Shown in pieces: positions 1 through 64,000 of a DNA stretch of 64,000 nt (its first letter is position 1; each line of letters opens with the position of its first letter). Position numbers and translations under genes: made by a program. The DNA lies in assembly GCF_002494345.1 (NCBI RefSeq), contig NZ_NXNI01000002.1:124001-188000 (forward strand). The letters run 5' to 3'. The notes below the pieces were generated by a model, which ran no database searches, had not been told where the DNA came from, and saw nothing but the letters and a program-made list of their open reading frames with translations. This DNA comes from Natrinema ejinorense (GTDB lineage Archaea > Halobacteriota > Halobacteria > Halobacteriales > Natrialbaceae).

Positions 1-616
1 AAAGGGATTCCTCATGGGCGTCTGTATCCAAATCTCGACGATGTCGTAAGGGCTCGTCGAGAACGGCCAGGTCGATCGCCGGACGAACTCCGACACGATC
101 ACAGCACGTGATCAACGCGGACTCGAGGCCCGGCGCGAGTGGAATCCGGTTGGGGGTGTCCGTCTCGTCGCACTCGGTGTTGGTTTGTCGCGTGGGAGAT
201 CAAGGGATTTGCTATGCCACAGATACGTATCAAAATCGGGCCGGAGAACGCGCACCGTTCGGTAACACGAAACTTAAACAGCGACGGTCCGGCGACGGGT
301 GGGTGGTGCCCGCCGCCTGAGCCGTCGCAAGGGTCGGTAGATGATTGGATCGATGTCGCGCTCACCCACGCGACATCGTGTTATTCGGATCGCCGGTTAT
401 CAATTTCTGGCCGATTCCCATCCACTTGGAATCGCTGTAATGAACAGTCGTTGGTGCTACGATTCGGCACCGTTGAAACCCTCTTTTCAGCCATCGTTCA
501 TCGTGTTACTACTACCCACGACACCTGCGTATCGATCATTTCAAGTGGGAGATCAGATACGAATCTGATCGTCGCACGAGCGTTCCTTGTCAGCGGTATC
601 CCTCTCAGAGCCAGCA
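1..616. other. no confident gene at the left edge
   Basis: No open frame here has haloarchaeal coding character. The longest plus-strand frame, about 139-630, is Cys-, Arg- and Thr-rich and not acidic. A short minus-strand frame of about 35 codons runs off the left edge (roughly 1-107) and contains a Trp-rich stretch ending near the window start. It could be the tail of a gene outside the window, but I cannot assign it. Confidence 0.5.
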
Positions 617-973
617 ATGACCGAAAGTGACCGATTGGACGTCGGAGGACTGTGGAACGGCCTCTCGTATGTTATTCTCGGTCTGTTAGCGATAGCCGTA
701 TTCGTATTCTATGAGAACCCAGTCGATACTGGCGGAGTTGTAGCGGGCGGTGTATTCGTACTAATCGGTATTGCGGCCGTATTCGCCCCACGGATATTGC
801 CACTGTTCGCCAAACTGAACAACTACTGGACTGGACTGTTTTGGGTGCTCTGTGGGCTCGGGACTCTTGCTATCAGCGTCGTGAGTGCGGACACTGGCGG
901 TAGATGGATTAGAGGACTCGTTCTCGGCGGTGGGATCGTAATCTATGGGATTCTCGTCGCACTCGGTCGATAG
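617..973 (+). CDS. small four-helix membrane protein, unknown function
   Basis: The 118-residue protein has four hydrophobic segments at about residues 12-30, 35-60, 68-90 and 96-117, joined by short loops, with almost no soluble part. It is therefore an integral membrane protein of the cytoplasmic membrane. An in-frame ATG lies 30 bases upstream, but the start at 617 (MTESDRLD...) gives the acidic N-terminus usual for halophiles. The gene stands alone, ahead of an 84-bp MITE and convergent with the DUF58 operon. I do not recognise a family. Short helical proteins of this kind are common in haloarchaea and mostly uncharacterised. Confidence 0.7.
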   Translation: MTESDRLDVGGLWNGLSYVILGLLAIAVFVFYENPVDTGGVVAGGVFVLIGIAAVFAPRILPLFAKLNNYWTGLFWVLCGLGTLAISVVSADTGGRWIRGLVLGGGIVIYGILVALGR

Positions 974-1098
974 ACCGACGCTCTGTATTCAACAGACCGT
1001 TTCTAACGTCTATCCAGGATATGGGTGGGGACCTCCGGTAACGCCTTCACCTGTACTCGGGAGTTTTGGGAAATCGCCCTGCTGTGTGTCGGACATAC

Positions 1099-1182
1099 TA
1101 TAGTAGCAACTGAAAGTCATTGCACACCTGATCGCACGACAGCGTTGCGATCAGTGTGTAAATCGTTTCAGTTGCTACTATA
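1099..1182. repeat. 84-bp MITE, copy A
   Basis: The element has long terminal inverted repeats (TAGTAGCAACTGAAA... and its complement) and an inner inverted repeat CTGATCGCA/TGCGATCAG, so the strand can fold into a double hairpin. It is identical over its length to the copy at 9293-9376 and nearly identical to the reverse-oriented copy at 16146-16229. TA dinucleotides flank the repeat core on both sides, which would suit an IS630/mariner-type TA target duplication; this is an inference. It contains no gene. Confidence 0.9.
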
Positions 1183-1385
1183 TCAAGCGGGCCATCGAAC
1201 GGTGAAATCCACCGCCGTATGGCGATTCAACACAGCCGGTAGAAAACACATATCGGTGGACGGAAACGGAGTCGGGAAATGGGCTTTCAGTTGGAATTAC
1301 CGCCGATCGAATCGGGTTTATTGTCACCACACCACTGTAGCTGACTTGGTGTTGCAGAGTATCTCCTCTCGCTGTCGTGTGGTGC

Positions 1386-2111
1386 TCAATCTCTCCTCCC
1401 GGACAGCCACTCACTATCTCCCAGGAAGAGAACGAACAGCAACAACAGGAACGCCCCTAGCAGCAACGCGAGCGCAGCAATCGGAATCGGTGGTAGCTGC
1501 ACACTGGAGACGGCCACCGCGACCGTCCCGGCAGCCAACCCAACTCCTAGACTCCCCGCCAGATGAGTGACCGAAACGGTGTATGTTCGCGCACTCCGTC
1601 CGACGTCATCTCCAAGCGTAATCGCGTGTTCGGCAACATCCCACGTGACAATCGTCAGCCCCACTCCTAGCAATAACCGGGGCCCGCCTATGTTCGTGGC
1701 CCACGCGAGGCCGACAAGACTGCAACTGAAGAGTGCGACACCGATTCCGACGAGAGGCCGCGTCCAGGATCGGTACAGCGGAAACACGCCCAGTACGACA
1801 CAAGCCATCGCGACCGTTCCACCGAGGAAGGAGAGCCGCTCGAATGGACCACCCGGCGCCAGAAAACTCAGGCCGAGTGCAAGACAGACGATACCGCTCC
1901 CACCAACCACGAGGCTACCGCCGAGAACGCGATAACCACGACGTCGAACGACACCACTTCCCAACAACAGGAGTGAACCGATAGTTTCGACACCAGCGAT
2001 CGATACCTGAACAGATCGACTTGCAAGCACGCCGGTCACGCAGGCCGCGGCGAGTACGGCGAACGCGCCCCCCGCATATGTCGGCTGCTTCACGATAGAT
2101 GAGGGCCCCAT
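1386..2111 (-). CDS. DUF7519-type multi-pass membrane protein
   Basis: This 241-residue protein is almost all membrane: hydrophobic segments fall about residues 10-30, 37-55, 60-85, 95-110, 120-140, 145-160, 190-210 and 215-235. It is the last gene of the DUF4129-DUF7269-DUF58-DUF7519 operon. Its ATG overlaps the DUF58 stop by one base (TAATG), which shows translational coupling, and that decides the start over an in-frame ATG 54 bases upstream. In haloarchaea this operon normally also carries a MoxR AAA ATPase and is thought to act at the cell envelope. The family name is assigned from context and topology, not from a sharp motif. Confidence 0.75.
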   Translation of the reverse strand: MGPSSIVKQPTYAGGAFAVLAAACVTGVLASRSVQVSIAGVETIGSLLLLGSGVVRRRGYRVLGGSLVVGGSGIVCLALGLSFLAPGGPFERLSFLGGTVAMACVVLGVFPLYRSWTRPLVGIGVALFSCSLVGLAWATNIGGPRLLLGVGLTIVTWDVAEHAITLGDDVGRSARTYTVSVTHLAGSLGVGLAAGTVAVAVSSVQLPPIPIAALALLLGAFLLLLFVLFLGDSEWLSGRRD

Positions 2112-3397
2112 TAGCTCCCCCTGTGGTGGCCGACAGGCCAGAATAGCGGCTTCTCGGGCGACCAATCCGCGACCGGCACCCGTTGATTTCGGAGCGCTTG
2201 AACGCGATTCGTGCGCTCGATCCCCGCAAACTCCGCACTGGCAGTCGTCTTCGTCGTCACGTCCGGACTGATTACTGTTACTGCATGTCCGTTCGCGTCC
2301 AGTTGCTGCACAGCAGTCTCTCCGAACGCATCGACCAACGGCGAAAACACCACGACCTCGAGGTTCTCCCGGGTCTGCGCGAGTAACTGCTGGAGTTGAG
2401 CCGTCGATCTACCCGTGGCGTCCTGGTCGTCGATCGGTGCTGGCCGGTCGTATTTATTAGAGAGCAGTAGTTGTTCCGCGTGTGTGTACTGCTGGTGGCC
2501 CGCACTCGGCGCGAGCCAGTCGAACTCGGTTCCAAAGACGGCGACACCAACCCGGTCACTCCGCTGCTCGAGCGTCGAGAGAACCTGCCGTGCAGCAGCG
2601 ACACAGTATGCGACCGCGTGTGGGTCCGTCGGTTCCGCCGCTCGCATCGCTTCCGGTCGCGCATCGATGCAGAGTACGACGGCTGTCCGGTGCTCCTCAC
2701 GGAACTCGACTGTTGTGAGATCGCCGCTCCGAGCGAACTGCTTCCAATCGATTCGGTTCACTGGGTCACCCCGTTGATAGGATCTCGTCTGCTGGAACTC
2801 GAGCCCGTCTCCACTAGAACCCGTGGGCGTTTGCCCGGGAAACTGTCGAGCTTGGCGACGCAACTGGAACGCCCGGAGGTCAACCGTACACTCGAGTGTC
2901 CGTCCCTCACGCATCATCGTCGGCTCACCGGCAGCGACCTCGGTTTCGACGCGCACGTTCCCGCTGATATCGTGAGCGATCACCGTCGCTGGAGTGAAGC
3001 GGTGGCTCCCGTGTTTCGCGGCGATTGTATACTGAAACGTCGCCGTCGCTCCCGGGCGAAGGGTGGCCGTGTGTCGTGGCGTCCCATTGGTGACCGCCAG
3101 GAGAGCCGGTACGCCATCGATGATCCGGAGGTCAGCGAGCGTCGCCGATCCGGTATTCGTCACAGAGACGGTCACTGTCACGGAATCGCCGTGGCTGGGC
3201 GTCTCGGCCGATACTGTTCGTGATAGGTCGAGATCGACGGTTGGTGGGCCGACGAGGAGGGGGTAGCCTGCATACGCGACTCCCAGAAGCGACGTCAGCA
3301 GGACTAGCGGATCTTCGAGATACAACCCGGACGTACTCGTGAACAGGGTGAACGCGTATGCCGCTCGCCAACGGTGCGTCCGCTCAACCGCTGTCAC
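2111..3397 (-). CDS. DUF58 domain protein
   Basis: The 428-residue protein has one N-terminal hydrophobic segment (about residues 28-50). A beta-rich CARDB/immunoglobulin-like region with Thr-Val repeats follows (about 55-150), then the DUF58 core with the hallmark RSYQRGDPVNRIDWKQ near residue 205 and a von Willebrand A-like fold to about 370. DUF58 proteins work with MoxR AAA ATPases, which are thought to remodel or metal-load partner proteins at the membrane. The start is GTG and overlaps the stop of the upstream DUF7269 gene (GTGA). The motif makes the family certain; the substrate is unknown. Confidence 0.9.
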   Translation of the reverse strand: MTAVERTHRWRAAYAFTLFTSTSGLYLEDPLVLLTSLLGVAYAGYPLLVGPPTVDLDLSRTVSAETPSHGDSVTVTVSVTNTGSATLADLRIIDGVPALLAVTNGTPRHTATLRPGATATFQYTIAAKHGSHRFTPATVIAHDISGNVRVETEVAAGEPTMMREGRTLECTVDLRAFQLRRQARQFPGQTPTGSSGDGLEFQQTRSYQRGDPVNRIDWKQFARSGDLTTVEFREEHRTAVVLCIDARPEAMRAAEPTDPHAVAYCVAAARQVLSTLEQRSDRVGVAVFGTEFDWLAPSAGHQQYTHAEQLLLSNKYDRPAPIDDQDATGRSTAQLQQLLAQTRENLEVVVFSPLVDAFGETAVQQLDANGHAVTVISPDVTTKTTASAEFAGIERTNRVQALRNQRVPVADWSPEKPLFWPVGHHRGS

Positions 3398-4014
3398 GGT
3401 GTACGTTCCTCCGTGTCTTCGTGATGATGTTCGTAGGCGATAATTTCGTGGACGGTTCGGCGAGCGCCGTACCGAAACGCGAGTTCGTCAGAGAGACGCG
3501 CGTAGAGGCGAACTGATCGAGGTGGGGACGTCTCACCGAGGAACCACGCGGCGACGGCGTTTTCCGTCCAGTCACCACGTTGGATGGTGTCTCTCGTTTC
3601 GCTCATTGCGGCCCCCGTGTGTCGGCGAATCGTGCGAGTAGCGGTTTCTCGGAGCCGGGTCCGGATTTCCCGCTGTTCGGAAGGAGAGATGTGGCGTTCA
3701 AAGAACGGACCCGTCATTAGCGGCTCGAGGTCTGCACCCGCGTATGGAATCTCGGGCGTGACTTCGGGCTCGTATGCATCAGTGTTGTCGTCCTCGGCGA
3801 TCTCATCCACCGGGAGGAGAAGGAGTGACCCGCCGGAGATAGCGACGACGAGGAACCCGGTAATGAGAAAGATATCATCCCGGGGATGGCGAAGCGCGTT
3901 GCGTAGTGAGGGGGAAACGGCGGCGAGACCAACGAGAAGGACAGCAATAGCGATCAGGGCGAGCGCTGTAAGCATTATCCAGCGGCGGAGAGCGACACGT
4001 GAGGGGTTATCCAT
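3394..4014 (-). CDS. DUF7269-type membrane protein
   Basis: The 206-residue protein has two N-terminal membrane segments (about residues 12-35 and 50-70). A soluble acidic C-terminal part with helical Glu/Arg-rich stretches follows. It sits between the DUF4129 and DUF58 genes, overlapping both by a few bases (ATG at 4014, upstream stop at 4007), so the four genes form one translationally coupled unit. Longer upstream frames exist but run through the coding sequence of the neighbour. The family name rests on operon position, since this is the usual gene order in haloarchaea. The molecular role is unknown. Confidence 0.75.
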   Translation of the reverse strand: MDNPSRVALRRWIMLTALALIAIAVLLVGLAAVSPSLRNALRHPRDDIFLITGFLVVAISGGSLLLLPVDEIAEDDNTDAYEPEVTPEIPYAGADLEPLMTGPFFERHISPSEQREIRTRLRETATRTIRRHTGAAMSETRDTIQRGDWTENAVAAWFLGETSPPRSVRLYARLSDELAFRYGARRTVHEIIAYEHHHEDTEERTP

Positions 4015-4738
4015 ATGTGGCTTCCTGATGCTCATCGAGTCGCTCGAGCGCGACCCGGACATGGTGGCGGCGAGCGTCTGTCTCGCTGGCGTCTCCATAC
4101 TGAACTTCACGGAACGTTGCGGTGATCGTCTTGACAGCATCGGGCGGTAGACCTGCATCGATCGCGATCTGCTGCCATTCAATTGCCGTTCGCGACGACG
4201 GCTTATCGACGTCGGCATCGACACGGCGAATCATCGCGACCCAGGCCGCTTGAACCGATCCCGAGGGTGTCTCGGGCGACAAGCCAGCACTTGGGGTCGC
4301 TGTCGACGAGGGTTCCGTGGCTATCTCAGCGGACTCGCTCGTCGGCTGGAGGGGTCGGGGGACGGCGAGATGGTAACAATACTGATAAAGAAGGCCAACG
4401 ACCGTAAAGAGAAACGCTATCGCGATGATCAGGAGCCGGTACTGGTAGAGGGCTCGGAGGCCGATGAATACCAGCCCGAGGAGGGAATCACCGGAGAACT
4501 GGCCCGGGTGTGGGCCGAGGGAGATACCGAAGGGCGCAAGGATCTGGTTGAGGAGTTGGTAGAGAAGGGCGAAAAGTGAGATGCCGGATGGTGGTGTCGA
4601 TGACGGCGGTTTGGGAGCCACCGTAGTTGATACCGAAGCCGTGAGTGTGCTTGCGACGACACCCAGAAGTCCCATACAGAGGGCGATGAGAATCACAGAC
4701 AGCAGGCGGTCCCGGGAAGCAGTTGCTGGCCGTTTCAT
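4007..4738 (-). CDS. DUF4129 domain protein
   Basis: The 243-residue protein begins with a hydrophobic signal-anchor (residues 10-35) and has further hydrophobic segments around 45-75 and 90-120. Its C-terminal DUF4129-like domain (about 160-240) includes AAWVAMIRRVDADVDKPSSR and a run ending in the helical RVALERLDEHQEA. In bacteria DUF4129 lies at the C-terminus of transglutaminase-like proteins in DUF58/MoxR loci. Here the domain has its own small membrane protein, as is normal in haloarchaea. It is the first gene of the operon; its ATG overlaps the stop of the ATPase remnant upstream, so the operon may have lost its own promoter and now be read from outside. Confidence 0.8.
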   Translation of the reverse strand: MKRPATASRDRLLSVILIALCMGLLGVVASTLTASVSTTVAPKPPSSTPPSGISLFALLYQLLNQILAPFGISLGPHPGQFSGDSLLGLVFIGLRALYQYRLLIIAIAFLFTVVGLLYQYCYHLAVPRPLQPTSESAEIATEPSSTATPSAGLSPETPSGSVQAAWVAMIRRVDADVDKPSSRTAIEWQQIAIDAGLPPDAVKTITATFREVQYGDASETDARRHHVRVALERLDEHQEATYG

Positions 4739-5550
4739 CGACGAACGGGGCGATAGGGGGAGATCGTCGTTTGTCCGATATGCTGCCAGCGCGAGCGGCC
4801 GGTCGGTGCAGCACGGAGGCGCTTGGAACAGTCGGGCGGTACCGTCGGCCGACTGAACGAGCGAGGGCAGAGCAGTGGAGGGGCATTCGTAGCGTTCATA
4901 GTCGGTTTGATGGTATCATCAACGCGCTTCCATTTTAAGAATTTGGACTCTTGCTCCTCTGGGTCGTAGTCGATAACTCGTTTCTCGAAGTCGTCAGCGA
5001 CGATCTGCAGCGGGTACGTCCCGTGTTCTTCGACGCGAACGAGTGCCTGACGATAGCCGAGATCTTCTTTCCCGGCATCGGCACCCCTGACGTACCGGCG
5101 CTGCTCTTCGGTTAGGCCGATCTTGTCGGCTGTCCGATCATCCAATTCAGGGTGCTTGTGGAGAACCTTGATCGGGCACATGCCGATGATCTTCTCCGCC
5201 TGCTCAGTTTCGTAGAATTCCTGAGCAGTTTGGGAGAACAGCACCATCCAAAGCCCCGCGTGGCGTTGGTGACGGAACGCTGTCTCGCGGAAATCGAGAT
5301 TGGCCTGGTCCGCAAAGAGGTAGTGGGCTTCGTCGATCGCGAGTTCGACGTTTTGTTGGGTGTTTTTCGCCTGCTGGTAGACCGTCGACAGCAACAGTTG
5401 CATCAGGAACGGCTGGCGATCGATCCCCGACGCGCTGCCTTCGATCTGACCGAGGTCGATATAGACGACTGTGGTGTCGCCCTCGAGGAGTAACACTGAG
5501 CGCTGCGAATTGGTAATCGAGATGTTTAGTGATCGTACTGTTCGGCCCAC
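4735..5550 (-). pseudogene. C-terminal remnant of a VirB4/HerA-like conjugation ATPase
   Basis: About 200 residues match the C-terminal half of large secretion/conjugation ATPases. They include a Walker-B-like ELAIDEAHYLFAD, a sensor-like LWMVLFSQTAQEF, and a tail with IGMCPIKVLHKHPELDD. The N-terminal half with the Walker A loop is missing, because the frame is cut off near 5525 by the neighbouring regulator gene. The last 60 residues (from about 4925 down) change to low-complexity, basic sequence that looks like out-of-frame read-through. This is a truncated relic of an integrated conjugative element, not a working ATPase. Which member of the VirB4/TraC/HerA group it came from is open. Confidence 0.8.
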
Positions 5551-5900
5551 TCAGAGAGGTGCTGAAACATCGGTTTCAGATCGATGAGTTTCCGCGTTGC
5601 TTGGTATTCGACTCGCGGTGGGATTTCGTCGTAGGACTGCCGAGTGAGCAACTCTGCTTCGAGCAGTTCACTGAGCCGTGCCGACAGCGTATTCTGTGAA
5701 ATATCTAACACCCTGCGCAATTCATTGAACCGCCATGGGCCAGGTTCCCGGACGAATACGTGGATGATCTCCATCGTATGGGCTCTGCCGAGGAGGGTAA
5801 ACAATTCCCGTTTCTCTTGTACGCCGAGGTACTTGTCTTTCCCCGCGTCAACCAGTGTCTCGGTTTCCGTCGCTTCTGAGTCTTCGGGAGTGTCAGACAT
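5526..5900 (-). CDS. HxlR-like winged-helix transcriptional regulator
   Basis: The 124-residue protein has an acidic N-terminal tail of about 25 residues and then a winged helix. The pattern is RAHTMEIIHVFV (helix 1), GPWRFNELRRVLDISQNTLSARL (recognition part) and LLTRQSYDEIPPRVEYQAT (wing). The invariant VEYxAT/YxLT wing and the ISxxTLSxRL helix are typical of HxlR/MarR-like DNA-binding proteins that sense small molecules. The ATG at 5900 was chosen over one 33 bases upstream because it begins the usual acidic leader. It is transcribed away from the MFS transporter at 6224, so it may control that gene. It abuts the ATPase relic downstream. Confidence 0.85.
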   Translation of the reverse strand: MSDTPEDSEATETETLVDAGKDKYLGVQEKRELFTLLGRAHTMEIIHVFVREPGPWRFNELRRVLDISQNTLSARLSELLEAELLTRQSYDEIPPRVEYQATRKLIDLKPMFQHLSEWAEQYDH

Positions 5901-6110
5901 GGCCTTTAGTGCGATTTTCGCACTCAAAAGCATAGCGGTGAGTGAAAGGCGATACCGCAGCCTGAGCCCCGACCTCCACAGCTTTGAGGGTCAAACTTCC
6001 TTCCGTCGGGAATCGGTACGAATTCACATACCCGGTGCGACCGATCGAACCCGGTACTATGTAACTAACTTGACTGTTTATTAGCGCGGTCATCATAGCC
6101 GAGGCTGCCG

Positions 6111-6227
6111 ATGTCAGACCCAGACGACCATCGACACGAGCGGACGAACGACTCATCCTGGCCGCTTAGACGGCCAGTTCCGGACGATTTCCTGAATCCA
6201 GTACTGGAGGACCGGTGGCAGTCATGA
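6111..6227 (+). CDS. possible 38-residue leader protein of the MFS gene
   Basis: An ATG at 6111 opens a 38-codon frame, MSDPDDHRHERTND..., ending in a TGA at 6225-6227 that overlaps the ATG of the transporter at 6224 (ATGA). The peptide is charged, ends in Trp-Gln-Ser and has no membrane segment. The exact stop/start overlap and an acidic Met-Ser-Asp start are what a coupled leader gene would look like. It could also be a non-coding leader by chance. I do not recognise a family. Confidence 0.4.
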   Translation: MSDPDDHRHERTNDSSWPLRRPVPDDFLNPVLEDRWQS

Positions 6228-7435
6228 CCGTGCGTACCCGGCTCGATGCGCCGACGACGGTCGCGATCCTGGCACTGACCGGGCTCGTTGTCGTTTCGGA
6301 GTTGTACGTGGCGATTCCGCTCTTCCCGACGATGCGACGCCTGTTCGGTGTCTCCCAGGCCCAAGCGTCGTGGTTGGGTACTGCCTTTGGGCTCGCGTAC
6401 GCCGCGGGCTTTCTCGTCTTCGGACCGCTCTCCGATCGGTACGGCCGAAAGGAGATCATGGTTCCCGGCCTACTCGTGCTTGCGCTTGCGACACTTGCGG
6501 TCGGGTTCAGTCCGTCGTACGAGGTTCTTCTCGGCTTACGGGTTGTACAGGGAATCGCCGCCGCCACGTTCGCCCCTGCCGCCCTCGCGTATCTTGGCGA
6601 AGTCCTCCCAGCGTCGACGCATGCCACCGGGATTGCCGTGGTGACGACTGGCTTCCTCGTGGCTGGGATCGCTGGGCAGGTCTACGCCGACGCCGTAACG
6701 TTGGCCGTCGGGTGGCAGTGGGTGTTCTGGGGACTCGCCGCGATGTATGGCGTCTTCGTTGTCCTCGTCTATACACTCCCACACAGCGAGCGTGCGGCGG
6801 GCGAGTCAGCGACCCGTCTCCGGACGGTATACGCACGGATGGGACGATTGCTACGGAATCGAGTCCTCCTCGCAGCTTACTTCGCTGCGTTTACCCTGCT
6901 GTTCACGTTCGTCGGGATGTACAGCGCGCTCGCGCCGCACCTCCAGACGACTTTCGGCATCAGTCCAGAACAGTTCCTGCTCGTGCACGTTGCTGGCGTT
7001 CCTGGCATGGTGTGCTCACCCCTTGCCGGACAGCTAGTCACCCGCTACGGGAGTGACCGCGTCGTCATCGGCGGTCTCGGCCTCGCTGCTGGTGGGCTCG
7101 GGCTTGAGGCCGTTGTGGGGTCGCTGGCCGTGCTCGTCATCGGGAGTCTCGTCTTCGTCACGGGCATCGCGGTGGCAGTCCCCTCGCTCATCGACTTCAT
7201 CGGGGAGGCTGCCGCCTTGGCCCGCGGCGCAGCCGTGGCACTGTACACGTGCATCCTGTTCATCGGCGCGAGTCTCGGTCCGCTCGCCGCGACGTTCCTG
7301 CAACCGATCGGGTTCGCTGGCCTCTCCGGCTCACTAGCGCTCGTCTTGGTTCTCGCTGGGGGCGTCTTCACGCTCGGTCGACAGGGCACTCCGCCACAGT
7401 TCGCGGACGACTCAACTGCAGGCACCGCACCGTAA
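6224..7435 (+). CDS. MFS drug/metabolite exporter
   Basis: The roughly 403-residue protein has 12 predicted membrane helices and the MFS signature between helices 2 and 3 (GPLSDRYGRKEIMVPG). It also has VVQGIAAATFAPAALAYLGE in helix 4, a motif-C-like region seen in proton-driven antiporters of the DHA1/YnfM type. It probably pumps a toxic compound or metabolite out of the cell. A GTG at 6215 is also possible, but the ATG at 6224 overlaps the small frame upstream. The divergent HxlR-like gene about 320 bases away is a likely regulator. The substrate cannot be told from sequence. Confidence 0.9.
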   Translation: MTVRTRLDAPTTVAILALTGLVVVSELYVAIPLFPTMRRLFGVSQAQASWLGTAFGLAYAAGFLVFGPLSDRYGRKEIMVPGLLVLALATLAVGFSPSYEVLLGLRVVQGIAAATFAPAALAYLGEVLPASTHATGIAVVTTGFLVAGIAGQVYADAVTLAVGWQWVFWGLAAMYGVFVVLVYTLPHSERAAGESATRLRTVYARMGRLLRNRVLLAAYFAAFTLLFTFVGMYSALAPHLQTTFGISPEQFLLVHVAGVPGMVCSPLAGQLVTRYGSDRVVIGGLGLAAGGLGLEAVVGSLAVLVIGSLVFVTGIAVAVPSLIDFIGEAAALARGAAVALYTCILFIGASLGPLAATFLQPIGFAGLSGSLALVLVLAGGVFTLGRQGTPPQFADDSTAGTAP

Positions 7436-7465
7436 TTACACCATCAAACACACGATCTACCACCA

Positions 7466-8488
7466 ATGACACAGCAACCATCGTACGATACCGAAGCACT
7501 CGAAACAGCAACGATGCTTGTCCCGGTTCCGTCGGACTACACCCTCGTGGACGCTCGCCGAGTGACCCGGGATGAGCGCCCTGTTTGGCGCTTCCGACAC
7601 GCCCGGAAAAACGGGAGCAACGCTGACCTCGGCGGCGAACACGTCAGTTTCGTCGTTGACGCGGAGCGATCGTCTCTCCTGGGCATGACACGCATGGAGA
7701 AACGGTTCGCTGAGCGTAATATCCCCGATAGAGAGACTGCACGGACCGTCTTCGAGGAGTTCATCGCGGAGGCCGCGCCCGATCTCCATGGAGCACTCGA
7801 TGTCCTGTGGATCGAGCCACACGATGAGACGATCACGGTCGACGGCCACGATGTCGTCGTCACCGGGATGAAGGTGAAATGTCGCGACCAATCGGGCACA
7901 TATGCCTGGGTGATCGTCGGTCCCGGTAACGAGGTGGTCACGTTCGAACGGGACGTCATCTGGAACGATGAGATGAGCCGCCGGAAGACCGAACAGTGGC
8001 TTCACGACGACTGGTTCGCCGAGCAAACCATGGTACCGAACTCGAATAACCGACAAACGACCCACGAACCTACACCAACCATGACTTCATCTACCCCAAC
8101 TGATGCAAAGAGTATCGTAGACGAATTCTTCACCGCGTTCGGTGTTGGCGACCTCGATCACGTCTTGGCCCTCGCCCACGAGAATATCGAGATTGTCGCG
8201 ACTGGGCCCGAATCCGTCCCCTGGTACGGCACGTACCACGGGCGAGACGGGCTCCAACAATTCCTCGAGCGACTCGGCGGCGACACCGACACCGAGGCGT
8301 TCTCTGTTGATTGGTTGGTCAGTGAGCAGGAGACGGTCTTTGCGGCAGGCCACCTCAAACACCGGATCACTTCGACGGGGAACGTTTTCGAAAGCGACTG
8401 GGCACTCAGGTGTGCCGTTCGAGACGGAGCCATCATCGAGTACCAGTTCTTCGAGGACACGGCTGCGGCGGCCGCCGCGTTCGACTGA
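7466..8488 (+). CDS. two-part protein: unknown N-terminal domain fused to an NTF2/SnoaL-like domain
   Basis: The 340-residue frame has two clear parts. Residues 1-185 are alpha/beta and acidic, with a PepSY-like layout (MEKRFAERNIPDRETARTV... then a strand-rich run ending EQWLHDDWFAEQ). Residues 185-208 are a Thr/Pro/Asn-rich linker. Residues 209-340 form a SnoaL/NTF2-like domain (SIVDEFFTAFGVGDLD, VPWYGTYHGRDGLQQFLERL, YQFFEDTAAAAAAFD). NTF2-like domains are small cone-shaped enzymes or ligand binders. A Met at residue 210 starts the second domain exactly, so two separate proteins made from one message are also possible. It lies 30 bases after the MFS gene, probably in the same operon. Confidence 0.75.
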   Translation: MTQQPSYDTEALETATMLVPVPSDYTLVDARRVTRDERPVWRFRHARKNGSNADLGGEHVSFVVDAERSSLLGMTRMEKRFAERNIPDRETARTVFEEFIAEAAPDLHGALDVLWIEPHDETITVDGHDVVVTGMKVKCRDQSGTYAWVIVGPGNEVVTFERDVIWNDEMSRRKTEQWLHDDWFAEQTMVPNSNNRQTTHEPTPTMTSSTPTDAKSIVDEFFTAFGVGDLDHVLALAHENIEIVATGPESVPWYGTYHGRDGLQQFLERLGGDTDTEAFSVDWLVSEQETVFAAGHLKHRITSTGNVFESDWALRCAVRDGAIIEYQFFEDTAAAAAAFD

Positions 8489-8792
8489 TACCGACAGCGT
8501 TTACCTCCCAATTTTTCGGCCCCGTGAATACAGATGACTGGGAGCCGCCGTAGATCGGCTTGTGAGTTTGGCTCCGCTCAGTTGACCCTCATGGAGCATC
8601 GTAGAATGTTGCATGGCACTCCCAGCGAGGGCGAACGGCGCTACTATAGCTGAAGAGACTCATTCCATCGGCCCGGTCAACCCAGACCAGTCTGTCCGAG
8701 GTGGCTGGACGTAGCGGAGAACGGATTTCGAGAACTCACAGGCAATGCGTTCCCGGGGACTCGTGATCGCCTCCCCACTACCGAGGAGGAAG
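8489..8792. other. intergenic spacer between convergent genes
   Basis: This 304-base gap separates the convergent NTF2-fusion gene and the HxlR gene. A T-run (ATTTTTC near 8510) could end transcription of the left gene. A 10-base CTACTATAG near 8638 matches a MITE end but has no partner. A minus-strand frame of 68 codons (8660-8866) overlaps the regulator's 3' end and has no recognisable features. Confidence 0.5.
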
Positions 8793-9185
8793 TCAAACGT
8801 CAGGTGTTCTAGTGGGTTCTGTGTCGGTCTCACCGACCCAATCAGCATTCCACTCGTCGATTGCATCGAACACCGGCTCGAGTGCCGCGCCTTTCTCAGT
8901 CAGGCTGTAGTGGGTCTCGACGGGTGGGCCCTCCTCGACACGGCGATCGACGATCCCGTCCTCTCCGAGTGATTCGAGGACTCGCGAGAGTGTGTACGAA
9001 CTCGCCCCGGATGCTCGTTTCAGCTCGTTAAATCGATGGTCGCCATCGAACAGGTTGTACAGAATTCGAAGCCGCCACTTGGTCCCGAACTGATCAAGCG
9101 ACTGGACGCCTGCACACGCGTTTGGCGTGAGTTCGCGAACCTCTCGGAGGTTTTCATCGATATCCTCGTCGGACTCTGGAACCAT
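8793..9185 (-). CDS. HxlR family transcriptional regulator
   Basis: The 130-residue protein carries the single HxlR domain. After an acidic N-terminus, CAGVQSLDQFGTKWRLRILYNLFDGDHRFNEL forms helices 1-2, SSYTLSRVLESL the recognition helix, and VETHYSLTEKGAALEPVF the wing and dimer helix. The conserved G-x-KW-x-x-x-IL pattern and the YSLTxKG wing are diagnostic. HxlR proteins often bind quinones, aldehydes or disulfide stress signals through a conserved Cys; a Cys is present near residue 28. The start at 9185 gives the common length. A MITE lies about 110 bases upstream and may have been inserted into its promoter region. Confidence 0.9.
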   Translation of the reverse strand: MVPESDEDIDENLREVRELTPNACAGVQSLDQFGTKWRLRILYNLFDGDHRFNELKRASGASSYTLSRVLESLGEDGIVDRRVEEGPPVETHYSLTEKGAALEPVFDAIDEWNADWVGETDTEPTRTPDV

Positions 9186-9292
9186 ACCAGCTATCCGGCA
9201 GTCTCCCAATGTAAGCGTTTGTCTTGGATCGCCTTGTGCCGCTCAGATACTGGTGAGCGTACCGGCTGTGCAAGTGATTTGCGTCTTTGTAC

Positions 9293-9376
9293 TATAGTAG
9301 CAACTGAAAGTCATTGCACACCTGATCGCACGACAGCGTTGCGATCAGTGTGTAAATCGTTTCAGTTGCTACTATA
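9293..9376. repeat. 84-bp MITE, copy B
   Basis: This copy is identical to copy A at 1099-1182 and in the same orientation, with TA next to each terminal repeat core. It lies between the start of the HxlR gene and the 3' end of the PLP decarboxylase gene. It could change expression of the regulator, since its outer ends are AT-rich (TACTATAG). Confidence 0.9.
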
Positions 9377-9473
9377 GTTGGTAGCGCGACTTCTATATTT
9401 AGACGGGGGTAAACTGGAATGGCTGAATCGGGAAGTAGGGATACGTATGGGTCATGAAGTCATCTCCAGTGGG

Positions 9474-10913
9474 CTACGGTCGTTCAGCCTCTAGGAACAA
9501 ATCGATTCCGTTGAACAGTCGATCAAGCGTCGTTTTGTCTGTGAACGGGTTCAATAGGACGACTCGGAGCCACCGTGTGTCCCGATAGGTCGGTAGCGAG
9601 ACAAAGACGTCCTGTTTGGAGAGCAGGTAGCGCTGGAGCCGTCCGTTGAGTGTATCTCGCTCGTCCGGTGGACACCAATCGGGCGCGGCACGGAAACAGA
9701 CGAGGTTCATCTCTGGCTCGCTGGCCAACTCCAGCGCATCCTGGTCAGCGACGCGGTCGCGAATCACAGCCGTCAGGCGATAGCTCTCGTCGATCAACTG
9801 TCCGAGTCCCTCACGACCGAGATGCTGGAAGGTAAGCCAAAGTTTCAGAACCTCCGCCCGCCGGGTCCCGTGGACGCTCAGTTCACCGAGGTTCGGAATC
9901 GCATCGTCGCCGCGCATATACGGCGCCCCAACCCTGAAATCCTGCTGCAAGACGTCCGAATCGGCGAACAACGCCATCGCGCACGTCTTCGCAACATAAC
10001 ACCATTTCTGGGGGTTGAACGTCACTGAATCGGCCTCCTCGATTCCATCAAGTCGGTCCCGTTTGGCTTCAGAGAAGACGAGGGCCCCGCCGTAGGCCGC
10101 GTCGACGTGGAACCACAGGTCATGTTCGTCGACTACATCACGAACCGCCGGGAGCGGATCGATGTTCCCGGTCGTGGTTGTGCCAGCAGTCGCGACGACA
10201 CAGAAGGGCACGCGACCGTTATGTTCGGCCTGTTCGACTGCCTGGTTCAGCGCGCTCGGCTTCATTCGAGAGTTCGCGTCCGTTTCGACGGCGACGACGG
10301 CGTCGGTCCCGAGCCCCAGTAGCATCGCGGCTTTCTGTAGGGAGGTGTGTGCCACCTTTGACGCGAACAACACCGGCTCACCATCCAGTCCGGCGAGCCC
10401 ACCCTCGTGAACATCGAATACCTTGTTCCGAGCGACCGAGAGGGCATGTAGGTTCGCGAGTGACCCCCCGCTGGCGAGGACCCCGCCGGCGTTGGAGCCG
10501 AGGCCGAATTCGCTGGCGATGGTCTCGGTCAACTGGACCTCGAGTTCCGAGAATACTGGCGACATTTCCACGCTCAACATATTGTTGTTGACCGCCGATG
10601 CGACGAGGTCACCCAGTACCGACACCGTAGTCGGCATCGTGTCCATATGACCGATATATCCCGGATGGGCGGGGTTCATCGATCCCGCAACAATCGTCTC
10701 GAGGTCGTCGAGAAGGTCGGTCTGGGACCGTGGCGATTCTGGAATCGTTCCCGTAAGGGCGGTCGACTCGTCAGGTAACGGCGACCGCTTTTCGGCCGCT
10801 CCGAGCTGTCCGAGGAGCTGATCGAGCACGTCCTCGGTGAGATCCCGAATGGCTTCGGCGTTAGCCCCACTCGGATCGATGAATCCCGTTTCGGGCGAGT
10901 TGGAACGATTCAT
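9474..10913 (-). CDS. PLP-dependent group II decarboxylase (glutamate/diaminobutyrate/aromatic type)
   Basis: The 479-residue length is normal for the family. The PLP-binding lysine lies in FNPQKWCYV (about residue 310), after the HVDAAYGG motif whose Asp holds the pyridine ring. The N-terminal MNPAHPGYIGHM (about 80-92) and the loop GGSLANLHAL that binds the phosphate are also present. The enzyme removes the alpha-carboxyl group of an amino acid; the substrate (Glu, Asp, DABA, Tyr/Trp) cannot be fixed by eye. It is cytoplasmic. The ATG at 10913 gives the full N-terminus. It follows the VOC and reductase genes on the same strand, about 55 bases after the reductase stop. Confidence 0.9.
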   Translation of the reverse strand: MNRSNSPETGFIDPSGANAEAIRDLTEDVLDQLLGQLGAAEKRSPLPDESTALTGTIPESPRSQTDLLDDLETIVAGSMNPAHPGYIGHMDTMPTTVSVLGDLVASAVNNNMLSVEMSPVFSELEVQLTETIASEFGLGSNAGGVLASGGSLANLHALSVARNKVFDVHEGGLAGLDGEPVLFASKVAHTSLQKAAMLLGLGTDAVVAVETDANSRMKPSALNQAVEQAEHNGRVPFCVVATAGTTTTGNIDPLPAVRDVVDEHDLWFHVDAAYGGALVFSEAKRDRLDGIEEADSVTFNPQKWCYVAKTCAMALFADSDVLQQDFRVGAPYMRGDDAIPNLGELSVHGTRRAEVLKLWLTFQHLGREGLGQLIDESYRLTAVIRDRVADQDALELASEPEMNLVCFRAAPDWCPPDERDTLNGRLQRYLLSKQDVFVSLPTYRDTRWLRVVLLNPFTDKTTLDRLFNGIDLFLEAERP

Positions 10914-10967
10914 ATGGACCCCTTCTCTCTCCAGTGACTTCGAATATAGGGACTCGTTGGACCGATG

Positions 10968-11921
10968 TCACTCACTTACCGTTCGTTTGCGACCGTGAGG
11001 GATCGTAAAATCGATATTCGGTCCGACTGGGACGAATCCAGTCGGGTTGATGTCCGTATGACTCCGGTAGTAGTGCTTCTTGATGTGATCGAGGGTAACC
11101 GTCTCTGAGATGCCCTCGTGTTGATAAATGTCGCGCGTGTATCCCCAGAGGTTGGGATAGTCGACAAGACGCCGAACGTTACATTTGAAGTGAATGTAGT
11201 AGACGGGGTCGAACCGGACGAGCGCGGGGAACAGTCGAAGGTCCGCGATGGTGAGCGACTCGCCGACGAGAAATCGCTGGTCGTCGAGGATTTCCTCCCA
11301 GTAGTCGAGGGCGTCGAACATCGTCTCGACCGCCTGCTCGTAGGAGTCCTGCGAGTCCGCGAAGCCGGCGGTGTACGCCCCCTGGAGGATCGGTTCGTAT
11401 ATCTGCTCGACGACCGCGTCGATTTGGTCGCGCTTCCCTGCTGGATACAGGTCGTACTCGTCGCTCCGGTCGGCGAAGCCCGTCGCGAGCGTCTCCATGA
11501 TCTCGATGGACTCGTTATTGACGATAGTCTCTGTCTCGCGGTCCCAGAGAACTGGCGTCGTAACGCCGCCCGTGTACTCTGGGTCGGCTGCCGTGTACAC
11601 TTCGTGGAGGTAGTCCGAGCCATGGATGGAATCCGGCGTACAGCCGGGTTTGTCAGGGGTGAACTGCCAGCCCCCCTCGCCGCGGTACGGGTCGACGACG
11701 TCCATCGAGATGACGTCTTCGAGTCCCAGGAGGTTCCGCACTAAGACAGCGCCGTGGGCCCATGGACAGGCCCGGGCGATGTACAGGTGATAGCGTCCCG
11801 ATTCCGGAGGGTATTGTGAGTCAGGAGAGATGCGCTCTCGGACTCCGTCGTCACTCCGATCCTGGTCGTTTTCAGTCAGTTCGTCAGACGTCTTCCAGTG
11901 GCCGTCGATGAGGCGTCCCAT
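10968..11921 (-). CDS. Xi-class glutathione-transferase-like (hydro)quinone reductase
   Basis: The 317-residue protein has the thioredoxin-fold N-terminal domain (about 50-160) with the active-site Cys in ARACPWAHGAVLVRNLLGL, then an all-helical C-terminal domain. CPWA is the hallmark of the YqjG/ECM4 group, S-glutathionyl-hydroquinone reductases, which take thiol adducts off quinones. Haloarchaea mostly use gamma-glutamylcysteine, not glutathione, so the thiol partner here is probably different (inference). The start at 11921 gives MGRLIDGHW, as in relatives. The VOC gene lies 31 bases upstream, so the two probably form a small detoxification operon. Confidence 0.9.
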   Translation of the reverse strand: MGRLIDGHWKTSDELTENDQDRSDDGVRERISPDSQYPPESGRYHLYIARACPWAHGAVLVRNLLGLEDVISMDVVDPYRGEGGWQFTPDKPGCTPDSIHGSDYLHEVYTAADPEYTGGVTTPVLWDRETETIVNNESIEIMETLATGFADRSDEYDLYPAGKRDQIDAVVEQIYEPILQGAYTAGFADSQDSYEQAVETMFDALDYWEEILDDQRFLVGESLTIADLRLFPALVRFDPVYYIHFKCNVRRLVDYPNLWGYTRDIYQHEGISETVTLDHIKKHYYRSHTDINPTGFVPVGPNIDFTIPHGRKRTVSE

Positions 11922-11952
11922 GTGTTCTGTGGTGGTCGTGGGCGTGAGTCGA

Positions 11953-12357
11953 CTACGCTGTCTCTGATACGGGTTCTTTGAGTTCAATAAGGTAGCCGAA
12001 CGGATCGCGAACGTAGATTGCTGGGGCTTCACCGGTTGCCCCGTCAGGCGTGCCTTCTCGCTCGATAATGACACCGGCGTCCTCGAGTTCTTGCTTGACG
12101 TCTTCGATGTCCTCGTCCAGGATGATTGCGAGGTGGTCGAAGTTCTCTCGCTCGGGGTGGACGAACTCCTCGGTCGGTCTGACGTGGATAATTGTGTCTG
12201 GTGCGAGCCGAAAGTGGAAAATCGGCGTGTCGCCTTCCTCGTAGTCCTCGAATCCTTCGAGTGGGAATCCGAGATGACCCTGATAGAATTCGATTGCGTG
12301 CTCGATCTCGTTCTCCGGAATCCGGAGGTGAACGTGGTCGATGCGTCGTGCGTCCAT
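11953..12357 (-). CDS. VOC family (glyoxalase-like) protein
   Basis: The 134-residue protein has the paired beta-alpha-beta-beta-beta modules of the vicinal-oxygen-chelate fold. Likely metal ligands are His in RRIDHVHLRIPE, His in NFDHLAIILDE and Glu in GYLIELKEP. Such proteins bind a divalent metal and act on small substrates (glyoxalase, dioxygenase, antibiotic-modifying). The ATG at 12357 starts the first strand; the longer frame upstream adds 22 residues that do not fit. It is the first gene of an apparent VOC-reductase operon. The substrate is not known. Confidence 0.88.
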   Translation of the reverse strand: MDARRIDHVHLRIPENEIEHAIEFYQGHLGFPLEGFEDYEEGDTPIFHFRLAPDTIIHVRPTEEFVHPERENFDHLAIILDEDIEDVKQELEDAGVIIEREGTPDGATGEAPAIYVRDPFGYLIELKEPVSETA

Positions 12358-12563
12358 TGTTCTGGATTGATATAGAACCGTCTGTCGAATATAGTTCAGG
12401 CAATCTGTGTCTGAGCAGGTCACACGAGGCTAACCACCCACCATCGACGAGAAGCGAAACGGCTGTCGATCCGAAAATCACGAATAATCCTCCCGGCGTA
12501 TCAGTACCTTCCAGTTCATTCATCAATGAGGTCACTCACCTTGGGGAGGACAGCGCGCAGCGG

Positions 12564-12795
12564 TTATCCCACCATCCCGGTCAGCATATCGCGGTGAGTC
12601 CGAATTGTCGCCGTCGAGACGTTAGCTACTGTGGCCGCATCCGTTTGCGTCAGCCATCGCCTCTCCTCGCGACCTTGTAGAGGCAGGCCGCTGCGAACCC
12701 GGCCGGATGGACGCCCGTCGTCACGCCGTACTCTTCGGCCTGCTCCGCGGGGGTTCGGGCCCGCTGTCGGATCTCGTCCGGGCACTCGAGGACAC
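12564..12795 (-). pseudogene. 3' fragment of a transcription factor B gene, frameshifted
   Basis: Two overlapping frames match the second cyclin repeat of archaeal TFB. The first, about 12665-12790, reads ECPDEIRQRARTPAEQ... to PAGFAAACLYKVAR. The second, about 12564-12660, reads RWLTQTDAATVANVSTATI and ends TGMVG. The two join only through a one-base deletion near 12660. The N-terminal zinc ribbon and first cyclin repeat are absent. Haloarchaea carry many TFB paralogues, some on plasmids, so this is a decayed extra copy. Confidence 0.8.
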
Positions 12796-12847
12796 CCGCA
12801 GCGGTTCCGCTCGACGACGTAGCGGTAATGAACCCACGGTCTCCGAG

Positions 12848-14005
12848 CTAGTGATCCGGCCTTCGCTCGAGGATGTCGAAAATATCGATCGCTTTGTACT
12901 CCTGATTCCGTTGGTTGCCAGTCGTCTCAACGAGAATACCGTCGGATACTAACTCCTCGATGGCGTTATACGCGGTTTGTCGACTGACATCAAACTCATC
13001 TTGGACATCGTTGGCAGTGAAGTACGGCACATCGAAGACGCCTCTCGCAAGGCGATGACTCGTTTTTTGGTGTGGATACCGCTGTTCGTAGTCACGCCGA
13101 AGTTCCATCAGCTTCTGTGTCCGCTCGTACGAGTCCCGCGCCTGTACCTCGATTCCTTCGATAAAGAACGTGATCCAGTCGCGCCAGTCCCCGGTTTCGC
13201 TCACAGCGCGCATCTTCTCGACGTATTCCTGCTTGTTGCGATTGAAGTAGGCACTCGGATAGAGATACGGCTCGCTCAGATATCCTTCAGCGCAGAGCTG
13301 CAAGACGATGAGAATGCGGCCAAGCCGGCCATTCCCGTCCTCACAGGGATGAACCGTCTCGAACTGATAATGCGTAATCGCGAGATCGACGAGCGGGTGA
13401 TACTGGCCGCCCATCTGGATATACACCTCCAGAGAGTGCATAAGCTCGGGAACCGATTGGTGCGGCGGGGGAACGAACGGAGGTTGACTGGCGTACGGAG
13501 AAGGAAGATGGACATCAGTCGTCCGCCATTCTCCTACGACCTCACCTTCGTTTCGAACGTTTTCGAGGAGCAACTCGTGGAGCGACTGGAGGAGTTCGAG
13601 CGTTATCGGCTCACCCTGTTTGATGGCGTCGAATCCTTTTTGAAGGGCGTGTTCGGCATTCAGGACCTCCTGCAAGTCCCGACTCACATCGACGTTCTCA
13701 TCTCCGCTGGTCCGCGTGTGATGGGCGTATACCTCGTCCACGTCAACATCGGCCCCTTCTATTTCGGCGGTCTCAACTGCCTCAAGTCGGACGAGGGACG
13801 TGTAGAGAACCGGCGAGAAATCGACAGCCGGGCTGATACCGTCGATTCGGCCGAGCTGAAAGGAGGCATCGGCGATAAGCTCCATGAGTTCGTCGTCGAC
13901 ATCGATCCGTGTCGAGAGGGGGAGCTTGTCCGGGATGTAATATGGGTGTGGATGAGACTCGCGATAGTGCCCGGGTGCCTCTTCCGGAAGGTCTCGAGTC
14001 CGCAT
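12848..14005 (-). CDS. Fic family protein with C-terminal winged helix
   Basis: The 385-residue protein contains the Fic core motif HPCEDGNGRLGR near residue 222. The catalytic His and the Gly-Asn-Gly-Arg loop are intact, although Phe of the HPF consensus is Cys. An inhibitory helix motif of class II Fic proteins, TAEIEG (S/T-xxx-E-G/N), is seen near residue 80. So the enzyme is probably self-inhibited AMP-transferase, or another nucleotide-phosphate transferase acting on a protein hydroxyl. The last 60 residues (YFTANDVQDEFDVSRQTAYNAI...) form a winged helix found in the same architecture elsewhere. The target is unknown. It stands alone beside the TFB relic. Confidence 0.9.
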   Translation of the reverse strand: MRTRDLPEEAPGHYRESHPHPYYIPDKLPLSTRIDVDDELMELIADASFQLGRIDGISPAVDFSPVLYTSLVRLEAVETAEIEGADVDVDEVYAHHTRTSGDENVDVSRDLQEVLNAEHALQKGFDAIKQGEPITLELLQSLHELLLENVRNEGEVVGEWRTTDVHLPSPYASQPPFVPPPHQSVPELMHSLEVYIQMGGQYHPLVDLAITHYQFETVHPCEDGNGRLGRILIVLQLCAEGYLSEPYLYPSAYFNRNKQEYVEKMRAVSETGDWRDWITFFIEGIEVQARDSYERTQKLMELRRDYEQRYPHQKTSHRLARGVFDVPYFTANDVQDEFDVSRQTAYNAIEELVSDGILVETTGNQRNQEYKAIDIFDILERRPDH

Positions 14006-14462
14006 TTGAATATACCACGAACTCCGGCCTGTTAATCATGTCGCTCTTAAACCGATTTGATTTCTGGTATCTGAAACGGGTTTGCTCAAAATACGGCCGG
14101 GAATTTTGGAGAACACGGCCTGCCGTTGATCTTCACTTAACCCTGTGCGCTCACCTTCACGTTGAGGCCACGACTTGAGTCTCATCACTGTCTCCGATTC
14201 TCACAGTTGGCCAAACAAACCCTGAAGAATGGGGGTATCAGTACAGCATTCGGTCTCGATCTCGAGGTGAATTGTCTGCGAAGACGGGATTCGCGGACAC
14301 AGTACTCACGGTAAGTAGAGATGCAGACTTGACGCTGACACTTGCCACCCTCTAGAGATATTGACAGAGTCGTGCTGAATAGAAGGTGCGGGCCACGTTT
14401 AGACGCTGCTCAGTTGCCGTCTTGACTAGGATTATGCGGAGGTGAGTGAGGAAGCGGCGAGT
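14006..14462. other. spacer without a supported gene
   Basis: This stretch lies between the divergent Fic gene and an IS relic and has lower GC than its neighbours. A 46-codon frame from 14040 (MSLLNRFDFWYLK...) has no recognisable family and may be transposon debris. I see no promoter or RNA gene I could defend beyond the region expected to hold the Fic promoter. Confidence 0.5.
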
Positions 14463-15296
14463 ATGCCGTCTCAACTCGCCCGGTCTACCGACCGATGTGT
14501 CGATTTGTCCCAGAACGCTGTCACTGGCGAGCTAGCACCGGCGGTCAGGAAAGGTAACGGCGGCTATGCTGACTGGGTGATTGTCTCGATTCACTGCCTT
14601 CGAGAGTACCTGAACCAGCCGTACCGCCGGTTGCTCGACGTTCTGCATGAGATGCCCAGAATCGCCGCGAAACTTGACCTTGCGGTGGATCAGCTACCGG
14701 ATTTCACAACCGTTTGTACACGGAAACGGGAGCTGACAATGCGGATCTGGCGGGTGTTGCTGCGGCTGTCCGTCTCGCTGCACGAACTCGGCGACGTTCA
14801 GGCGAATCCACAGGGCAACCGGCTTCAAACGCCACCAAGCCAGCCGTCACTACGTCTTCTGGGTCGGCTACAATTTTGACGATATCAAGACGACAGCGCT
14901 CATCGATTGCGATACCTACGTCGCTCTCGACATTCATTGCTCGATGAAACAGCCGCACGACACACAAATTGGACGATAGGTACCCACGAGAAACCCATCC
15001 AGCTCGCCACGATTACCGCCGACAAAAGCGACGACTGGAACGCGCTCCGGCACGAACTCAGGGATGCTGGAATCCGCCCGGTGATCAAACATCGAGAGTT
15101 CTACGCACTCGATAAAGCACACAACGCTCGCCGCGATGAGAACATCTATCACCGCCGGCCGATCGTCGAAGCGGTTTTCTTCGTACTTAAATATATTTTC
15201 AGTGATACGTATCGGGCTAGAATGTGGTTAGGACAGTTCAGTGAACTCGTCCTAAAGGCCGCCGTCAGAAACAGTGAGAAAGCTGTGAGGCTCTAA
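14463..15296 (+). pseudogene. IS5-family (ISH1-like) transposase, frameshifted
   Basis: The first part (14463-14879) reads like the N-terminus of ISH1-type transposases: SQLARSTDRCVDLSQNAV, YADWVIVSIHCLREYLNQPYRRL, DLAVDQLPDFTTV. The second part is in another frame (about 14880-15296) and carries the C-terminal catalytic half: HTNWTIGTHEKPIQLATITADKSDDW, IRPVIKHREFYALDKAHNAR, RARMWLGQFSELVLKAAVRN. A shift near 14800-14880 breaks the gene, and the middle with the first catalytic Asp is damaged. Such elements move by a DDE mechanism; this copy cannot. Confidence 0.85.
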
Positions 15297-15335
15297 CACC
15301 ACTGATCTTACGCGTCTAAACAAGGCCAAATACAT

Positions 15336-15467
15336 GGAAATCGGAATGCTGTCGAACGTGTCTTCAGAGAAGTAAAACGGAGAACTATCTGTTTTAGCAA
15401 CGCCAACGCAGAAACAGCCGACGAGTGGCTGAGATCGGTCAACTTCGCATGGAATCAGCTTATCTGA
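15336..15467 (+). pseudogene. C-terminal fragment of another DDE transposase
   Basis: A 43-codon open stretch reads NAVERVFREVKRRT... and ends NFAWNQLI before TGA. This is the tail of a common haloarchaeal transposase, with the catalytic Glu in AVERVF. No start, and no upstream part, is present: the sequence before 15336 belongs to the ISH1-like relic. I did not fix the IS family. Confidence 0.65.
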
Positions 15468-15614
15468 ACACGATGCTTTTGGAGGAGCGTCAGTCACTAC
15501 GCCTAGGAATCTGTCACAGTCACATCGGGCCAGAAACATATCCTGTACGCAACCGCGCCAGAGCCGAATTAACGGAAATACCTGTCACTGAGCCGGAATG
15601 CGGGAAGCGCAAGC

Positions 15615-16120
15615 TCACAACCGTTCCCGTTCTGACTCACGGTAGGCAACGTCGAGATCGAGATCGTCGTATATGCGATCGAGCATAGCGAGTGCTGACT
15701 GAAACGTCGCATAATGCTCCCGCATGAATGCTATCGTCTCGCGCCGAGAGATGACTGGATATCCTTCGACGTGGTCGGGGTTGAGCACGGAACGCTCATC
15801 GAGGACGACTTGGAGAGGGCCTTCAAACGAGTCTTCCGGTCGGCGCTCAAATCTTGTCGGTTTCCAAACTGTTCGGAAAAACGCTGCCAGGCGTCGATGT
15901 CCGCCTCGAGGACGGCAAGAAAGAGCGGATAGTCGTCTGGCTCGCGACCCACATGGTAGCTGCCCTGGGTCCACACGTAGACGGCGTCGATCCGCGTGAA
16001 TGCGAACAGCCAGTCACCGAACTGTGGGATGACGTAGGCCTCCTCGATGGATGGTGGGTTCACGCGGCACTCGTGGCCAGTAGGTCTCGAGCCGCCTCGC
16101 GGACGCGATCGTCGCGTCAT
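15615..16120 (-). pseudogene. hypothetical protein split by a frameshift
   Basis: Two overlapping minus frames look like one gene of about 160 residues. The 5' part (from 16120) reads SIEEAYVIPQFGDWLFAFTR, IDAVYVWTQGSYHVGREPDDYPLFLAVLEADIDAWQRF. The 3' part (about 15850-15615) reads EGPLQVVLDERSVLNPDHVEGYPVIS, MREHYATFQSALAMLDRIYDDLDLD. Each half is acidic and haloarchaeal in style, while its continuation in its own frame turns basic. The break lies near 15850. I do not recognise the family; a small soluble partner protein, such as a toxin-antitoxin member, would fit, but nothing shows it. Confidence 0.65.
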
Positions 16121-16145
16121 TATACTGAAAATACCCTGCATCCTC

Positions 16146-16229
16146 TATAGTAGCAACTGAAACGATTTACACACTGATCGCAACGCTGTCGTGTGATCAG
16201 GTGTGCAATGACTTTCAGTTGCTACTATA
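16146..16229. repeat. 84-bp MITE, copy C (inverted)
   Basis: This is the same element as copies A and B in the opposite orientation, with one base changed in the inner stem (GTGTGATCAG versus GTGCGATCAG). The near-identity of three copies over 15 kb points to recent movement. Confidence 0.9.
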
Positions 16230-16406
16230 GCTGAGTGTCGATTACCCAGTTTGGTTCTGCTGCTCCCTGCTGTTCTGAGGCAGTTCCTGAAGCTGCTGTA
16301 CGTACTTCGATCGACGATTCATCGTCGAGCACGTCCCAGATATTCGGAAGTGCCGTCACTAGTTCACTGAATAGAGTCACATATCTTTGTTTCTTACCCT
16401 GTACTA

Positions 16407-17189
16407 ATGACTGATGGTGTGGAAGAAGAGGAAGAGACTGATCGGATCTCACAGCTTCAAAGCTGGACAGAAACTCAAAGAATAGACCAATCTGAAATCG
16501 AAAACTGGTGGACGAGCATTGAGAATGGGAGCGTAGAAGAAGCTGTTTCGGCGTTAGAACTCTTAGCTGAGGTTGCTTCGAAAAGACCTGAACAAGTTGA
16601 ACGCCACAGTACAGACCTCGTAGAGTTACTGGCTGACACGCGACCAGTAGAGTCCGGTGGGACCGTTGCTGGCCATGCAATGCAGGTAATCGCTGTCTTG
16701 GCTGAGACAAAGCCTGATATCGTGGAATCTGACCTGGATTTATTGCTCACCAGAATCGTCGACGGTGGTCGACTCGCAAAAGTGTATGGCTGTCGTGCGC
16801 TCGCTCACGCTGAAGGGCTTGACGAATCATCAACGCTGGCGATTGCGGACGTGCTCAAACGAGTGTTGGTGGAGACAACCGATGCCCACGTCGGGATTGC
16901 CGCGGCGACGGCCATCACGGCAATTCCATGTGAATATCCAGAGGACCGATTCGCTGACCCCTACGTGCAATTCCGTACAGACAAACTGGATTCGATCATT
17001 CTTCCGAATGACGACGACGTCGGTGAACGGTTCTACGAGATCATGCTGACAGCTGCGCTCCACGATCCAGAGGCGTTCGATCACGATCCGAAAGCAAGCC
17101 AACTACTCGAATATCTTCATAACAAACACTCGCTCAGACTCGATATCTCTAAGCAGACGTACCGGCTGGCTCAGTCACGGATCAGGTAA
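16407..17189 (+). CDS. helical-repeat (HEAT-like) protein, unknown function
   Basis: The 260-residue acidic protein is nearly all helix. From about residue 35 it shows repeating helix pairs (SVEEAVSALELLAEVASKRP, TVAGHAMQVIAVLAETKPD, KVYGCRALAHAEGLDESSTLA, HVGIAAATAITAIP), the pattern of HEAT/ARM solenoids that bind proteins or nucleic acid. It has no signal peptide or membrane helix. It converges with the metallo-hydrolase gene at 17200, leaving 10 bases. GC is lower than in core genes. I do not recognise a specific family. Confidence 0.75.
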   Translation: MTDGVEEEEETDRISQLQSWTETQRIDQSEIENWWTSIENGSVEEAVSALELLAEVASKRPEQVERHSTDLVELLADTRPVESGGTVAGHAMQVIAVLAETKPDIVESDLDLLLTRIVDGGRLAKVYGCRALAHAEGLDESSTLAIADVLKRVLVETTDAHVGIAAATAITAIPCEYPEDRFADPYVQFRTDKLDSIILPNDDDVGERFYEIMLTAALHDPEAFDHDPKASQLLEYLHNKHSLRLDISKQTYRLAQSRIR

Positions 17190-17199
17190 TGGACTTGGT

Positions 17200-18693
17200 T
17201 TATTTTCGGCCTCGCTTATCAGATTCTTCTGATTGCCCGGATCGCTTCGTTCCGGTGTGGATTTGTGAGGTAGACTGATCCGATGTTGTGGACGCCGTTT
17301 GTGAAGAGCGAGACATCGACTGTGGGGACGTATCAGCGAGTCGCTGGAGCGCTTTCTGACGCTGCTCTCGGATGTCTTCTAGAGACGCCTCAGTGGCAGC
17401 TCCAATTGATCGGCTCACTTGTTGGGCCTTCTGCGACAGATCATCCGCATTGCCTTCTGCGACAGATGATTCGGCTCCGTGTTCGTCGACGCTTACGTAT
17501 TCGGTGCTCATCGCATTGGGGAAGCGATTGAGGGTGAGTGTCTCGGCATCTTTGGGGTAGCGTCGAATCGTCTCAAACGCTTTGGATGCAGTCTCGAAAT
17601 AGTCAGATTTGAACGCGAGCTCTGGCGTGTCTCGCGGAAGATCCTCAGCAGAGATTGAGCCTTCTTCAAGAGCAGCGATATCTTCCTGAGTCACGTCATT
17701 GGCTTTTGCGTAGTATTTCAATGTCAGGACGTCGGCTGCAGATAAACCACTTATACCGGCTTCTGACACGATGTCGTCACCACTGACGGTTTGCTCAACT
17801 GTTCCATGAACACCCGTCCAGTAGACAGAAGCATTTTCTTCATCCATACGCTCGAGGACAGCATCACGTGGGTGGTCGAATTGACTCCGAAGAGCACTAG
17901 AGATAACTACCGACTCTGGGTCGACCGCTCCCAGAAAACTACCGTTTTTAGTTTCTTTGTAGCTGCTTTTTGTCGCATTATCCGAACCGTGGTGGCCTGG
18001 ATGCAGCACGTTTGATTGCAAGTCAACAATACCGTCCTCGTGTTGTCTCACGAGCCAGTCCTCTCCATAGTGACCTCCTTTATCTTCGATATCGCCCATC
18101 AACAGTGTCGATCCACCGAGAGGGTCTGTCACTTTTATCGCAAGACTGTTCTCGTTTGCTCGCTTGGGTGGAATGCTCCGTGATCGTCCGGTTTTTGGGC
18201 TCTTAAATTCGGTTTCTTCGGCAGATGGCGGAGCCAGTATTTCCAGTTTCGTTGAACCAGTCCGCATGTAGTCTCCGATGTTGAGATATGCTGTGTCTTC
18301 CTCAGTAATACCGTGATCTTCTTCTAGAACCTCTTTCACTTGGAGCGAAATATCTTCGTCAACGTGTCCTTTTCCGTCTCCGACCGCGTACCGCTCTGGA
18401 TCAGGTTTCGAGGCAGTTTCGAGAGTATATCCCGCGTCACTAAGATACTGTAGCCCAAGCACGTGATCTCCATCAAGATGTGTCGCAACGAAGTGATCGA
18501 TCCGTTTTTGGCCATCGTTATCGACCGATAATTCTTGCGTGAAGACTTTGTCCAGCGCATCAACGATTTTTCCCTCGTCAGCGTCAACGAGTATCCGTTC
18601 GTCCTCTGGTGTCACGATCAGTTTTGCGTCCGCCTGTCCGACATCTAAGCTGTATATCTTAGTTTCATCGGTCGCCTGCTCACTCTTCGGCAT
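17200..18693 (-). CDS. ComEC/Rec2-like metallo-beta-lactamase-fold hydrolase
   Basis: The 497-residue protein starts with IYSLDVGQADAKLIVTPEDERILVDA, the typical first strands of this group. It carries the metal motif ATHLDGDHVLGL (HxDxDH), the second loop NVLHPGHHGSDNA, and later SALRSQFDHPRDAVLERM and YWTGVHGTVEQT. These match the hydrolase domain of competence ComEC proteins, thought to be a nuclease or phosphodiesterase. There is no membrane channel, so it is a free soluble version. Residues 320-497 are a helical, then Ser/Thr/Gln-rich tail of unknown use. The ATG at 18693 was chosen since it lies just inside the upstream gene's end (18680). Confidence 0.85.
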   Translation of the reverse strand: MPKSEQATDETKIYSLDVGQADAKLIVTPEDERILVDADEGKIVDALDKVFTQELSVDNDGQKRIDHFVATHLDGDHVLGLQYLSDAGYTLETASKPDPERYAVGDGKGHVDEDISLQVKEVLEEDHGITEEDTAYLNIGDYMRTGSTKLEILAPPSAEETEFKSPKTGRSRSIPPKRANENSLAIKVTDPLGGSTLLMGDIEDKGGHYGEDWLVRQHEDGIVDLQSNVLHPGHHGSDNATKSSYKETKNGSFLGAVDPESVVISSALRSQFDHPRDAVLERMDEENASVYWTGVHGTVEQTVSGDDIVSEAGISGLSAADVLTLKYYAKANDVTQEDIAALEEGSISAEDLPRDTPELAFKSDYFETASKAFETIRRYPKDAETLTLNRFPNAMSTEYVSVDEHGAESSVAEGNADDLSQKAQQVSRSIGAATEASLEDIREQRQKALQRLADTSPQSMSRSSQTASTTSDQSTSQIHTGTKRSGQSEESDKRGRK

Positions 18694-19066
18694 CTCGATC
18701 ACCTGGACTACCGGTGCTCCATGGCCCCTTCTCACCTGCTTCCTTCTGCTTTCTGGAGATTTCTTTCGCCTTCTCGTGATGGTCTCTCGCCTCTTCGTGT
18801 CGGTCTTTCATTTCTGCCGTTTTCTCTGGTGCAGGACCACGGAGCACGACTTGACTCTCATCGAACGCCGCTGGCTCGAAATCGATAGATGAGCCATCGT
18901 CTGCTTCCAAGTCAGCGTGCACGAAGGACCCAGACTCTATATTGTCCGGGATCTCTTCCTCAGACTTCAGAAATGTAGATTTGGGTTGATCTCCCACAAA
19001 AAAGAGAAATCTAGCGACCCCGTCTTGCACCCCTTTGAATTTCGCGTAATACTTACGATTGCTCAT
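18680..19066 (-). CDS. DUF3006-like partner of the metallo-hydrolase
   Basis: The 128-residue protein begins with a small beta domain (KYYAKFKGVQDGVARFLFF..., then EEIPDNIESGSFVHADLEADDG). This has the strand order of DUF3006, a domain that sits next to free ComEC-like hydrolases in bacteria. The last 50 residues are a charged helix (MKDRHEEARDHHEKAKEISRKQKEAG). Its 3' end overlaps the hydrolase start by 14 bases, so the two are made together. The DUF3006 link is inferred from layout and position; direct similarity is weak by eye. Confidence 0.65.
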   Translation of the reverse strand: MSNRKYYAKFKGVQDGVARFLFFVGDQPKSTFLKSEEEIPDNIESGSFVHADLEADDGSSIDFEPAAFDESQVVLRGPAPEKTAEMKDRHEEARDHHEKAKEISRKQKEAGEKGPWSTGSPGDRDAEE

Positions 19067-19082
19067 AGCATCGGTTGAATCC

Positions 19083-19304
19083 CTATTGACAAAATATTTT
19101 CCGAAGTGAAAGAAACACCCCGCCAGTCAATAAAATAGCATTCCACGAGAGGCTATCTCCGGTCTCCGTTAGCTGGTTGGGAACCACAGTCGAGACCTCG
19201 GTGAATTTCGATCTAGGGTCCCGCTGGGCATCTCTCGGACCAAGAGTGAATGGTTTAACCTCCCCCGAACTATCGCTCACCTTCTGAAAACTGTGATTAT
19301 GCAA
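19083..19304 (-). CDS. small protein with C-terminal hydrophobic anchor, perhaps truncated
   Basis: The 73-residue frame has a polar first part and ends LTETGDSLSWNAILLTGGVF followed by a short basic tail (RKIFCQ). A short polar motif, a hydrophobic helix and basic residues at the very end form the layout of sortase/archaeosortase-type surface anchors. It lies 16 bases upstream of the DUF3006-like gene on the same strand. It may be the surviving 3' end of a longer surface protein, or chance. Confidence 0.35.
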   Translation of the reverse strand: MHNHSFQKVSDSSGEVKPFTLGPRDAQRDPRSKFTEVSTVVPNQLTETGDSLSWNAILLTGGVFLSLRKIFCQ

Positions 19305-19410
19305 TTAGCGTTCGTGGTGGGTCGTTTCTCCTAACTCTTCTTCAGCAGAAGATCACAATCGATTGAACTCTTCGATGACTTCTTCATTCTCCTTTCTTTT
19401 CCGTTCACTT

Positions 19411-20152
19411 GGCACTGTCTAGTTTAGCACCTCCGCTGGCGGTTGTTTGTTGAGTGACTGGTGCGGTCGCTGTGTGTTATAGTAGTGGACAAACTGTTCA
19501 AGCCATTCTCTGGTGCTGGCCCGACTGCCAACCCATGAGTTATGAAAGCGGTCGATCCGCATGGTGGGGGTATGAAACCGCTTTTCGATGTGGTTTCGAT
19601 CAACGTAGTCGAGGTGACCGCTCAACCCTAATCGAGCAAGGGCAGTTAGATAGCCAGCACCATCGACGAGAAACTCAGCGTCGGAAAGATCGTGTTTTTC
19701 GGCGAGTCCATGCAGAAACGCAGCAGCTGGATCGGTGCCTCGCCGTCCGAAGAGCGCTACATCGAGAATGAGTTTCGTGTCGAGGTCTATTGCAGCGTAC
19801 ACCCAAGATCGGTCGCCGTTAATCCTGACAGCGGTTTCGTCAACCGCGACCCGCGACGGCGAAGCCGTCGGCGGGTCTGGTACGCTGTCAGCCAGCCGAT
19901 GCACCCAGTTCCAGATTGCTTGATGAGAACGTTCAACGCCAAGTGAGCGAAGAATCGCTTGTGTCTCTCGAAGCGAACAACCGGTCGCATGGAGTCGGAC
20001 GGCGAACGCCCTGACGGGCGTCGCCGTCCGCTCACGCTCCCAACATTCATCAAATTCCGCCGCGTAGTTCTCGTTGAGCAGGTCTGCGAGCATTGTTCCA
20101 AACCAACTCTACGACCTGCTCACTTCTCAAACCGCGCTAACTAGACGGTGCC
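19411..20152. mobile_element. IS6-type insertion sequence, copy 1 (decayed)
   Basis: Ends are GGCACTGTCTAGTT at 19411 and its near-complement AACTAGACGGTGCC at 20139-20152 (one mismatch), 742 bases in all. The bases flanking each side (GTTCACTT and GCCCAGGG) do not form the 8-base target duplication expected for IS6, so the copy has been rearranged or is old. It cuts into the nuclease gene at its right end. Confidence 0.9.
19419..20093 (-). CDS. IS6-type transposase of copy 1, start mutated
   Basis: The 224 residues hold a helix-turn-helix (CSLRETQAILRSLGVERSHQAIWNWVHRL) and the DDE residues in RVAVDETAV, EFLVDGAGY and NHIEKRFH. Compared with copy 2 at 21920, the normal start ATG is GTG and codon 5 is an amber TAG, so translation could begin only at the Met at codon 11. 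Near the catalytic Glu, LIEKWFHTLKMR of copy 2 has become HIEKRFHTPTMR. Both changes suggest loss of function. Confidence 0.85.
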   Translation of the reverse strand: MLADLLNENYAAEFDECWERERTATPVRAFAVRLHATGCSLRETQAILRSLGVERSHQAIWNWVHRLADSVPDPPTASPSRVAVDETAVRINGDRSWVYAAIDLDTKLILDVALFGRRGTDPAAAFLHGLAEKHDLSDAEFLVDGAGYLTALARLGLSGHLDYVDRNHIEKRFHTPTMRIDRFHNSWVGSRASTREWLEQFVHYYNTQRPHQSLNKQPPAEVLN

Positions 20153-21214
20153 GCCCAGGGTATTCTGTATCTGATCGGCAGCCTGAGTCACCTTCTGTGT
20201 AAATCGGCTCTTGATAAGCTCTACACGATTCGGAATCTTCCGAAAGATGGGATGGGATTTTACTTCGGCCACCCAATATGAATCCTCAAAAAAGAGAAGT
20301 CCATCTGCTTCTCCAGGATTGGGGTCATGGATATACTCGAACTCCTTGACGAAGTTTCGACTGGGTATCTGTTGTAGTAGTTCTTGAGCTAGTTCCTCAA
20401 CGACACCGCCCTTCTCTCGGTTTTCTACTGCTTGGACCTGTTTGAACTGCCCAACGTACTCCTCAATACGGTATTGTGCTGTAGTCAACAACACTTCAGG
20501 GAAGGGGACAACGATCTTACGCTCCTCCGACTCCTTTACTTGGAATACAGGATTCGAAAAGAAGTCCAGTGGAGAGTTCTCCCCCGAATGTGAAAGGAAC
20601 TCAAGAATATCCTGAGCTGTTTCGATTCGTTCCTGATGACGGCTTGGATCAATAGTTGGATCGTCAGGCAGAGTCCCCTCTACGAACGACTTAATTATCT
20701 CCTTTCGGCTGAGTGTAACCCTCCGATTCCACGTTTGCTGGAACTGCTTGCTCGGTTCTTCGATATTCGAGAAATCAGCATAGTCTTCCTTCGATTCGAA
20801 TCGGTTCAAATCAGACAGGATCGGCTCGGACTCCTCCAAGATCGTATCCCGAAGTAATGCTTCGAACGAGAGCAGATCAGAAATGGCAAATTCATCCTGA
20901 TCGGATAGTGGCTCTTCGAGATGGCTGTATCGGAACAGTAGATGCCTTTGGAAATCTTGGGAGTTAATATCCTCTGGAAGTGTAAGAAGCGACTCTTCGA
21001 ATATTTCCTCGAAATCGGGACTGGTGTCCTTTGCCCTCGATTGTTTTTGGCTGGCGAACTCCCTGATTTCGGCTACATCGAGTTTCTCGTAGGTAAATTC
21101 GCTATCCGAAATACGATTGGCAAAATATTGCCGTATGACTGGGCGCCGTTCGGTGTTATATCGCCCCAGAGACGAGATGTAGCGGAGGTTCTCGAGGAAA
21201 ACACCCGAACTCAT
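20141..21214 (-). CDS. PD-(D/E)xK nuclease-like protein, 3' end cut by IS6
   Basis: The protein of about 357 residues has a long helical, acidic N-terminal and middle part. Near its end lies a nuclease-like core, VVEELAQELLQQIPSRNF, then EADGLLFFEDSYWVAEVKSHP. The D...E-x-K pattern, after a helix with Glu, is that of the restriction-endonuclease fold. The last few codons and the stop lie inside the terminal repeat of the IS, so the original C-terminus is missing. The start at 21214 (MSSGVFLENL) is preferred; 41 more codons are open upstream. No family was recognised; a role in defence is possible. Confidence 0.65.
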   Translation of the reverse strand: MSSGVFLENLRYISSLGRYNTERRPVIRQYFANRISDSEFTYEKLDVAEIREFASQKQSRAKDTSPDFEEIFEESLLTLPEDINSQDFQRHLLFRYSHLEEPLSDQDEFAISDLLSFEALLRDTILEESEPILSDLNRFESKEDYADFSNIEEPSKQFQQTWNRRVTLSRKEIIKSFVEGTLPDDPTIDPSRHQERIETAQDILEFLSHSGENSPLDFFSNPVFQVKESEERKIVVPFPEVLLTTAQYRIEEYVGQFKQVQAVENREKGGVVEELAQELLQQIPSRNFVKEFEYIHDPNPGEADGLLFFEDSYWVAEVKSHPIFRKIPNRVELIKSRFTQKVTQAADQIQNTLGGTV

Positions 21215-21329
21215 TGTATCAAGGCTGGTCCGCCAGCAGAATAAATATCCGTAGTTCATAGCCCTCATCGACTGTCCCACTTTTGGCGGCGAGCAGCCCA
21301 ACGATCTCGGATTGATTATTGAATCACCC

Positions 21330-21566
21330 TTACTCACTCATACAAAGTTGATTCGGCTGGTCGCACTCGTGATTGCGAATCCGCTCTGGAAGCCCGACCT
21401 TCCCACAGACGGGACACTCCCGCAGAGGTGTCGGCGGCAGGTCGTTCCAAGCGTCCAGAGCAGCCGTTAACTGTGCCTCGACGATTGGCGAGTCGGTCGT
21501 GCGGCGGGCTTCGCGGAGGTGAATGCGAAGCCGTTCACGGGCCGTGAGGGTACGTTCTTCAGACAT
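21330..21566 (-). CDS. small zinc-finger protein
   Basis: The 78-residue protein has a basic helical N-terminus (RERLRIHLREARR) and a C-terminal zinc site, CPVCGKVGLPERIRNHEC. A CxxC pair followed by His and Cys fits a single-metal finger. Haloarchaeal plasmids and viruses encode many such small proteins, often with DNA- or protein-binding roles. It lies upstream of the nuclease-like gene on the same strand with a gap of about 115 bases. No closer family was seen. Confidence 0.75.
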   Translation of the reverse strand: MSEERTLTARERLRIHLREARRTTDSPIVEAQLTAALDAWNDLPPTPLRECPVCGKVGLPERIRNHECDQPNQLCMSE

Positions 21567-21911
21567 TGGTGCTTGGGGACTTGTTTTGGTGTGTCCTCCG
21601 CCCCTCCAGGGGGAAAATAAACAGACTGCGTCGCGACAGCGGTCTTGTTTCTGGGTACACCACTCCCAAAGCTGTGACTCCGGTTGTGGCTGCCGGCCGA
21701 CCGGAGGGAGGCCGGGAGCGGAGGGTGGGGTGGCGGGGCTTGGGCTGGTCCGGCGCTCACTAGAACAAGAGGTGTCCTCATCTGGCTCTCTCGTGGGGAC
21801 ACTGCGCGATACAGCTACTCGGGAGTGTATTCCATCTCCCAGAGGTCCTCGAAATACTCGAGTGTGTATTTCCCTCGACTGCCACCTTTGTACGAGTTGA
21901 ACCGGTCGACG
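21567..21911. other. spacer upstream of the zinc-finger gene
   Basis: The sequence is GC-rich with many G-runs on the plus strand (near 21710-21750, GGAGGGTGGGGTGGCGGGG). These could form G-quadruplex-like structure. No coding frame with haloarchaeal composition was found. Confidence 0.5.
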
Positions 21912-22656
21912 GGCACTGTCTAGTTCTGGATCACCTCGACTGGCGCTTTTCCATCGAGAGCTTGATGCGGTCTTTGGTGGTTGTAGTAATGCACGAACTG
22001 TTCAAGCCACTCTCGGACGCTTGACCGACTGCCCACCCATGAATTATGGAACCGGTCGATGCGCATTTTGAGGGTATGAAACCACTTTTCGATGAGGTTT
22101 CGGTCGGTATAGTTGACCCGACCGCTCAGTCCGACTCGGGAAAGGGCAGTCCGATAGCCAAATTGATCGACGAGAAACTCAGCCTCGGAGAGATCATGTT
22201 TCTCGCGGAGTTTCTGCAGAAACGCAGCCGCCGAATCGGTGCCATGTCGACTAAACAACGCAACGTCGAGAATTACTTTTGTCTCGATGTCTATTGCAGC
22301 ATACAACCAAGACCACTCGCCGTTGATCTTGACAGCAGTTTCGTCGACAGCGACCCGCGACGGCGTCGCCGTCGGCGGGTCGCATCCACTGTCAGACAGC
22401 CGATGAACCCAGTTCCAAACCGCTCCGTGAGAACGTTCAACGCCTAATTCAGCGAGAATCGTTGTTGTCTCCCGAAGCGAACAACCAGTCTGGTGGAGGC
22501 GGACGGCGAACGCCCTGACGGGCGTCGCCGTCCGCTCGTTCTCCCAAGATTCTTCTAAATCCGTCGCATAGCTCTCGCTGAGCAGGTCTGCGAGCATCTT
22601 AGCCAATTCACTCAACGACCTGCTCATTTCTCAAACTGACGCAACTAGACAGTGCC
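21912..22656. mobile_element. IS6-type insertion sequence, copy 2
   Basis: Ends are GGCACTGTCTAGTT at 21912 and its exact complement AACTAGACAGTGCC at 22643-22656, 745 bases. The flanks GGTCGACG and ATCCTGGA do not match as a target duplication. It is in the same direction as copy 1, and the two bracket the 1.8-kb segment with the nuclease-like and zinc-finger genes. Confidence 0.92.
21920..22627 (-). CDS. IS6-type transposase of copy 2, apparently intact
   Basis: The 235-residue protein has the full N-terminus (MSRSLSELAKMLADLL), a helix-turn-helix around 45-75 and the DDE catalytic set: RVAVDETAVKING, AEFLVDQFGY and RNLIEKWFHTLKMR. It ends YYNHQRPHQALDGKAP, as is normal for the group. IS6 transposases insert by replicative cointegration. 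It fills almost the whole element with short terminal repeats on both sides. Confidence 0.93.
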   Translation of the reverse strand: MSRSLSELAKMLADLLSESYATDLEESWENERTATPVRAFAVRLHQTGCSLRETTTILAELGVERSHGAVWNWVHRLSDSGCDPPTATPSRVAVDETAVKINGEWSWLYAAIDIETKVILDVALFSRHGTDSAAAFLQKLREKHDLSEAEFLVDQFGYRTALSRVGLSGRVNYTDRNLIEKWFHTLKMRIDRFHNSWVGSRSSVREWLEQFVHYYNHQRPHQALDGKAPVEVIQN

Positions 22657-22707
22657 ATCCTGGACATCATGACAAACTACTAGCCGCTACCGATGGCAGG
22701 CGATAAT

Positions 22708-23154
22708 ATGGGCGATGAACCGCTTTCGCTCCGGCAGGCGGACGATAGCACGCTGCCCTACATCGAAACCCTACTGGCGAAAAACGACTTGCCGTCCCAG
22801 GACGTCCGGTCGAAACCCGAGTGCTTCTACGTCGGGTACGACGGCGACGATCGCATCGGTATTGGCGGCCTCGAGATGGACGGGACCGACGCTCTCCTCC
22901 GGTCGGTCGTCGTCGAGCGATCGGCTCGCGAGAACGGCCTCGGAACCGCACTCTGCGAGGCCCTGGAGGACACTGCAAAAGCGGACGGCGTCGAAACCCT
23001 GTATTTGCTCACGACGACCGCTGCCGAGTTCTTCGGGGACCGTGGCTACACGGAAATCGATCGAACCGCTGTGCCACCCGCGATTCAGCGAACCACCGAG
23101 TTCGACGACCTCTGCCCATCGACGGCCACCTGTCTGCAGAAACGTCTCGAGTAA
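22708..23154 (+). CDS. arsN2: ArsN2-like N-acetyltransferase
   Basis: The 148-residue GNAT protein reads LRSVVVERSARENGLGTALCEALEDTAKADGV, the acetyl-CoA-binding loop and helix. Then come LYLLTTTAAEFFGDRGYTEIDR and VPPAIQRTTEFDDLCPSTATCL. The LLTTTA...FF...GY and P..I..T.EF...CP..A.CL signature is that of ArsN2, found in arsenic resistance operons. Related ArsN1 enzymes acetylate arsinothricin; for ArsN2 the substrate is less certain. The ATG at 22708 was chosen over 22693. No ars operon genes lie nearby. It follows an IS by about 50 bases, which suggests it was carried here. Confidence 0.85.
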   Translation: MGDEPLSLRQADDSTLPYIETLLAKNDLPSQDVRSKPECFYVGYDGDDRIGIGGLEMDGTDALLRSVVVERSARENGLGTALCEALEDTAKADGVETLYLLTTTAAEFFGDRGYTEIDRTAVPPAIQRTTEFDDLCPSTATCLQKRLE

Positions 23155-23579
23155 TTGAAACTGATCTTGGAGGTATACCGAGGTCGTTCCTCGCTCGGGT
23201 GACAGCGATCGAGACGTGGACCGCCTCGGGGTCAAGCCCCGAGACACTCGTCTCGCTCAGCTGTAGAACAGCGTCAAACCATCAACCGCTCCAGTCGTTT
23301 TCACGCGGTCGACCGACCCAGAACCGAGCAGCTGAATTCACAGGGTCGAGATGTGAAGAAATGAAAGTGTTCACTGTGCTTCACCCCTCGAGTACCGTCC
23401 CGTAGGACGCCGTGAAGGCAGCGCCTTCGGTTGCTGCAGACAGAGACTTAGTCCGCGAGCGCCAATGGAGACCCGTGAGCGAGCGAGAACACAGTCGGCC
23501 CACAGACAGTGATCGGGGTCGTACTCCGTTCGATGAGCGGTTGTTGAGAGGGGGCTCCGGCGGATTACCGCTCGAGGAG
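23155..23579. other. spacer with a strong hairpin
   Basis: The gap holds a perfect 7-base stem, CTCGGGG-TCAAG-CCCCGAG, at 23225-23243. Such GC-rich stems lie at the right end of haloarchaeal IS200/IS605-IS1341 (TnpB) elements; no tnpB frame is present. An open frame from 23412 continues in phase into the ABC gene, but its Arg/Ser-rich start looks non-coding. Confidence 0.5.
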
Positions 23580-24608
23580 ATGGCCGTCGATGCGGGGGCC
23601 GAATCAGGGCGTGCGGGCCCGTCCGGTGGCGGTGAATCGGCGGTGGACGCTCGCGATGTCGCCGTTTCCGTCACCGGTCTGCGAAAGCAGTTCGGCGACG
23701 GGCCGGACGCGATCACCGCCGTAAACGACGTCACCCTCGAGATCGAAACCGGCTCGATAGTGGGTCTGCTCGGTCCGAACGGCGCAGGAAAGACGACGCT
23801 CATCAAATCGATCCTCGGGATGGTGTTGCCCGACGCGGGAACGGTTCGGATCGGGGGAGTCGACCGATCCGACCGACCGCGCGAAGCGTACCGATCCGTC
23901 GATGCGATGCTCGAAGGAGCGCGAAACGATTACTGGCGGTTGACCGTCCGTGAGAACCTCCGATACTTCACCACGATCAGCGGCGTCGATCCGGAATCGG
24001 TACGTGACCGCCACGACCGACTCCTTTCACAGTTGGGACTCGCTGCCAAAGCGGACGTTCCCGTCCGGGAGTTATCTCGCGGCATGAAACAGAAGGTCTC
24101 GCTGGCGAGCGTCCTCGCGGGGGGAGCAGACGTCGTCTTTCTCGACGAGCCAACCTTGGGCTTGGATATCGAAAGTTCACGCACCCTCCAGCGGGAGTTA
24201 CGGCGTCTCGTCGAGGAAGAGTCGCTGACCGTCATTCTCAGTAGTCACGATATGGACGTCGTCGAGACGGTGTGTGACCGCGTCCTCATTATGTCGAAGG
24301 GAGAGCTCATCGCGGACGACACTGTCGACGCTCTGCTCGAGAGGAGTAATCGACACTGCATCCGGCTCACGAGCAGCGATCTCGAGCCGTCGATCGTTTC
24401 GACCCTGAAACGTCGATTCGACACTATCAGCGTCGAGTCACGCGGGAGCGATACCCGAATCGAAGTCACGACGGACAGTGACGGTCTCTACGAACTGATG
24501 GACCTGCTTCACGCCGCGGACGTAACGCTCGAGCGTGTGCAGACGATCGAACCGGACCTCGAGGACGTGTTCGTCGACGTCCTGTCGATCGAACGGGAGG
24601 AACGATGA
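23580..24608 (+). CDS. ABC-2 type transporter ATP-binding protein
   Basis: The 342-residue protein has Walker A GPNGAGKTTLIK, the signature LSRGMKQKVSLA (ABC motif variant typical of ABC-2 exporters), Walker B VVFLDEPTLGLD and the H-loop ILSSHDMD. A 30-residue acidic leader comes first. The last 80 residues form the regulatory end domain. It powers an exporter together with the permease that starts at 24605; the stop and start overlap (ATGA). Members transport antibiotics, lipids or polysaccharides; the substrate is unknown. The ATG at 23580 is preferred over one 168 bases upstream. Confidence 0.9.
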   Translation: MAVDAGAESGRAGPSGGGESAVDARDVAVSVTGLRKQFGDGPDAITAVNDVTLEIETGSIVGLLGPNGAGKTTLIKSILGMVLPDAGTVRIGGVDRSDRPREAYRSVDAMLEGARNDYWRLTVRENLRYFTTISGVDPESVRDRHDRLLSQLGLAAKADVPVRELSRGMKQKVSLASVLAGGADVVFLDEPTLGLDIESSRTLQRELRRLVEEESLTVILSSHDMDVVETVCDRVLIMSKGELIADDTVDALLERSNRHCIRLTSSDLEPSIVSTLKRRFDTISVESRGSDTRIEVTTDSDGLYELMDLLHAADVTLERVQTIEPDLEDVFVDVLSIEREER

Positions 24609-25417
24609 CGACACGCCAGCAGAACGCGACCGACACGCCACGGAAAGCAGGATATTATCAGCTCGCACGGGCCGTTCTCTCCCGTGAATTCCTGATTTTC
24701 GTCCGCTATCCGGCGAACGCAATCGGCGGCATCGTTATCTCGGTGTTCTTCTTCGGCGTTCTCTTCTACGGTGGGCGGATGATCGCCGGACGAGCGCTCA
24801 CTGATTCGATCGAAGGGATCATCGTCGGCTACTTCCTGTGGACGCTGTCGGTGGGCGCGTACTCCGCGATATCGAACGATATCGGGAGCGAAGTCCAGTG
24901 GGGGACCCTCGAGCGCCACGTGATGTCTCCGTTCGGGTTCGCCCCCGTCGTGCTCTTGAAAGGCGTCGCGAAGATCGTCCGCACGTTCATCACCTCGACG
25001 ATAATTCTGGCAGTGATGATCGGGGTCACCGGCACATCACTCGAGTTACCGCTCCTTACGGTCGTTCTCGTCGCGACGCTCAGTATTATCTCGGTGCTCG
25101 GACTCGGCCTCGCAGCCGGTGGCGTTACCGTTCTCTACAAGCAGATCGGCAACTGGCTGAATCTCCTCCAGTTCGGATTCATCGTACTGATCTCCGCGCC
25201 CGCGTTCGACTTGGGCTGGATGCGATTCCTTCCTCTCGCTCACGGTAGCGCCCTCCTCCAACGATCGATGATCGACGGAACCCGCCTCTGGGAGTTTTCA
25301 CCGGGTGAACTAGCGCTGTTGCTCGTCGTTGCCGCGGGATACGTTGCGGTCGGGTATGCCGTTTTTCAGTACGCGACCCGTCGTGCGAGACGGCTCGGCG
25401 TCCTGGGCGATTACTGA
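24605..25417 (+). CDS. ABC-2 type transporter permease
   Basis: The 270-residue protein has six membrane segments (about 40-62, 75-95, 120-145, 150-178, 185-202 and 235-258) and an amphipathic N-terminal helix (ARAVLSREFLIFVRYPAN) usual for ABC-2 permeases. Its start overlaps the ATPase stop, so the pair is made at a fixed ratio and should form a two-by-two exporter in the cell membrane. There is no third gene, such as a signal or processing enzyme, in the unit. Confidence 0.9.
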   Translation: MTTRQQNATDTPRKAGYYQLARAVLSREFLIFVRYPANAIGGIVISVFFFGVLFYGGRMIAGRALTDSIEGIIVGYFLWTLSVGAYSAISNDIGSEVQWGTLERHVMSPFGFAPVVLLKGVAKIVRTFITSTIILAVMIGVTGTSLELPLLTVVLVATLSIISVLGLGLAAGGVTVLYKQIGNWLNLLQFGFIVLISAPAFDLGWMRFLPLAHGSALLQRSMIDGTRLWEFSPGELALLLVVAAGYVAVGYAVFQYATRRARRLGVLGDY

Positions 25418-25441
25418 CGGACACACCCAGGTGGCCGGTCA

Positions 25442-25747
25442 GTGAGCCCAGTGATGTGGAAAGCCACTACCCTCAACCGTCTGACTGACCATTGCCTACA
25501 CGTGAGCCACGACCGAATCCACGCACGAAAACCGACACACGACATCGAACGGTGGTCCGTCGGTACTGTCGAACGCATCGGCGAACGGGACGGACACTAT
25601 GTCTTCAAGGTACAACCTGACGACGGAGAGTCGGTCGAACTCATGGTCACGGTCGCGATCCGGGACCTCGTCTGCCGTCGATTGGATCTCGAGGCGGGTG
25701 AATCCCCGGTCGGTGCTCGAGTCTGGTATCGAAAACACGGCGGCTGA
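25442..25747 (+). CDS. small conserved haloarchaeal-type protein
   Basis: The 101-residue protein has a basic N-terminus rich in His/Lys/Thr and then a compact beta-rich domain (HDIERWSVGTVERIGERDGHYVFKV, VELMVTVAIRDLVCRRLD, GARVWYRKHGG). The strand pattern looks like a small barrel (SH3/OB-like). It follows the ABC pair by 24 bases on the same strand, and translation may begin at a later Met (about residue 5). I do not recognise a function. Confidence 0.6.
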   Translation: MSPVMWKATTLNRLTDHCLHVSHDRIHARKPTHDIERWSVGTVERIGERDGHYVFKVQPDDGESVELMVTVAIRDLVCRRLDLEAGESPVGARVWYRKHGG

Positions 25748-25837
25748 CCGATTGGTTCGCGCTCGACTCACGGACTGGAAAGTCACTTGATACTGGAGAG
25801 CCAACTGAACCGAAACCGATTCGAATCCGATCGAAGG

Positions 25838-26203
25838 CTATTCGAGCGCCCCGGTCAAGAAGAACGGCTTTGATCGGCCGTCCTCGTACTCCAAACGGAA
25901 GGCGATGGCCCTGATGGCAGCCGTCGTTTCGGCGACGGTGTAGCGCTGTCGGGTAGCGGGCAGTGTTCGCCGGATCCAGTCGAGAACGCGACGCCCCGTA
26001 TGCTCGAGGACGCGGTGAGTCTCGGCGAGTGCGTCGTCGGGTGCGAGGTCATAGGAGGTCATCGCGCTGACGAACTCGTGGCGGATCATCGTCGAGAGAG
26101 CAGCGTCGACGGTCTCGGTGTCGAAGGGACGGTCGCTCACGCCGCTGGTCACGAGGGTGACGTTCTCGGGAGCCCTTTTATCTCGGTAGTACTCGCGTAT
26201 CAT
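25838..26203 (-). pseudogene. C-terminal remnant of a SAM-dependent methyltransferase
   Basis: The 121-residue frame begins inside a Rossmann-like domain: VTLVTSGVSDRPFDTETVDAALSTMIRHEF corresponds to the strand-4 region, followed by AETHRVLEHTGRRVLDW. The SAM-binding glycine loop that should precede this is absent, and no start lies further upstream in frame. The tail YTVAETTAAIRAIAFRLEYEDG fits the last strands of class I methyltransferases. It is probably a 5'-truncated relic at the edge of the origin region. Confidence 0.6.
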
Positions 26204-26319
26204 TGCCTAAATATCGACCAGGGAAAACTCGAGGGGCGCCGAGTCCGACATCGGAGAACACCGCTCGAAGTGGATGCATAGACGGTCTCAGTACCCGCTG
26301 TTTTTGAGTGTGTCTCTGG

Positions 26320-26339
26320 ACACCCCTCTATCGATGTGT
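26320..26339 (+). repeat. origin iteron 1
   Basis: Matches the consensus ACACCCCTCTATCGATGTGT exactly. Its core CTATCGATG holds the palindrome ATCGAT. Confidence 0.88.
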
Positions 26340-26358
26340 ACATGCGGAATTACCACAT

Positions 26359-26400
26359 GCAACATGCACACTGCAACATGCACACTGCAACATACACACG
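26359..26400 (+). repeat. 14-bp tandem repeat, three units
   Basis: Three end-to-end copies of GCAACATGCACACT, the last one diverged. It lies between iterons 1 and 2 and may be a spacer or binding site of the origin. Confidence 0.75.
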
Positions 26401-26439
26401 CGACGTACCAGAAGCCACCGACCGACGGGTCCTGACAGG

Positions 26440-26459
26440 ACACCCCTCTATCGATGTGT
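26440..26459 (+). repeat. origin iteron 2
   Basis: Exact match to the 20-base consensus in the forward direction, 120 bases after iteron 1. Confidence 0.88.
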
Positions 26460-26633
26460 CGACTCGATAGATGACTCCCTCGAGACGTGTTCGACAGAGA
26501 TGGTTCGGCCGCTGGAAACCATACTGGCGGATACCGACGAACTGCGGGAAGAAGGAAGGATTGACGAACTGGAGAGAACTCCGAGACGGAGTAGTCACGA
26601 TGAACAAAAAGGAGATGGGGGAAGGGGAGACAG

Positions 26634-26653
26634 ACACCCCTCTATCGATGTGT
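26634..26653 (+). repeat. origin iteron 3
   Basis: Exact match to the consensus, forward direction, 194 bases after iteron 2. Confidence 0.88.
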
Positions 26654-26813
26654 TCGAGAGCACGAGGGTGAGGGGGGTACGCGGCGGAGACGAACGACGG
26701 AGAAGGCGACTATCGAGGGATTTCACGACGGAGAGACGATAAGAGAGCTAATCACTGGAACTCGGTCAGCCTCCTTTCCCTTCCTTCTTCTAGCTTTCTA
26801 GAAACACACTCAC

Positions 26814-26833
26814 ACACACCTCTATCGATGTGT
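26814..26833 (+). repeat. origin iteron 4
   Basis: Matches the consensus with one change (ACACACC for ACACCCC). It lies at the edge of the AT-richer stretch. Confidence 0.85.
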
Positions 26834-27013
26834 TCGATGTGTTCCATCCTGGTTTTCAATCCATTATCTCGTCATCCTCAAATATGAGACGCCTCTCAAC
26901 TCGAGAAACGCCATAAACCATCGGTCTATGACGCTCACTACCCGGAATCTCTGTGTCATCTGAAGAATCAGCCGATCGATCGACATTGTCTCCCCTCTCC
27001 ATCCCCAGATAAA

Positions 27014-27033
27014 ACACATCGATAGAGGGGTGT
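27014..27033 (-). repeat. origin iteron 5, inverted
   Basis: Exact consensus on the minus strand (ACACATCGATAGAGGGGTGT on the plus strand). The orientation change lies between iterons 4 and 5, over the AT-rich part, as expected for origin recognition boxes that flank an unwinding element. Confidence 0.88.
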
Positions 27034-27060
27034 CTGTCTCACCCGGGCCGCTTATCGCTA

Positions 27061-27120
27061 CGCCGGTTACCGCCCATTGTCACGCCGGTTACCGCCCACC
27101 GCCACGCCGGTCACTGCCAC
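27061..27120 (+). repeat. 22-bp GC-rich tandem repeat, about 2.7 units
   Basis: Units CGCCGGTTACCGCCCA plus a six-base tail repeat at 27061, 27083 and 27105 (the last diverged). They lie between iterons 5 and 6 on the gene side of the origin. Confidence 0.75.
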
Positions 27121-27209
27121 AACACTTCGTCGGCCGTCGTTACTAGCACGGCTCCACCGCTCGGTAATCGTGTGGAATTGGTACTGCAAATCCAGTTAAT
27201 CGGGGAAAT

Positions 27210-27228
27210 ACACATCGATAGAGGTGGC
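27210..27228 (-). repeat. origin iteron 6, partial and inverted
   Basis: ACACATCGATAGAGGTGG matches the inverted consensus in its first 14 bases. It ends about 23 bases before the start of the initiator gene, so it may also act as an autoregulatory site. Confidence 0.75.
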
Positions 27229-27250
27229 AACACTTTTGGTTCCGCTCTGT

Positions 27251-28690
27251 ATGGACCATCGTATGGACGACTTCGACGATCCTCGAGACGAGGCGGGGAG
27301 ATCGAAGGATGAACCGATGGAGCAGGCTACCTCCTCGTCGGATTCTCCCGGGTCCGAGCCGTCTTCGTCTCCGAGTGAATCCGTGCCGAACGGCGAATCT
27401 CGATCGATCGAGGACATGTTGCTGGAGTTCGATCAACAGGAGGGACTCATTCGTGACCGGTCGCTTCTCGACCCGAACCACATCGTCGAGGAAGATCGGA
27501 TCGTCGGTCGCGACGCCCAACTCCAGGAAGTGACCAAGATGCTTCGGGTTGCTCTCGGCGACAACCGGCCGCCGAACCTCTTTCTCTACGGGCCTTCGGG
27601 CACCGGCAAATCCCTCATCACGAAAGCCGTGTGTAAGAACATTAGCCAGATCTGTGAGACACGTGACATCCAGTTCGGGACGATCGAAGTCAACTGCCAG
27701 GACCTCGATACGCTCGGCGTTGCCGTCTACGAACTAGCGAGTCAGGCTGCGGACGAGGCTGACGTTGCCGTTGAAGTACCGAAACACGGCGTCGCGACGA
27801 AAGAAAAGTGGGACGAACTCTATCGCATCGTCAACGAGAACTTCGATTCGGCGGTATTCGTCCTTGACGAACTCGACATGCTCGTCGGTCGACGAGACAA
27901 ACAGGAGCCGGCGTTCTCTCGACTTCTCTATCAACTCTCTCGAGCCGGAGCCAACAACGAACTCACCGCGTATATTTCGGTCGTCGCGATCTCGAACGAT
28001 ACGAAAATGATGGAATCCGTGGGGAGCCGTGCCTTGAGTTCGTTTACGCCCGAGGACGTCCACTTCGACGACTACGATGCGAACCAACTGCAGTCGATCC
28101 TCCGTCGCCGTCGGGATGCGTTCTACGAGGACGTTCTCGAGGAGGACGTGATCCCGTTGGCGGCGGCCTTCGCGGCACAGACCCACGGCGATGCTCGTAA
28201 GGCGATCGATCTCATGCGTGTCGCCGGCGAACTCGCGGAACGCGAAGGCGACGAGCACGTCCGTGAGGAACACGTTCGCGAGGCCCAGGACAAAGTCGAG
28301 AAAAACCGGGTCCTCGAGGTCGTTCGTGGCATCAGTACACAAAAGAAGCTCTGTCTCTACGCGACGGCCGCCGTTGCTGCGGAGACGGACGACGAATGCG
28401 CACGGAGCACGACCGGGTATCGTGTGTATCAATACCTCACTGACGTCATCGACGCCGACCAATATCACCAGGAAACCTACGTCAACAAGATGAAAGAGAT
28501 GACGACCTACTCGCTCGTCGACTTCGAACGACGGAGTCACGGCCCCAGTTCCGGAATGTTTCTCGAGTTTCAGTTCGGCGAACGACCCGAAACCATTCTC
28601 GAAACGCTTCGGGAAGATTCGCGTATCGAGATGGTCTCTACGAGTGAAGTGACGAGCGTCGTCAAAGCACAGGTTCGAAACGAGACGTAG
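27251..28690 (+). CDS. orc1: Orc1/Cdc6 replication initiator
   Basis: The protein of about 479 residues starts with a 60-residue acidic Ser/Glu/Pro-rich tail. The AAA+ domain follows: Walker A YGPSGTGKSLITKAV (about 117), Walker B AVFVLDELDMLVGRRD (about 205), sensor 1 ISVVAISNDTKM and sensor 2 HGDARKAIDLMRVAGELAE. A winged helix ends it (EMTTYSLVDFERRSHGPSSGMFLEF). It binds iterons in its own upstream region and loads the replicative helicase. Starts at 27251 (MDHRMDDFDD) and 27263 are both plausible; upstream codons would read through iteron 6. The acidic tail makes it a typical plasmid-borne Orc. Confidence 0.95.
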   Translation: MDHRMDDFDDPRDEAGRSKDEPMEQATSSSDSPGSEPSSSPSESVPNGESRSIEDMLLEFDQQEGLIRDRSLLDPNHIVEEDRIVGRDAQLQEVTKMLRVALGDNRPPNLFLYGPSGTGKSLITKAVCKNISQICETRDIQFGTIEVNCQDLDTLGVAVYELASQAADEADVAVEVPKHGVATKEKWDELYRIVNENFDSAVFVLDELDMLVGRRDKQEPAFSRLLYQLSRAGANNELTAYISVVAISNDTKMMESVGSRALSSFTPEDVHFDDYDANQLQSILRRRRDAFYEDVLEEDVIPLAAAFAAQTHGDARKAIDLMRVAGELAEREGDEHVREEHVREAQDKVEKNRVLEVVRGISTQKKLCLYATAAVAAETDDECARSTTGYRVYQYLTDVIDADQYHQETYVNKMKEMTTYSLVDFERRSHGPSSGMFLEFQFGERPETILETLREDSRIEMVSTSEVTSVVKAQVRNET

Positions 28691-28814
28691 CCGTTCTTCG
28701 GTCGGTGTCGCGTCTCTCGTTATCGCCGCTCGATTTCGGTGTTTCGACGGCGTCCTCGCTACCGCCATCCTTCCTCTTTACTATCAGTCCCTGTCGCATA
28801 CCCTCTCCGTTTCC

Positions 28815-28987
28815 ACACACCGTTATCGATGTGTATATACCGTTAATAGCGGCTACAACGGCAAAAATAGTAAACCACCGAAAGACATTCTCTGCAGGTT
28901 TAACGCTGTTTATTATTGGGCATCCGACCGTCTCATCTTCCGATGTGTCTCAATTATTGAGACCGGGAGACACCTCTATCGAAGTGT
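28815..28987 (+). repeat. two diverged origin iterons downstream of orc1
   Basis: Copies at 28815-28834 and 28970-28987 keep the TATCGAtGTGT half of the origin iteron but differ in several bases. Their presence on both sides of the gene suggests the origin reaches across it, or that a segment was duplicated and has decayed. Confidence 0.6.
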
Positions 28988-29664
28988 TTTTCCTCCGTCC
29001 GGAGCGAGCGCTGTCGAATCGCCGTCGAGCGGCGTTATTGCTGTTTGATCGCGGGACCGCTGTCGGTGGTCTACACCACAACGAGGGATGAGATCGCGGT
29101 CGCTGTTACTCCGGCGGTCGCAGCGATGTCTTTGCGGAGTCAGCGGACGCTCGTCACGGGCTTTCTGGACGCTATCTCGCTCGAGGATCGGAGGATGCCG
29201 TTTCTCACGAAGAAACGGGATCGATGTCTGAAGAACCTGATCCACTCGTTTCGGTGATACGAAAAACTCTCCACGGCAGTGTGGATAAACTGATGCACTG
29301 CCCGTCGCCACGTTCAGCGTGGCCGGCCCCATGTGCGGGGTAACGGAGTCGGGCCACTCGTTTACGGTTTCTATTTTAGCGTTGTTGAAACGTCTCGAGA
29401 AATCAAGAGTTCTACGGTTTTCCTCCCAAAGGATACGTTCGACGTCGGTGTGGGTTCCATGGCGTCCGGAGCTGGCACCGAGGCTGTGGCGACGGCATCG
29501 TCCTTCAGTGATGTCACACTATAACCGGGAAAGACGGCGTTCCCAGGATGCAGGCGTCCTCCCTGTCCTCGAGAACTGTCCCGCCGTTCTCGGACCGTCG
29601 TCGATGTCGTACTTCTTACGTAACTGGTAGTCGAACAGTGAGGAGAGTACTTTCCCGAAGGAGA

Positions 29665-29934
29665 CTAATTACATCGAGACAGGCTTTGTATGGTGTGATT
29701 CGCTCGTTCCTGGATCGACGACATGTACAGCCACTCCTGCTCGTCGTTGAGTTGGAGTCCGGTTTCGTCGACCTCACCGTGTTCTGCGCTCGGCACCTCT
29801 TCGGACTGGAAGTCTTCCCCTGTAAGCCCGATTATGAACAGCGGACCGCGCCCGAATCGATCCGAAAAATCAATAATAGATACAGTATCCGAAAGTGGTA
29901 GTACAAAACGAGATTGATATCGCATTATCGACAT
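29665..29934 (-). CDS. small acidic hypothetical protein, weakly supported
   Basis: The 89-residue frame is acidic in its second half (LTGEDFQSEEVPSAEHGEVDETG) and hydrophobic around PLFIIGL, which is haloarchaea-like. No family, promoter or neighbour supports it. It may be real or a chance frame in the long spacer. Confidence 0.3.
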   Translation of the reverse strand: MSIMRYQSRFVLPLSDTVSIIDFSDRFGRGPLFIIGLTGEDFQSEEVPSAEHGEVDETGLQLNDEQEWLYMSSIQERANHTIQSLSRCN

Positions 29935-30281
29935 AAACCGTTACAGCGTTCTTTCTCGCTCCACAACGTCGCCCCGATCCTGTCTCTCTTGGTCTCGTCC
30001 CCTAGATCTTGTCCCCCGCGATTTCGTTTCCTCGATCCCTTCCACCAACCGTTGAAACCGCCGCTTTCGAGTCCGCCGGAGGTGACTCCGACTTTCGAGG
30101 TGTATTCCGCCTGTCCCTTACATTCATATGTTCGTAAAATCATTCTCTTCCTGTAATGTGATGGATCGAATCGTATTCGACGGGAGACGGCGGCCGGTGA
30201 CCTGCTCGTCGGAGACCTACTATCAGGCGGGGGTCCCCCGAGAGCGAGCCGAACTCCGGTTTCACGAGTCGGTCTTACTTC

Positions 30282-30408
30282 TATAGTCGCCACTGAACCG
30301 ATCGATAGACAGGTCGAAAACCGATCGACAGACAGGTCTAAAGACGGTTGACACGCGGGTCCAACGCTGTCGTGCGACCAGGTGCGGGGTGATTTCGAGT
30401 GGCTACTA
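30282..30408. repeat. diverged MITE, copy D
   Basis: The ends (TATAGTCGCCACTGAA and GAGTGGCTACTA) and the inner AACGCTGTCGTGCGACCAGGTG match the 84-bp MITEs at 1099, 9293 and 16146 with several changes. An extra stretch in the left half (two copies of ACCGATCGAYAGACAGGTC) makes it 127 bases. It is an older or related member of the same family. Confidence 0.8.
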
Positions 30409-30556
30409 CCGTCGATCGGACGGATCCCCCACTCCGACAATCTCGGACGGACGACTGCTCTCTCGAGGACGACGACTCTCCCAAAGTGGTGTCCCTGTGC
30501 AGGGGGGATAGGATGACCGATTTCCGTGATATCGCGGTCGTTACTACGGTCGTCAG

Positions 30557-31333
30557 CTATAGTTCGGCCGAGAGAAAATTGACTTCGATTTCGTTGACGG
30601 CTTTCTCTATTTCCTCGATGAGCGTTCGCTGATACTCTTCGTTCTCCAACCGTTTCATCGGACCGGCGATCTCGATGGCTCCCTGTGGAGTTCCGTCGTC
30701 GGACAGAATCGGTTTCGCGATTTCGAGCAGTCCCTTGACGCTTTCTTCTCGCGCGTACGCGATACCGTCCTCTCGGATCGCTTCTAGTTCGTCGAGTAAC
30801 TCGTCTCTGTCCGTTATCGTCTTTCGAGTGCGAGCGGGCATCCCCCATTGTCGGACGATATCGTCGGCCTGCTCAGGTGGGAGAAAGGCGAGGATCGCCT
30901 TCCCGGTGGCAGTATTACTCATTCGAGCCTGTCCCCCCGGCAAGAACTCACGCTGAATCGCGTGCTCCCCCTCTGCGATCACGACGTTCGTCGCAAGCCC
31001 GTTTTCCTCGACGGCGAAATACGCCTGTTCGCCGGTCGCTTCGGCGAGGGTTTCGACGGTGGGCTGTACGATCCGTCGCAGTCTGTTCGATTCCTCTATC
31101 GTTCTCCCCAGGTGTACGAACCGAAAACTCAACCGATACGTCCCGGCGTCGTTTACCAAGTACCCGATCTGATTGAGCGTCGTGAGATGGCTGTGAACCG
31201 TACTCTTCGGCGCTTCCAGTTCCTCCGCGATCTCGTTTACGCTTCCAGCAGTGTTCTGTTTGAGGTATTCGATTATCTCAAACGTGGTTTTCACGGACTT
31301 GAGTTGTTTCGTTTTCGGATTGTGTGACCCCAT
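30557..31333 (-). CDS. IclR family transcriptional regulator 1
   Basis: The 258-residue protein has the N-terminal winged helix (SVNEIAEELEAPKSTVHSHLTTLNQIGYLVNDAGTYRL) and the C-terminal IclR effector domain (ATGKAILAFLPPEQADDIVRQWGMP, GIAYAREESVKGLLEIAKPI, GAIEIAGPMKRL). IclR proteins control catabolic genes in response to small carboxylates. It lies downstream of the enoyl-CoA hydratase gene on the same strand and is the natural regulator of this cluster. The ATG at 31333 is preferred; upstream codons read through a promoter with a perfect 13-base palindrome at 31368-31380. Confidence 0.93.
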   Translation of the reverse strand: MGSHNPKTKQLKSVKTTFEIIEYLKQNTAGSVNEIAEELEAPKSTVHSHLTTLNQIGYLVNDAGTYRLSFRFVHLGRTIEESNRLRRIVQPTVETLAEATGEQAYFAVEENGLATNVVIAEGEHAIQREFLPGGQARMSNTATGKAILAFLPPEQADDIVRQWGMPARTRKTITDRDELLDELEAIREDGIAYAREESVKGLLEIAKPILSDDGTPQGAIEIAGPMKRLENEEYQRTLIEEIEKAVNEIEVNFLSAEL

Positions 31334-31367
31334 AATGGATACGTAATCGTACAATACATAAATGTAT

Positions 31368-31380
31368 CCGATACTATCGG
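31368..31380. promoter_or_regulatory. palindrome upstream of IclR regulator 1
   Basis: CCGATACTATCGG is a perfect 13-base palindrome about 35 bases upstream of the start. A TATA-like TTTATGTATT stands between it and the ATG. It is a likely autoregulatory operator. Confidence 0.5.
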
Positions 31381-31659
31381 ACGGGACTGTGCCGAGACGA
31401 AATGAGACAGCTCGAGAGCAGACGAGTGATACACCGTTCGCCGCTGTCCGGCCGGGGTCCACCCTGGTTGTTGCTGTCGGCCTGGAACCGAGTGCTGGCC
31501 GCTCCGTCGTAAGCGGGGCGGTTGCTGAGTTTCAACGCTTTCTCTCCGGGCGTGGACTGATCTGCAACGCCTTCTCTCATCTCGACGAATTCGTCGCCGC
31601 CTCCCTAATTCGGCGACTCCCGCCCGTTCGCGCCCCAATTCCCACCGAGGCGAGAGGAG

Positions 31660-32460
31660 CTAGTTCCCCTCGAACTCCGGTTCACGATCCTCGAGGCGTG
31701 CAGTGAATCCCTCGGTGTAATCGTCGGTCCGCGTCAATTTCTCCCCGAGTTCCCCTTCGAGTTCGAGGCCTTCGTCGAGTGGCATTTCGAGTGCCGAATT
31801 CAACATCTGGCGACCGTATTCCATCCCGAGTGGTGCGTTCTCGGCCAACGAATCCGCCAGCTCTCGAGCGCGCTGATCCGTCGCATCCCGACCCGAGACG
31901 ACGTCGTGAACGAGACCGCACTGTTCGGCGTCGCTCGGATCGATGTAGTCCCCCGTGAGGACGAGTTCTTTCGCCTTCGAAAGTCCGACCAACCGCGGCA
32001 GCCGCTGGGTCGCTCCGCCCGAGGGGAACAACCCGAGTTTGACTTCGATGACGCCGTACTTCGCATCCTCGCTGATCACCCTGAAGTCGACCGGAAGAAC
32101 CAGCTCGAACGCGCCGGCGATTGCTGCTCCTTTGAGACTGGCCACCGAGGGAATCCGCATCTCGTCGATGAAATGCGTAATATCGTCGAGTCCCATCTCG
32201 AACTCCGGGCGGTCGTCTTCACCGCGTTGCTTCATCATCTCGAGATCCATCCCGGCACAGAAGACGTCGCCCTTGCCGAGCAGCGTCATCACACGAACGT
32301 CGTCGTTCGCGTCGACGTTCTCGAGCGCCGTTTTGAGATCGCGCAACAGGGCTTGATTCATCGCGTTTCGCCGGTCCGGACGGTTCAAAATGACGTCCGC
32401 GCGGTGATTCTCGATACTAACCAGTACGTTCCCGTCACCGATCTCCTGCATACACACCAT
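31660..32460 (-). CDS. enoyl-CoA hydratase/isomerase family protein
   Basis: The 266-residue crotonase-fold protein has the oxyanion-hole parts GKGDVFCAGMDLEMM and VASLKGAAIAGAFELVLPVDFRV. The catalytic-region helix FGVIEVKLG-type sequence appears as KYGVIEVKLGLFPSGGATQRLPRLVG. In hydratases two Glu residues act; here one position (about 125, AFELVLP) and the GLFPSGG loop fit better with isomerase or other crotonase activity, so hydration is not certain. A minus-strand TATA-like ACTTATATGG lies about 25 bases before the ATG, so the message is probably leaderless. Its partner genes are the ligase and carboxylase upstream. Confidence 0.88.
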   Translation of the reverse strand: MVCMQEIGDGNVLVSIENHRADVILNRPDRRNAMNQALLRDLKTALENVDANDDVRVMTLLGKGDVFCAGMDLEMMKQRGEDDRPEFEMGLDDITHFIDEMRIPSVASLKGAAIAGAFELVLPVDFRVISEDAKYGVIEVKLGLFPSGGATQRLPRLVGLSKAKELVLTGDYIDPSDAEQCGLVHDVVSGRDATDQRARELADSLAENAPLGMEYGRQMLNSALEMPLDEGLELEGELGEKLTRTDDYTEGFTARLEDREPEFEGN

Positions 32461-32627
32461 CTATACTGAATTCCCATATAAGTGTTTAGTGCGAAAAGGA
32501 TTCACCGCGAGAGATGGGCGGTGTGATCCCCGCGAGCGAACCTCCGATCGATCCCGTCTCGACGGCGCTTCCGTCGCAGCTACCGGCGCGTGGATCGTCG
32601 AGCGCGTCCAGATCAAGCGGAGTCGGC

Positions 32628-34199
32628 TCAGATCGGATTGATCGGGTGCTTTTTCGGGGGCCACTCAGCGTCACGAGGTTCGGTCGCTCGCTCGAACGCC
32701 CGGCGGATTCGATCGCGAGTCTGTTCCGGTTGGACGACCCCATCGATACCGACGCGACTCGCGGCGCGGACTGCGTCAGTTCGCGCTTCGAACCGCTCGA
32801 TCAACTCCTGTCGACGGGATTCGGGATCGTCCGCCGCTTCGATTTCCTGCCTATAGGCGATGTCAACGGCACCCTCGATACCCATCGCTGCGAGTTCGGC
32901 AGTCGGCCACAACACCGTCAGCTCGGAGTCGAGCGAGCGGCCGCCGCCCATTGCCACGTATCCGAATCCGTACCCTCGGCGGAGAACGACGTTCGCTATC
33001 GGGACGGTCGCACGCGCCAGTTCGAACGGAAGCTTCGCCGAATGACGGGCGATCCCCTCCTGTTCCGAGTCCGGCCCGGGCAAGATTCCGGGAACGTCGG
33101 TCAAGGTAACGATCGGGAGCCCGTATGCGTCACACAGCGACGCGAAGTGAGACGCCTTCTCCGAGGCTGCGGTATCGATCGTCCCCGCTTTGAAACGCGG
33201 GTTGTTCGCGATGACACCGATCGAGTTTCCGTCGAGCCTCGCGAACGTGGTTACGATGTTGCGAGCGTAGGTTGGCTTGAGTTCGAACGTCGACTCTCGA
33301 TCGACGATTCCGTCGATGATGGCGTAGATGTCGTACCCCTTCCGTGCGCTCGCGGGGATTATGTCTCGCAGCCGTTCGACGGCTTCATCGGTCGGTGGCT
33401 TCGGATCGGCCGTCGGCGGCTCGCGTCTGGCGTTTCGCGGGAGATACGAGAGGAACGTCCGAATCGCGTCGAGGCAAGCTTCGTCGTCTTCGCAGGCGAG
33501 GTCCGCCATTCCGGTTTCGGTCGTCTGGAATCGTGCGCTTCCGAGTTCGTTCTTACTGCCGTCGACGCCGAGTGCCGATTTCACGAGCGACGGGCCGGCG
33601 ACGCCCATGGTTCCCGTTCCTTCGACGATCGAGACGAAATCCGAGAGGGCAGCGAAGTTCGTCGGCGCTGCGAAGGCCGGCCCCATCATCGCGGAGACCA
33701 CGGGAACCCATCCCGACAGCGCCGTCTGTAGGCTCGAGAACCCGTTGTCTCCTCGAGCGAACGGCGCTCCATCGAGTCCTTCCTGGATCCGGTGTCCGCC
33801 ACCGTCGTGGAGCATGATCAGCGGTAATCCACGGTCCAACGCGCGTTCACTGACCCGTTTCATCTTCCGACCGCCAGCGTGCCCGATCGACCCTCCTTTC
33901 ACGGTAAAGTCGGTCGCGAACACGGCCACGTTCCGTCCATCGATCGTTCCGAACCCCGTAACGACGCCGTCAGCGGGAGCGTCTTCTCGTTCCCAGTCGG
34001 TCGTTTCGGGTGTCGTCGGCATCGGCGACGCGAGGCGTCCGATCTCTTCGAACGTCCCGTCGTCGAGGAGGTAGTCGATGCGTTCTCGAGCACTCAACTT
34101 GTCGAGGTCGTGTTGATACGCTATCGCACGTTCGCGGGCGTCGTCGGATAGTGATCGCTTCGCCTCGGCAACCGTTTCGAAGGGGTCATCGTCAGTCAT
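32628..34199 (-). CDS. acyl-CoA carboxylase carboxyltransferase (beta) subunit
   Basis: The 523-residue length and domains match the propionyl/acetyl-CoA carboxylase beta group. The N-terminal crotonase-like half holds TVKGGSIGHAGGRKMKRVSERA and GHRIQEGLDGAPF. The C-terminal half holds VADPGFKAG-type NPRFKAGTIDTAASEKASHF and GYGFGYVAMGGGRSLDSE, and it ends with a helical tail. It moves carboxyl from biotin to an acyl-CoA; the partner biotin carboxylase and biotin carrier are not in the window. The ligase stop overlaps its ATG (ATGA), so the two act together. Confidence 0.92.
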   Translation of the reverse strand: MTDDDPFETVAEAKRSLSDDARERAIAYQHDLDKLSARERIDYLLDDGTFEEIGRLASPMPTTPETTDWEREDAPADGVVTGFGTIDGRNVAVFATDFTVKGGSIGHAGGRKMKRVSERALDRGLPLIMLHDGGGHRIQEGLDGAPFARGDNGFSSLQTALSGWVPVVSAMMGPAFAAPTNFAALSDFVSIVEGTGTMGVAGPSLVKSALGVDGSKNELGSARFQTTETGMADLACEDDEACLDAIRTFLSYLPRNARREPPTADPKPPTDEAVERLRDIIPASARKGYDIYAIIDGIVDRESTFELKPTYARNIVTTFARLDGNSIGVIANNPRFKAGTIDTAASEKASHFASLCDAYGLPIVTLTDVPGILPGPDSEQEGIARHSAKLPFELARATVPIANVVLRRGYGFGYVAMGGGRSLDSELTVLWPTAELAAMGIEGAVDIAYRQEIEAADDPESRRQELIERFEARTDAVRAASRVGIDGVVQPEQTRDRIRRAFERATEPRDAEWPPKKHPINPI

Positions 34200-35872
34200 T
34201 CGAGGAGTTGCTCCCTGAGTTCGACCTTTCGCATCTTGTTCGTCTCCGTCGTGGGAATCTCGTCGACGATGTAGGTCTCGTCCGGATGCATGAATTCGGG
34301 AAGCCGACCATCGAGATGGGTAGCGATGGACGCCGGGGTGATATCGACATCGGCTCGTGGTTCGACAGCGAGTCCGATCCGGTCCTCGCCACCTTCGGGC
34401 GCTGGGATCGGAAACACGGCTGCTGCTTCGACCTGCTCGTGAGTCGCGACTGCGTCTTGGATCTGCATCGACGAGATGTTCTCACCACGCCGACGAATGA
34501 CGTCACCGAGCCGATCGACGAAATAGTAATTCCCTGCATCGTCTCGGTACGCGGCGTCGCCGGTGTGGAACCAGAGGTTTTCCATCGCCTGGAGCGTGCG
34601 GTTCGGTTTCGCGTGATATCGCTTGAGGAGTAACCCGGGCTGTTTCGGTCTGACGCAGAGTTCACCGACCTCGCCTGGTCCGACTTCACGGCCGCGGGTG
34701 TCGAGAACGGCGACGTCGACGATGTCCTCGCGAACGCGACCCATGTATCGCTCTTCGTCGATCCCCTCGACGACCGGCAGGTTCAGCTCACGGGCGCGTT
34801 CCTCCACTTCGTCGGGAGTGTACCCGATCCGGTAGTCCTCCGGGGTGCCACCGTGGTCGTCGGTTCGAATGACGCCGACGATGGGTGATCCGGTCTCAGT
34901 CTGGGCGAAGGCAACCGTCACCACGTCAAAGCCGAACCGCTCGGCCATGGCCTCGTACTCTTCCGGAAGCGGTTGCATGTGGACCTTGCTGAGCGTGTTC
35001 CGGTGGTCGGAGTCCGTTTCCGGCGCGTTCAGTAGCCACGGCATCATCACCGAAATCAGGGTTGCTGACGTGGCGTCGTACTCGGCGATGCGATCCCAGA
35101 ACTCCTGGGGGGAAAACCGATCCCACAGCGCGACGCTCCCGCCGGCCATCAAGCCGGCGACGACGTCCGCATAGACGCCACCGATGTGATACAACGGCAG
35201 CGACGTGTGGACGACGTCTTCGGAACCCAGAAACGCACGCTTGGGCGCGATGTAGTTCGCGAAAATCCAGCGATGGGGGATGACGACACCCTTTGGCATG
35301 CCCGTCGTCCCGGACGTGTACACGATACTCGCCGTATCGTCCCACGAGACGGTGACGTTGGGGTCGTCGGCAGGCTCGTCTCGAAGGTCGGCGAAGGCCG
35401 TCGTCTCGAGGCTGGTCTCCGGCGTCTCGGTGGTTGTTTCGATCACGACGAGTTCGGGGGCGGTCTCGAGGTCGGTTCGGACCGCCTCGATACGCTCGAG
35501 GTATCGGTCCTCGAGGACGAGCACGTCGGGATCGGTGTCGTTGAGCTGGTAGGAGAGCGTCTCGCCTTCGTATTCGAAGTTGATCGGCGAATAGACGCCG
35601 CCGGCTTTGTTGATACCGAACATGCCGAACAAGGTTTTGAGCGGATGAGCGGCCATCAGCGAGACGTTCGACCCGTGCTCGACACCCAGTTCCTGGAGGC
35701 CGTTGGCGATTCGGTTCGCGGTCGTATCGAGTTCCCGGTAGGTGACGTGTCGGTCGTCGGGCCCGTATATTAGCGCCGTCTCCGAGGGGATCCGCTCGGC
35801 GCGGTCTCGGAGCATACTATCGATCGTTACGTCCTCGATGGGTCTGCCGTCTAGTGTGTCCAGGCTTCCCAT
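34196..35872 (-). CDS. class I acyl-CoA synthetase (AMP-forming ligase)
   Basis: The 558-residue protein has the AMP-binding loop YTSGTTGMPKGVV (about residue 190), the A5 region and the hinge/C-terminal domain GDAAYRDDAGNYYFVDRLGDVIRRRGENISS, with the final Lys region ETNKMRKVEL. It makes an acyl-CoA from a carboxylic acid, ATP and CoA. The look (CaiC-like, ITFEYEGETLSY) suits a small or medium carboxylate rather than a very long fatty acid; this is an inference. The ATG at 35872 begins MGSLDTLDGRP; further upstream codons are in the promoter. It is the first gene of the ligase-carboxylase unit and divergent from the symporter. Confidence 0.9.
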   Translation of the reverse strand: MGSLDTLDGRPIEDVTIDSMLRDRAERIPSETALIYGPDDRHVTYRELDTTANRIANGLQELGVEHGSNVSLMAAHPLKTLFGMFGINKAGGVYSPINFEYEGETLSYQLNDTDPDVLVLEDRYLERIEAVRTDLETAPELVVIETTTETPETSLETTAFADLRDEPADDPNVTVSWDDTASIVYTSGTTGMPKGVVIPHRWIFANYIAPKRAFLGSEDVVHTSLPLYHIGGVYADVVAGLMAGGSVALWDRFSPQEFWDRIAEYDATSATLISVMMPWLLNAPETDSDHRNTLSKVHMQPLPEEYEAMAERFGFDVVTVAFAQTETGSPIVGVIRTDDHGGTPEDYRIGYTPDEVEERARELNLPVVEGIDEERYMGRVREDIVDVAVLDTRGREVGPGEVGELCVRPKQPGLLLKRYHAKPNRTLQAMENLWFHTGDAAYRDDAGNYYFVDRLGDVIRRRGENISSMQIQDAVATHEQVEAAAVFPIPAPEGGEDRIGLAVEPRADVDITPASIATHLDGRLPEFMHPDETYIVDEIPTTETNKMRKVELREQLLE

Positions 35873-36056
35873 ACCACAACATCGATAGAAACGTTTGATA
35901 AGTGTTCTGGTGTGACAACTCCGCTCCCCGCTTCTCGAGTCCGTCCGGGAGTCCGAGCCGTCGTTTCGACCCTCACCTCGCGAGCGGTGGTGGAACGTTG
36001 GTCGAAGACTGACATTCACAATGATTATATAGTGGTGTGCCATACCATGACAGTAG

Positions 36057-36326
36057 ATGTCCGAACAGTACGAACCCAACCGGAGAGAAGATGATGCGCC
36101 CCAATCGGCAGGGTTCTTCCGACTGGATCGTCTGTCGACAGCGATGCTCGTCGTCACCGGTCTCGCGCTGGGAGCGACGTACGGCCCGTTCCTCCTCGGC
36201 GCGGAGTGGACGCTCCTTGGCTATCCGTGGCTGCTCCTCAGTCAGCCGTTCGTGATGGTCGTCCTCGGCGGCCTGTTCGTCACTGCGACGTACTACGGAG
36301 AACGCCGTCAGGAGGTGCGATCATGA
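36057..36326 (+). CDS. small membrane subunit of the Na+/solute symporter
   Basis: The 89-residue protein has two membrane helices (about 28-48 and 52-76) after an acidic N-terminus. It ends four bases into the symporter gene (ATGA). Bacterial pantothenate/solute symporters often have such a small DUF997- or DUF3311-type helper gene. A TATA-like GATTATATAG lies about 30 bases upstream, together with the GGTGTGCCATACC palindrome-like sequence. The family is inferred from layout. Confidence 0.75.
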   Translation: MSEQYEPNRREDDAPQSAGFFRLDRLSTAMLVVTGLALGATYGPFLLGAEWTLLGYPWLLLSQPFVMVVLGGLFVTATYYGERRQEVRS

Positions 36327-37756
36327 CGCAAGCGAGCGAACTCGCGATCGTCCTCGCGTATTTCCTGCTGATCCTCGCCATCGGATACTACTTCAAGGAT
36401 GCTCGATCGGGAGACGAATATTGGTCGGCGGGCGGAGAGATCGGAACGGTGGTGAACACGTTCGCGATCTTTGCGGCGTTCGCGAGCGGTGGGACGTTCC
36501 TCGGTTCGATCGGGTTCGCGTACACGTACGGGCTGCCGTTCGGCTGGACGGCGATCACCGGTTCCGTCGTCGGCTTCATCGTCGCGGCGATCCTGGTCGC
36601 GAAACCGATGCGCCGGGTTGACGCACATACGATCACTGATATCTTCGACTTCCTCTACCGGGATTGGCGGATCAACGTCCTGGTTCCGGTCGTCGTTATC
36701 TTTGCGTTCACGCTATACACCGTGGCACAGCTGAAAGCGGCGGGAGTCGTGACGGAGTACCTCCTCGACATCGGGTACGTTCCGTCGGTTATCGGTATCG
36801 GACTGGTCTTTATCGCCTACGTCTCACTCGGTGGGATGTGGGCGATTACGATCACCGACGTCCTACAGGGCGTGTTGATATGGGGACTCATGCTCGTGAT
36901 GGCTGGACTCGGGTTCGCATACTACGACCGCTCCATCTCCGCACCCGCTTCGGCAACTCCCGGTCTCCTCGAAGTGGCGGACATGCATCCCGCATCGTAT
37001 ATCGGGTTCTTCGTGATTTGGCTGTCGACGGTCGCGATCTTACCCCACATCGTCATGCGAGTCCTCTCGGCGGATAGTCCTCGATCGGCGAAAACGGCCT
37101 ATAGCTGGGTCGCGATACTGTACGCGGTCTTTAGCCTCATTGCGTTCTACATCATTCCCTCGGTGGCACTCGACATCGATCCGAACCTCGCGGATCCGGA
37201 CCTCGCGCTTATCGTCGTCATGGAATCGTTGCTTCCGGCGATCGTCGCCGGACTGGTCGCCGCGGCTATCCTCGCAGCAGTGATGTCGACGACCGATGCA
37301 CTGCTGTTAGCGATGTCGGCGTCGATCGCGAACGATATCTACGGAACCGTCCTCAATCCCGATGCCTCCGAGGCGAGCGTCGTCCGTGTCGGTTCGTTCT
37401 CGACCGTCGGCATGGGGCTGGTCGCGATCGGCATCGCCGCACTTAATCCGCCGAACATCCTCGTCGTCCTGTACACCGATGCAACGGCCATGATGGCCGC
37501 GGCGTTCTTCTTCCCGCTGGTGCTCGGTATCTGGTGGAAACGAACGACGAAAACGGGGGCGTTCGCCGGTATGGTCGTTGGCCTGTTGAGTTACGTCGTT
37601 TTCTGGCTTCTCGTTCCGCTGTTTGCGTCGATCCTGATCGCACTGCCGCTCTCTCTGGTCGCGACCGTCGGGGTCTCGATACTGACCGAGGCCCCCTCCC
37701 CGGAGGAGGTCGAACGCCTTCGCGACGCGCTCGGTCACGAACAGACAGGCTGGTGA
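36323..37756 (+). CDS. sodium:solute symporter (SSS family)
   Basis: The 477-residue protein has 12-13 membrane helices. Features of the family include YWSAGGEIGTVVNTFAIFAAFASGGTFLGSIGFAYTYGLP in helices 2-3, GGMWAITITDVLQGVLIWG in helix 6 and AAAILAAVMSTTDALLLAMSASIANDIY in helix 8. It brings in a carboxylate or similar solute with Na+. It is divergent from the acyl-CoA ligase and probably supplies its substrate. The ATG at 36323 overlaps the small subunit. Residues in other long upstream frames belong to that gene. Confidence 0.93.
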   Translation: MTQASELAIVLAYFLLILAIGYYFKDARSGDEYWSAGGEIGTVVNTFAIFAAFASGGTFLGSIGFAYTYGLPFGWTAITGSVVGFIVAAILVAKPMRRVDAHTITDIFDFLYRDWRINVLVPVVVIFAFTLYTVAQLKAAGVVTEYLLDIGYVPSVIGIGLVFIAYVSLGGMWAITITDVLQGVLIWGLMLVMAGLGFAYYDRSISAPASATPGLLEVADMHPASYIGFFVIWLSTVAILPHIVMRVLSADSPRSAKTAYSWVAILYAVFSLIAFYIIPSVALDIDPNLADPDLALIVVMESLLPAIVAGLVAAAILAAVMSTTDALLLAMSASIANDIYGTVLNPDASEASVVRVGSFSTVGMGLVAIGIAALNPPNILVVLYTDATAMMAAAFFFPLVLGIWWKRTTKTGAFAGMVVGLLSYVVFWLLVPLFASILIALPLSLVATVGVSILTEAPSPEEVERLRDALGHEQTGW

Positions 37757-37781
37757 ACCCACGTTCCATCTCCGTTCAATC

Positions 37782-38309
37782 ATGAATCGACTCCTCGAGT
37801 GGGTCCTCGTTGGCGATCGATGGCGAACGTTCTGTCGCTGTTCCAAAGAGACGTTCGCCGAGACGGTCATCGCAATCCTCGACGATCGCGACATCACGTT
37901 CCACGTTACCGACGACGAAGCCTCGAATACGGAACGATTGGTCTACGGGTCCGAGTCGCGAGTGATCCGAATCACGATTACTGACCCGTTCGAGGCCGAC
38001 GTTGTCGTCCTGTCTGTGACGGCGGATCCTGTCGCTCGAGCCGCGCTGGCGGTTCTCTCACGGTCGGAAACTCGTGACCAAGCGACAGCCGGTGTTTGTC
38101 TCGTTCAGGTCTCACCGGTGACTCGAGAAACCACCGGCGGACTCGCTCGGATCATGACTGAACTCGTAGGCAGGCTCGAGTACGATCCCTGGGAACTCGC
38201 CGGGCATCCACAGTTCCGATTCGCGTTCCTCCAGCGGTACAAGATCCGAACGAAGTGGCGGTACTGGTATCAAAAAGACGTTACTAGCAAAGCACCCTCG
38301 GAAACCTGA
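37782..38309 (+). CDS. hypothetical acidic protein
   Basis: The 175-residue protein is alpha/beta and Thr/Val-rich (DDRDITFHVTDDEASNTERLVYGSESRVIRITITDPFEADVVVL...), with a C-terminal basic end (YKIRTKWRYWYQKDV). No signal or membrane part exists. It lies 25 bases after the symporter on the same strand, so it may be co-transcribed. No known family was seen. Confidence 0.65.
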   Translation: MNRLLEWVLVGDRWRTFCRCSKETFAETVIAILDDRDITFHVTDDEASNTERLVYGSESRVIRITITDPFEADVVVLSVTADPVARAALAVLSRSETRDQATAGVCLVQVSPVTRETTGGLARIMTELVGRLEYDPWELAGHPQFRFAFLQRYKIRTKWRYWYQKDVTSKAPSET

Positions 38310-38476
38310 CGAAAGCCGAAATCGCTACTGACAGTTCGCTCCGAATTCATCCGTCTGGTTCGGAGAGCCCATTTTCAGTATCGTTGTACCCGGCACCCTC
38401 TTGATGACCGAACTCTTGGCGACGGCCGGCCCTGCAATCGATTTCAGCTGTTGCAGTCGTCCTGATGTATTATCTG

Positions 38477-38960
38477 CCCCGACTTTCTGTAACAGACATC
38501 TCTCTTCCTGTTCCACCCGTAACAGACGGCCATCCTTCTGTCATGTCTGTATCTGTCCTCTGTCACGTCTGTACTTGTCCTCTGTCATGTCTGTATCTGT
38601 CCTCTGTCACGTCTGTACTTGTCCTCTGTCACGTCTGTACTTGTCCTCTGTTATGTCTGTAATGTACTTCTGTCATTGACGACTGTTACAGCGAGGTGGC
38701 GGTTCAGGCTGTCCGTATCCGACGTCTGTTCTCGCCGCTTCTGTGTCATACGTCTGCCATAGATATCTGTCACAGACACCTGTAATAGACTTCTGTGATG
38801 TATATCCGATGATTTTGAAACACTAGTATAGACCAACTAGGACTCTCATATATGTCCTAATCGACATCATATATTCTATAGCTGACATCCTCTGTTACAG
38901 ACGTCTGTTACAGGCGTATTGTACAGATATGTAATACGAACATCTGGCTGTATCGTCTGA
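38477..38960. repeat. repeat-rich putative centromere (parS-like) before parA
   Basis: The 480-base AT-richer stretch has five full 22-base tandem units (38537-38646; alternate TCTGTCATGTCTGTATCTGTCC and TCTGTCACGTCTGTACTTGTCC). It also has TCTGTNACAGA palindromes at 38486-38496, 38767-38777 and 38891-38901, and a further near-copy at 38904-38914. It ends about 40 bases before parA, the usual place for a partition site or operator. The function is inferred from position and symmetry. Confidence 0.75.
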
Positions 38961-38998
38961 CATAGATTTATGTTCCATCGCCCACAACGCTGAGTTAC

Positions 38999-39994
38999 AT
39001 GATAACGGCCGTAGTTTACTCCGAATCAGGTGGGACGTACAAGACCACGATGACGGCCAATCTCGCGGTCGCACTGGAACGAATGGGCCAGAACACGCTC
39101 GTGTTGGATCTCGATCCACAGGAGGGCAACCTGACCAGCCTCTTCGATGCCGGCGAACACCGGAGCGATCCGGATGCGGACAACCTCGTCAAGCATATCC
39201 TCGATATGCCGGATGGCAATTTCGACGACCTGATCGAATCGACGGCCGAAGGCGTCGATATCGTCCCGAGCCACGATATGCTCGGGGATTTCACCTCGAA
39301 TCTCGAGCAGAAGATCTCCTACGAAACCGGCATGAAAAACATCAGCCGGGACGAATATCCCCGATTCGAACTCCTGTATGATCTCCTCTGGGAGGAACAG
39401 GAACTCCACGAGGAGTACGATGCCGTTCTTATCGACCCAAACGCACGCGCCGAGGATCTCCTCTACAATGCGATCTTCGCGCTGCGTACGCTCGTCGCCC
39501 CCGTTAAACCGGCCGGCAAAGGGAACCTGAGCTTGGACGGCCTCGAGGAACTCGTCGGGAACATGGAGCGCCAACTGGATATCGAGATCGGGCTCTCCTG
39601 TGTCGTCCCCTCGGGCGTCGGTCAGACCAACGCACATCAACAATACCAGCGACAGTTCGAAAACACGGCTGCGTTTGCAACGCCAGTCACGATCGGCAAT
39701 CGGGAAAGTCTGATGGACGCGATGTGGGAAGCCAGGGGATCCGCGTTCAAGGTCGTCGAGGAGCGATGGAAGACGTTCGAAAAAGAGGGAACCATGGTGA
39801 GCGAACCCGGCCGACGGCGAGTCCGCGAGAGGGAAATCGAGACGCTACGAAACCTGTACGAACTCGCCCGGTTCATCGCGACCGAAACGTTCGACGCCGA
39901 CGTCGACCCCGTGTTGGAACTCGATGTTCGAGATAAGGAGACTCGAATAATCGATCTCCGACCGGACGAGCCAACTGAGGTGACGACCGCGTGA
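38999..39994 (+). CDS. parA: ParA family partition ATPase
   Basis: The 331-residue protein has a deviant Walker A, YSESGGTYKTTMTANLAVAL, then DLDPQEGNLTSLF (A'), YDAVLIDPNARAEDLLYNAIF (Walker B region) and a helical C-terminal half. In the normal KGGVGKTT the first Lys is the signature Lys; here it is Ser, although the second Lys and Thr-Thr are intact. It should bind ATP and DNA and move the plasmid. It is followed by a helper gene in a GTGA overlap and preceded by the repeat array. It is the standard haloarchaeal plasmid ParA type. Confidence 0.92.
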   Translation: MITAVVYSESGGTYKTTMTANLAVALERMGQNTLVLDLDPQEGNLTSLFDAGEHRSDPDADNLVKHILDMPDGNFDDLIESTAEGVDIVPSHDMLGDFTSNLEQKISYETGMKNISRDEYPRFELLYDLLWEEQELHEEYDAVLIDPNARAEDLLYNAIFALRTLVAPVKPAGKGNLSLDGLEELVGNMERQLDIEIGLSCVVPSGVGQTNAHQQYQRQFENTAAFATPVTIGNRESLMDAMWEARGSAFKVVEERWKTFEKEGTMVSEPGRRRVREREIETLRNLYELARFIATETFDADVDPVLELDVRDKETRIIDLRPDEPTEVTTA

Positions 39995-40479
39995 CCAATT
40001 TCAAATCCGGCTCCGGTAACCTCGATTTCGGGGGTGACGAGGATCCCGAACCGGACTCGTCCGACTCCGAGGACGAAACCGGTACCGGAACCCGGCCCGA
40101 TCCCGACCCCTCCTCGACGGAGGCCGCTTCCTCACCCCCCGAGACGTCACCGAACAGTACAGACGGGACGTCCGACCGACCGCAGTCGAACCGGGTCACG
40201 ACGGAGAAGCCGAGAGCCTCCGACACCCCGACGAACGAGTATCCGTACTTCGTCCGGCGGAGTAACGTCGGAGACGAGCGGGATACCCGTCTCGAGATTC
40301 ACGTCCGAGACAAGGTCGCCGATCGGGAAGCCGAGTTTCGGAGCGAGCTCGCGGCACACCTCGATGCAAACGAAATCGCAAAAACGGATGCACGAGAGTT
40401 CGCTCTTCTCGCGGCGTTTCAACACCCCGAGCGTGTTGCCGAACTGATGAGCAACGAGGGGTTCGGGGCGCTCGACTGA
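39991..40479 (+). CDS. putative ParA partner with disordered N-terminus
   Basis: The 162-residue protein starts with GTG overlapping the parA stop. Residues 1-80 are low-complexity (Asp/Glu/Ser/Pro/Thr/Gly). Residues 85-162 are a folded helical part (TRLEIHVRDKVADREAEFRSELAAHLDANEIAKTDAREFALLAAFQHPERVAEL). It lacks a ParB HTH. By place and form it is the DNA-binding or adaptor partner of this ParA, possibly with the 22-base repeats as its site. No family name was found. Confidence 0.7.
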   Translation: MTNFKSGSGNLDFGGDEDPEPDSSDSEDETGTGTRPDPDPSSTEAASSPPETSPNSTDGTSDRPQSNRVTTEKPRASDTPTNEYPYFVRRSNVGDERDTRLEIHVRDKVADREAEFRSELAAHLDANEIAKTDAREFALLAAFQHPERVAELMSNEGFGALD

Positions 40480-40718
40480 CACTGGAGCTGTCCGTTTTCC
40501 GTTTCATCGGTGGCTGCGTACTGCGACCCGGGTTTCGTGGCCCTCGGGGACGGGAGGTGAACACAACCTCGGAGGACGGAAACGATGCGGGCCTTCTATT
40601 CATCGACGGCTACGGAGAAATGAGACACTGTGGTTTCTTCTGGGAGCCAATAATCTGCTCGATCAGTTATAAAAAGAGCGAAGACTGACAATTTCTCCTA
40701 ACTAGCGGGATTCCTCGT

Positions 40719-41438
40719 TCAGATGAGTTCCTTTGCAAAGCGGGTCGCAAGCCATGCTTCGGCGCGAGCAAGGCGGTACTGCACCGTCGACTGTGGGAGC
40801 CCCAGTTCGTCGGCCAGTTCCTGGGTCGTAATCTCTCGGGGGGTCTCGTAGTACCCACGGGCGACCGCCTCCTTGATCAGCTCCCGTTGTTCGTACGGCA
40901 CGTCGGCGAGAGAGACGACATCATCGCCCCAGTGGGTCGGATCGGACAGGTGATCCAGCGTCAGACGGAGGCCGTCCCGTAGTTCGGTCTGAATCGCATC
41001 GTACAGTTCGCCCACATTGGCGTCGTCGGGCATCAGAATTCGCCACGTATACTGGTCGCCCTGCCGTTTCGTATCGTAAAGCAGTCCCTCGCCGATGTGC
41101 GTGGCTGCGAGATGGGGGATCGAGTGGCAGTCGTCGGCCTCAGTCCCGTATGCGTAAACGGTTCGCGAGGTGGTCCCCCGTGAGAGGACCTCGTACTCCC
41201 AGCTGGTCTGACAGTGTTCAGCGTCGAGGCACTCGTTACAGTGGGCCGGGTCCAGAAACACCCCATCTAGTGCCTGTAGCGCGTCTTCTGGGCCCGTAAT
41301 ACGGTCGAGATGCCAGATGCTATCCGAGGTGACAGTACAGGTCAGCGACTTCGACATCACATCGGGATGGTCGATGAAGATGTCGGCGATTGGATCCGCA
41401 CCGCGGTCGTAGGTGACCGTGAACACGAATTCGCGCAC
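40719..41438 (-). CDS. Bat-type helix-turn-helix regulator
   Basis: The 239-residue protein has an N-terminal sensing part with the pair CNECLDAEHCQTSWEY, a possible metal or redox site. It ends with the HTH_10 domain of bacterio-opsin activator (Bat) regulators, YEQRELIKEAVARGYYETPREITTQELADELGLPQSTVQYRLARAEAWL. Bat-type regulators are common in haloarchaea. The gene is divergent from the MFS gene at 41614 and likely controls it. The start is at 41438. Confidence 0.9.
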   Translation of the reverse strand: MREFVFTVTYDRGADPIADIFIDHPDVMSKSLTCTVTSDSIWHLDRITGPEDALQALDGVFLDPAHCNECLDAEHCQTSWEYEVLSRGTTSRTVYAYGTEADDCHSIPHLAATHIGEGLLYDTKRQGDQYTWRILMPDDANVGELYDAIQTELRDGLRLTLDHLSDPTHWGDDVVSLADVPYEQRELIKEAVARGYYETPREITTQELADELGLPQSTVQYRLARAEAWLATRFAKELI

Positions 41439-41613
41439 ACGCTTAATTGGTACTAACCAAGTTATTTAGATTGCGACTTCTGGTCGGTTAGTTCATGGAG
41501 AAAAAACACGCTGTAACCGAATACACGTCTGAGTGACACCGACAAATTTTGCCATTCTTGGTTGATACCAAATCAGATTCTAATGCCACTCTCATCTTCA
41601 GGTCGGATGTACG

Positions 41614-42894
41614 ATGCAATTCGGAACAATCAGACGTGACGACTCGACGTTCCTCGGCCCCTACGTGGTCGGCGTGACTTTCCTCGCGTTAATGGGCGCG
41701 TTCGGGCTGAATCTGAGTGCGGGACAGTTCTTCGAACCACTGACCGGAGCCTATGGATGGGAGTTGTCGCTGTTGAGCCTAGCTGTCTCTGTGAACATGA
41801 TTACCTGGGGGCTGTTCCAGCCGGTGATGGGCCGGCTGATCGACTGGATCGGCCCCAAGCTGGTCATCGCCGGCAGCGCGGCGCTGATGGGCGTCGCTTT
41901 CCTCCTGTCGGCCACGATTACCACCGTCTGGGAGTTTTTCCTGTACTACGGCGTGCTCACGGCGGTCGGCTTCGCGGGTTGTAGCTCGATGGCGAATTCG
42001 GTCCTCGTCTCGAAGTGGTACGTCCGGGACCGCTCGGAGATGCTCGGCAAGAGCTCGATGGGCATCAACATCGGGCAACTGGTGATCCTCCCGCTGGCGG
42101 GTTTCCTGATCGCTATCGCTGGCTTTCAGGAAGCCTTCATGGGGCTCGGTCTGTTCATGCTCGTGGTCGTCGTGCCGGCGGTCCTGCTCGTCGTCGAGAA
42201 CGATCCCACCGATATCGGCCAGCATCCGGATGGGATCGCGGACGAAACGACCGACGCACGGTCGGTACTGGCTGTTTCGTCCGCGAACGTACCGTTCAAG
42301 AAGGCGCTCCGTGATCGGAACTTCTGGCTCGCCAGCCTGAGCTTCTGCTCGTGTGGCTTCACCCTGTATCTCGTGACGATTCACCTACCCAACTACGCGA
42401 CCGACCTCGGCGGTGGCGTTGCGCTCGGCGGGCAGCTGCTCGGGGTTGCCGCTGGCGCGAGTGCCGTCTCAATGTGGGTGACTGGTAAGTTCACCGAGCG
42501 GGTCGGCAAGCGTCGGATGCTCGCTGCCCTCCACGTGCTTCGGGGGATCTCGCTCGCTTGGCTCGCCGTTTCGACGAGTATCTGGCAGCTGTACGTGTTC
42601 GCAGTCGTGTACGGTGTCGCCTCCTTCCCGGTAATCCCGACTGTGACCGGCATCATCGGTGATCACTTCGGGACGAACGCTATGGGCGGGATCCTCGGGA
42701 TGTCGTGGCTCCTTCACCAGATCTTCGCCGCGACGGGCGTGTTCCTCGGGGGGTTCATCCGCGATACGACTGGGAGTTACGAACTTGCGTTCTGGGGCGG
42801 TGCCGCGCTCCTGCTCGGCGGTGCGTTCCTGTCGATCCTGATCGAGAGCCAACCACGTGTCTCCCAACCGGCGGCCAGCGCGGCCGACGATTGA
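41614..42894 (+). CDS. MFS carboxylate transporter (OFA-like)
   Basis: The 426-residue protein has 12 membrane helices. Its start LGPYVVGVTFLALMGAFGLNLSAGQFFEPLTGAYGW and GRLIDWIGPKLVI (helix 2-3 loop) match the oxalate/formate antiporter or monocarboxylate branch. A substrate such as a small organic acid is likely. It has a divergent Bat-type regulator. Its TGA overlaps the TTG of the glyA fragment. Confidence 0.9.
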   Translation: MQFGTIRRDDSTFLGPYVVGVTFLALMGAFGLNLSAGQFFEPLTGAYGWELSLLSLAVSVNMITWGLFQPVMGRLIDWIGPKLVIAGSAALMGVAFLLSATITTVWEFFLYYGVLTAVGFAGCSSMANSVLVSKWYVRDRSEMLGKSSMGINIGQLVILPLAGFLIAIAGFQEAFMGLGLFMLVVVVPAVLLVVENDPTDIGQHPDGIADETTDARSVLAVSSANVPFKKALRDRNFWLASLSFCSCGFTLYLVTIHLPNYATDLGGGVALGGQLLGVAAGASAVSMWVTGKFTERVGKRRMLAALHVLRGISLAWLAVSTSIWQLYVFAVVYGVASFPVIPTVTGIIGDHFGTNAMGGILGMSWLLHQIFAATGVFLGGFIRDTTGSYELAFWGGAALLLGGAFLSILIESQPRVSQPAASAADD

Positions 42895-43013
42895 ACACGA
42901 CGCGCTTTGATCAGTTCCGTGAATCGGATCCTGATCTCGCAGTCGCACTCGGAGAGGAAGTGACCCGCTCGCAGGAGATGCTCACCCTCATCGCCAGCGA
43001 GAAACCTGATTAA
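42891..43013 (+). pseudogene. glyA: N-terminal fragment of serine hydroxymethyltransferase
   Basis: After the MFS stop, the frame reads RFDQFRESDPDLAVALGEEV, then RSQEMLTLIASEKPD and a TAA. The N-terminus of GlyA has this pattern (a Glu-rich first helix, then x-L-x-x-IASEN). Only about 40 codons remain, and the frame stops where the family continues. It is a leftover from a gene boundary, so the MFS gene and its regulator may once have lain beside a complete glyA. Confidence 0.7.
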
Positions 43014-43547
43014 CCGGCTAAGTCCTCGCTGAGTCCGCTACCCGGGAGTAGCAACACCATTCAGCAGTGCTAGAATTCGCGAGATCTCTCACACTCTCCC
43101 GACAGGGACGTCCGCGAGCGCTCGGAATCGACTTTCGAGCGGTGAAAGAACCACGAGTCAACGCAGATTCGACCCACAACTAGGCTCTCCTCCGAAACTG
43201 TGGAGGTGAAAGCAACTCGCAATCAATATAGCGAAATAGGATTCAGAATCGGCTCCAGGCGTACCAGGTTCTCGGCCGGAGCCCTCCCTCCGGAGGCGTC
43301 CGTCGAGGACACGTCGTCACCTGGTCGGCCCCGACCGTGCGGCCGTCGATACTTCGACCAGTCGTCCCGCAGTTCCGTACCTCTGTTACAGATACCTGTT
43401 ACAGATATCTGCCACAGATATTTGGCTAGCGGTCGACTCCCAACGCGACGCTGCCGATCTATCGGTATCCGGACAACGAGTCGGAGATCCATGAGCTCTG
43501 AGCCGTGGCGTCTCCCCAAGTGCAGCCGCGAGTGGCTCTCGTCCCTC
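43014..43547. other. spacer with a second cluster of the TCTGTNACAGA motif
   Basis: Most of this 530-base gap shows no gene. At 43382-43420 three palindromes lie close together: TCTGTTACAGA, CTGTTACAG and TCTGCCACAGA. These match the motif in the array before parA (38486-38914). The gap lies just past the 3' end of the SMC-like gene. Confidence 0.7.
43382..43424. repeat. second TCTGTNACAGA palindrome cluster
   Basis: Three half-overlapping palindromes of the partition-type motif are packed in 43 bases. The spacing of about 13 bases between centres suits binding on alternate faces of the helix. Confidence 0.75.
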
Positions 43548-45506
43548 TCAAATCGTCGTAATGACGTCGTGGTTCCCCTCGAGCGCCTGTGCGTCTTCGT
43601 CCAGCAACGCGACGACGAGGTAGGGTGCGGAGGATTCGAAGTACTCGACGAGTGCAGCGATCCGTTCGGCGTCGATCGCCTCTAACGAGTCGAGCAACAT
43701 GAACGGAACCGTCTCGTACACGTCGTGGACGAGATATCCCGCCAACGCAAACACGAGCCCGATCACCTCACGTTCGCTCTCACTCAAGTGGTCGATCGAG
43801 TCCTCGTACGCCGCACCGTCGTCGGTGCTCCGCACGATCTTGAGATCGAACGAGGACTTGGTGACGGTTCGGCGACCGTCGCGGACTTCGCGGGTCGTTC
43901 GATCGATCCAGATGCGATCGAGGTTGTCGTACTCCAGTCTCTCGAGGAGATTGGCCATGTGTTCGTTGAACGCCTCGACCGCGTCCGCCTCGATCTGATC
44001 GATCTGGGTTCGAAGGCTCGTGAGTTCGTCGGTGACGTCCTCGCGACGCGTTTCGAGTTCCGTGCGCGTTTCGAGACGGGTCTCGATCGATTCGATCTCG
44101 TCTTCGACCTCGTCGCGTTCGTTTTCCGTGCGTTCGAGTTCGAACTCGAGTTGATTGACTTCCTTGTGTTTGTCGAGGACGTCGCCGTACTCTTCGGTCT
44201 CCAGTTCCTCGATTTCAGCTTCGAGCGATTCGATCTGATCGGTCAACTCCTCCCGTTCGGTCGTCAGCTCCTCGATCCGAGTGGTTCGCCGCTCGATCTC
44301 GTCGTCGATCGAGTCGAGTCGGCGCGTCGTCCGCTCGTACTCGCTTCGGTTCTCGTTGATTTCGGAGAGCAGTTCCCGTCGCTCGGAGAGTTCGGAACTC
44401 ACCTCGGTCCGTGCCTCGAGTCGCTCCTGTCGCGTCGTCCGAAGCTGCTCGATGGTCGTCTCGATCTGCTCGTGAGCCACCGACGAACCACAGGTCCAGC
44501 AGGTGACCGTCTCCGAATCCGCCAGCAGCTGGTCGGTGACGGCGCCATCGTCACCCTGGTCCGTGGTCGGCAACACCGACCCCGATTCTTCGAGGAGTTG
44601 CTCGTTGAACTGGATCGTACTCTGGAGCTGGGAGATCTCCTCGGTGAGCTCGTCCTTTTCCTCCTGGAGCATCTCGATCTCTGCTTCGATCCGATCGATG
44701 TCCGCGTCGTCGTCGGTCGACAGCGAGTCGAGACGCTCTTGGACCTCTTCTCGCTCCGTCTCGAGGGCCTCGATACTCTCACGTTCGGTTTCGACCTTGT
44801 CACGCACGCGTTCGAGGTCGGCTCGCGTCCCGCGTAGGTCCCCTAACTTCGTCTCGAGTTCGGATTGTTCCTCGCGGCGCTCTTCGACGTCGACGTTCGT
44901 CTCCTCGAGTTCCGCCTGGGCCTCCTCGAGTTCTTCCTGCAGCGTCTCGATCTCGTTCGTCAGCTGGGTTCGCTTTTGTTCGAGCGAGGGCAATCGCTGT
45001 TCGAGGTCGTCCAGTTCCGAGAGCTGTTCGTCGAGGTCTCGCTTCTGTCGTTCGTACTGTTTGATCTCGGCCTGAATCGCGTCCGTGTCGACGGGCCGCA
45101 TGATCAACTCCTGGAGGTCGTCCCCGCGGGCGACGGCCTGTCGAGCCTCGTTCGTCTCGAGCAAAAACGCGAACAAATCGGCGATCTCCGGGTCGTCGAG
45201 GTACGGGTCGCCATCGGTCTTGACCGTCGCGTTTCGACGCGTAAGCGTCCGGTGATACGTCTCGTCGCCGAACTCGAGGACGGAACGCCCTTCCTCGGCG
45301 TCGGCTTTCAGACTCACGTGATCGCTTCCGAGCGCTGCCATTATTCCCTGTAACAGCGAGGTCCGGTTGGTCGCGTTCCGCCCGGAGAGAACGGTTACAC
45401 CGTCGCTGAGGGAAACCTCCGTCTCGTCGATACCGCCGATGTTTTCGACCGAGAGCGACACTTCCGACGGCCGATTTCGGTTCTCTGCGTCCAAGCTACT
45501 TTCCAT
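43548..45506 (-). CDS. archaea-specific SMC-related protein
   Basis: The 652-residue protein has an N-terminal ATPase head with the variant Walker A SGRNATNRTSLLQGIMAAL. Long coiled coils (about residues 160-330 and 350-550) flank a CxxC hinge (VTCWTCGSSVAHEQI). The C-terminal head has LSESEREVIGLVFALAGYLV and Walker B VPFMLLDSLEAIDAERIA. The layout is Rad50-like, with a zinc-hook-type CxxC. The GxNATNRT loop lacks the usual Gly-Lys-Ser order, as is normal in this haloarchaeal group. Such Sph-type genes occur with rdfA and affect cell shape. It follows rdfA by 84 bases on the same strand. Confidence 0.9.
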   Translation of the reverse strand: MESSLDAENRNRPSEVSLSVENIGGIDETEVSLSDGVTVLSGRNATNRTSLLQGIMAALGSDHVSLKADAEEGRSVLEFGDETYHRTLTRRNATVKTDGDPYLDDPEIADLFAFLLETNEARQAVARGDDLQELIMRPVDTDAIQAEIKQYERQKRDLDEQLSELDDLEQRLPSLEQKRTQLTNEIETLQEELEEAQAELEETNVDVEERREEQSELETKLGDLRGTRADLERVRDKVETERESIEALETEREEVQERLDSLSTDDDADIDRIEAEIEMLQEEKDELTEEISQLQSTIQFNEQLLEESGSVLPTTDQGDDGAVTDQLLADSETVTCWTCGSSVAHEQIETTIEQLRTTRQERLEARTEVSSELSERRELLSEINENRSEYERTTRRLDSIDDEIERRTTRIEELTTEREELTDQIESLEAEIEELETEEYGDVLDKHKEVNQLEFELERTENERDEVEDEIESIETRLETRTELETRREDVTDELTSLRTQIDQIEADAVEAFNEHMANLLERLEYDNLDRIWIDRTTREVRDGRRTVTKSSFDLKIVRSTDDGAAYEDSIDHLSESEREVIGLVFALAGYLVHDVYETVPFMLLDSLEAIDAERIAALVEYFESSAPYLVVALLDEDAQALEGNHDVITTI

Positions 45507-45590
45507 GACAGCGGGTTCGTACTCATGCTACATAGGTATTTCCGCTTCGAGTGAAACCCGTTCAGCCGATCACTGCTGTCATTATTCCGA

Positions 45591-46235
45591 TTATCTTCTC
45601 TCGCTATCACTATCGCAATTGCAGGACCCGTTGTCGAGAAGTTCCCGGACGGTATACTCCTGAAAGCACTCTTCGCAGGTCACGGTCGCGGAGACGACGA
45701 CGTTGAAACCGCCGATGTCGATGATGTCGTTGTTGTCAAGTCGTTCGATCGTATCCGTCGTCACGGCCGCCGTTCGGTTCTGGAGCGCACCGAGTTTTTC
45801 CCCGCTTTGCTCGAGCCGTTCTTCGTCGCTCGGCGAGTCGAGCGACGCATCGAGACAGTCCGTCAAATGGTTATAGACTGTCTGATGGGAGACGAAGTCG
45901 GATTTGACTTGGTCGACGGCGACACCGTCGCGTTCGAGTTCGTTCTCGGTCTCTACTTGGACGCCGCTGCTCACATCGTCGTCGGTGAGCAACCGATAGG
46001 TGTTTTCGATCTCTCCCTCTTTAAATGAAATATCTGCTTGCTTAAGCGCTGCCTCGAGTATCCGTTGGTTGACAACTGTTGCAAGGGCACGAGTACTGTA
46101 CTGTTCGTCCGCATCGCCGGTCCAGTACGCGACGAGGTCGTCGTCGAGCCGATCCAGTTCGTATTGGTCCGCCATTCGTCCGATCTTACACCCACACGTC
46201 GAACTGGAAGTCGCTACGTCGTTTCGGTTGGCCAT
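45591..46235 (-). CDS. rdfA: rod-determining factor RdfA
   Basis: The 214-residue protein starts with TCGCKIGRMADQYELDRLDDDLVAYWTGD, the start expected of RdfA. A helical middle part follows, and it ends with a short Cys-rich zinc knuckle (CEECFQEYTVRELLDNGSCNC). In Haloferax RdfA is needed for the rod cell form and acts with an SMC-like protein. The gene leads an operon with that SMC-like gene. The ATG at 46235 was chosen as it puts the Cys-rich start near the N-terminus. Here it lies on a likely plasmid. Confidence 0.85.
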   Translation of the reverse strand: MANRNDVATSSSTCGCKIGRMADQYELDRLDDDLVAYWTGDADEQYSTRALATVVNQRILEAALKQADISFKEGEIENTYRLLTDDDVSSGVQVETENELERDGVAVDQVKSDFVSHQTVYNHLTDCLDASLDSPSDEERLEQSGEKLGALQNRTAAVTTDTIERLDNNDIIDIGGFNVVVSATVTCEECFQEYTVRELLDNGSCNCDSDSERR

Positions 46236-46421
46236 ATTCAACCTCCGGCCCCTTGGCCCAAAGGTGTTTCGCATGCCGATATATTTACATGAGTACCAGT
46301 GTAAGACGTTGCGCCGTTCGGTAGCTGCCGGCCCGCGTTCCGCCGTACGGAGACGGTCCCGCCTCCCGTGACGCGGTGGTCGTGCGACGAGGTTTCCGCC
46401 GAACCTAACGACCGACTCGGC

Positions 46422-46456
46422 GTTTGAACGTTACAAACGGTTTGAACGTCACAAAT
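46422..46456. promoter_or_regulatory. double GTTTG-N7-CAAAC operator-like site
   Basis: Two 17-base inverted repeats start 18 bases apart (GTTTGAACGTTACAAAC then GTTTGAACGTCACAAAT). They lie about 190 bases before rdfA. Confidence 0.6.
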
Positions 46457-47038
46457 CGGGTGAGTACTCTCGAATGTGATACTTGAGACGGACAGCGGTG
46501 CAGTCTCGGCCGGGATCGGCTCGTTCAGTTCGTCTCTCGGATCGGACGAGTGATTTCAGGAACCCCCATCCTGCCGGGAAACGGAATCGACGAGAGCGAA
46601 TTGCTGGCCCCCGCTCGTCACCACGTGACTCGAGTAGCAGTTTCCGTTCGACGTGTTTGCTCCCGTCTGACCGGCGTACAGCCGTCGTCATCCGTACCAC
46701 CTGGGACCGAAACGGGGACCGATTCAGGGACGCAACAGATTGGTCACTACTGTTCGATCGTGACATGCGCGCTCGCTCGATCCACCCGCGGATTCGGGGA
46801 CGACCATCTGTCGTTTGACGTTCGCGAACGTCTCGTCGAACGTTTCTACGTCTCGCTCATTGAGAGTGCCTGACAGCGACATTTTTACACGTGTATGTAT
46901 GTAATTTGAATGCGCCTGCGCGCCGTCACCGCAGCAGAGGGCCGCCAACGCGAGTGAAACCCTTCTATCGGCGGGTATATCGACCGAACGGGGGCGCACG
47001 GACGGCTCCCGCCGAGCGCGAACCCCGCCGGTGAAACC

Positions 47039-47055
47039 GTTTGACCCTCTCAAAC
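47039..47055. promoter_or_regulatory. GTTTG-N7-CAAAC site after IclR gene 2
   Basis: GTTTGACCCTCTCAAAC lies 16 bases past the stop of the IclR gene. It shares the arm sequence of the sites at 46422, 47870 and 47896. Confidence 0.6.
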
Positions 47056-47070
47056 AGATGGCTCGAGGAA

Positions 47071-47838
47071 TTACGAGAACTTCGAATTGATTTCGATAAC
47101 GTTCGCGGAGCGGGTAACCTTGTTCGGGAGCTCCTCGCGGTATCTGTCGCCGGTCATTCGACGTGACGGGCCGGAGATGCTGATCGCACCCAGAACCTGC
47201 CCGTCCGTCCCCATCACTGGCGCGGCGACACACCGCAACCCCTCGATTTTCTCCTCTTCGTCGAAGGCGTGCCCGCGTTCACGGATCGTCTCGAGGTTCT
47301 CGAAGAGTTCCTCGCGAGTGGTGATCGTCTGGTCCGTGTAGCCAGGTAATCCGTGCCGATCGACGATCTTCTCGACGCGTTCGCGCGGGTAATGAGCGAG
47401 AATGGCTTTGCCAAGCGAGATACAGTGGAGATACTCACGCTTCCCGACCGACGATGCCGTCTGGACCGCCTGGTCGCCGCCTTTCTTGTAGAGATACACC
47501 CCGCGGCCGTGTTCCTCCATCGCGAACTGCACCAACTCGTTGCACTCCGAAGCGAGTTCGTCTACTTCGTCGGCGACGACGTCGTAGATTCCGAGTCGGT
47601 CCTTTACGCCCTCGCCGAGGTGGAGGTATCGGAGGCTGAGTTGGTATTCCTCCCCGTTCCTGACGACGTATTCGTTCTCGAGTAGCGTCGCCAGGTGACA
47701 GTGGATCGTCCCCTTCGATCGACCGAGTTCGGCGGCGATTTCCGTGATGCGGGCACTATCGTTCTCGTGAAGAAAATCGATGATCTCGAGGGTGATCCCC
47801 ACTGCCTGAATCGTTCGGGGTTTCGTCGTTTCCGACAT
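47071..47838 (-). CDS. IclR family transcriptional regulator 2
   Basis: The 255-residue protein has the winged helix (ARITEIAAELGRSKGTIHCHLATLLENEYVVRNGEEYQL) and the effector domain (SLGKAILAHYPRERVEKIVDRHGLPG, GHAFDEEEKIEGLRCVAAPV, GAISISGPSRRM). Its own upstream region holds two GTTTG-N7-CAAAC palindromes, so it is probably self-controlled. It stands at the left end of the sugar island with the Usp and transporter genes. It is a candidate regulator for the island, though the sites were not found before the ABC operon. Confidence 0.93.
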   Translation of the reverse strand: MSETTKPRTIQAVGITLEIIDFLHENDSARITEIAAELGRSKGTIHCHLATLLENEYVVRNGEEYQLSLRYLHLGEGVKDRLGIYDVVADEVDELASECNELVQFAMEEHGRGVYLYKKGGDQAVQTASSVGKREYLHCISLGKAILAHYPRERVEKIVDRHGLPGYTDQTITTREELFENLETIRERGHAFDEEEKIEGLRCVAAPVMGTDGQVLGAISISGPSRRMTGDRYREELPNKVTRSANVIEINSKFS

Positions 47839-47869
47839 GGTGGAAGTTAGCATATGGAGTCACTAAACT

Positions 47870-47912
47870 GTTTGCATGTGGCAAACGAGGCCGGTGTTTG
47901 ACCGGTTCAAAC
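47870..47912. promoter_or_regulatory. paired GTTTG-N7-CAAAC palindromes upstream of IclR 2
   Basis: GTTTGCATGTGGCAAAC (47870-47886) and GTTTGACCGGTTCAAAC (47896-47912) lie 32-74 bases before the start. The 26-base spacing suits two dimers bound on nearby faces. They are likely the regulator's own operators. Confidence 0.7.
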
Positions 47913-48203
47913 GCCCTGCATCGATTGGCCGCATCGAGGTCGGGGGAGTCCCGCTCGGCGCCGATCCGCGCCCGGCGATTCGTGGGCGCGTATCGATCCG
48001 ATCGCCGGGTCACTCTGCCAGTTGTTCGTACCGCTGTCGACGACGTGGGTGTCGATGGGTCACAGCGATGGGTAACTCCGGCTATTCGTCGATTTCACCG
48101 TTTCCGAGCCCCTCAGGGGACCGGGCGGCCCGGTGTCGGCTGCGAGTCGGTCGCGGACGCGCTCGAGGTCGAGCGCTCCCCAGGCCGCACCTGGAGTAGC
48201 AGC
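47913..48203. other. spacer between IclR 2 operators and the usp gene
   Basis: The roughly 290-base stretch is GC-rich; frames in it lack the usual acidic character. I see no RNA gene or repeat beyond the operators to its left. Confidence 0.5.
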
Positions 48204-48638
48204 CTACGACCGAACGAACGTCACCGGACACGGCGCGTTGAGGAGGACGGTCTGGGCCGTGCTCCCGAACAACGCTTTCCCCGTTGGGTTGCGTCCTTTC
48301 CCCTGTACGTACAGCAAATCCGGATCGAGCACGTCAGCGAGTTCGACGAACGCGGTGCCCGCCTCGCCGACGACGCCACGAACCGTGTGCTCTATGTCCG
48401 CGTCTTGGAGGACGCGAGCAGCGTCTCGCACGGATTGACTCCGCCGGGCGACCTCGTCCGTCGACGGGCTCCCGTCGAAGTCCAGTTCGTCGACCCGCTT
48501 CTCGAATTCTTCCTCGTCGTAGGCTCTCGCCAGGACGATCGATGCGTCTGTCGGGGTGGCGACGTCGACAACCGCGTCGAGCAACGGCGTCTGGTCGTCG
48601 ACATCCCGTACTGCTACCAAAATCGTGTCTACGGACAT
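48204..48638 (-). CDS. universal stress protein (UspA family)
   Basis: The 144-residue protein starts with MSVDTILVAVRDVDDQTPLLDAVVDVA. It ends with the nucleotide loop and strand of the Usp fold (LLYVQGKGRNPTGKALFGSTAQTVLLNAPCPVTFV), with the Gly-x2-Gly-x9-Gly-Ser ATP motif. It is cytoplasmic. The ATG at 48638 is preferred; the longer frame upstream adds an unlikely leader. It may help the cell in stress or regulate the neighbouring transporter; Usp genes often lie beside transport genes in haloarchaea. Confidence 0.9.
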   Translation of the reverse strand: MSVDTILVAVRDVDDQTPLLDAVVDVATPTDASIVLARAYDEEEFEKRVDELDFDGSPSTDEVARRSQSVRDAARVLQDADIEHTVRGVVGEAGTAFVELADVLDPDLLYVQGKGRNPTGKALFGSTAQTVLLNAPCPVTFVRS

Positions 48639-48937
48639 CGTTCGATCGTACCGTTGGTGTCCAGTGATATATATCCTGTGTCGGTTTCGCGGTCGAACGG
48701 TGTGCGCTTCCGCTCCTGGCACACCGATCGCTAGTCTCGATTCCATGGCTCCGGCCGCGTGTTCGATCCCGAACGGATCGTAATCGGCGTCGACGCGTTC
48801 ATCTCGAGCCGGCCCGCGGAAACGGGGAGATCCTGCCGTCTCGTTCGCGCGTTCTCATACGGGCTCCTGGCAGTCAGTGACGGCGCACCCACGAGCCGCC
48901 CTGGGGTTGGCTCGACACATCGGTACAGGGGACCGTC

Positions 48938-49870
48938 TCAGGCCAATTGCATCAGCGTCGCACCGATGACGATGAAGACGATCCCGCTGATAACGCGGGG
49001 GGACCTCGGAACCTGTCGCGCGAGGAGATAGGAGATGGCGACGATAAACAGCGGATAGGTATTCGAGAGCGGGACCACGGTCACGACCGTTCCGAGCTGA
49101 AGCGCCGAGAACCACGCGAGCCAGTTTCCGGCGACGAAGACGCCCGCGAGCGTAAACGCGAGGAGGGCCGTTCGGCTGCGGATGCGTAGCTTCAGTCGCG
49201 TTTCGCTCGAGACGCCAAACAGGACGACGAACGCGACGAGCGCGGCCGTCTGACCGATCGCAGTTCCCAGTAACGGATCCGAATGGCGGTTCAGTCCGAT
49301 TTTCACGAGGACGAACGAGATCCCGAGCATGGCCATCGCGATGCCCGGAACGACGATGTCCCGTGGCTGTACATCGGCGAGTTCGTCGACGAGCAAGTCC
49401 GTCTCGGCCGTCGCGCTGTTGCCCAGTATCTGGAGGACGATCCCGCCGGCGACGATACACGCCAGTCCGATCCCCGTGAGGAGGGTAAACGGCTCCCCGA
49501 AAAGCGGCAGTGCGAGCAGTGCGGCGACGGCGGGATTCGCGCTGACGACGGCTGCAGAGAGCCGAGCGCCGATGCGGTCGATACTTCTGAAGTAGAGCAG
49601 GCGAAACACCGCCGGATTGGCCAGCCCCGCGACGGCGAACGGGGCGACGTCCCCGACGGCGATGCCATCGATCGAGACGCCACGAACGGCGAGCAGTGTC
49701 CAGAAAACGACGACGCTGACGACGATACTGACGACGGCAGCCACGAGCGCTGGTGACCGCTGGCCGGTGACGTCACTGCTATCGAGACCGTATTCGACCG
49801 CGATCGCCTGAAAGGCCGAACAGATCGCTGCGAGGAGCGCGAGGCCGGCACTGAGTTCCAGCGCTATCAT
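48938..49870 (-). CDS. EamA/DMT-type transporter
   Basis: The 310-residue protein has ten membrane helices in two repeats of five (about 1-150 and 165-310), the mark of the drug/metabolite transporter group. Repeat ends carry FRSIDRIGARLSAAVVSANPAVAALLALPLFGE and FSALQLGTVVTVVPLSNTYPLFIVAISYLLARQ. It may export a sugar product or amino acid. It lies between the usp gene and the ABC ATPase gene, on the same strand as both. Confidence 0.9.
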   Translation of the reverse strand: MIALELSAGLALLAAICSAFQAIAVEYGLDSSDVTGQRSPALVAAVVSIVVSVVVFWTLLAVRGVSIDGIAVGDVAPFAVAGLANPAVFRLLYFRSIDRIGARLSAAVVSANPAVAALLALPLFGEPFTLLTGIGLACIVAGGIVLQILGNSATAETDLLVDELADVQPRDIVVPGIAMAMLGISFVLVKIGLNRHSDPLLGTAIGQTAALVAFVVLFGVSSETRLKLRIRSRTALLAFTLAGVFVAGNWLAWFSALQLGTVVTVVPLSNTYPLFIVAISYLLARQVPRSPRVISGIVFIVIGATLMQLA

Positions 49871-50013
49871 TGGTTCCTCTCTGGTCGAGACCGAACACAG
49901 TGATCGGTGTTAACCCTGTCGATGATGGCGTACACGTCAACCGGTACTCGGAGTGCAGGAGGGAGCGACGTATGCTGGGTCAGCGAAGAATTCGTCCTCG
50001 CTGGTCCCGGAAA

Positions 50014-51180
50014 TCAATCCGTCTTCGAGGTCCGTTCGGCGGCCGTTTCGGACGCTTTCGTCCTGGCGACTGTATCGATCTCGCCGATGCGATCACCGGA
50101 CTGTTGGTCGAATCCGTGAACGAGTGTATCGTCGACCGTGAGCCAGACATCGTCACCGCGGTGGGCTGCGACGGTACTGGGAGCCACCACCGTGAGGTCG
50201 ACGCTCTCACCGTCCTCGTCACCGACGATGATGTCGATGATTTGTTCGTCGCCCTGGGGTTCGGTTACTTCGACTTCGCCGCGAATGGCGTTGTCGACGG
50301 GTTCGGTGTTGACCGTGAAGTACTGCGGACGAACTCCGAGGACGAATTCGTCGTAGTCGCTGTACCGGTCCGCGATATCGGGCTCGAGGCGGTACGCGAA
50401 GTCTTCGTCGGCCCTGGTCGCTCGAACGACCCCCTCGTCGTCTATCGTCACGTCGATGAAGTTCATCGCGGGACTGCCGATAAAGCCCGCAACGAACCGG
50501 TTCACAGGCTCGTGGTACACCTCGTCCGGCGAACCGATCTGCTGAATATTGGCGTCGTTCATCACGACGAGTTTGTCCCCGAGCGACATCGCCTCTTCCT
50601 GGTCGTGGGTGACGTACAACGTCGTGATTCCGAGGTCACGCTGGAGCACTTTGATTCGCGACCGCATGCTCATCTTCAGCTTTGCGTCGAGGTTGGCCAG
50701 GGGCTCGTCCATCAGGAACACTGACGGGCGACGGATGATCGCCCGGCCGAGGGCGACGCGCTGTTGTTGGCCGCCACTGAGGTTGTCGATGTCCCGATCC
50801 AGCAGTTCGGGAATCTCGAGGGTCTCGGCGACCTCCTTGACGCGCTCCTTGCGGGTTTCCTTGTCGGTTCCGTGGACCCGAAGGGGGTACCCGATGTTCT
50901 CCCGCACGGTCATGTGTGGATAGAGCGCGAAGTTCTGGAACACCATCGCGGCGTTCCTGTTTTTCGGGTGGACGTCGGTGACGTCGAACCCGTCCATCTC
51001 GATGGTGCCCCCGCTGGGCTCCGTCAGCCCGGCGAGACAGCGAAGCGTCGTCGTCTTGCCACAGCCACTGGGACCGAGCAAGATGGCGAACTCCCCGTCA
51101 TCGACGGTGAGATTGATGTCCTCGATCGCGAGCTCGTCGCCGTATTTTTTCGTCACGTCGGTGTATTCTACTTTCGTCAT
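50014..51180 (-). CDS. sugar ABC transporter ATPase (MsmK/UgpC/ThuK type)
   Basis: The 388-residue ATPase has Walker A GPSGCGKTTTLRCLAGL, the signature NLSGGQQQRVALGRAI, Walker B VFLMDEPLANLDAKLKM and the H-loop LYVTHDQEEAM. A TOBE/MalK-type regulatory C-terminal domain of about 130 residues follows (VDGFDVTDVHPKNRNAAMVFQNFALYPH is the Q-loop region). It drives the importer made by the two permeases and binding protein upstream. It follows permease MalG by about 80 bases. Confidence 0.94.
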   Translation of the reverse strand: MTKVEYTDVTKKYGDELAIEDINLTVDDGEFAILLGPSGCGKTTTLRCLAGLTEPSGGTIEMDGFDVTDVHPKNRNAAMVFQNFALYPHMTVRENIGYPLRVHGTDKETRKERVKEVAETLEIPELLDRDIDNLSGGQQQRVALGRAIIRRPSVFLMDEPLANLDAKLKMSMRSRIKVLQRDLGITTLYVTHDQEEAMSLGDKLVVMNDANIQQIGSPDEVYHEPVNRFVAGFIGSPAMNFIDVTIDDEGVVRATRADEDFAYRLEPDIADRYSDYDEFVLGVRPQYFTVNTEPVDNAIRGEVEVTEPQGDEQIIDIIVGDEDGESVDLTVVAPSTVAAHRGDDVWLTVDDTLVHGFDQQSGDRIGEIDTVARTKASETAAERTSKTD

Positions 51181-51259
51181 GATTGGATCCTCCTGGTAGC
51201 AGTCGTACTCCTGCTGGCGGGTTGCTTGGCGTGCGGTTCGAGGGAGCGATATGTCGGCG

Positions 51260-52174
51260 TCATTTGCCGACCGCCCCCATGCTGAATCCTCTGACGAGTT
51301 GCTGGCGCGCGACGAACGCGAACACCAACACGGGCAAGAGGACGATGGTCGCCCCGACGCTCATGTTGATCCACTGGATGTTGTACTTCGTGACGAACGA
51401 TGCCAGGCCGACCGGCGCCGTCATCGCGTCCGCGTTCAACGTGAGAATGACCGCGAACAGTAACTCGTTCCACGTGATAATCGTCGTGAAGATAGCCGAC
51501 GCGATCAGCCCCGGCGTCACCAGCGGCAACACGATTTTGAAGAAGGCTCCCAGGTGCGTGTGTCCGTCCATCATCGCCGATTCGACGAGGCTGTCGGGGA
51601 CCTCCTCGAAGAACCCCTTCATCATCCAGACGGCGAAGGGGATGTTGAACATGGAGTAGACGAGGACGAGTCCGGGAAGGGTGTTGACGAGCTGGAAGTT
51701 CCGGAAGATGACGAACAGCGGAATGATCGTCACGATCGGCGGCATGAACCGCGTCGAGAGAATGTAGAACGGCAGGTGAAAGTCCAGGTTGTACGGGTAA
51801 TCGAACGTCACGAACGCGTACGCCGCCATCGCGCCGATGGACGTTGCGATGATCGTCGTGATCGTCGTCACGACGACGCTGTTGAAGATGAACTGTGCGA
51901 ACTCCGGGCGCTGTGTGAACAACTGCACGAAGTTTCCGAACTCGGCGTCGAGCGGAATCCACTGCGGCGGGAACGTAAGCAGCGTCTCTCGCGTTTTCAG
52001 CGTCGCCGTTACCAGCCAGTAGACGGGAAACAGCGTCCAGGCCAGAAACAGGGCCAGCGCCCCGTATAGTATGCCCTTCGTGATCCCCGTCTCGGTGAGT
52101 CGTTCGTATAGCTGTTCGAACTCTGAAGGCTCCTCGTAGGGCACCTCCACGGGTGTATCGTCTTTGACTGTCAT
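51260..52174 (-). CDS. sugar ABC transporter permease (MalG/ThuG type)
   Basis: The 304-residue protein has six membrane helices and the EAA loop SAMMDGHTHLGAFFKIVLPLVTPGL, which contacts the ATPase. It is the second permease of a CUT1-type importer. Its ATG overlaps the stop of the first permease (ATGA). The N-terminal acidic tail (DDTPVEVPYEEPSEFEQLY) lies in the cytoplasm. Confidence 0.93.
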   Translation of the reverse strand: MTVKDDTPVEVPYEEPSEFEQLYERLTETGITKGILYGALALFLAWTLFPVYWLVTATLKTRETLLTFPPQWIPLDAEFGNFVQLFTQRPEFAQFIFNSVVVTTITTIIATSIGAMAAYAFVTFDYPYNLDFHLPFYILSTRFMPPIVTIIPLFVIFRNFQLVNTLPGLVLVYSMFNIPFAVWMMKGFFEEVPDSLVESAMMDGHTHLGAFFKIVLPLVTPGLIASAIFTTIITWNELLFAVILTLNADAMTAPVGLASFVTKYNIQWINMSVGATIVLLPVLVFAFVARQQLVRGFSMGAVGK

Positions 52175-53115
52175 GAGCCGAACTCCACGTTAGCGATTTT
52201 GACGAAGCTCATTGCCAGCACTATCACTAACACGAGCAACGTCACGGCCATCGCGGCTGCTTCGCCGAAGTTGTTGAATCGGAACGCCGTCCGGTACATC
52301 TCCATACTGACTACGTTGGTCGCACTCGAGGGGCCACCACGGGTGAGGATGAACACCTTCGCGAACACGCGCAGGGCGTCTACCACCCGGATGATCAACA
52401 CGAGCACGATCAGCGACGTGAGATACGGGAGCGTGATGTGCAGGAACCGCTGGGTTCGGGACGCACCGTCCATGACGGCCGCTTCGCTGATGTCGTCGGG
52501 AACCGACTGGAGACCGGCGAACAACACCAACACGACCAGCGGTGTCCACTGCCAGATGTCGGTCAGGATGACCGAGTACAGCGCGACGCTGGTTTCGCTT
52601 ATCCAGCCGACGTTGGCTCCACCGGTAAATGGCGTCGCCATGTAATCGAGAAGCCCGTTTGGCGCGTACATCAGCCGCCAGATGAGGCCGATGACCGTCG
52701 GTGAGATGATCATCGGGATGAGGATCAGCGTCTGCCACAGCCCCCGGAGCTTGAGTTTCTTATTCAACAGCAGGGCGATAGCGAACCCGAGGAAGAACTC
52801 CACGCCGACCGCTATCACCACGAACTTCGCCGTCACCGCCAACGAGTTGAGGAACGCATCGTTACTCGCGAGATCGACGTAGTTCTCGAACCCGACGAAC
52901 TCCGTTCCGGTGGCAAGGAACCGCTGAGTCGACATCTGCAACGCCCGCAGTAACGGGTAGAACGTCAGTGCGAACAGAATCAGTACTGCCGGAAGCGCCA
53001 TCAGCCATCGGAGGCGGTCGTCGATCCACAGCAGCACCCGCTCTTTGGTCGAGTCCTCCGCTCCGAAGAACTCGCTCTCCGAAGCCGGTAATTCCTCGCC
53101 TGTTTCAGTTGCCAT
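52171..53115 (-). CDS. sugar ABC transporter permease (MalF/ThuF type)
   Basis: The 314-residue protein has six main helices and the EAA loop SEAAVMDGASRTQRFLHITLPYLTSL. A short cytoplasmic acidic N-tail comes first. It pairs with the MalG-like gene, which overlaps by four bases, and follows the binding-protein gene by 52 bases. The whole forms the operon SBP-MalF-MalG-ATPase. Confidence 0.93.
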   Translation of the reverse strand: MATETGEELPASESEFFGAEDSTKERVLLWIDDRLRWLMALPAVLILFALTFYPLLRALQMSTQRFLATGTEFVGFENYVDLASNDAFLNSLAVTAKFVVIAVGVEFFLGFAIALLLNKKLKLRGLWQTLILIPMIISPTVIGLIWRLMYAPNGLLDYMATPFTGGANVGWISETSVALYSVILTDIWQWTPLVVLVLFAGLQSVPDDISEAAVMDGASRTQRFLHITLPYLTSLIVLVLIIRVVDALRVFAKVFILTRGGPSSATNVVSMEMYRTAFRFNNFGEAAAMAVTLLVLVIVLAMSFVKIANVEFGS

Positions 53116-53167
53116 GGTTTCGATGGTCTCCGGTGGGGTCAGTTGTGATCATTGAGTCCCAGTTCGG

Positions 53168-54541
53168 TTATCCGTAGTACCCGGACCCGTCGAGAATCTC
53201 CTCGAGGGTTTCCTGTGCCTGCTGCGTACACTCCTCGGCGGAGATGTCGCCGGCGAGGGCGGAGTTGAGGAGCGTCCCGTGTTCGACCTGAATTTCCGAC
53301 CACAGCGGCGTTCGGGGTCGCCACTGCGCCGTCTGGAGACTCTCGTACAGCGCGGAGAACCACGGCTGTGCGTCCATGTTGTCCTCGAACGTGTCGTGGC
53401 GGAACGGGACGCCGCCGAGCTCGACGTAGCTGTCCTGTGCTTCCTTCGAGATGGCCGACTGGATGACCTCTCCGGCCGACTCCTTTTTCGCGTCGCTGAT
53501 GTAGCTGTTGATACCCATGATCCAGTTGCCCTGTGTGGGCGCGCTCTGTTGGGCGCCGATATGCCCCTTCGGAATCGGGGTGAACGCGAGGTTGTCCGCC
53601 TCCGCGGAGTCTTCGCCCAGCAGATTCGACGCTGCCGCGGGCCACGCGGGCCCCTGTGCCACGGAGCCGTCCGACAGCGAGTTGAGAACCGCGTCGCTGT
53701 CGAAGGTGGTGACGCCGTCCGGGCTGATGGATTTCAGATCGTTGATGTAGAAATCCACTGCACTGGTACCGTCCTCGCCGGCCCAGTTGTATCCCCAGTC
53801 GTCGTCGAACATCTGTCCGCCGATGGCGTTCCCGAGTGCGAAGAAATTCGCCATCACGGGGTTCCCTCGTTTGCCACGGATGATGAACCCGTCCGTCCCG
53901 TCGATTTGATCGCTTATTTGCTGACCGGCTTCGTAGACGTCTCCCCAGGTTTCGGGTGCATCGGCGCCGACCTCCTCGAAATGCGCCTCGTTGTAGGCGA
54001 ACAACTGTGCGTTCCCCACGATGACCTGCCCCCGGCGCTGCTGTTCGAGGCCTTCCGCCGATGGGATGTCCGGGGCCCCCGGCGTCGGCCACGTGGCGAT
54101 GTCTTTGACGGTGTCGAGGAGCTGATCGTCCGGCGTGCCCTCCGGAAGCCACTGTTCGATCGGATCGAGGTCCGGGGCGAACTGCGGGAACCACGGATCG
54201 TCCACACACAGAATGTCGTACTCGTTCCCTTGCGTCGAGAGGACGCTCTGCGTTCTCTCGAACAAGTTCGCGTACGGGAACAGTTCCACGTTGACCGTGA
54301 TCCCGGTGTCGTCTTCGATGTACTCGTCTACCAGGCTCTCGAACAACTCCCCCTCCCCGGAGACGAACGCGACGGAGATCTCGTTTTCGTTGCCGTCACC
54401 GCTGCCACCCAAACAACCGGCCAACGCCGTTGCAGTCGCCGCAGATCCCGCGCCCGCGAGGAATCTCCGGCGGGTTGCTGACCCCGTAGTTCCATCCGGA
54501 CGGCCCTCTACAGTCCCGTATGGCTTGTCATTGTGCGCCAT
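53168..54541 (-). CDS. sugar ABC transporter substrate-binding lipoprotein (ThuE type)
   Basis: The 457-residue protein has a Tat signal with twin Arg and a lipobox (RRRFLAGAGSAATATALAGC, Cys near residue 43), then a Gly/Asp/Asn linker. An extracytoplasmic type-1 solute-binding domain follows (ISVAFVSGEGELFESLVDEYIED, DDTGITVNVELFPYANLFERTQ). Haloarchaea export such proteins folded through Tat. The start at 54541 is preferred, as 17 more codons upstream would delay the Arg pair. It is the first gene of the ABC operon; a TATA-like CATTATAATAG lies upstream. The sugar is not known. Confidence 0.94.
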   Translation of the reverse strand: MAHNDKPYGTVEGRPDGTTGSATRRRFLAGAGSAATATALAGCLGGSGDGNENEISVAFVSGEGELFESLVDEYIEDDTGITVNVELFPYANLFERTQSVLSTQGNEYDILCVDDPWFPQFAPDLDPIEQWLPEGTPDDQLLDTVKDIATWPTPGAPDIPSAEGLEQQRRGQVIVGNAQLFAYNEAHFEEVGADAPETWGDVYEAGQQISDQIDGTDGFIIRGKRGNPVMANFFALGNAIGGQMFDDDWGYNWAGEDGTSAVDFYINDLKSISPDGVTTFDSDAVLNSLSDGSVAQGPAWPAAASNLLGEDSAEADNLAFTPIPKGHIGAQQSAPTQGNWIMGINSYISDAKKESAGEVIQSAISKEAQDSYVELGGVPFRHDTFEDNMDAQPWFSALYESLQTAQWRPRTPLWSEIQVEHGTLLNSALAGDISAEECTQQAQETLEEILDGSGYYG

Positions 54542-54936
54542 ACTACTACCGTGTATGATCCACCCTAATAAATCATTTGGGAAGTACAACAAGACATATG
54601 CATTATAATAGTTCTAAACCCGATTGATATATTCCGTTAGAATCGTAATATTCCACCTTCGAACTCCGAAACGAGCCGAGAAATGCCGATACACGATCAT
54701 AGCTGGCGGTGGCCGCTCGTCTCGAGATGGCGACAGCGGCCGCTCGAGGTGCCGGTTGACCGTTCTTCGACGATCCTCCCCCTGGCCCGTGGTCGACTTC
54801 CGGCCCGGGACGACGAATTCGACGAACGGGTGGCGATCGGCTCCGTCCGATGACCATCTTGGCCGGTCAGCATCCGTCGTAGATGCGCTCTCACCCGATG
54901 GAATGACGACCCGCTCGTTTCTTCCGATTCTGGTCC
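54542..54936. other. spacer and promoter region of the ABC operon
   Basis: About 395 bases lie between the divergent SBP gene and the dehydrogenase relic. On the minus strand a TATA-like ATTATAATG core near 54600-54612, about 60 bases before the ATG, suits a promoter. I see no GTTTG-N7-CAAAC site here, so the IclR 2 motif is not a control for this operon by this measure. Confidence 0.55.
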
Positions 54937-55887
54937 GATCTCCTCGAGTACGAGAATCCGGACTTCGTTCCTGACGGGGAGCACCCGACGACGGGAGCGA
55001 GTCGTCCGATCGTTATCGGTCACGAGTTCAGTGGCGTCGTCAGCGAGGTGGGTGACGACGTGCGTCGGCTCGAGGCCGGCGATCCGGTTGCAGTACACCC
55101 GAACATCCCGTGTTACGACTGCGTGTACTGTACAGACGGGGAGTACAATCACTGTACTCATACCGTCGCGATCGGGCTCGAGACCGGGGCCGGTGGATTC
55201 GCCGAGAGCGCCGTGGTTCCGGCACAACAGGTTCACGGTCTGCCTGACGGTGTCGAACGCTGGGAGGGCGCGCTCGTCGAACCCCTGGCGGTCGGTCTTC
55301 ACGCCGTCCGCCGTTCGGGTATGCAGGCGGGCGACACGGTGGCGATCTTCGGCTGTGGGCCGATCGGCCTCATGGCGCTGGACGCCGCCGACGCTGCGGG
55401 GGCGAAACGAATCTTCGTCTCCGAGCCAAACGACAACCGATGTGAGGTCGCACGGCGGCTCGGCGCCGATGCCGCGATCGATCCGTTCGCGGAAGACGCT
55501 GCCGAGACTATCAGGAAGGCGACCGACGGAGGAGTGAACGCCGCCTTCGAATTCGCCGGAATCGGACCGGCGTTCAATGCGGCGGTCCGGAGCACGCGCC
55601 GCGGCGGGACCATCACCGTCGGTAGCCTCAGCGACGACGAGATCACCACGGACTTGGACGATATCGTGTTGAACGAGCGCGAAGTCAGGGGAACGTTCTG
55701 TTATGGCTTCCCACCGCGGTCGTTCCGAAGCGAATTCGACGCGATCATCCAGTCGCTCGCCGACGGCACGATCGATACCGAGGCCTTCGTCACCGATCGG
55801 ATTCCGCTCGAGGATATCGTCGAGGACGGCTACGAGGAATTGATCGATCCCGAAACGGAACACATCAAAATACCGGTCAAACCGTGA
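54937..55887 (+). pseudogene. 5'-truncated 2,3-butanediol dehydrogenase-like enzyme
   Basis: The frame reads DLLEYENPDFVPDGEHPTTG near its left end. Then come IGHEFSGVVSEVGDDV, the structural-zinc Cys loop (NIPCYDCVYCTDGEYNHC), GALVEPLAVGLHAVRRSGM and the NAD loop IFGCGPIGLMAL. These match medium-chain zinc dehydrogenases of the butanediol type. About 40 residues that should hold the start and the first catalytic zinc ligand (GICGTD) are missing; sequence before 54937 is unrelated. An ATG at 55048 would start inside the domain. It is probably inactive, although the rest is well kept, so the break may be recent. Confidence 0.75.
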
Positions 55888-55975
55888 ACGAACGGTAATC
55901 GGGTGACGGTCCTCATCGACGGCGCGAGTCTCGTTTCGAGTATCGATCTCCGTCCGACCGCCCGGAAGCCGGCTG

Positions 55976-56773
55976 TCAGTCTTCCGTCGAAGAAGTACCT
56001 GCCTGTCGCGAAACGGCCGTCTCGTAGCGCTGTCGAATCGCTTCGTTGGCCGACGAGAGGTGCGACGTATCCTTCCCGACGATGAGGTAATCGAAGCCCT
56101 GGTCGACGCGGAGTTCGATGTCCGCGGGGTCGACGACCAGCGTCCCGACCGGGGTGTTCGTTTCCGCTCCGGCGTCGAGAACCGTTTCGATGGCTGCCGT
56201 GAGTCGGTCGTTCTCCCACTGGCCGAAGATCCCGAGATTCGCCGAAAGGTCGGCCGGGCCGACGAACACGGCGTCGATTCCCTCGACGGCGGCGATCTCG
56301 GCGGCGTTGTCCAGGCCGCTCTGGGTTTCGATCTGGACGATCGTGAGAATCGAACCGTTCGCTTCGGTGACGTATTCTTGAAAATCGTCTCCGTACTCCG
56401 CCGCACGGCCGGAGGCGACACCGCGGATGCCGTTCGGTGGATAGTTGACGGCATCGACGACCCGTTCGGCCTCGGCCGCCGATTCGACCATCGGGACCAT
56501 CACGCCGGCGACGCCGATGTCGAGCACTCGTTTGATCCGAACGGGGTCGTTCGATGGAACGCGAACGATCGTCTCCGTGTCTCCGTCGGCAGCGTCGACG
56601 CTGCGGGACATGTTCTCGACGGTCTGTAGCCCTAACGGGGTGTGTTCGGTGTCGATAAGCACGAAGTCGAAGTCCTGGGCAGCCGTTACCTCGGCGACAG
56701 TCGGGTGGCCAATAGAGAGCCATGCCCCGACGACATCCGTCGCAGTGTCGAATTTTTGCTTGAGCATTGTCAT
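55976..56773 (-). CDS. HpcH/HpaI-family aldolase
   Basis: The 265-residue protein has the barrel signature DFVLIDTEHTPLGLQTVENM, VMVPMVESAAEAERVVDAVNYPPNGIRG and IVQIETQSGLDNAAEIAAVEGIDAVFVGPADLSANLG. These hold the metal-binding Glu/Asp and the acid-base Arg/His regions of the class II pyruvate aldolase group. It probably splits a 2-keto-3-deoxy sugar acid into pyruvate and an aldehyde. It converges with the dehydrogenase relic, and its position beside the glucose dehydrogenase agrees with a sugar oxidation route. Met at 56767 is an alternative start. Confidence 0.92.
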   Translation of the reverse strand: MTMLKQKFDTATDVVGAWLSIGHPTVAEVTAAQDFDFVLIDTEHTPLGLQTVENMSRSVDAADGDTETIVRVPSNDPVRIKRVLDIGVAGVMVPMVESAAEAERVVDAVNYPPNGIRGVASGRAAEYGDDFQEYVTEANGSILTIVQIETQSGLDNAAEIAAVEGIDAVFVGPADLSANLGIFGQWENDRLTAAIETVLDAGAETNTPVGTLVVDPADIELRVDQGFDYLIVGKDTSHLSSANEAIRQRYETAVSRQAGTSSTED

Positions 56774-56992
56774 AGTTCTCGGTCTCCGTCGCTTCCGGGA
56801 GCCTACTCGAGGGCAAATCTACTGCAGCCACCGGTGACTCCTTTCGCGTGGTCTTTCGAGCGTGCCAGACGATTTGTGAAACAGACATAAATACTTATTC
56901 CTCATTGCACCGCTGCCGTCGCGGGCCGAGGATCCCGTCGGCCGTCACGGGATACACGACGGAAAACCGGCCCGAACGGCGCGCTCTCACCC

Positions 56993-58072
56993 TCAGTTCA
57001 CCTCCCGATCGAACGCGACGACCGACTTCAGCGTCTCGGGGGAGTCGGCGAACGCCTCCTCGAGCCCGTCGAGCCCGTACCGTCCGGTGACGAGCGAATC
57101 GAGTACGGATTCGGGGACCTCGGCGAGCCACTCCGCCGCCGCCTCGAAGTGCGGTTTGCGAGAGTTGACGACGCCGAGCAGCGCCTTGTTGCTGACAACG
57201 AGTTCGGAGTGTAACTCACCGCAGTCGATGTCGAACGAGGCCGACCCCCCGGGGATCCCTTGCACGGTCGCGACGCCGTTCGGGGCCAGTGCGTGGACCG
57301 CGTCGACGGCGTGTTTCGGGTACCCCGTCGTCTCGAAGACGTAATCGGCCGGCGCGTGTTCCGCCGTGAAGTCGGCGACGGAGACCTCGCGGGAATCGAC
57401 GTACGTGCCGCCGACCGTTTCGATGAAGTCGATCGTTCGGTCCGGCCGGTCACGCCGTCCGAGACAGTACGTCCGAGCGAACTCTTCGCCCGTCTCGAGG
57501 CGGGCGAGTGCGAGCAGTCCCAGGTTCCCGTTCCCGAACACGAACGCGCTCTCGGGTCGCCAGTCGAACGCCGACCGTGCGGTAAACGTCTGGTCGAGGG
57601 ACTTCTCGAGGATACTCGTCGGTTCGACGAAAAACCCGTACGCAGCGCGGGACTCGGGAACGGAGACGAGGTACTCCGGTTCGCTCGTGAAGTACTCCGC
57701 CATGTACCCGTGCATCCCCATGATTCCGCGCTCGTGGAACGTTCCCGGGGGTGCCATGTCGAGTTCACCGTTCCGAGCGAACCGGGACCCCTCGTCGACC
57801 GGACGGCGAACCAGCGGGGTGACGATTTCGCCGTCCGTCAGTTCGGTTCCGTTCGCGTCTTCGACGACGCCGACCGCTTCGTGCCCGATGATGAGGTGAT
57901 CGTCGCCTTCGGGAACGTCGCCACCGATTTCGCCGGCGGCGATCCGTCTGTCCGAGCCGTCGATCCCGACCGCGAGCGTTCGAATCAGTGCTTCACCGTC
58001 GTCGGGTGACGGTGTGTCCGTCTCGATGACGCGTAGCTCCGGCCCGTCCGGAAAGAGTGCGACAGCCTCCAT
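56993..58072 (-). CDS. gdh: glucose 1-dehydrogenase (haloarchaeal medium-chain type)
   Basis: The 359-residue length is normal. The start MEAVALFPDGPELRVIE and GIDGSDRRI put Asp at residue 38, the catalytic zinc ligand known in Haloferax glucose dehydrogenase. GHEAVGVVED has the His (about 64), and the third ligand region is FFVEPTSILEKSLDQ. The NADP loop is VFGNGNLGLLAL. It oxidises glucose, or another aldose, to the lactone in the semi-phosphorylated Entner-Doudoroff route. The frame upstream of 58072 is not part of the gene. It is divergent from thuA, so they may share a promoter region. Confidence 0.92.
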   Translation of the reverse strand: MEAVALFPDGPELRVIETDTPSPDDGEALIRTLAVGIDGSDRRIAAGEIGGDVPEGDDHLIIGHEAVGVVEDANGTELTDGEIVTPLVRRPVDEGSRFARNGELDMAPPGTFHERGIMGMHGYMAEYFTSEPEYLVSVPESRAAYGFFVEPTSILEKSLDQTFTARSAFDWRPESAFVFGNGNLGLLALARLETGEEFARTYCLGRRDRPDRTIDFIETVGGTYVDSREVSVADFTAEHAPADYVFETTGYPKHAVDAVHALAPNGVATVQGIPGGSASFDIDCGELHSELVVSNKALLGVVNSRKPHFEAAAEWLAEVPESVLDSLVTGRYGLDGLEEAFADSPETLKSVVAFDREVN

Positions 58073-58183
58073 GTACGCTCGGTAGTTTCCCCGGGCCGTA
58101 TATATGGTTTCCCCCGACCGTGAGGTCTCGAACGAGCCGGATCGATACGTAGGTTTTTGATTCCCCGTTTCATCCGTTCGCGT

Positions 58184-58909
58184 ATGGTGTCCGTTACCAT
58201 TTGGAACGAGTATCGACACGAGCGAGAAGACGGCCCCGCAAAGGACGTCTATCCCGACGGCATTCATCACGCGCTCGCCGACGCCCTCTCGGCGTACGGC
58301 CACACCGTTCGGACCGCGACGCTCGACGACCCGGAGCACGGGCTGACCGAAGCCGTCCTCGACGAGACGGAGGTGCTGGTCTGGTGGGGCCATCTCCACC
58401 ACGACGAGGTCGCGGACGATGTCGTCGGGCGCATCAAACGACGGGTACTCGACGGGATGGGATTCGTGCCGCTTCACTCCAGCCACGAGTCGAAACCGTT
58501 CGCGGCGCTCATGGGGACGAGCGGAACGCTTCGGTGGCGGGAGACCGGCGAGAAAGAACGGGTCTGGGTCGTCGAGCCGTCCCATCCCGTGGTCGACGGC
58601 ATCGACGAGTCCGTCGAGATTCCGGAGGCCGAGATGTACGGCGAGCGCTTCGACGTGCCCGCGCCGGACACGCTCGTGACGATCAGCTGGTTCGAAGGGG
58701 GAGAAGTGTTTCGAAGCGGCTGTTGTTACCGCCGCGGGAACGGGAAGATCTTCTACTTCCGTCCCGGTCACGAGACGTTCCCGGTGTACCATCAACCCGA
58801 GGTCCGCCGGATCCTTCACAATGCGGTCGAATGGGCCCAGCCCGCCGATACGCCGCCGTCACGTACCGAAACCGAACACGTCACTGACCCGCTCGAACCC
58901 CTCGAGTAA
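58184..58909 (+). CDS. thuA: ThuA domain protein (sugar utilisation)
   Basis: The 241-residue protein reads MVSVTIWNEYRHEREDG, VLVWWGHLHHDEVADDV, FVPLHSSHESKPFAALMGT, MYGERFDVPAPDTLVTISWFEGGEVFRSGC and GKIFYFRPGHETFPVYH. These fit the ThuA family, which has a glutamine-amidotransferase-like fold. Bacterial ThuA works with ThuB in the use of trehalose, maltitol and sucrose via 3-keto sugars. The ATG at 58184 starts the first strand. It is followed by a Gfo/Idh/MocA oxidoreductase on the same strand. Confidence 0.9.
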   Translation: MVSVTIWNEYRHEREDGPAKDVYPDGIHHALADALSAYGHTVRTATLDDPEHGLTEAVLDETEVLVWWGHLHHDEVADDVVGRIKRRVLDGMGFVPLHSSHESKPFAALMGTSGTLRWRETGEKERVWVVEPSHPVVDGIDESVEIPEAEMYGERFDVPAPDTLVTISWFEGGEVFRSGCCYRRGNGKIFYFRPGHETFPVYHQPEVRRILHNAVEWAQPADTPPSRTETEHVTDPLEPLE

Positions 58910-58974
58910 TCCCGTCCGCGTTCCCGACCGCGTCCAGCGGTACGCTTATTCGTGTGCATCGGAACCGTTCTCTC

Positions 58975-59979
58975 ATGTGCTATCAGATGGCAGTCCTCGG
59001 TACTGGCGGGCTCGGAACGATGCTCGGCACGCAGATCAGACGCCAGCCCGACGCGGCGCTCGTCGCGCTGAGCGACGTCAGCGACGAGAGCAGGCGGAAA
59101 GCGGGCGAGACCCTCGACGTTCCCGCGGACGCGAGGTACGAGACGCTCGCGGAACTCCTCGCGGAAGAGGCCCTCGATGCGCTCGTCATCGCCACCCCCC
59201 ATACGCTCCACTACGAGCAACTCCTCGCCACCCTCGATCGGGACTGTCACGTCCTCTGTGAAAAGCCGCTGGTGACCGACCTCGAGGAGGCGCGGGACCT
59301 CGTTCACCGGGCTGACGACACGGAACAGGTGGTGATGGTCGGCTATCAGCGCCACGTCGAACCCGAGTACCGCTACGCCAAACGGCGATGGGAACCCGAT
59401 GGTTCGGCCCCTTCGTTCATCAGCGCGGAGATCGTCGAGGGATGGGTCGACCCGAACGTCGGCACGTGGCGGATGGAACCGTCGCTCAGCGGCGGCGGGT
59501 TCATTTACGATACCGGGAATCACGTGGTCGACGCCGTGTTGTGGACGACCGGATTAACGCCGGCGACCGTTCGGGCGGAGATGGACTTCGAGCGTGAGGG
59601 AGTCGACAGCCGCGCCACCGTAACCATCGAGTTCGAGGGCGGGCAGACGGCGCATTTGTCGTTTCACGCCGACACGCCACGGGTTGCCGAACGATTACAG
59701 GGCTGGGACGAACGGGGCGGCATCCGAATCGAGGGCCGCGAGTGGGGGCGTCGCTCGATCACCGAAATCGACGAGGACGGTTCCGAATCCGAGCCCTACA
59801 TCGGCGAACGCGACTCCGCGTACGAGAACCCGCGGTCGAAACTCGACGCCTTCGTAGCTGCGATCGAGGGCGACGAACCGGTGCCGGCGACGCCGCGGGA
59901 CGCGCTTCGCGCCACGGCAGTCACGGAAGCGGCCTACGAGTCGGCGCGGACGGACGACCCGGTCGACGTCGATCTCTAA
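58975..59979 (+). CDS. Gfo/Idh/MocA oxidoreductase 1 (possible ThuB role)
   Basis: The 334-residue protein has the NAD loop VLGTGGLGTMLG, the catalytic Lys in LCEKPLVTDLEEA and the D-x-x-x-H pair in GGGFIYDTGNHVVDAVLW (about residue 175). It should oxidise a sugar or inositol hydroxyl, in a C3 position if the ThuA link is right (inference). It follows thuA by about 65 bases on the same strand. A start at 58987 (MAVLGTGG) is also possible and closer to family length. Confidence 0.9.
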   Translation: MCYQMAVLGTGGLGTMLGTQIRRQPDAALVALSDVSDESRRKAGETLDVPADARYETLAELLAEEALDALVIATPHTLHYEQLLATLDRDCHVLCEKPLVTDLEEARDLVHRADDTEQVVMVGYQRHVEPEYRYAKRRWEPDGSAPSFISAEIVEGWVDPNVGTWRMEPSLSGGGFIYDTGNHVVDAVLWTTGLTPATVRAEMDFEREGVDSRATVTIEFEGGQTAHLSFHADTPRVAERLQGWDERGGIRIEGREWGRRSITEIDEDGSESEPYIGERDSAYENPRSKLDAFVAAIEGDEPVPATPRDALRATAVTEAAYESARTDDPVDVDL

Positions 59980-60161
59980 TACGGCCGCGGGAGCGATGCC
60001 CGCCGCCCACGGTGGTGGACGCGTTCACTGAACCGAAAGCGTCCCACTCGAGACAGGAGTTCTCGCTTCGCTCCCGGTAACGGAGACGCGAACGACTCCC
60101 CACGTGCTCCGGACGTTGCGACCCTCGATTACTGCAGAACGGACGGTCCGAACGGGGGTCG

Positions 60162-61235
60162 TTATCGCGGCGTCTCTCCGCGATACGTTCGGAAGATATC
60201 GACGATCACCTGGAGGTCGTCGCGCGCCTCGGCGAACGTCGTCCTGACCTCGGCATCGGCTTCGACGCAGCCAACGAAGTATTCGAGTTCGCGTTTGAAA
60301 CTCTCCTCGTAGGAGGGCGTGTGGACCGTTTCCGAGAGCTCCTCGATTCCCTGCTTGACTCGAAGCTCGGTCGGCGTGTTCTTGATGAACGGGTTCGAGA
60401 AGTCCAGCGTCACTTCCCCGTCCGGGCCGTCGACGCGGATGTACTCCTCGAACCACTTGCGGTCCGAGTCGCCGGTCTCTAGCACGCAGCGGACGTCGTC
60501 CTCGTAGGTGAGGTGTGCCGTCGCGTACCGCCCGTCGGCGAAGATGTCCACGTGATCGATCGTTTCGACGTCGCCGAACAGCCCGCGCAGCGCGTTGATG
60601 TCGTGACAGACGTGTTCGAGCTGAAAGTCGTACGCGTCGGCCAGCCACTCGTCGTCCGTGCCGATGGCCGATTCGATCGCGGCCTGGCGCTCCGCGATGC
60701 TCTCCGAGATCAGGTCCTCGGGCGGATTCCCGTCGACCAGGTCGTACACCTCGTTGACGATCCGGTAGTGATCGGGATCGACGTCGTAGGCGGTGACGAG
60801 GTCGATCTCTTCCAGGCCGTCGATGGCCGACTGCGCCCGTTCGTACGACGGGTCGTACCGTTTCATGTAGGCGACCATCGCCGTCGCGTCGGACGCGTCG
60901 TCGGCTTCGACCATCCGCTCTGCGTCCTCGAGGGACGCCGCGAGTGGTTTCTCGACAAGCGTGTCGATGTCAGCTTCGAGCGCGTCGACCGCGATGTCGG
61001 CGTGCGTGTGCGACGGTGTGAGAACGACGACCGCGTCGAGGTCGTCTCCAAGGTCCTCGAGGAGCGCCTCGTGGTCCGTGTACACGTTCGATACGTTGTA
61101 CCTGTCGGCGAGCGTTTGTGCTCTGTCTTCGGCCGCATCGACGAACGCACAGAGCTCCGTCTCGGGAATCTCCGCCAGGTAGGGGATGTGCATGACCTGC
61201 GCGACTAGTCCACAGCCGACGACTCCAACTTGCAT
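60162..61235 (-). CDS. Gfo/Idh/MocA oxidoreductase 2, altered active site
   Basis: The 357-residue protein has the NAD loop VGVVGCGLVAQVMH and EKPLAASLEDAERM with the catalytic Lys. At the position of the usual D-x-x-x-H it reads LEHVCHDINALRGLFG, in which the Asp is Glu (E-x-x-x-H) and the later Asp is Asn. The proton relay may still work, but with another substrate or reverse direction. It converges with oxidoreductase 1 and lies about 170 bases before the sugar isomerase gene, which is on the same strand and upstream of it. Confidence 0.88.
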   Translation of the reverse strand: MQVGVVGCGLVAQVMHIPYLAEIPETELCAFVDAAEDRAQTLADRYNVSNVYTDHEALLEDLGDDLDAVVVLTPSHTHADIAVDALEADIDTLVEKPLAASLEDAERMVEADDASDATAMVAYMKRYDPSYERAQSAIDGLEEIDLVTAYDVDPDHYRIVNEVYDLVDGNPPEDLISESIAERQAAIESAIGTDDEWLADAYDFQLEHVCHDINALRGLFGDVETIDHVDIFADGRYATAHLTYEDDVRCVLETGDSDRKWFEEYIRVDGPDGEVTLDFSNPFIKNTPTELRVKQGIEELSETVHTPSYEESFKRELEYFVGCVEADAEVRTTFAEARDDLQVIVDIFRTYRGETPR

Positions 61236-61408
61236 AGTGGAACTGTTTTCGGGGTCTCTGTTATAACTTCCGGTGAACCGATCCCTCCGTCTCCGGCGAC
61301 GGAGCGGTCCTCGAGGCGCTCTTCGGAGCCACTCCGTCGGAGCGCAGTCGGCGTCGCGAAGACGGAGCCTTCCTCGGGCGACTCTCTTCCTCGAAAATGC
61401 GATCGCGG

Positions 61409-62224
61409 TTACGAGTTCCGAACGGTCGACCAGTAGTCGTAGTTCTGCTTGGCGTGGACGAGCGGTCGCTCCGTTTGATTCTCGATTTCGACGGTGTAGT
61501 GCCCCTCGTATCCCGCAGCCGAGAGCGTTTCGAAGACGGCATCGAAATCGAGGATTCCCGCTCCGAGGTCGCAGAACGACCGGAAGTAGTTGATGACGTT
61601 GTCCAGGTGGAAATCGGCGTTCGTGAGCGCATCGCGGTTCGCTGCGAATTCCTTGACCGGATCGACGTCTTTGAGGTGGACGTAGGCGATGTCGTCGGCG
61701 AACCGGTCGATCCCGTCCGTCACGTCCCCCTCGGGGTAGTTACTGCCGTAGGGATAGTAGTGAGCGGTGTCGAACAGGAGCTCCAGCCCATCGACGGCGT
61801 CGAGGTAGTGGCGCATCTCGTCGGGCTGCTCGACGGCCGTCGCGCCGTGGTGGTGGACGAGTGGCCGCACCCCGGCCTCGACGGCCGCGTCACTGATCCG
61901 TGACAGCCATCGTTCGACGGTGTCGCTGTCGTGTCGGCCCCGCTGTGGCGGCAACAGCCCGACGAACTCGGCGCCGAGATCGGCCACCATCGGGATGTTG
62001 TCGACCGTCCGCTGGACCGCCTCCTCGCTTTCGATCCACTCGCTCATCGCGAGATAGAGCTCCAGATCGTACTCCTCGAGCCACTGACCGACGGTTTCAG
62101 CTCCGTTCGCGCGGATCTTGTCGATCTTGAGCTCGACGCCGTCGTACTGGCAGGCGGCGATATCGCCGAACGCTTCTTCGATCGATTCCGCACCGTACAT
62201 GATCGCGACATACCCGGTACCCAT
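61409..62224 (-). CDS. sugar isomerase/epimerase (AP-endonuclease-2 barrel)
   Basis: The 271-residue TIM-barrel protein has likely metal ligands in VGLLPPQRGRHDSD, VRPLVHHHGATAVEQ, LELLFDTAHYYPYG and YTVEIENQTE. Family members epimerise or isomerise keto sugars or inositol derivatives, or cleave 3-keto glycosides. The ATG at 62224 gives MGTGYVAIMYGAESIE. It is upstream of oxidoreductase 2 on the same strand and divergent from oxidoreductase 3. Confidence 0.9.
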   Translation of the reverse strand: MGTGYVAIMYGAESIEEAFGDIAACQYDGVELKIDKIRANGAETVGQWLEEYDLELYLAMSEWIESEEAVQRTVDNIPMVADLGAEFVGLLPPQRGRHDSDTVERWLSRISDAAVEAGVRPLVHHHGATAVEQPDEMRHYLDAVDGLELLFDTAHYYPYGSNYPEGDVTDGIDRFADDIAYVHLKDVDPVKEFAANRDALTNADFHLDNVINYFRSFCDLGAGILDFDAVFETLSAAGYEGHYTVEIENQTERPLVHAKQNYDYWSTVRNS

Positions 62225-62430
62225 GTTTCCCCACCTCGCACCACACTGAGAAATAGTTTTTGGGACGGCCCGGCGACCCCGGAAGACGGGGTCATCGATC
62301 AGGTACCTTTTTGACGGCTCTCCAGAAATCCCTGAGCGGACATGGCAGTAGATTCGAGCCACACCGTCTCATCCCTTCACCCGCATCGATCGCGCGGCAG
62401 CGAGAGCGATTCGCGAGATCCCGCCCGCCG

Positions 62431-63531
62431 ATGACCTACGACATCGGGTTCATTGGCTACGGCCTGATGGGAACCGCACACGCGAACGCGCTCGCGAGAC
62501 TCCCGATGTTCTTTCCGGATGCGCCGGCCTCGAACAGGCACATCATCGCGGGTCGCGACGAACCGGCGCTGGAAGCCGCGGCTGATCGGTACGGGTTCGA
62601 CCGAACGACGACCGACTGGCGCGAGGCGGTCGCCGACGCCGACGTGGTCTACAATCTGACGCCGAACACCCTCCACCCGGAGCCCTCGATCGAAGCACTC
62701 GAGACCGATACGCACGTTCTCTGCGAGAAACCCCTCGCCGCGACGCTCGAGGGGGCCGACCGAATGGTGGCGGCCGCCGAGACGACGGACGCGGTGGCCG
62801 GCTGTGCGTTCAATTATCGGTACGTTCCGGCGTTGGTGGCGATTCGCAACCTCGTGGCCGATGGCGTTATCGGCGATATCCGTCACTTCCGCGGACAGTA
62901 TCTGCAAGACTTTCAGGCGGATCCCGAGGACCCGTGGATCTGGCGCAACGACGCCGACGTCGCGGGATACGGTACCGTCGGTGACGTCGGGGCACACACG
63001 CTGGACCTCGCACGGTGGCTCGTCGGCGATATCGACAGGGTCGCGGGGACGCTCACGCGGTTCGCCGACGAGCGACCGGTTCCGGAAACCGGCGATCGGT
63101 CGCCGGTTACCACCGACGACAGTTATGGCGCACTGTTGGAGTTCGCGAACGGTGCGCAGGGCGTTCTCGAGGGGTCTCGGATGGCGACGGGACACAAGAA
63201 TACGAACGCGATCGAACTCATCGGCTCGAAGGGGGCGGTCCGATACGACGTCGAACGGTTCAACGAATTCGAACTGCAACGCGAACACGACCGTGGCTTC
63301 CAGCGGATAAGCGCGACCGAGTCCAGCGATCCGTACATGGACGCGTGGTGGCCCGCGGGGCACGGTATCGGCTGGGAACACACGTTCGTCCACGAAAACT
63401 ACGAATTCCTCTCCGCGATCGACGAGGGGTCGTCCTATGCTCCCGACTTCGCCGACGCGTATGCCGTCCAGGAAGTCGTCGACGCGATCGTGGAGAGCGA
63501 CCGATCCGGAACGTGGGTAACGGTGCCATAG
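62431..63531 (+). CDS. Gfo/Idh/MocA oxidoreductase 3
   Basis: The 366-residue protein has the NAD loop IGFIGYGLMGTAHANAL, CEKPLAATLEGADRM with the catalytic Lys and the D-x-x-x-H pair in VGDVGAHTLDLARWLVG. The C-terminal sheet carries SDPYMDAWWPAGHGIGWEHTFVHENYEFLSAI, as in myo-inositol 2-dehydrogenase-like and 3-keto sugar enzymes. The start at 62431 is preferred to upstream codons, which lie in the divergent promoter. With the other two it gives three related dehydrogenases in 5 kb. Confidence 0.92.
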   Translation: MTYDIGFIGYGLMGTAHANALARLPMFFPDAPASNRHIIAGRDEPALEAAADRYGFDRTTTDWREAVADADVVYNLTPNTLHPEPSIEALETDTHVLCEKPLAATLEGADRMVAAAETTDAVAGCAFNYRYVPALVAIRNLVADGVIGDIRHFRGQYLQDFQADPEDPWIWRNDADVAGYGTVGDVGAHTLDLARWLVGDIDRVAGTLTRFADERPVPETGDRSPVTTDDSYGALLEFANGAQGVLEGSRMATGHKNTNAIELIGSKGAVRYDVERFNEFELQREHDRGFQRISATESSDPYMDAWWPAGHGIGWEHTFVHENYEFLSAIDEGSSYAPDFADAYAVQEVVDAIVESDRSGTWVTVP

Positions 63532-63725
63532 ACGATGGCACCACCGCGGTCGAGCCAGTCGTTCGGTACCGACGTCGCTGCCGGGCACTCCCCGCAACCA
63601 GTCCCGACCCTGGGTGACCGGCGCGGTCGCCCCTTTTCGAGCGACACGTTTTCACGGACTCCGGTGTTCGAGACGACCGACGCATCGGGCTCCGGCCCGG
63701 TCCGGGCGTCGGTCCGTTCCCGGAT

Positions 63726-64000
63726 TCACTCGAGTCGCACGCTCACCGAAATCCCCTCCCCTAGCGGGAGGACGACGGTCTCGAAGTCCGGCGCCCTCCG
63801 GACTGCGCGGAGATACTCGCCGATACCGTTGGTGTCCCGGTCGACGTCGCCGGGGTTCTCGTCGCGGACGAGCGCGAGCAACGACTCGAGATCGACCTCG
63901 TCGGCGCCGATGACGTTGTCCGCGATCAGTACGCCGCCGGGCGACAGGTCGTTCCGAACCGCCTCGAACGCCTCCAGGTACCGGTCGTTCTGGTGGTCGA
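63726..64000 (-). CDS. class I O-methyltransferase, partial (C-terminal part)
   Basis: The frame runs in from the right edge and ends at 63726. It reads DHQNDRYLEAFEAVRNDLSP, then GGVLIADNVIGADEVDL and FETVVLPLGEGISVSVRLE at the end. The D-x-x-x-x-x-Y and G-G-x-x-x-A-D-N motifs belong to catechol-type O-methyltransferases, in which the Asp and Asn help bind metal. Most of the gene, with the SAM site, is outside the window. It is convergent with oxidoreductase 3. Confidence 0.85.
   Translation of the reverse strand, partial: DHQNDRYLEAFEAVRNDLSPGGVLIADNVIGADEVDLESLLALVRDENPGDVDRDTNGIGEYLRAVRRAPDFETVVLPLGEGISVSVRLE

Follow-up and report, generated by a model that had tools for sequence, protein, structure and literature searches.

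The repeats that surround the orc1 gene in the DNA analysed here are, to judge from their sequence, initiator-binding boxes (ORBs) of what appears to be an ordinary haloarchaeal plasmid origin, one whose type has been catalogued before. Its central part, made of a conserved box and a purine tract, has flipped repeatedly between the flanking boxes in evolution, as a comparison of about 70 relatives shows; for the window itself a flip is probable. The window is the whole stretch of 64,000 nucleotides, corresponding to positions 124001-188000 of the 415,920-bp contig C2 of Natrinema ejinorense, whose genome of 4.48 Mb consists of three contigs. The features discussed below are collected in Table 1.

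Table 1. Coordinates of the origin features and of the initiator gene in the window
Feature	Position	Strand	Remark
ORB, left arm, exact 20-mer	26320..26339	+	motif match
ORB, left arm, exact 20-mer	26440..26459	+	motif match
ORB, left arm, left flanking box, exact 20-mer	26634..26653	+	presumed inversion endpoint; mapped in relatives
Composite element (low to high: purine tract, CTAG palindrome, ACACACTCACACAC spacer, ORB, tandem half-ORB)	about 26775..26844	-
Central ORB, last forward copy, 1 mismatch to 20-mer	26814..26833	+
Low-stability 60-bp stretch, top 0.9% of window	26828..26887	.	candidate unwinding region
Tandem half-ORB TCGATGTGT	26834..26842	+	abuts central ORB
ORB, right arm, right flanking box, exact 20-mer	27014..27033	-	presumed inversion endpoint
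Degenerate half-ORB ACACTTCGTCG	27122..27132	-
Promoter-proximal ORB ACACATCGATAGAGGTG	27205..27226	-	about 34 nt before likely orc1 start
orc1/cdc6 initiator gene	27263..28690	+	AAA+, Cdc6 lid, winged helix
Diverged downstream ORB	28815..28834	+	2 mismatches in 15-nt core
Diverged downstream ORB	28968..28987	+	1 mismatch in 15-nt core

Repeat set and initiator gene

A motif scan confirmed the arrangement given in the preliminary description, namely four forward and then two inverted copies before orc1 (six boxes upstream) and two diverged copies after it. The 15-nt core of the box, CCTCTATCGATGTGT, is found without mismatch at 26325+, 26445+, 26639+, 26819+, 27014- and 27210-, and in its diverged form downstream of the gene at 28820+ and 28973+. 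With up to 3 mismatches allowed, the window holds 10 matches where 2.1 are expected, a number reached by none of 100 shuffles, and all 6 exact copies present in the genome, together with the sole copy bearing 1 mismatch, fall at the orc1 locus. The 20-mer initially taken as the repeat unit is exact at four sites only; the copy at 26814 has one mismatch and that at 27210 is shortened. Read on the opposite strand, the 20-mer becomes (GA)ACACATCGATAGAGGGGTGT and displays the haloarchaeal G-string at its end. This string is GGGG in 4 of the 6 upstream copies and only GG in the 2 others, and it is kept in the family logo. The G-strings of the flanking boxes face outward, the left boxes being opposed to the right ones. 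In Natrinema relatives, the half-box at 27122 keeps the same spacing to orc1 (mostly -278 to -281), and a half-site similar to it exists somewhere in the corresponding region of 55 of 69 loci.

Several other features were noted in this part of the window. A 14-bp repeat, TGCAACATGCACAC, is present in three tandem copies at 26358-26399 and is absent from relatives, and a 22-bp repeat, also in three tandem copies and unconserved in relatives, lies beside the right flanking box at 27048-27113. A short perfect palindrome, GTCTCAATTATTGAGAC, is located between the downstream boxes at 28947-28963. An open reading frame resembling a transposase (DDE type by eye) extends from 21920 to 22627; the origin begins about 3.7 kb further downstream.

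The orc1 product contains the Pfam domains AAA, Cdc6_lid and Cdc6_C, and its relatives of solved structure include the Orc1 proteins 2v1u and 2qby_A (E < 1e-44). The likely start is the ATG at 27263, which is the start annotated in N. salinisoli; GTG 27224 and ATG 27251 are the alternatives. The last repeat, thought at first to almost touch the initiator start, touches only the unlikely GTG and leaves the gap given in Table 1 before the likely ATG. No other full-length Orc is encoded on C2, the remaining members being chromosomal, apart from a weak partial match on C3. The genome has four further orc paralogue loci, of which three carry other ORBs and one has none that could be found; at up to 2 mismatches, zero copies of the present motif were detected at any of them. 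The ORBs of the chromosomal loci L010, L011 and L012 (TTACAAACGCGACGGGGGTGTGTC, TTTCACCGGAAACACGGTGTG and ATACAGCGGCACCGAGGGGTGTGT, respectively) have the G/T-rich end in common with the 20-mer and differ from it in the other half. The boxes of L010, L012 and the window, which belong to different families of one genome, end alike in GGGGTGT and differ in the remaining half. Such a comparison suggests a modular box, with a common end and a family-variable half. To our knowledge, haloarchaeal Orc families as a rule have ORBs of their own.

Association of the boxes with the initiator in relatives

Relatives were retrieved from species genomes, yielding 72 loci. The motif adjoins nearly all of 71 related orc genes from more than 20 genera, and at 83-95% orc1 identity it is located on both sides of the gene in nearly all cases. 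In counts drawn from 125 genomes of the family, at least 4 motif copies are present in 35 of the 37 genomes that have a close orc1 and in 1 of the 81 that lack it (P = 2e-26). The link between the 20-mer and orc1 homologues, for which the preliminary description called for a search, is found across many genera, and the view that these repeats are of the origin type and belong with the adjacent orc1 was borne out, the ORB sequence being conserved within Orc families and distinct between them. A genome of the same species (G060) possesses neither orc1 nor boxes. A single upstream orientation switch is observed in 49 of 50 close loci. Sister orc genes (about 70% identity) are accompanied by a related box, CTATCGATTTGTTC, with downstream boxes in the opposite direction, and their Orc differs from that of the close family at various residues, some of them in the winged helix. 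The downstream boxes, two and diverged in the window, usually number 2 to 5 in relatives. The motif can also serve to type haloarchaeal plasmids of this widespread class.

Individual loci depart from this layout. In Halorubrum (L045, L037 and L054), the downstream arrays are regularly spaced at 40-42 bp; the spacing in the sister family is about 47 or 53 bp, in the opposite direction. Locus L165 of genome G021, an orc1 relative at 82%, has no boxes upstream and none nearby, and L036, a relative at 88%, lacks the upstream boxes and has one copy left downstream. Three boxes clustered together, with no orc1 of the family in the vicinity, were seen in L166 (G065:C2:271630-271821) and L167 (G100:C2:23456-23657); these are possibly remnants or origins served in trans. 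A search of viral contigs and phage records returned no relative.

Central composite element

In each origin, one box located at the orientation switch belongs to a composite element of about 75 nt, in which a tandem half-box, the box, the GT-rich spacer GTGTGTGAGTGT, often a CTAG palindrome, and a purine tract follow each other in this order (GAACACATCGAACACATCGATAGAGGGGTGTGTGAGTGT, often then TTCTAGAAAGCTAGAAGAAGA and the purine tract). The two flanking boxes are each some 165-180 bp away. Of the 93 boxes with a tandem half-site, 50 are followed by a purine tract, as are 2 of the 252 boxes without (P = 1e-31), both criteria having been picked after the pattern was seen and tested against each other. 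In this test the half-site served as a criterion independent of the tract, a first version using a strict threshold having had a low hit rate. The sister family has its own version of the element at one box, which is CTAG-rich and then followed by AGAAGAAAGAAG. In locus L201 (G015:C7), two boxes with the features of the central element, both forward, occur in one origin.

The orientation switch had been placed at an AT-rich part. The switch is real; its site is the central composite box, whose orientation varies among relatives, and the AT signal is weak. Among 60-bp stretches, stability in the window is lowest at 26828 and at 28863, the latter site being downstream of orc1. A simple AT peak was rejected as a picture of the unwinding region, the gap at 26834-27013 having 52.8% AT and only a modest enrichment.

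Probable inversion of the origin core

The orientation of the element is minus at about 50 loci and plus at 14-16. The box which it contains is the last forward copy in the window and the first inverted copy in most relatives. When measured in the frame of the element itself, the distances to the flanking boxes agree between the two orientations; examples are the values of 179/165 for Natrialbaceae and 167-168/174 for Halorubrum. On the orc1 tree, parsimony requires at least 8 orientation changes, some of which separate well-supported neighbours (L025 from L193, and L199 within L024 and L027-L029); duplicate loci from different collections were dropped, as far as recognised, before the tree and the tract test. 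L199 and L028 form a close pair: direct identity is 91% from the gene to -334, a block of 448 nt bounded by the two flanking inverted ORBs is then 80% identical in inverted orientation only, and direct identity (81%) resumes beyond it. Exchange between the flanking boxes, inverting what lies between them, is the simplest reading of the sequences. The two orientations might instead have arisen by independent sequence turnover, as the scarcity of alignable core sequence outside the composite element in most pairs could indicate; yet the block shared by L199 and L028 in inverted orientation stops at the flanking ORBs, direct identity is found on either side of it, and the distances to the flanking boxes fit an inverted frame, which makes turnover very unlikely. 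For the window core, a flip is probable; it is indicated by the composite element together with some short inverted matches, the remaining core sequence having diverged. A limited search of the open literature found no earlier description of such an inversion.

A more tentative proposal, which we consider possible and rather less than probable, is that the flanking inverted ORBs enclose an invertible core whose opening element is specific to the Orc and consists of an ORB with a purine tract in fixed polarity, an archaeal counterpart in logic to the ucm of Sulfolobus or the DnaA-trio of bacteria, and that this core may still flip in living populations. Little is known about how archaeal initiators choose the opening site outside oriC1. 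A conserved element whose polarity is fixed with respect to one ORB, within an origin that tolerates inversion of the core, makes it possible to ask directly whether opening depends on a fixed direction with respect to the initiator gene or requires only the central box and its tract.

Proposed mechanism and alternative explanations

Taken as a whole, the data are best explained by an Orc1/Cdc6-dependent origin of the 416-kb replicon, with ORBs bound by the adjacent Orc1 and a repeatedly inverted central core; on the evidence of the sequences, we regard this reading as very probable. The 20-mers are predicted to be bound by the Orc1 encoded alongside; as in known Orc1-ORB complexes, its AAA+ domain would contact the G-string half of the box, and its winged helix would recognize the variable half, ACACATCGATAG. 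The composite element, midway between the flanking boxes, would be the core at which Orc1 nucleates opening and MCM is loaded. Its purine tract would offer a T-rich complementary strand; as an analogy, the Orc1 of A. pernix prefers T-rich single strands (PMC8287685). Through the promoter-proximal box, Orc1 probably represses its own gene, and the downstream boxes probably titrate Orc1, by analogy with the oriC2D of H. hispanica (PMC3936714). Among relatives the core has inverted repeatedly by exchange between the flanking inverted ORBs, and the same is probable for the window; an event of this kind does not alter the outer boxes, so that the origin keeps its symmetry.

If the boxes served mainly as operators and titration sites controlling the supply of orc1, the replicon would start elsewhere. 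The position of one box next to the promoter, the presence of others downstream of the gene and the lack of a GC-skew signal at the site would agree with such a role, as would the finding (PMC3528665) that some predicted haloarchaeal ORB regions have no ARS activity. The range of the cumulative GC skew of the replicon does not exceed that of block shuffles, its nearest extremum being 9.8 kb away (P about 0.1), and neither the AT skew of the replicon nor the skew of two complete relatives located the origin. Nevertheless, orc1 encodes the sole full-length Orc of the contig, and boxes reaching 900 nt upstream, with a conserved inverted layout and core, go beyond the needs of an operator; a mainly regulatory role is judged very unlikely. 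The regular spacing of 40-42 bp in the downstream arrays of some relatives could also recall a partition centromere recognized by a ParB-like protein, orc1 being merely adjacent. This explanation is extremely improbable: no par-like product is annotated beside the gene in the three plasmids inspected, none was recognized by eye among the listed open reading frames of the window, and the motif tracks orc1 across genera and changes in sequence with the Orc family.

Comparison with known origins

The preliminary description regarded the repeat family as foreign to described haloarchaeal origins, which proved incorrect. A total of 102 ORB origins were predicted in 15 haloarchaea by Wu et al. 2012 (PMC3528665), according to whom the plasmid pL131 of N. 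pharaonis has one orc/cdc6 and one predicted ORB origin. The pL131 orc1 is about 88% identical to that of the window and is flanked by 9 motif copies, 8 of them exact. Because the single orc of pL131 has this family and motif, the 20-mer box is almost certainly among the origins listed in that study. The TAACAGCGG ORB which it reports was not found in the window origin or in pHLAC01, and a text search of the literature for the motif produced chance matches only. No family member with an experimentally tested origin was encountered: the tested model species H. volcanii, H. mediterranei and H. hispanica are absent from the 72 loci, and H. salinarum is represented by a sister-family gene only.

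The window origin resembles the haloarchaeal orc/cdc6 origins of PMC3528665 by its G-string ORBs, inverted layout, own orc/cdc6 and boxes on both sides; the composite central element and its inversion are unmentioned in that main text. It also resembles the oriC2-cdc6E of Haloarcula hispanica with its oriC2D (PMC3936714), where the origin lies upstream and an ORB cluster, shown to be a negative regulator (Wu et al. 2014), downstream of the initiator gene. The Orc family is however different, and 11 downstream boxes are present there versus 2 here. Outward G-strings of the flanking boxes apparently exist likewise in the H. hispanica oriC1, to judge from the legend of Figure 5 in PMC3936714. Finally, the oriC1 of Sulfolobus has a conserved motif midway between inverted ORBs, the ucm, which is not an ORB and is essential for firing (PMC12141716); it differs in sequence and is bound by UBP, whereas the central element described here, seen in either orientation among relatives, includes an ORB together with a purine tract.

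Follow-up and report, generated by a model that had tools for sequence, protein, structure and literature searches.

Does a palindrome that recurs before a parA gene and again past an SMC-like gene on a haloarchaeal plasmid tie the products of these genes into one DNA-organising locus, or does it belong to the partition genes? The question is raised by the window analysed here, a stretch of 64,000 bases that corresponds to positions 124001-188000 of C2, a plasmid of 415,920 bases. A sequence-only reading of this DNA had counted four palindromes and five 22-base tandem units before parA and three palindromes past the SMC-like gene, and had interpreted them as a two-part centromere shared by ParA, its partner and the SMC-like protein and later split by a regulator-transporter insertion. 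We consider it likely that the palindromes are the parS-like centromere, and at the same time the promoter operator, of a plasmid partition system formed by ParA and its small partner, while the SMC-like gene and the adjacent rdfA gene are only loose neighbours of that system. The parts of the array upstream of parA are as follows.

38486-38966, no strand assigned: main palindrome array upstream of parA, with the consensus 13-mer TCTGTnACAGAyr; candidate centromere, kept upstream of 45/45 parA orthologues
38486, 38753, 38766, 38779, 38891, 38904 and 38956: strong palindrome copies of the main array, which also holds degenerate copies
38537-38676, plus strand: 22-bp tandem array inside the main array, about 6.4 copies of TCTGTCAYGTCTGTAYYTGTCC, with directly repeated TCTGT half-sites
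38956-38972, plus strand: promoter-proximal palindrome TCTGACATAGA, with the TATA-like box TTTATG directly after it; probable autoregulatory operator, the arrangement recurring in 36/45 aligned relatives

The palindrome is 11 bp long and reads TCTGTnACAGA. Its exact form TCTGTNACAGA was found by a scan of the window at 38486, 38766, 38891 and 43382, that is, three times before parA and once past the SMC-like gene, where dinucleotide shuffles predict 0.02 occurrences in the window by chance. Allowing one mismatch added sites at 38904, 43395 and 43408, so that the count of four plus three made by the sequence-only reading holds at this level and becomes three plus one for exact copies. The 22-base array that it described is likewise real, although it comprises about 6.4 units rather than five. 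A profile scan added weaker copies and revealed a 13-bp register, with copies at 38740, 38753, 38766, 38779 and 38792, at 38891, 38904 and 38917, and at 38956 on the parA side, and at 43382, 43395 and 43408 in the satellite cluster past the SMC-like gene. A high count across the genome had been named beforehand as the finding that would speak against a local role; the motif is rare, and the whole genome of 4,476,324 bases (4.48 Mb) contains just four exact copies, all at this locus, which rules out a genome-wide element.

The relatives of this parA, to which the sequence-only reading had also pointed as a place to look for the motif, gave a consistent picture. All 45 orthologous loci (45/45), whose ParA proteins are 72-89% identical and come from many haloarchaeal genera, carry the palindrome upstream of parA. 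In the 52.8 kb of upstream DNA we counted 195 sites, one mismatch being tolerated, compared with 2 for a reversed-motif control, and 679 kb of flanking DNA contained 27. Of the 185 site-to-site distances that do not exceed 130 bp, 117 are multiples of 13, compared with about 14 expected; the true unit is thus the 13-mer TCTGTnACAGAyr, repeated head to tail. Pairs of profile matches in this phase numbered 150 upstream versus 1 in the reversed sequence, a count that is partly achieved by construction, since these upstream sites had supplied the profile itself; this does not apply to the flanks, where 748 kb yielded 9 such pairs versus 0 in reversed sequence. The paired motif was present in 11/11 genomes carrying this parA (control, 0) and in 13/14 complete plasmids, on which it occurs only beside parA copies. 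An extra site in Halalkalicoccus FCH27 belongs to a second parA-partner copy, and one in Haloterrigena KLK7 is an isolated cluster that precedes a truncated parA. The complete plasmid of Halococcus dombrowskii contained no paired motif at up to three mismatches, and no comparable array was found at seven loci of other ParA subfamilies. In Halobacterium salinarum, the system adjoins the gas vesicle genes on plasmid PHS3, where WP_010904098 is the partner protein, and is also found on pNRC-type plasmids. Because the paired motif sits only at parA copies on complete plasmids, the palindrome is, as judged from these sequence comparisons, a mark of the parA-partner module.

The same distribution bears on the idea that the array is a replication element composed of iterons bound by an initiator. 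Direct and inverted repeats lie together in an AT-richer stretch (47% GC versus 59%), and an orc1/cdc6 gene adjoins some of the par loci, both of which speak for this idea, but the orc1/cdc6 gene of the window is about 10 kb away and the repeats track parA, including its truncated and duplicated copies, and not orc1/cdc6. We regard an iteron function as highly improbable.

In 36 of the 45 orthologous loci, one palindrome copy directly abuts the TATA-like box of the parA promoter, an arrangement that suggests autorepression of the parA-partner operon. One could go further and propose that the array is a transcriptional operator only, used by the partner or some other regulator to repress parA, with the partition site located elsewhere. 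The promoter overlap agrees with such a proposal, but the arrays reach 500-1000 bp upstream of parA with many phased copies, and satellite clusters occur between converging genes, neither of which an operator on its own would need; an exclusively regulatory role thus seems unlikely to us. The array is more readily understood as a centromere that includes an operator, belonging to the following two genes.

38999-39994, plus strand: ParA-family ATPase of 331 aa, assigned by its AAA_31 match (1.1e-17) and by orthologue alignment
39991-40479, plus strand: partner protein of 162 aa, its gene overlapping parA by 4 bases; proposed palindrome-binding (ParB-like) protein

The first protein is a member of the ParA/MinD family, matching AAA_31 at the value given and CbiA at 9.6e-14, with Soj, ParF and MinD among its PDB matches. 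Its Walker A motif, ESGGTYKTT, contains serine in place of the signature lysine. The deviant Walker A motif with that lysine, KGGxxK[ST], is absent from the orthologues, of which 42/42 readable ones have ESGG[T][Y/F]KT, and other haloarchaeal ParAs carry EAGG or ESGG. Since the signature lysine is missing, the nucleotide or ATPase cycle of this ParA may differ from the standard one.

The partner gene lies just downstream of parA in 44/45 loci and in almost every relative shares 1 or 4 bases with it, as genes of one operon do; with a repeated cis site at that operon, the locus would be a ParA-type plasmid partition system (ParABS in the wide sense). The protein begins with a conserved KxGxGxLxF motif, continues with a variable acidic linker that is disordered in the AlphaFold model, and ends in a conserved C-terminal domain in which R89, R90, R97, R100, E102, R106, K131 and R135 are invariant across the alignment. 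AlphaFold monomer models fold this domain into three helices, with high confidence over the second half of the domain. Within residues 100-106, hydrophobic residues alternate with invariant polar ones, as in the strand of a ribbon-helix-helix protein; the monomer models show helices only. In a ribbon-helix-helix dimer, the stretch could serve as the strand that contacts DNA, and R100, E102 and R106 are predicted to face the DNA. No family match for the partner was obtained in Pfam, NCBIfam or PHROGs, or by sequence in the PDB; Pfam and NCBIfam returned no match to the N-terminal CTPase/HTH domains of ParB, and a profile of 39 partners retrieved no PDB chain of SegB with E values up to 5. Fold searches gave no significant structural match. 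The best of these matches were mostly histone H2B chains, a likeness that we read as chance at E values above 2 and a Z score of about 3. The C-terminal domain of pNOB8 ParB has a CenpA-like fold. The RefSeq name of the partner, acyl-CoA dehydrogenase, finds no support in its sequence.

Between the partner gene and the SMC-like gene lie the satellite cluster and a block of genes that separates it from the par operon.

40719-41438, minus strand: regulator of the HTH_10 (HVO_2928_N) type, assigned to the presumed insertion
41614-42894, plus strand: MFS transporter, likewise assigned to the presumed insertion and rare in the class
43004-43203, no strand assigned: remnant of a transposase gene, 70-74% identical at the DNA level to transposases of haloarchaeal plasmids
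43382-43418, no strand assigned: satellite cluster, located between converging genes and holding three palindromes spaced exactly 13 bp; second candidate site for binding of the partner

Satellites directly follow the partner gene in four relatives (L057, L109, L122 and L125) and occupy other positions in L104 and L126. Those of L109, L122 and the window are located between converging genes, which makes a promoter role unlikely. The gap between the partner and the SMC-like gene in Natrinema salinisoli contains no satellite or palindromes, which shows that not every one of these loci has a satellite downstream. In comparison with the relatives, the satellite is a recurrent extra of the parA-partner system. 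A relic of a second parA is not supported, as no parA or partner fragment lies nearby in the window, though the isolated cluster of Haloterrigena KLK7 does precede a truncated parA. The insertion of a regulator and a transporter, which the sequence-only reading had postulated, stands in outline: HTH_10 and MFS genes are absent from the par loci of all 45 relatives, the MFS gene had no match in any other of 145 sampled genomes of the class at E 1e-100, and Natrinema salinisoli carries parA, partner, SMC-like gene, rdfA and an IclR gene, oriented as in the window and without the HTH-MFS block. Taken together with the transposase remnant and the satellites behind the partner gene in four relatives, this makes an insertion the simplest history, in which the satellite probably followed the partner gene directly at first and ended up 2.9 kb from it when the HTH-MFS block came in, the order of events being our reconstruction. 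A serine hydroxymethyltransferase-like fragment that had been read by eye after the MFS gene received no support from Pfam and no relevant support from the PDB.

Past the satellite, two further genes run towards the par operon.

43548-45506, minus strand: archaea-specific SMC-related protein (ASRP/Sph type), NF045487 at 699 bits; neighbour of the par system
45591-46274, minus strand: RdfA (rod-determining factor A) family protein, PF21811 at 1.2e-71 and 241 bits; the usual neighbour of ASRP

The SMC-like protein is an ASRP, its 699 bits comparing with an NCBIfam cut-off of 300 bits. In Haloferax volcanii, rod shape depends on Sph3 and RdfA, and the majority of members of the two families are encoded next to each other (PMC10869688). 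The genome studied here has a second ASRP/RdfA pair on its chromosome (L049), to which the plasmid-borne ASRP and RdfA are 53% and 42% identical.

Could the palindrome nevertheless be a two-part centromere common to ParA, the partner and the SMC-like protein, the last of which would load at the satellite? The satellite lies 130 bp past the stop of the SMC-like gene, and the parA-partner operon is convergent with the ASRP-RdfA genes in Natrinema salinisoli as well. Loading of bacterial condensin at ParB-parS is known (PMC12284271). Moreover, in 5/12 plasmids that carry the closest ASRPs, the pair has a ParA gene, whatever its subfamily, no more than 8 kb away, where 1.1 would be expected (P about 0.002, with the 8-kb radius chosen post hoc and related plasmids counted as independent), and orc1/cdc6 genes lie nearby in other plasmids of this set. 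This suggestive proximity makes it plausible that SMC-like/RdfA pairs are loosely tied to plasmid maintenance regions. The palindrome, however, does not mark the pair: it is missing around the chromosomal pair, around the ASRP genes that lie near parA in other plasmids (L055 and L058) and in the Natrinema salinisoli gap. ASRP lies within 10 kb of only 4/45 parA loci, and at these loci the motif stays at parA. The characterised relatives Sph3 and RdfA act in cell shape (PMC10869688). We find a shared locus improbable. What remains of the two-part centromere is thus its centromere-like element at parA, conserved in all 45 loci, held in a 13-bp register and confined to parA on complete plasmids, whereas a tie of the SMC-like protein to it through the palindrome is not supported. 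We can still envisage that haloarchaeal plasmids have a partition-machine class of their own, in which a new type of centromere-binding protein on a lattice of 13-bp palindromes works with a ParA devoid of the signature lysine, and that in some Natrialbaceae plasmids the SMC-like/RdfA pair is recruited to the same DNA via the satellite. We hold this combined reading to be rather doubtful; if true, such recruitment would join plasmid segregation to cell-shape factors.

For the partition system consisting of ParA, its partner and the palindromes, we propose a working model based on known ParA systems. Through its conserved C-terminal domain, the partner would attach as a dimer to each of the 11-bp palindromes, and dimers would stack side by side in 13-bp steps to form the partition complex. 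The KxGxGxLxF motif, carried on the flexible acidic linker, would contact ParA, and through this contact the plasmid would follow ParA on the nucleoid. The palindromes would thereby probably serve as the DNA handle for segregating large haloarchaeal plasmids. Occupation of the copy that abuts the TATA-like box would repress the parA-partner operon, and the satellite at 43382-43418 would act as an additional loading site for the same partner.

What form plasmid and chromosome centromeres take in archaea is named among the unanswered questions in a review of the field (PMC5120986), and archaeal chromosomes essentially lack ParABS with a true ParB (PMC12704722). On haloarchaeal plasmid centromeres we found nothing in the literature searched, which covers few subscription journals. 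As far as that literature extends, a ParA-partner system with this palindrome as its site does not appear to have been described before. It offers for testing a defined DNA site and a hitherto uncharacterised protein, both conserved across haloarchaeal genera including the laboratory model Halobacterium salinarum, and site and partner could serve as stabilising parts for haloarchaeal vectors.

Among known systems, SegAB of the Sulfolobales and some Euryarchaeota resembles the present one in its ParA-type ATPase with an overlapping small partner, but it is chromosomal, and the site of SegB, TCTAGASTCTAGA, is a 13-bp motif with sites across the chromosome (PMC12284271, PMC5120986). Both have palindromic sites upstream of the operon, one of them near the promoter, and a partner composed of a variable part and a DNA-binding domain, established for SegB and predicted here. 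By contrast, the sites studied here occur only at the plasmid par locus, in steps of 13 bp, the motif TCTGTnACAGA differs from TCTAGASTCTAGA and does not conform to the 13-bp SegB motif, and the partner profile detected no SegB homology in the PDB. The AspA-ParB-ParA system of pNOB8 is likewise encoded on an archaeal plasmid and has an upstream palindrome as candidate centromere, on which dimers bind side by side (PMC5120986). It differs in having three proteins, a 23-bp palindrome and, in AspA, a winged helix-turn-helix, whereas here two genes are accompanied by an 11-bp palindrome repeated many times. The ASRP-RdfA pair of the window is of the same kind as the Sph3/RdfA locus of Haloferax volcanii (PMC10869688), although it consists of plasmid-borne paralogues.

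Gene order and upstream repeats also recall the bacterial type Ib plasmid partition systems. In such systems, for example ParFGH of TP228, a small partner gene follows parA and an upstream repeat centromere doubles as operator; here, ParA lacks the signature lysine, and the repeats differ in sequence and spacing. In par2 of pB171, two parC sites flank parAB, and a second cluster behind the operon is likewise seen in the four relatives named above, whereas satellites are found in only some relatives and the one in the window is probably displaced. The system would work like SegAB and type Ib plasmid systems, yet with a partner that by sequence is neither SegB nor ParB.

The major facilitator superfamily (MFS) transporter gene of the window (41614-42894) found no match in 144 other sampled genomes of the class at an E-value of 1e-100. 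Over part of its length the gene shares 69% DNA identity with MFS genes of Rhodococcus plasmids, which suggests a foreign origin. The short open stretch past the MFS stop codon (42894-43013) resembles by eye the N-terminus of serine hydroxymethyltransferase, a likeness for which searches gave no support. Between the transporter gene and the three-copy satellite of the palindrome lies one further feature:

43004-43203, transposase remnant

The small partner gene overlapping parA (39991-40479; relatives L144, L148 and L150-L158) goes in RefSeq plasmids under the name 'acyl-CoA dehydrogenase', for which neither its sequence nor family searches gave any support.

Par loci of the window type were also seen in other settings. 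In Halobacterium salinarum PHS3 (65056-72039, L159), a gas vesicle gene cluster directly adjoins such a locus, and a contig binned as Candidatus Nealsonbacteria (L105) carries a haloarchaeal one with a ParA identity of 85%; the bacterial assignment of this contig is likely a binning error. In the draft genomes G012 and G046, palindrome clusters of two to four copies lie on contigs other than the one bearing parA:

L090, position 9536, palindrome cluster
L091, position 9552, palindrome cluster
L092, position 9470, palindrome cluster

Plasmid pairs of the archaea-specific SMC-related protein (ASRP) and RdfA often have a ParA of one of various subfamilies, or orc1/cdc6, within a few kilobases (L194, L195, L196, L197, L147 and L192). 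Next to a full-length ASRP gene, rdfA is annotated as two reading frames in Natrinema halophilum (L146, 8944-9589) and gives matches to fragments only in Haloterrigena KLK7 (L192, 9634-9950).

The Walker A motif of the window ParA (38999-39994) reads ESGGTYKT at residues 9-16. Compared with the ParA/MinD ATPase signature, the signature lysine is replaced by serine in all readable orthologues of this protein, and the same position is alanine in most of the other haloarchaeal ParA loci checked.
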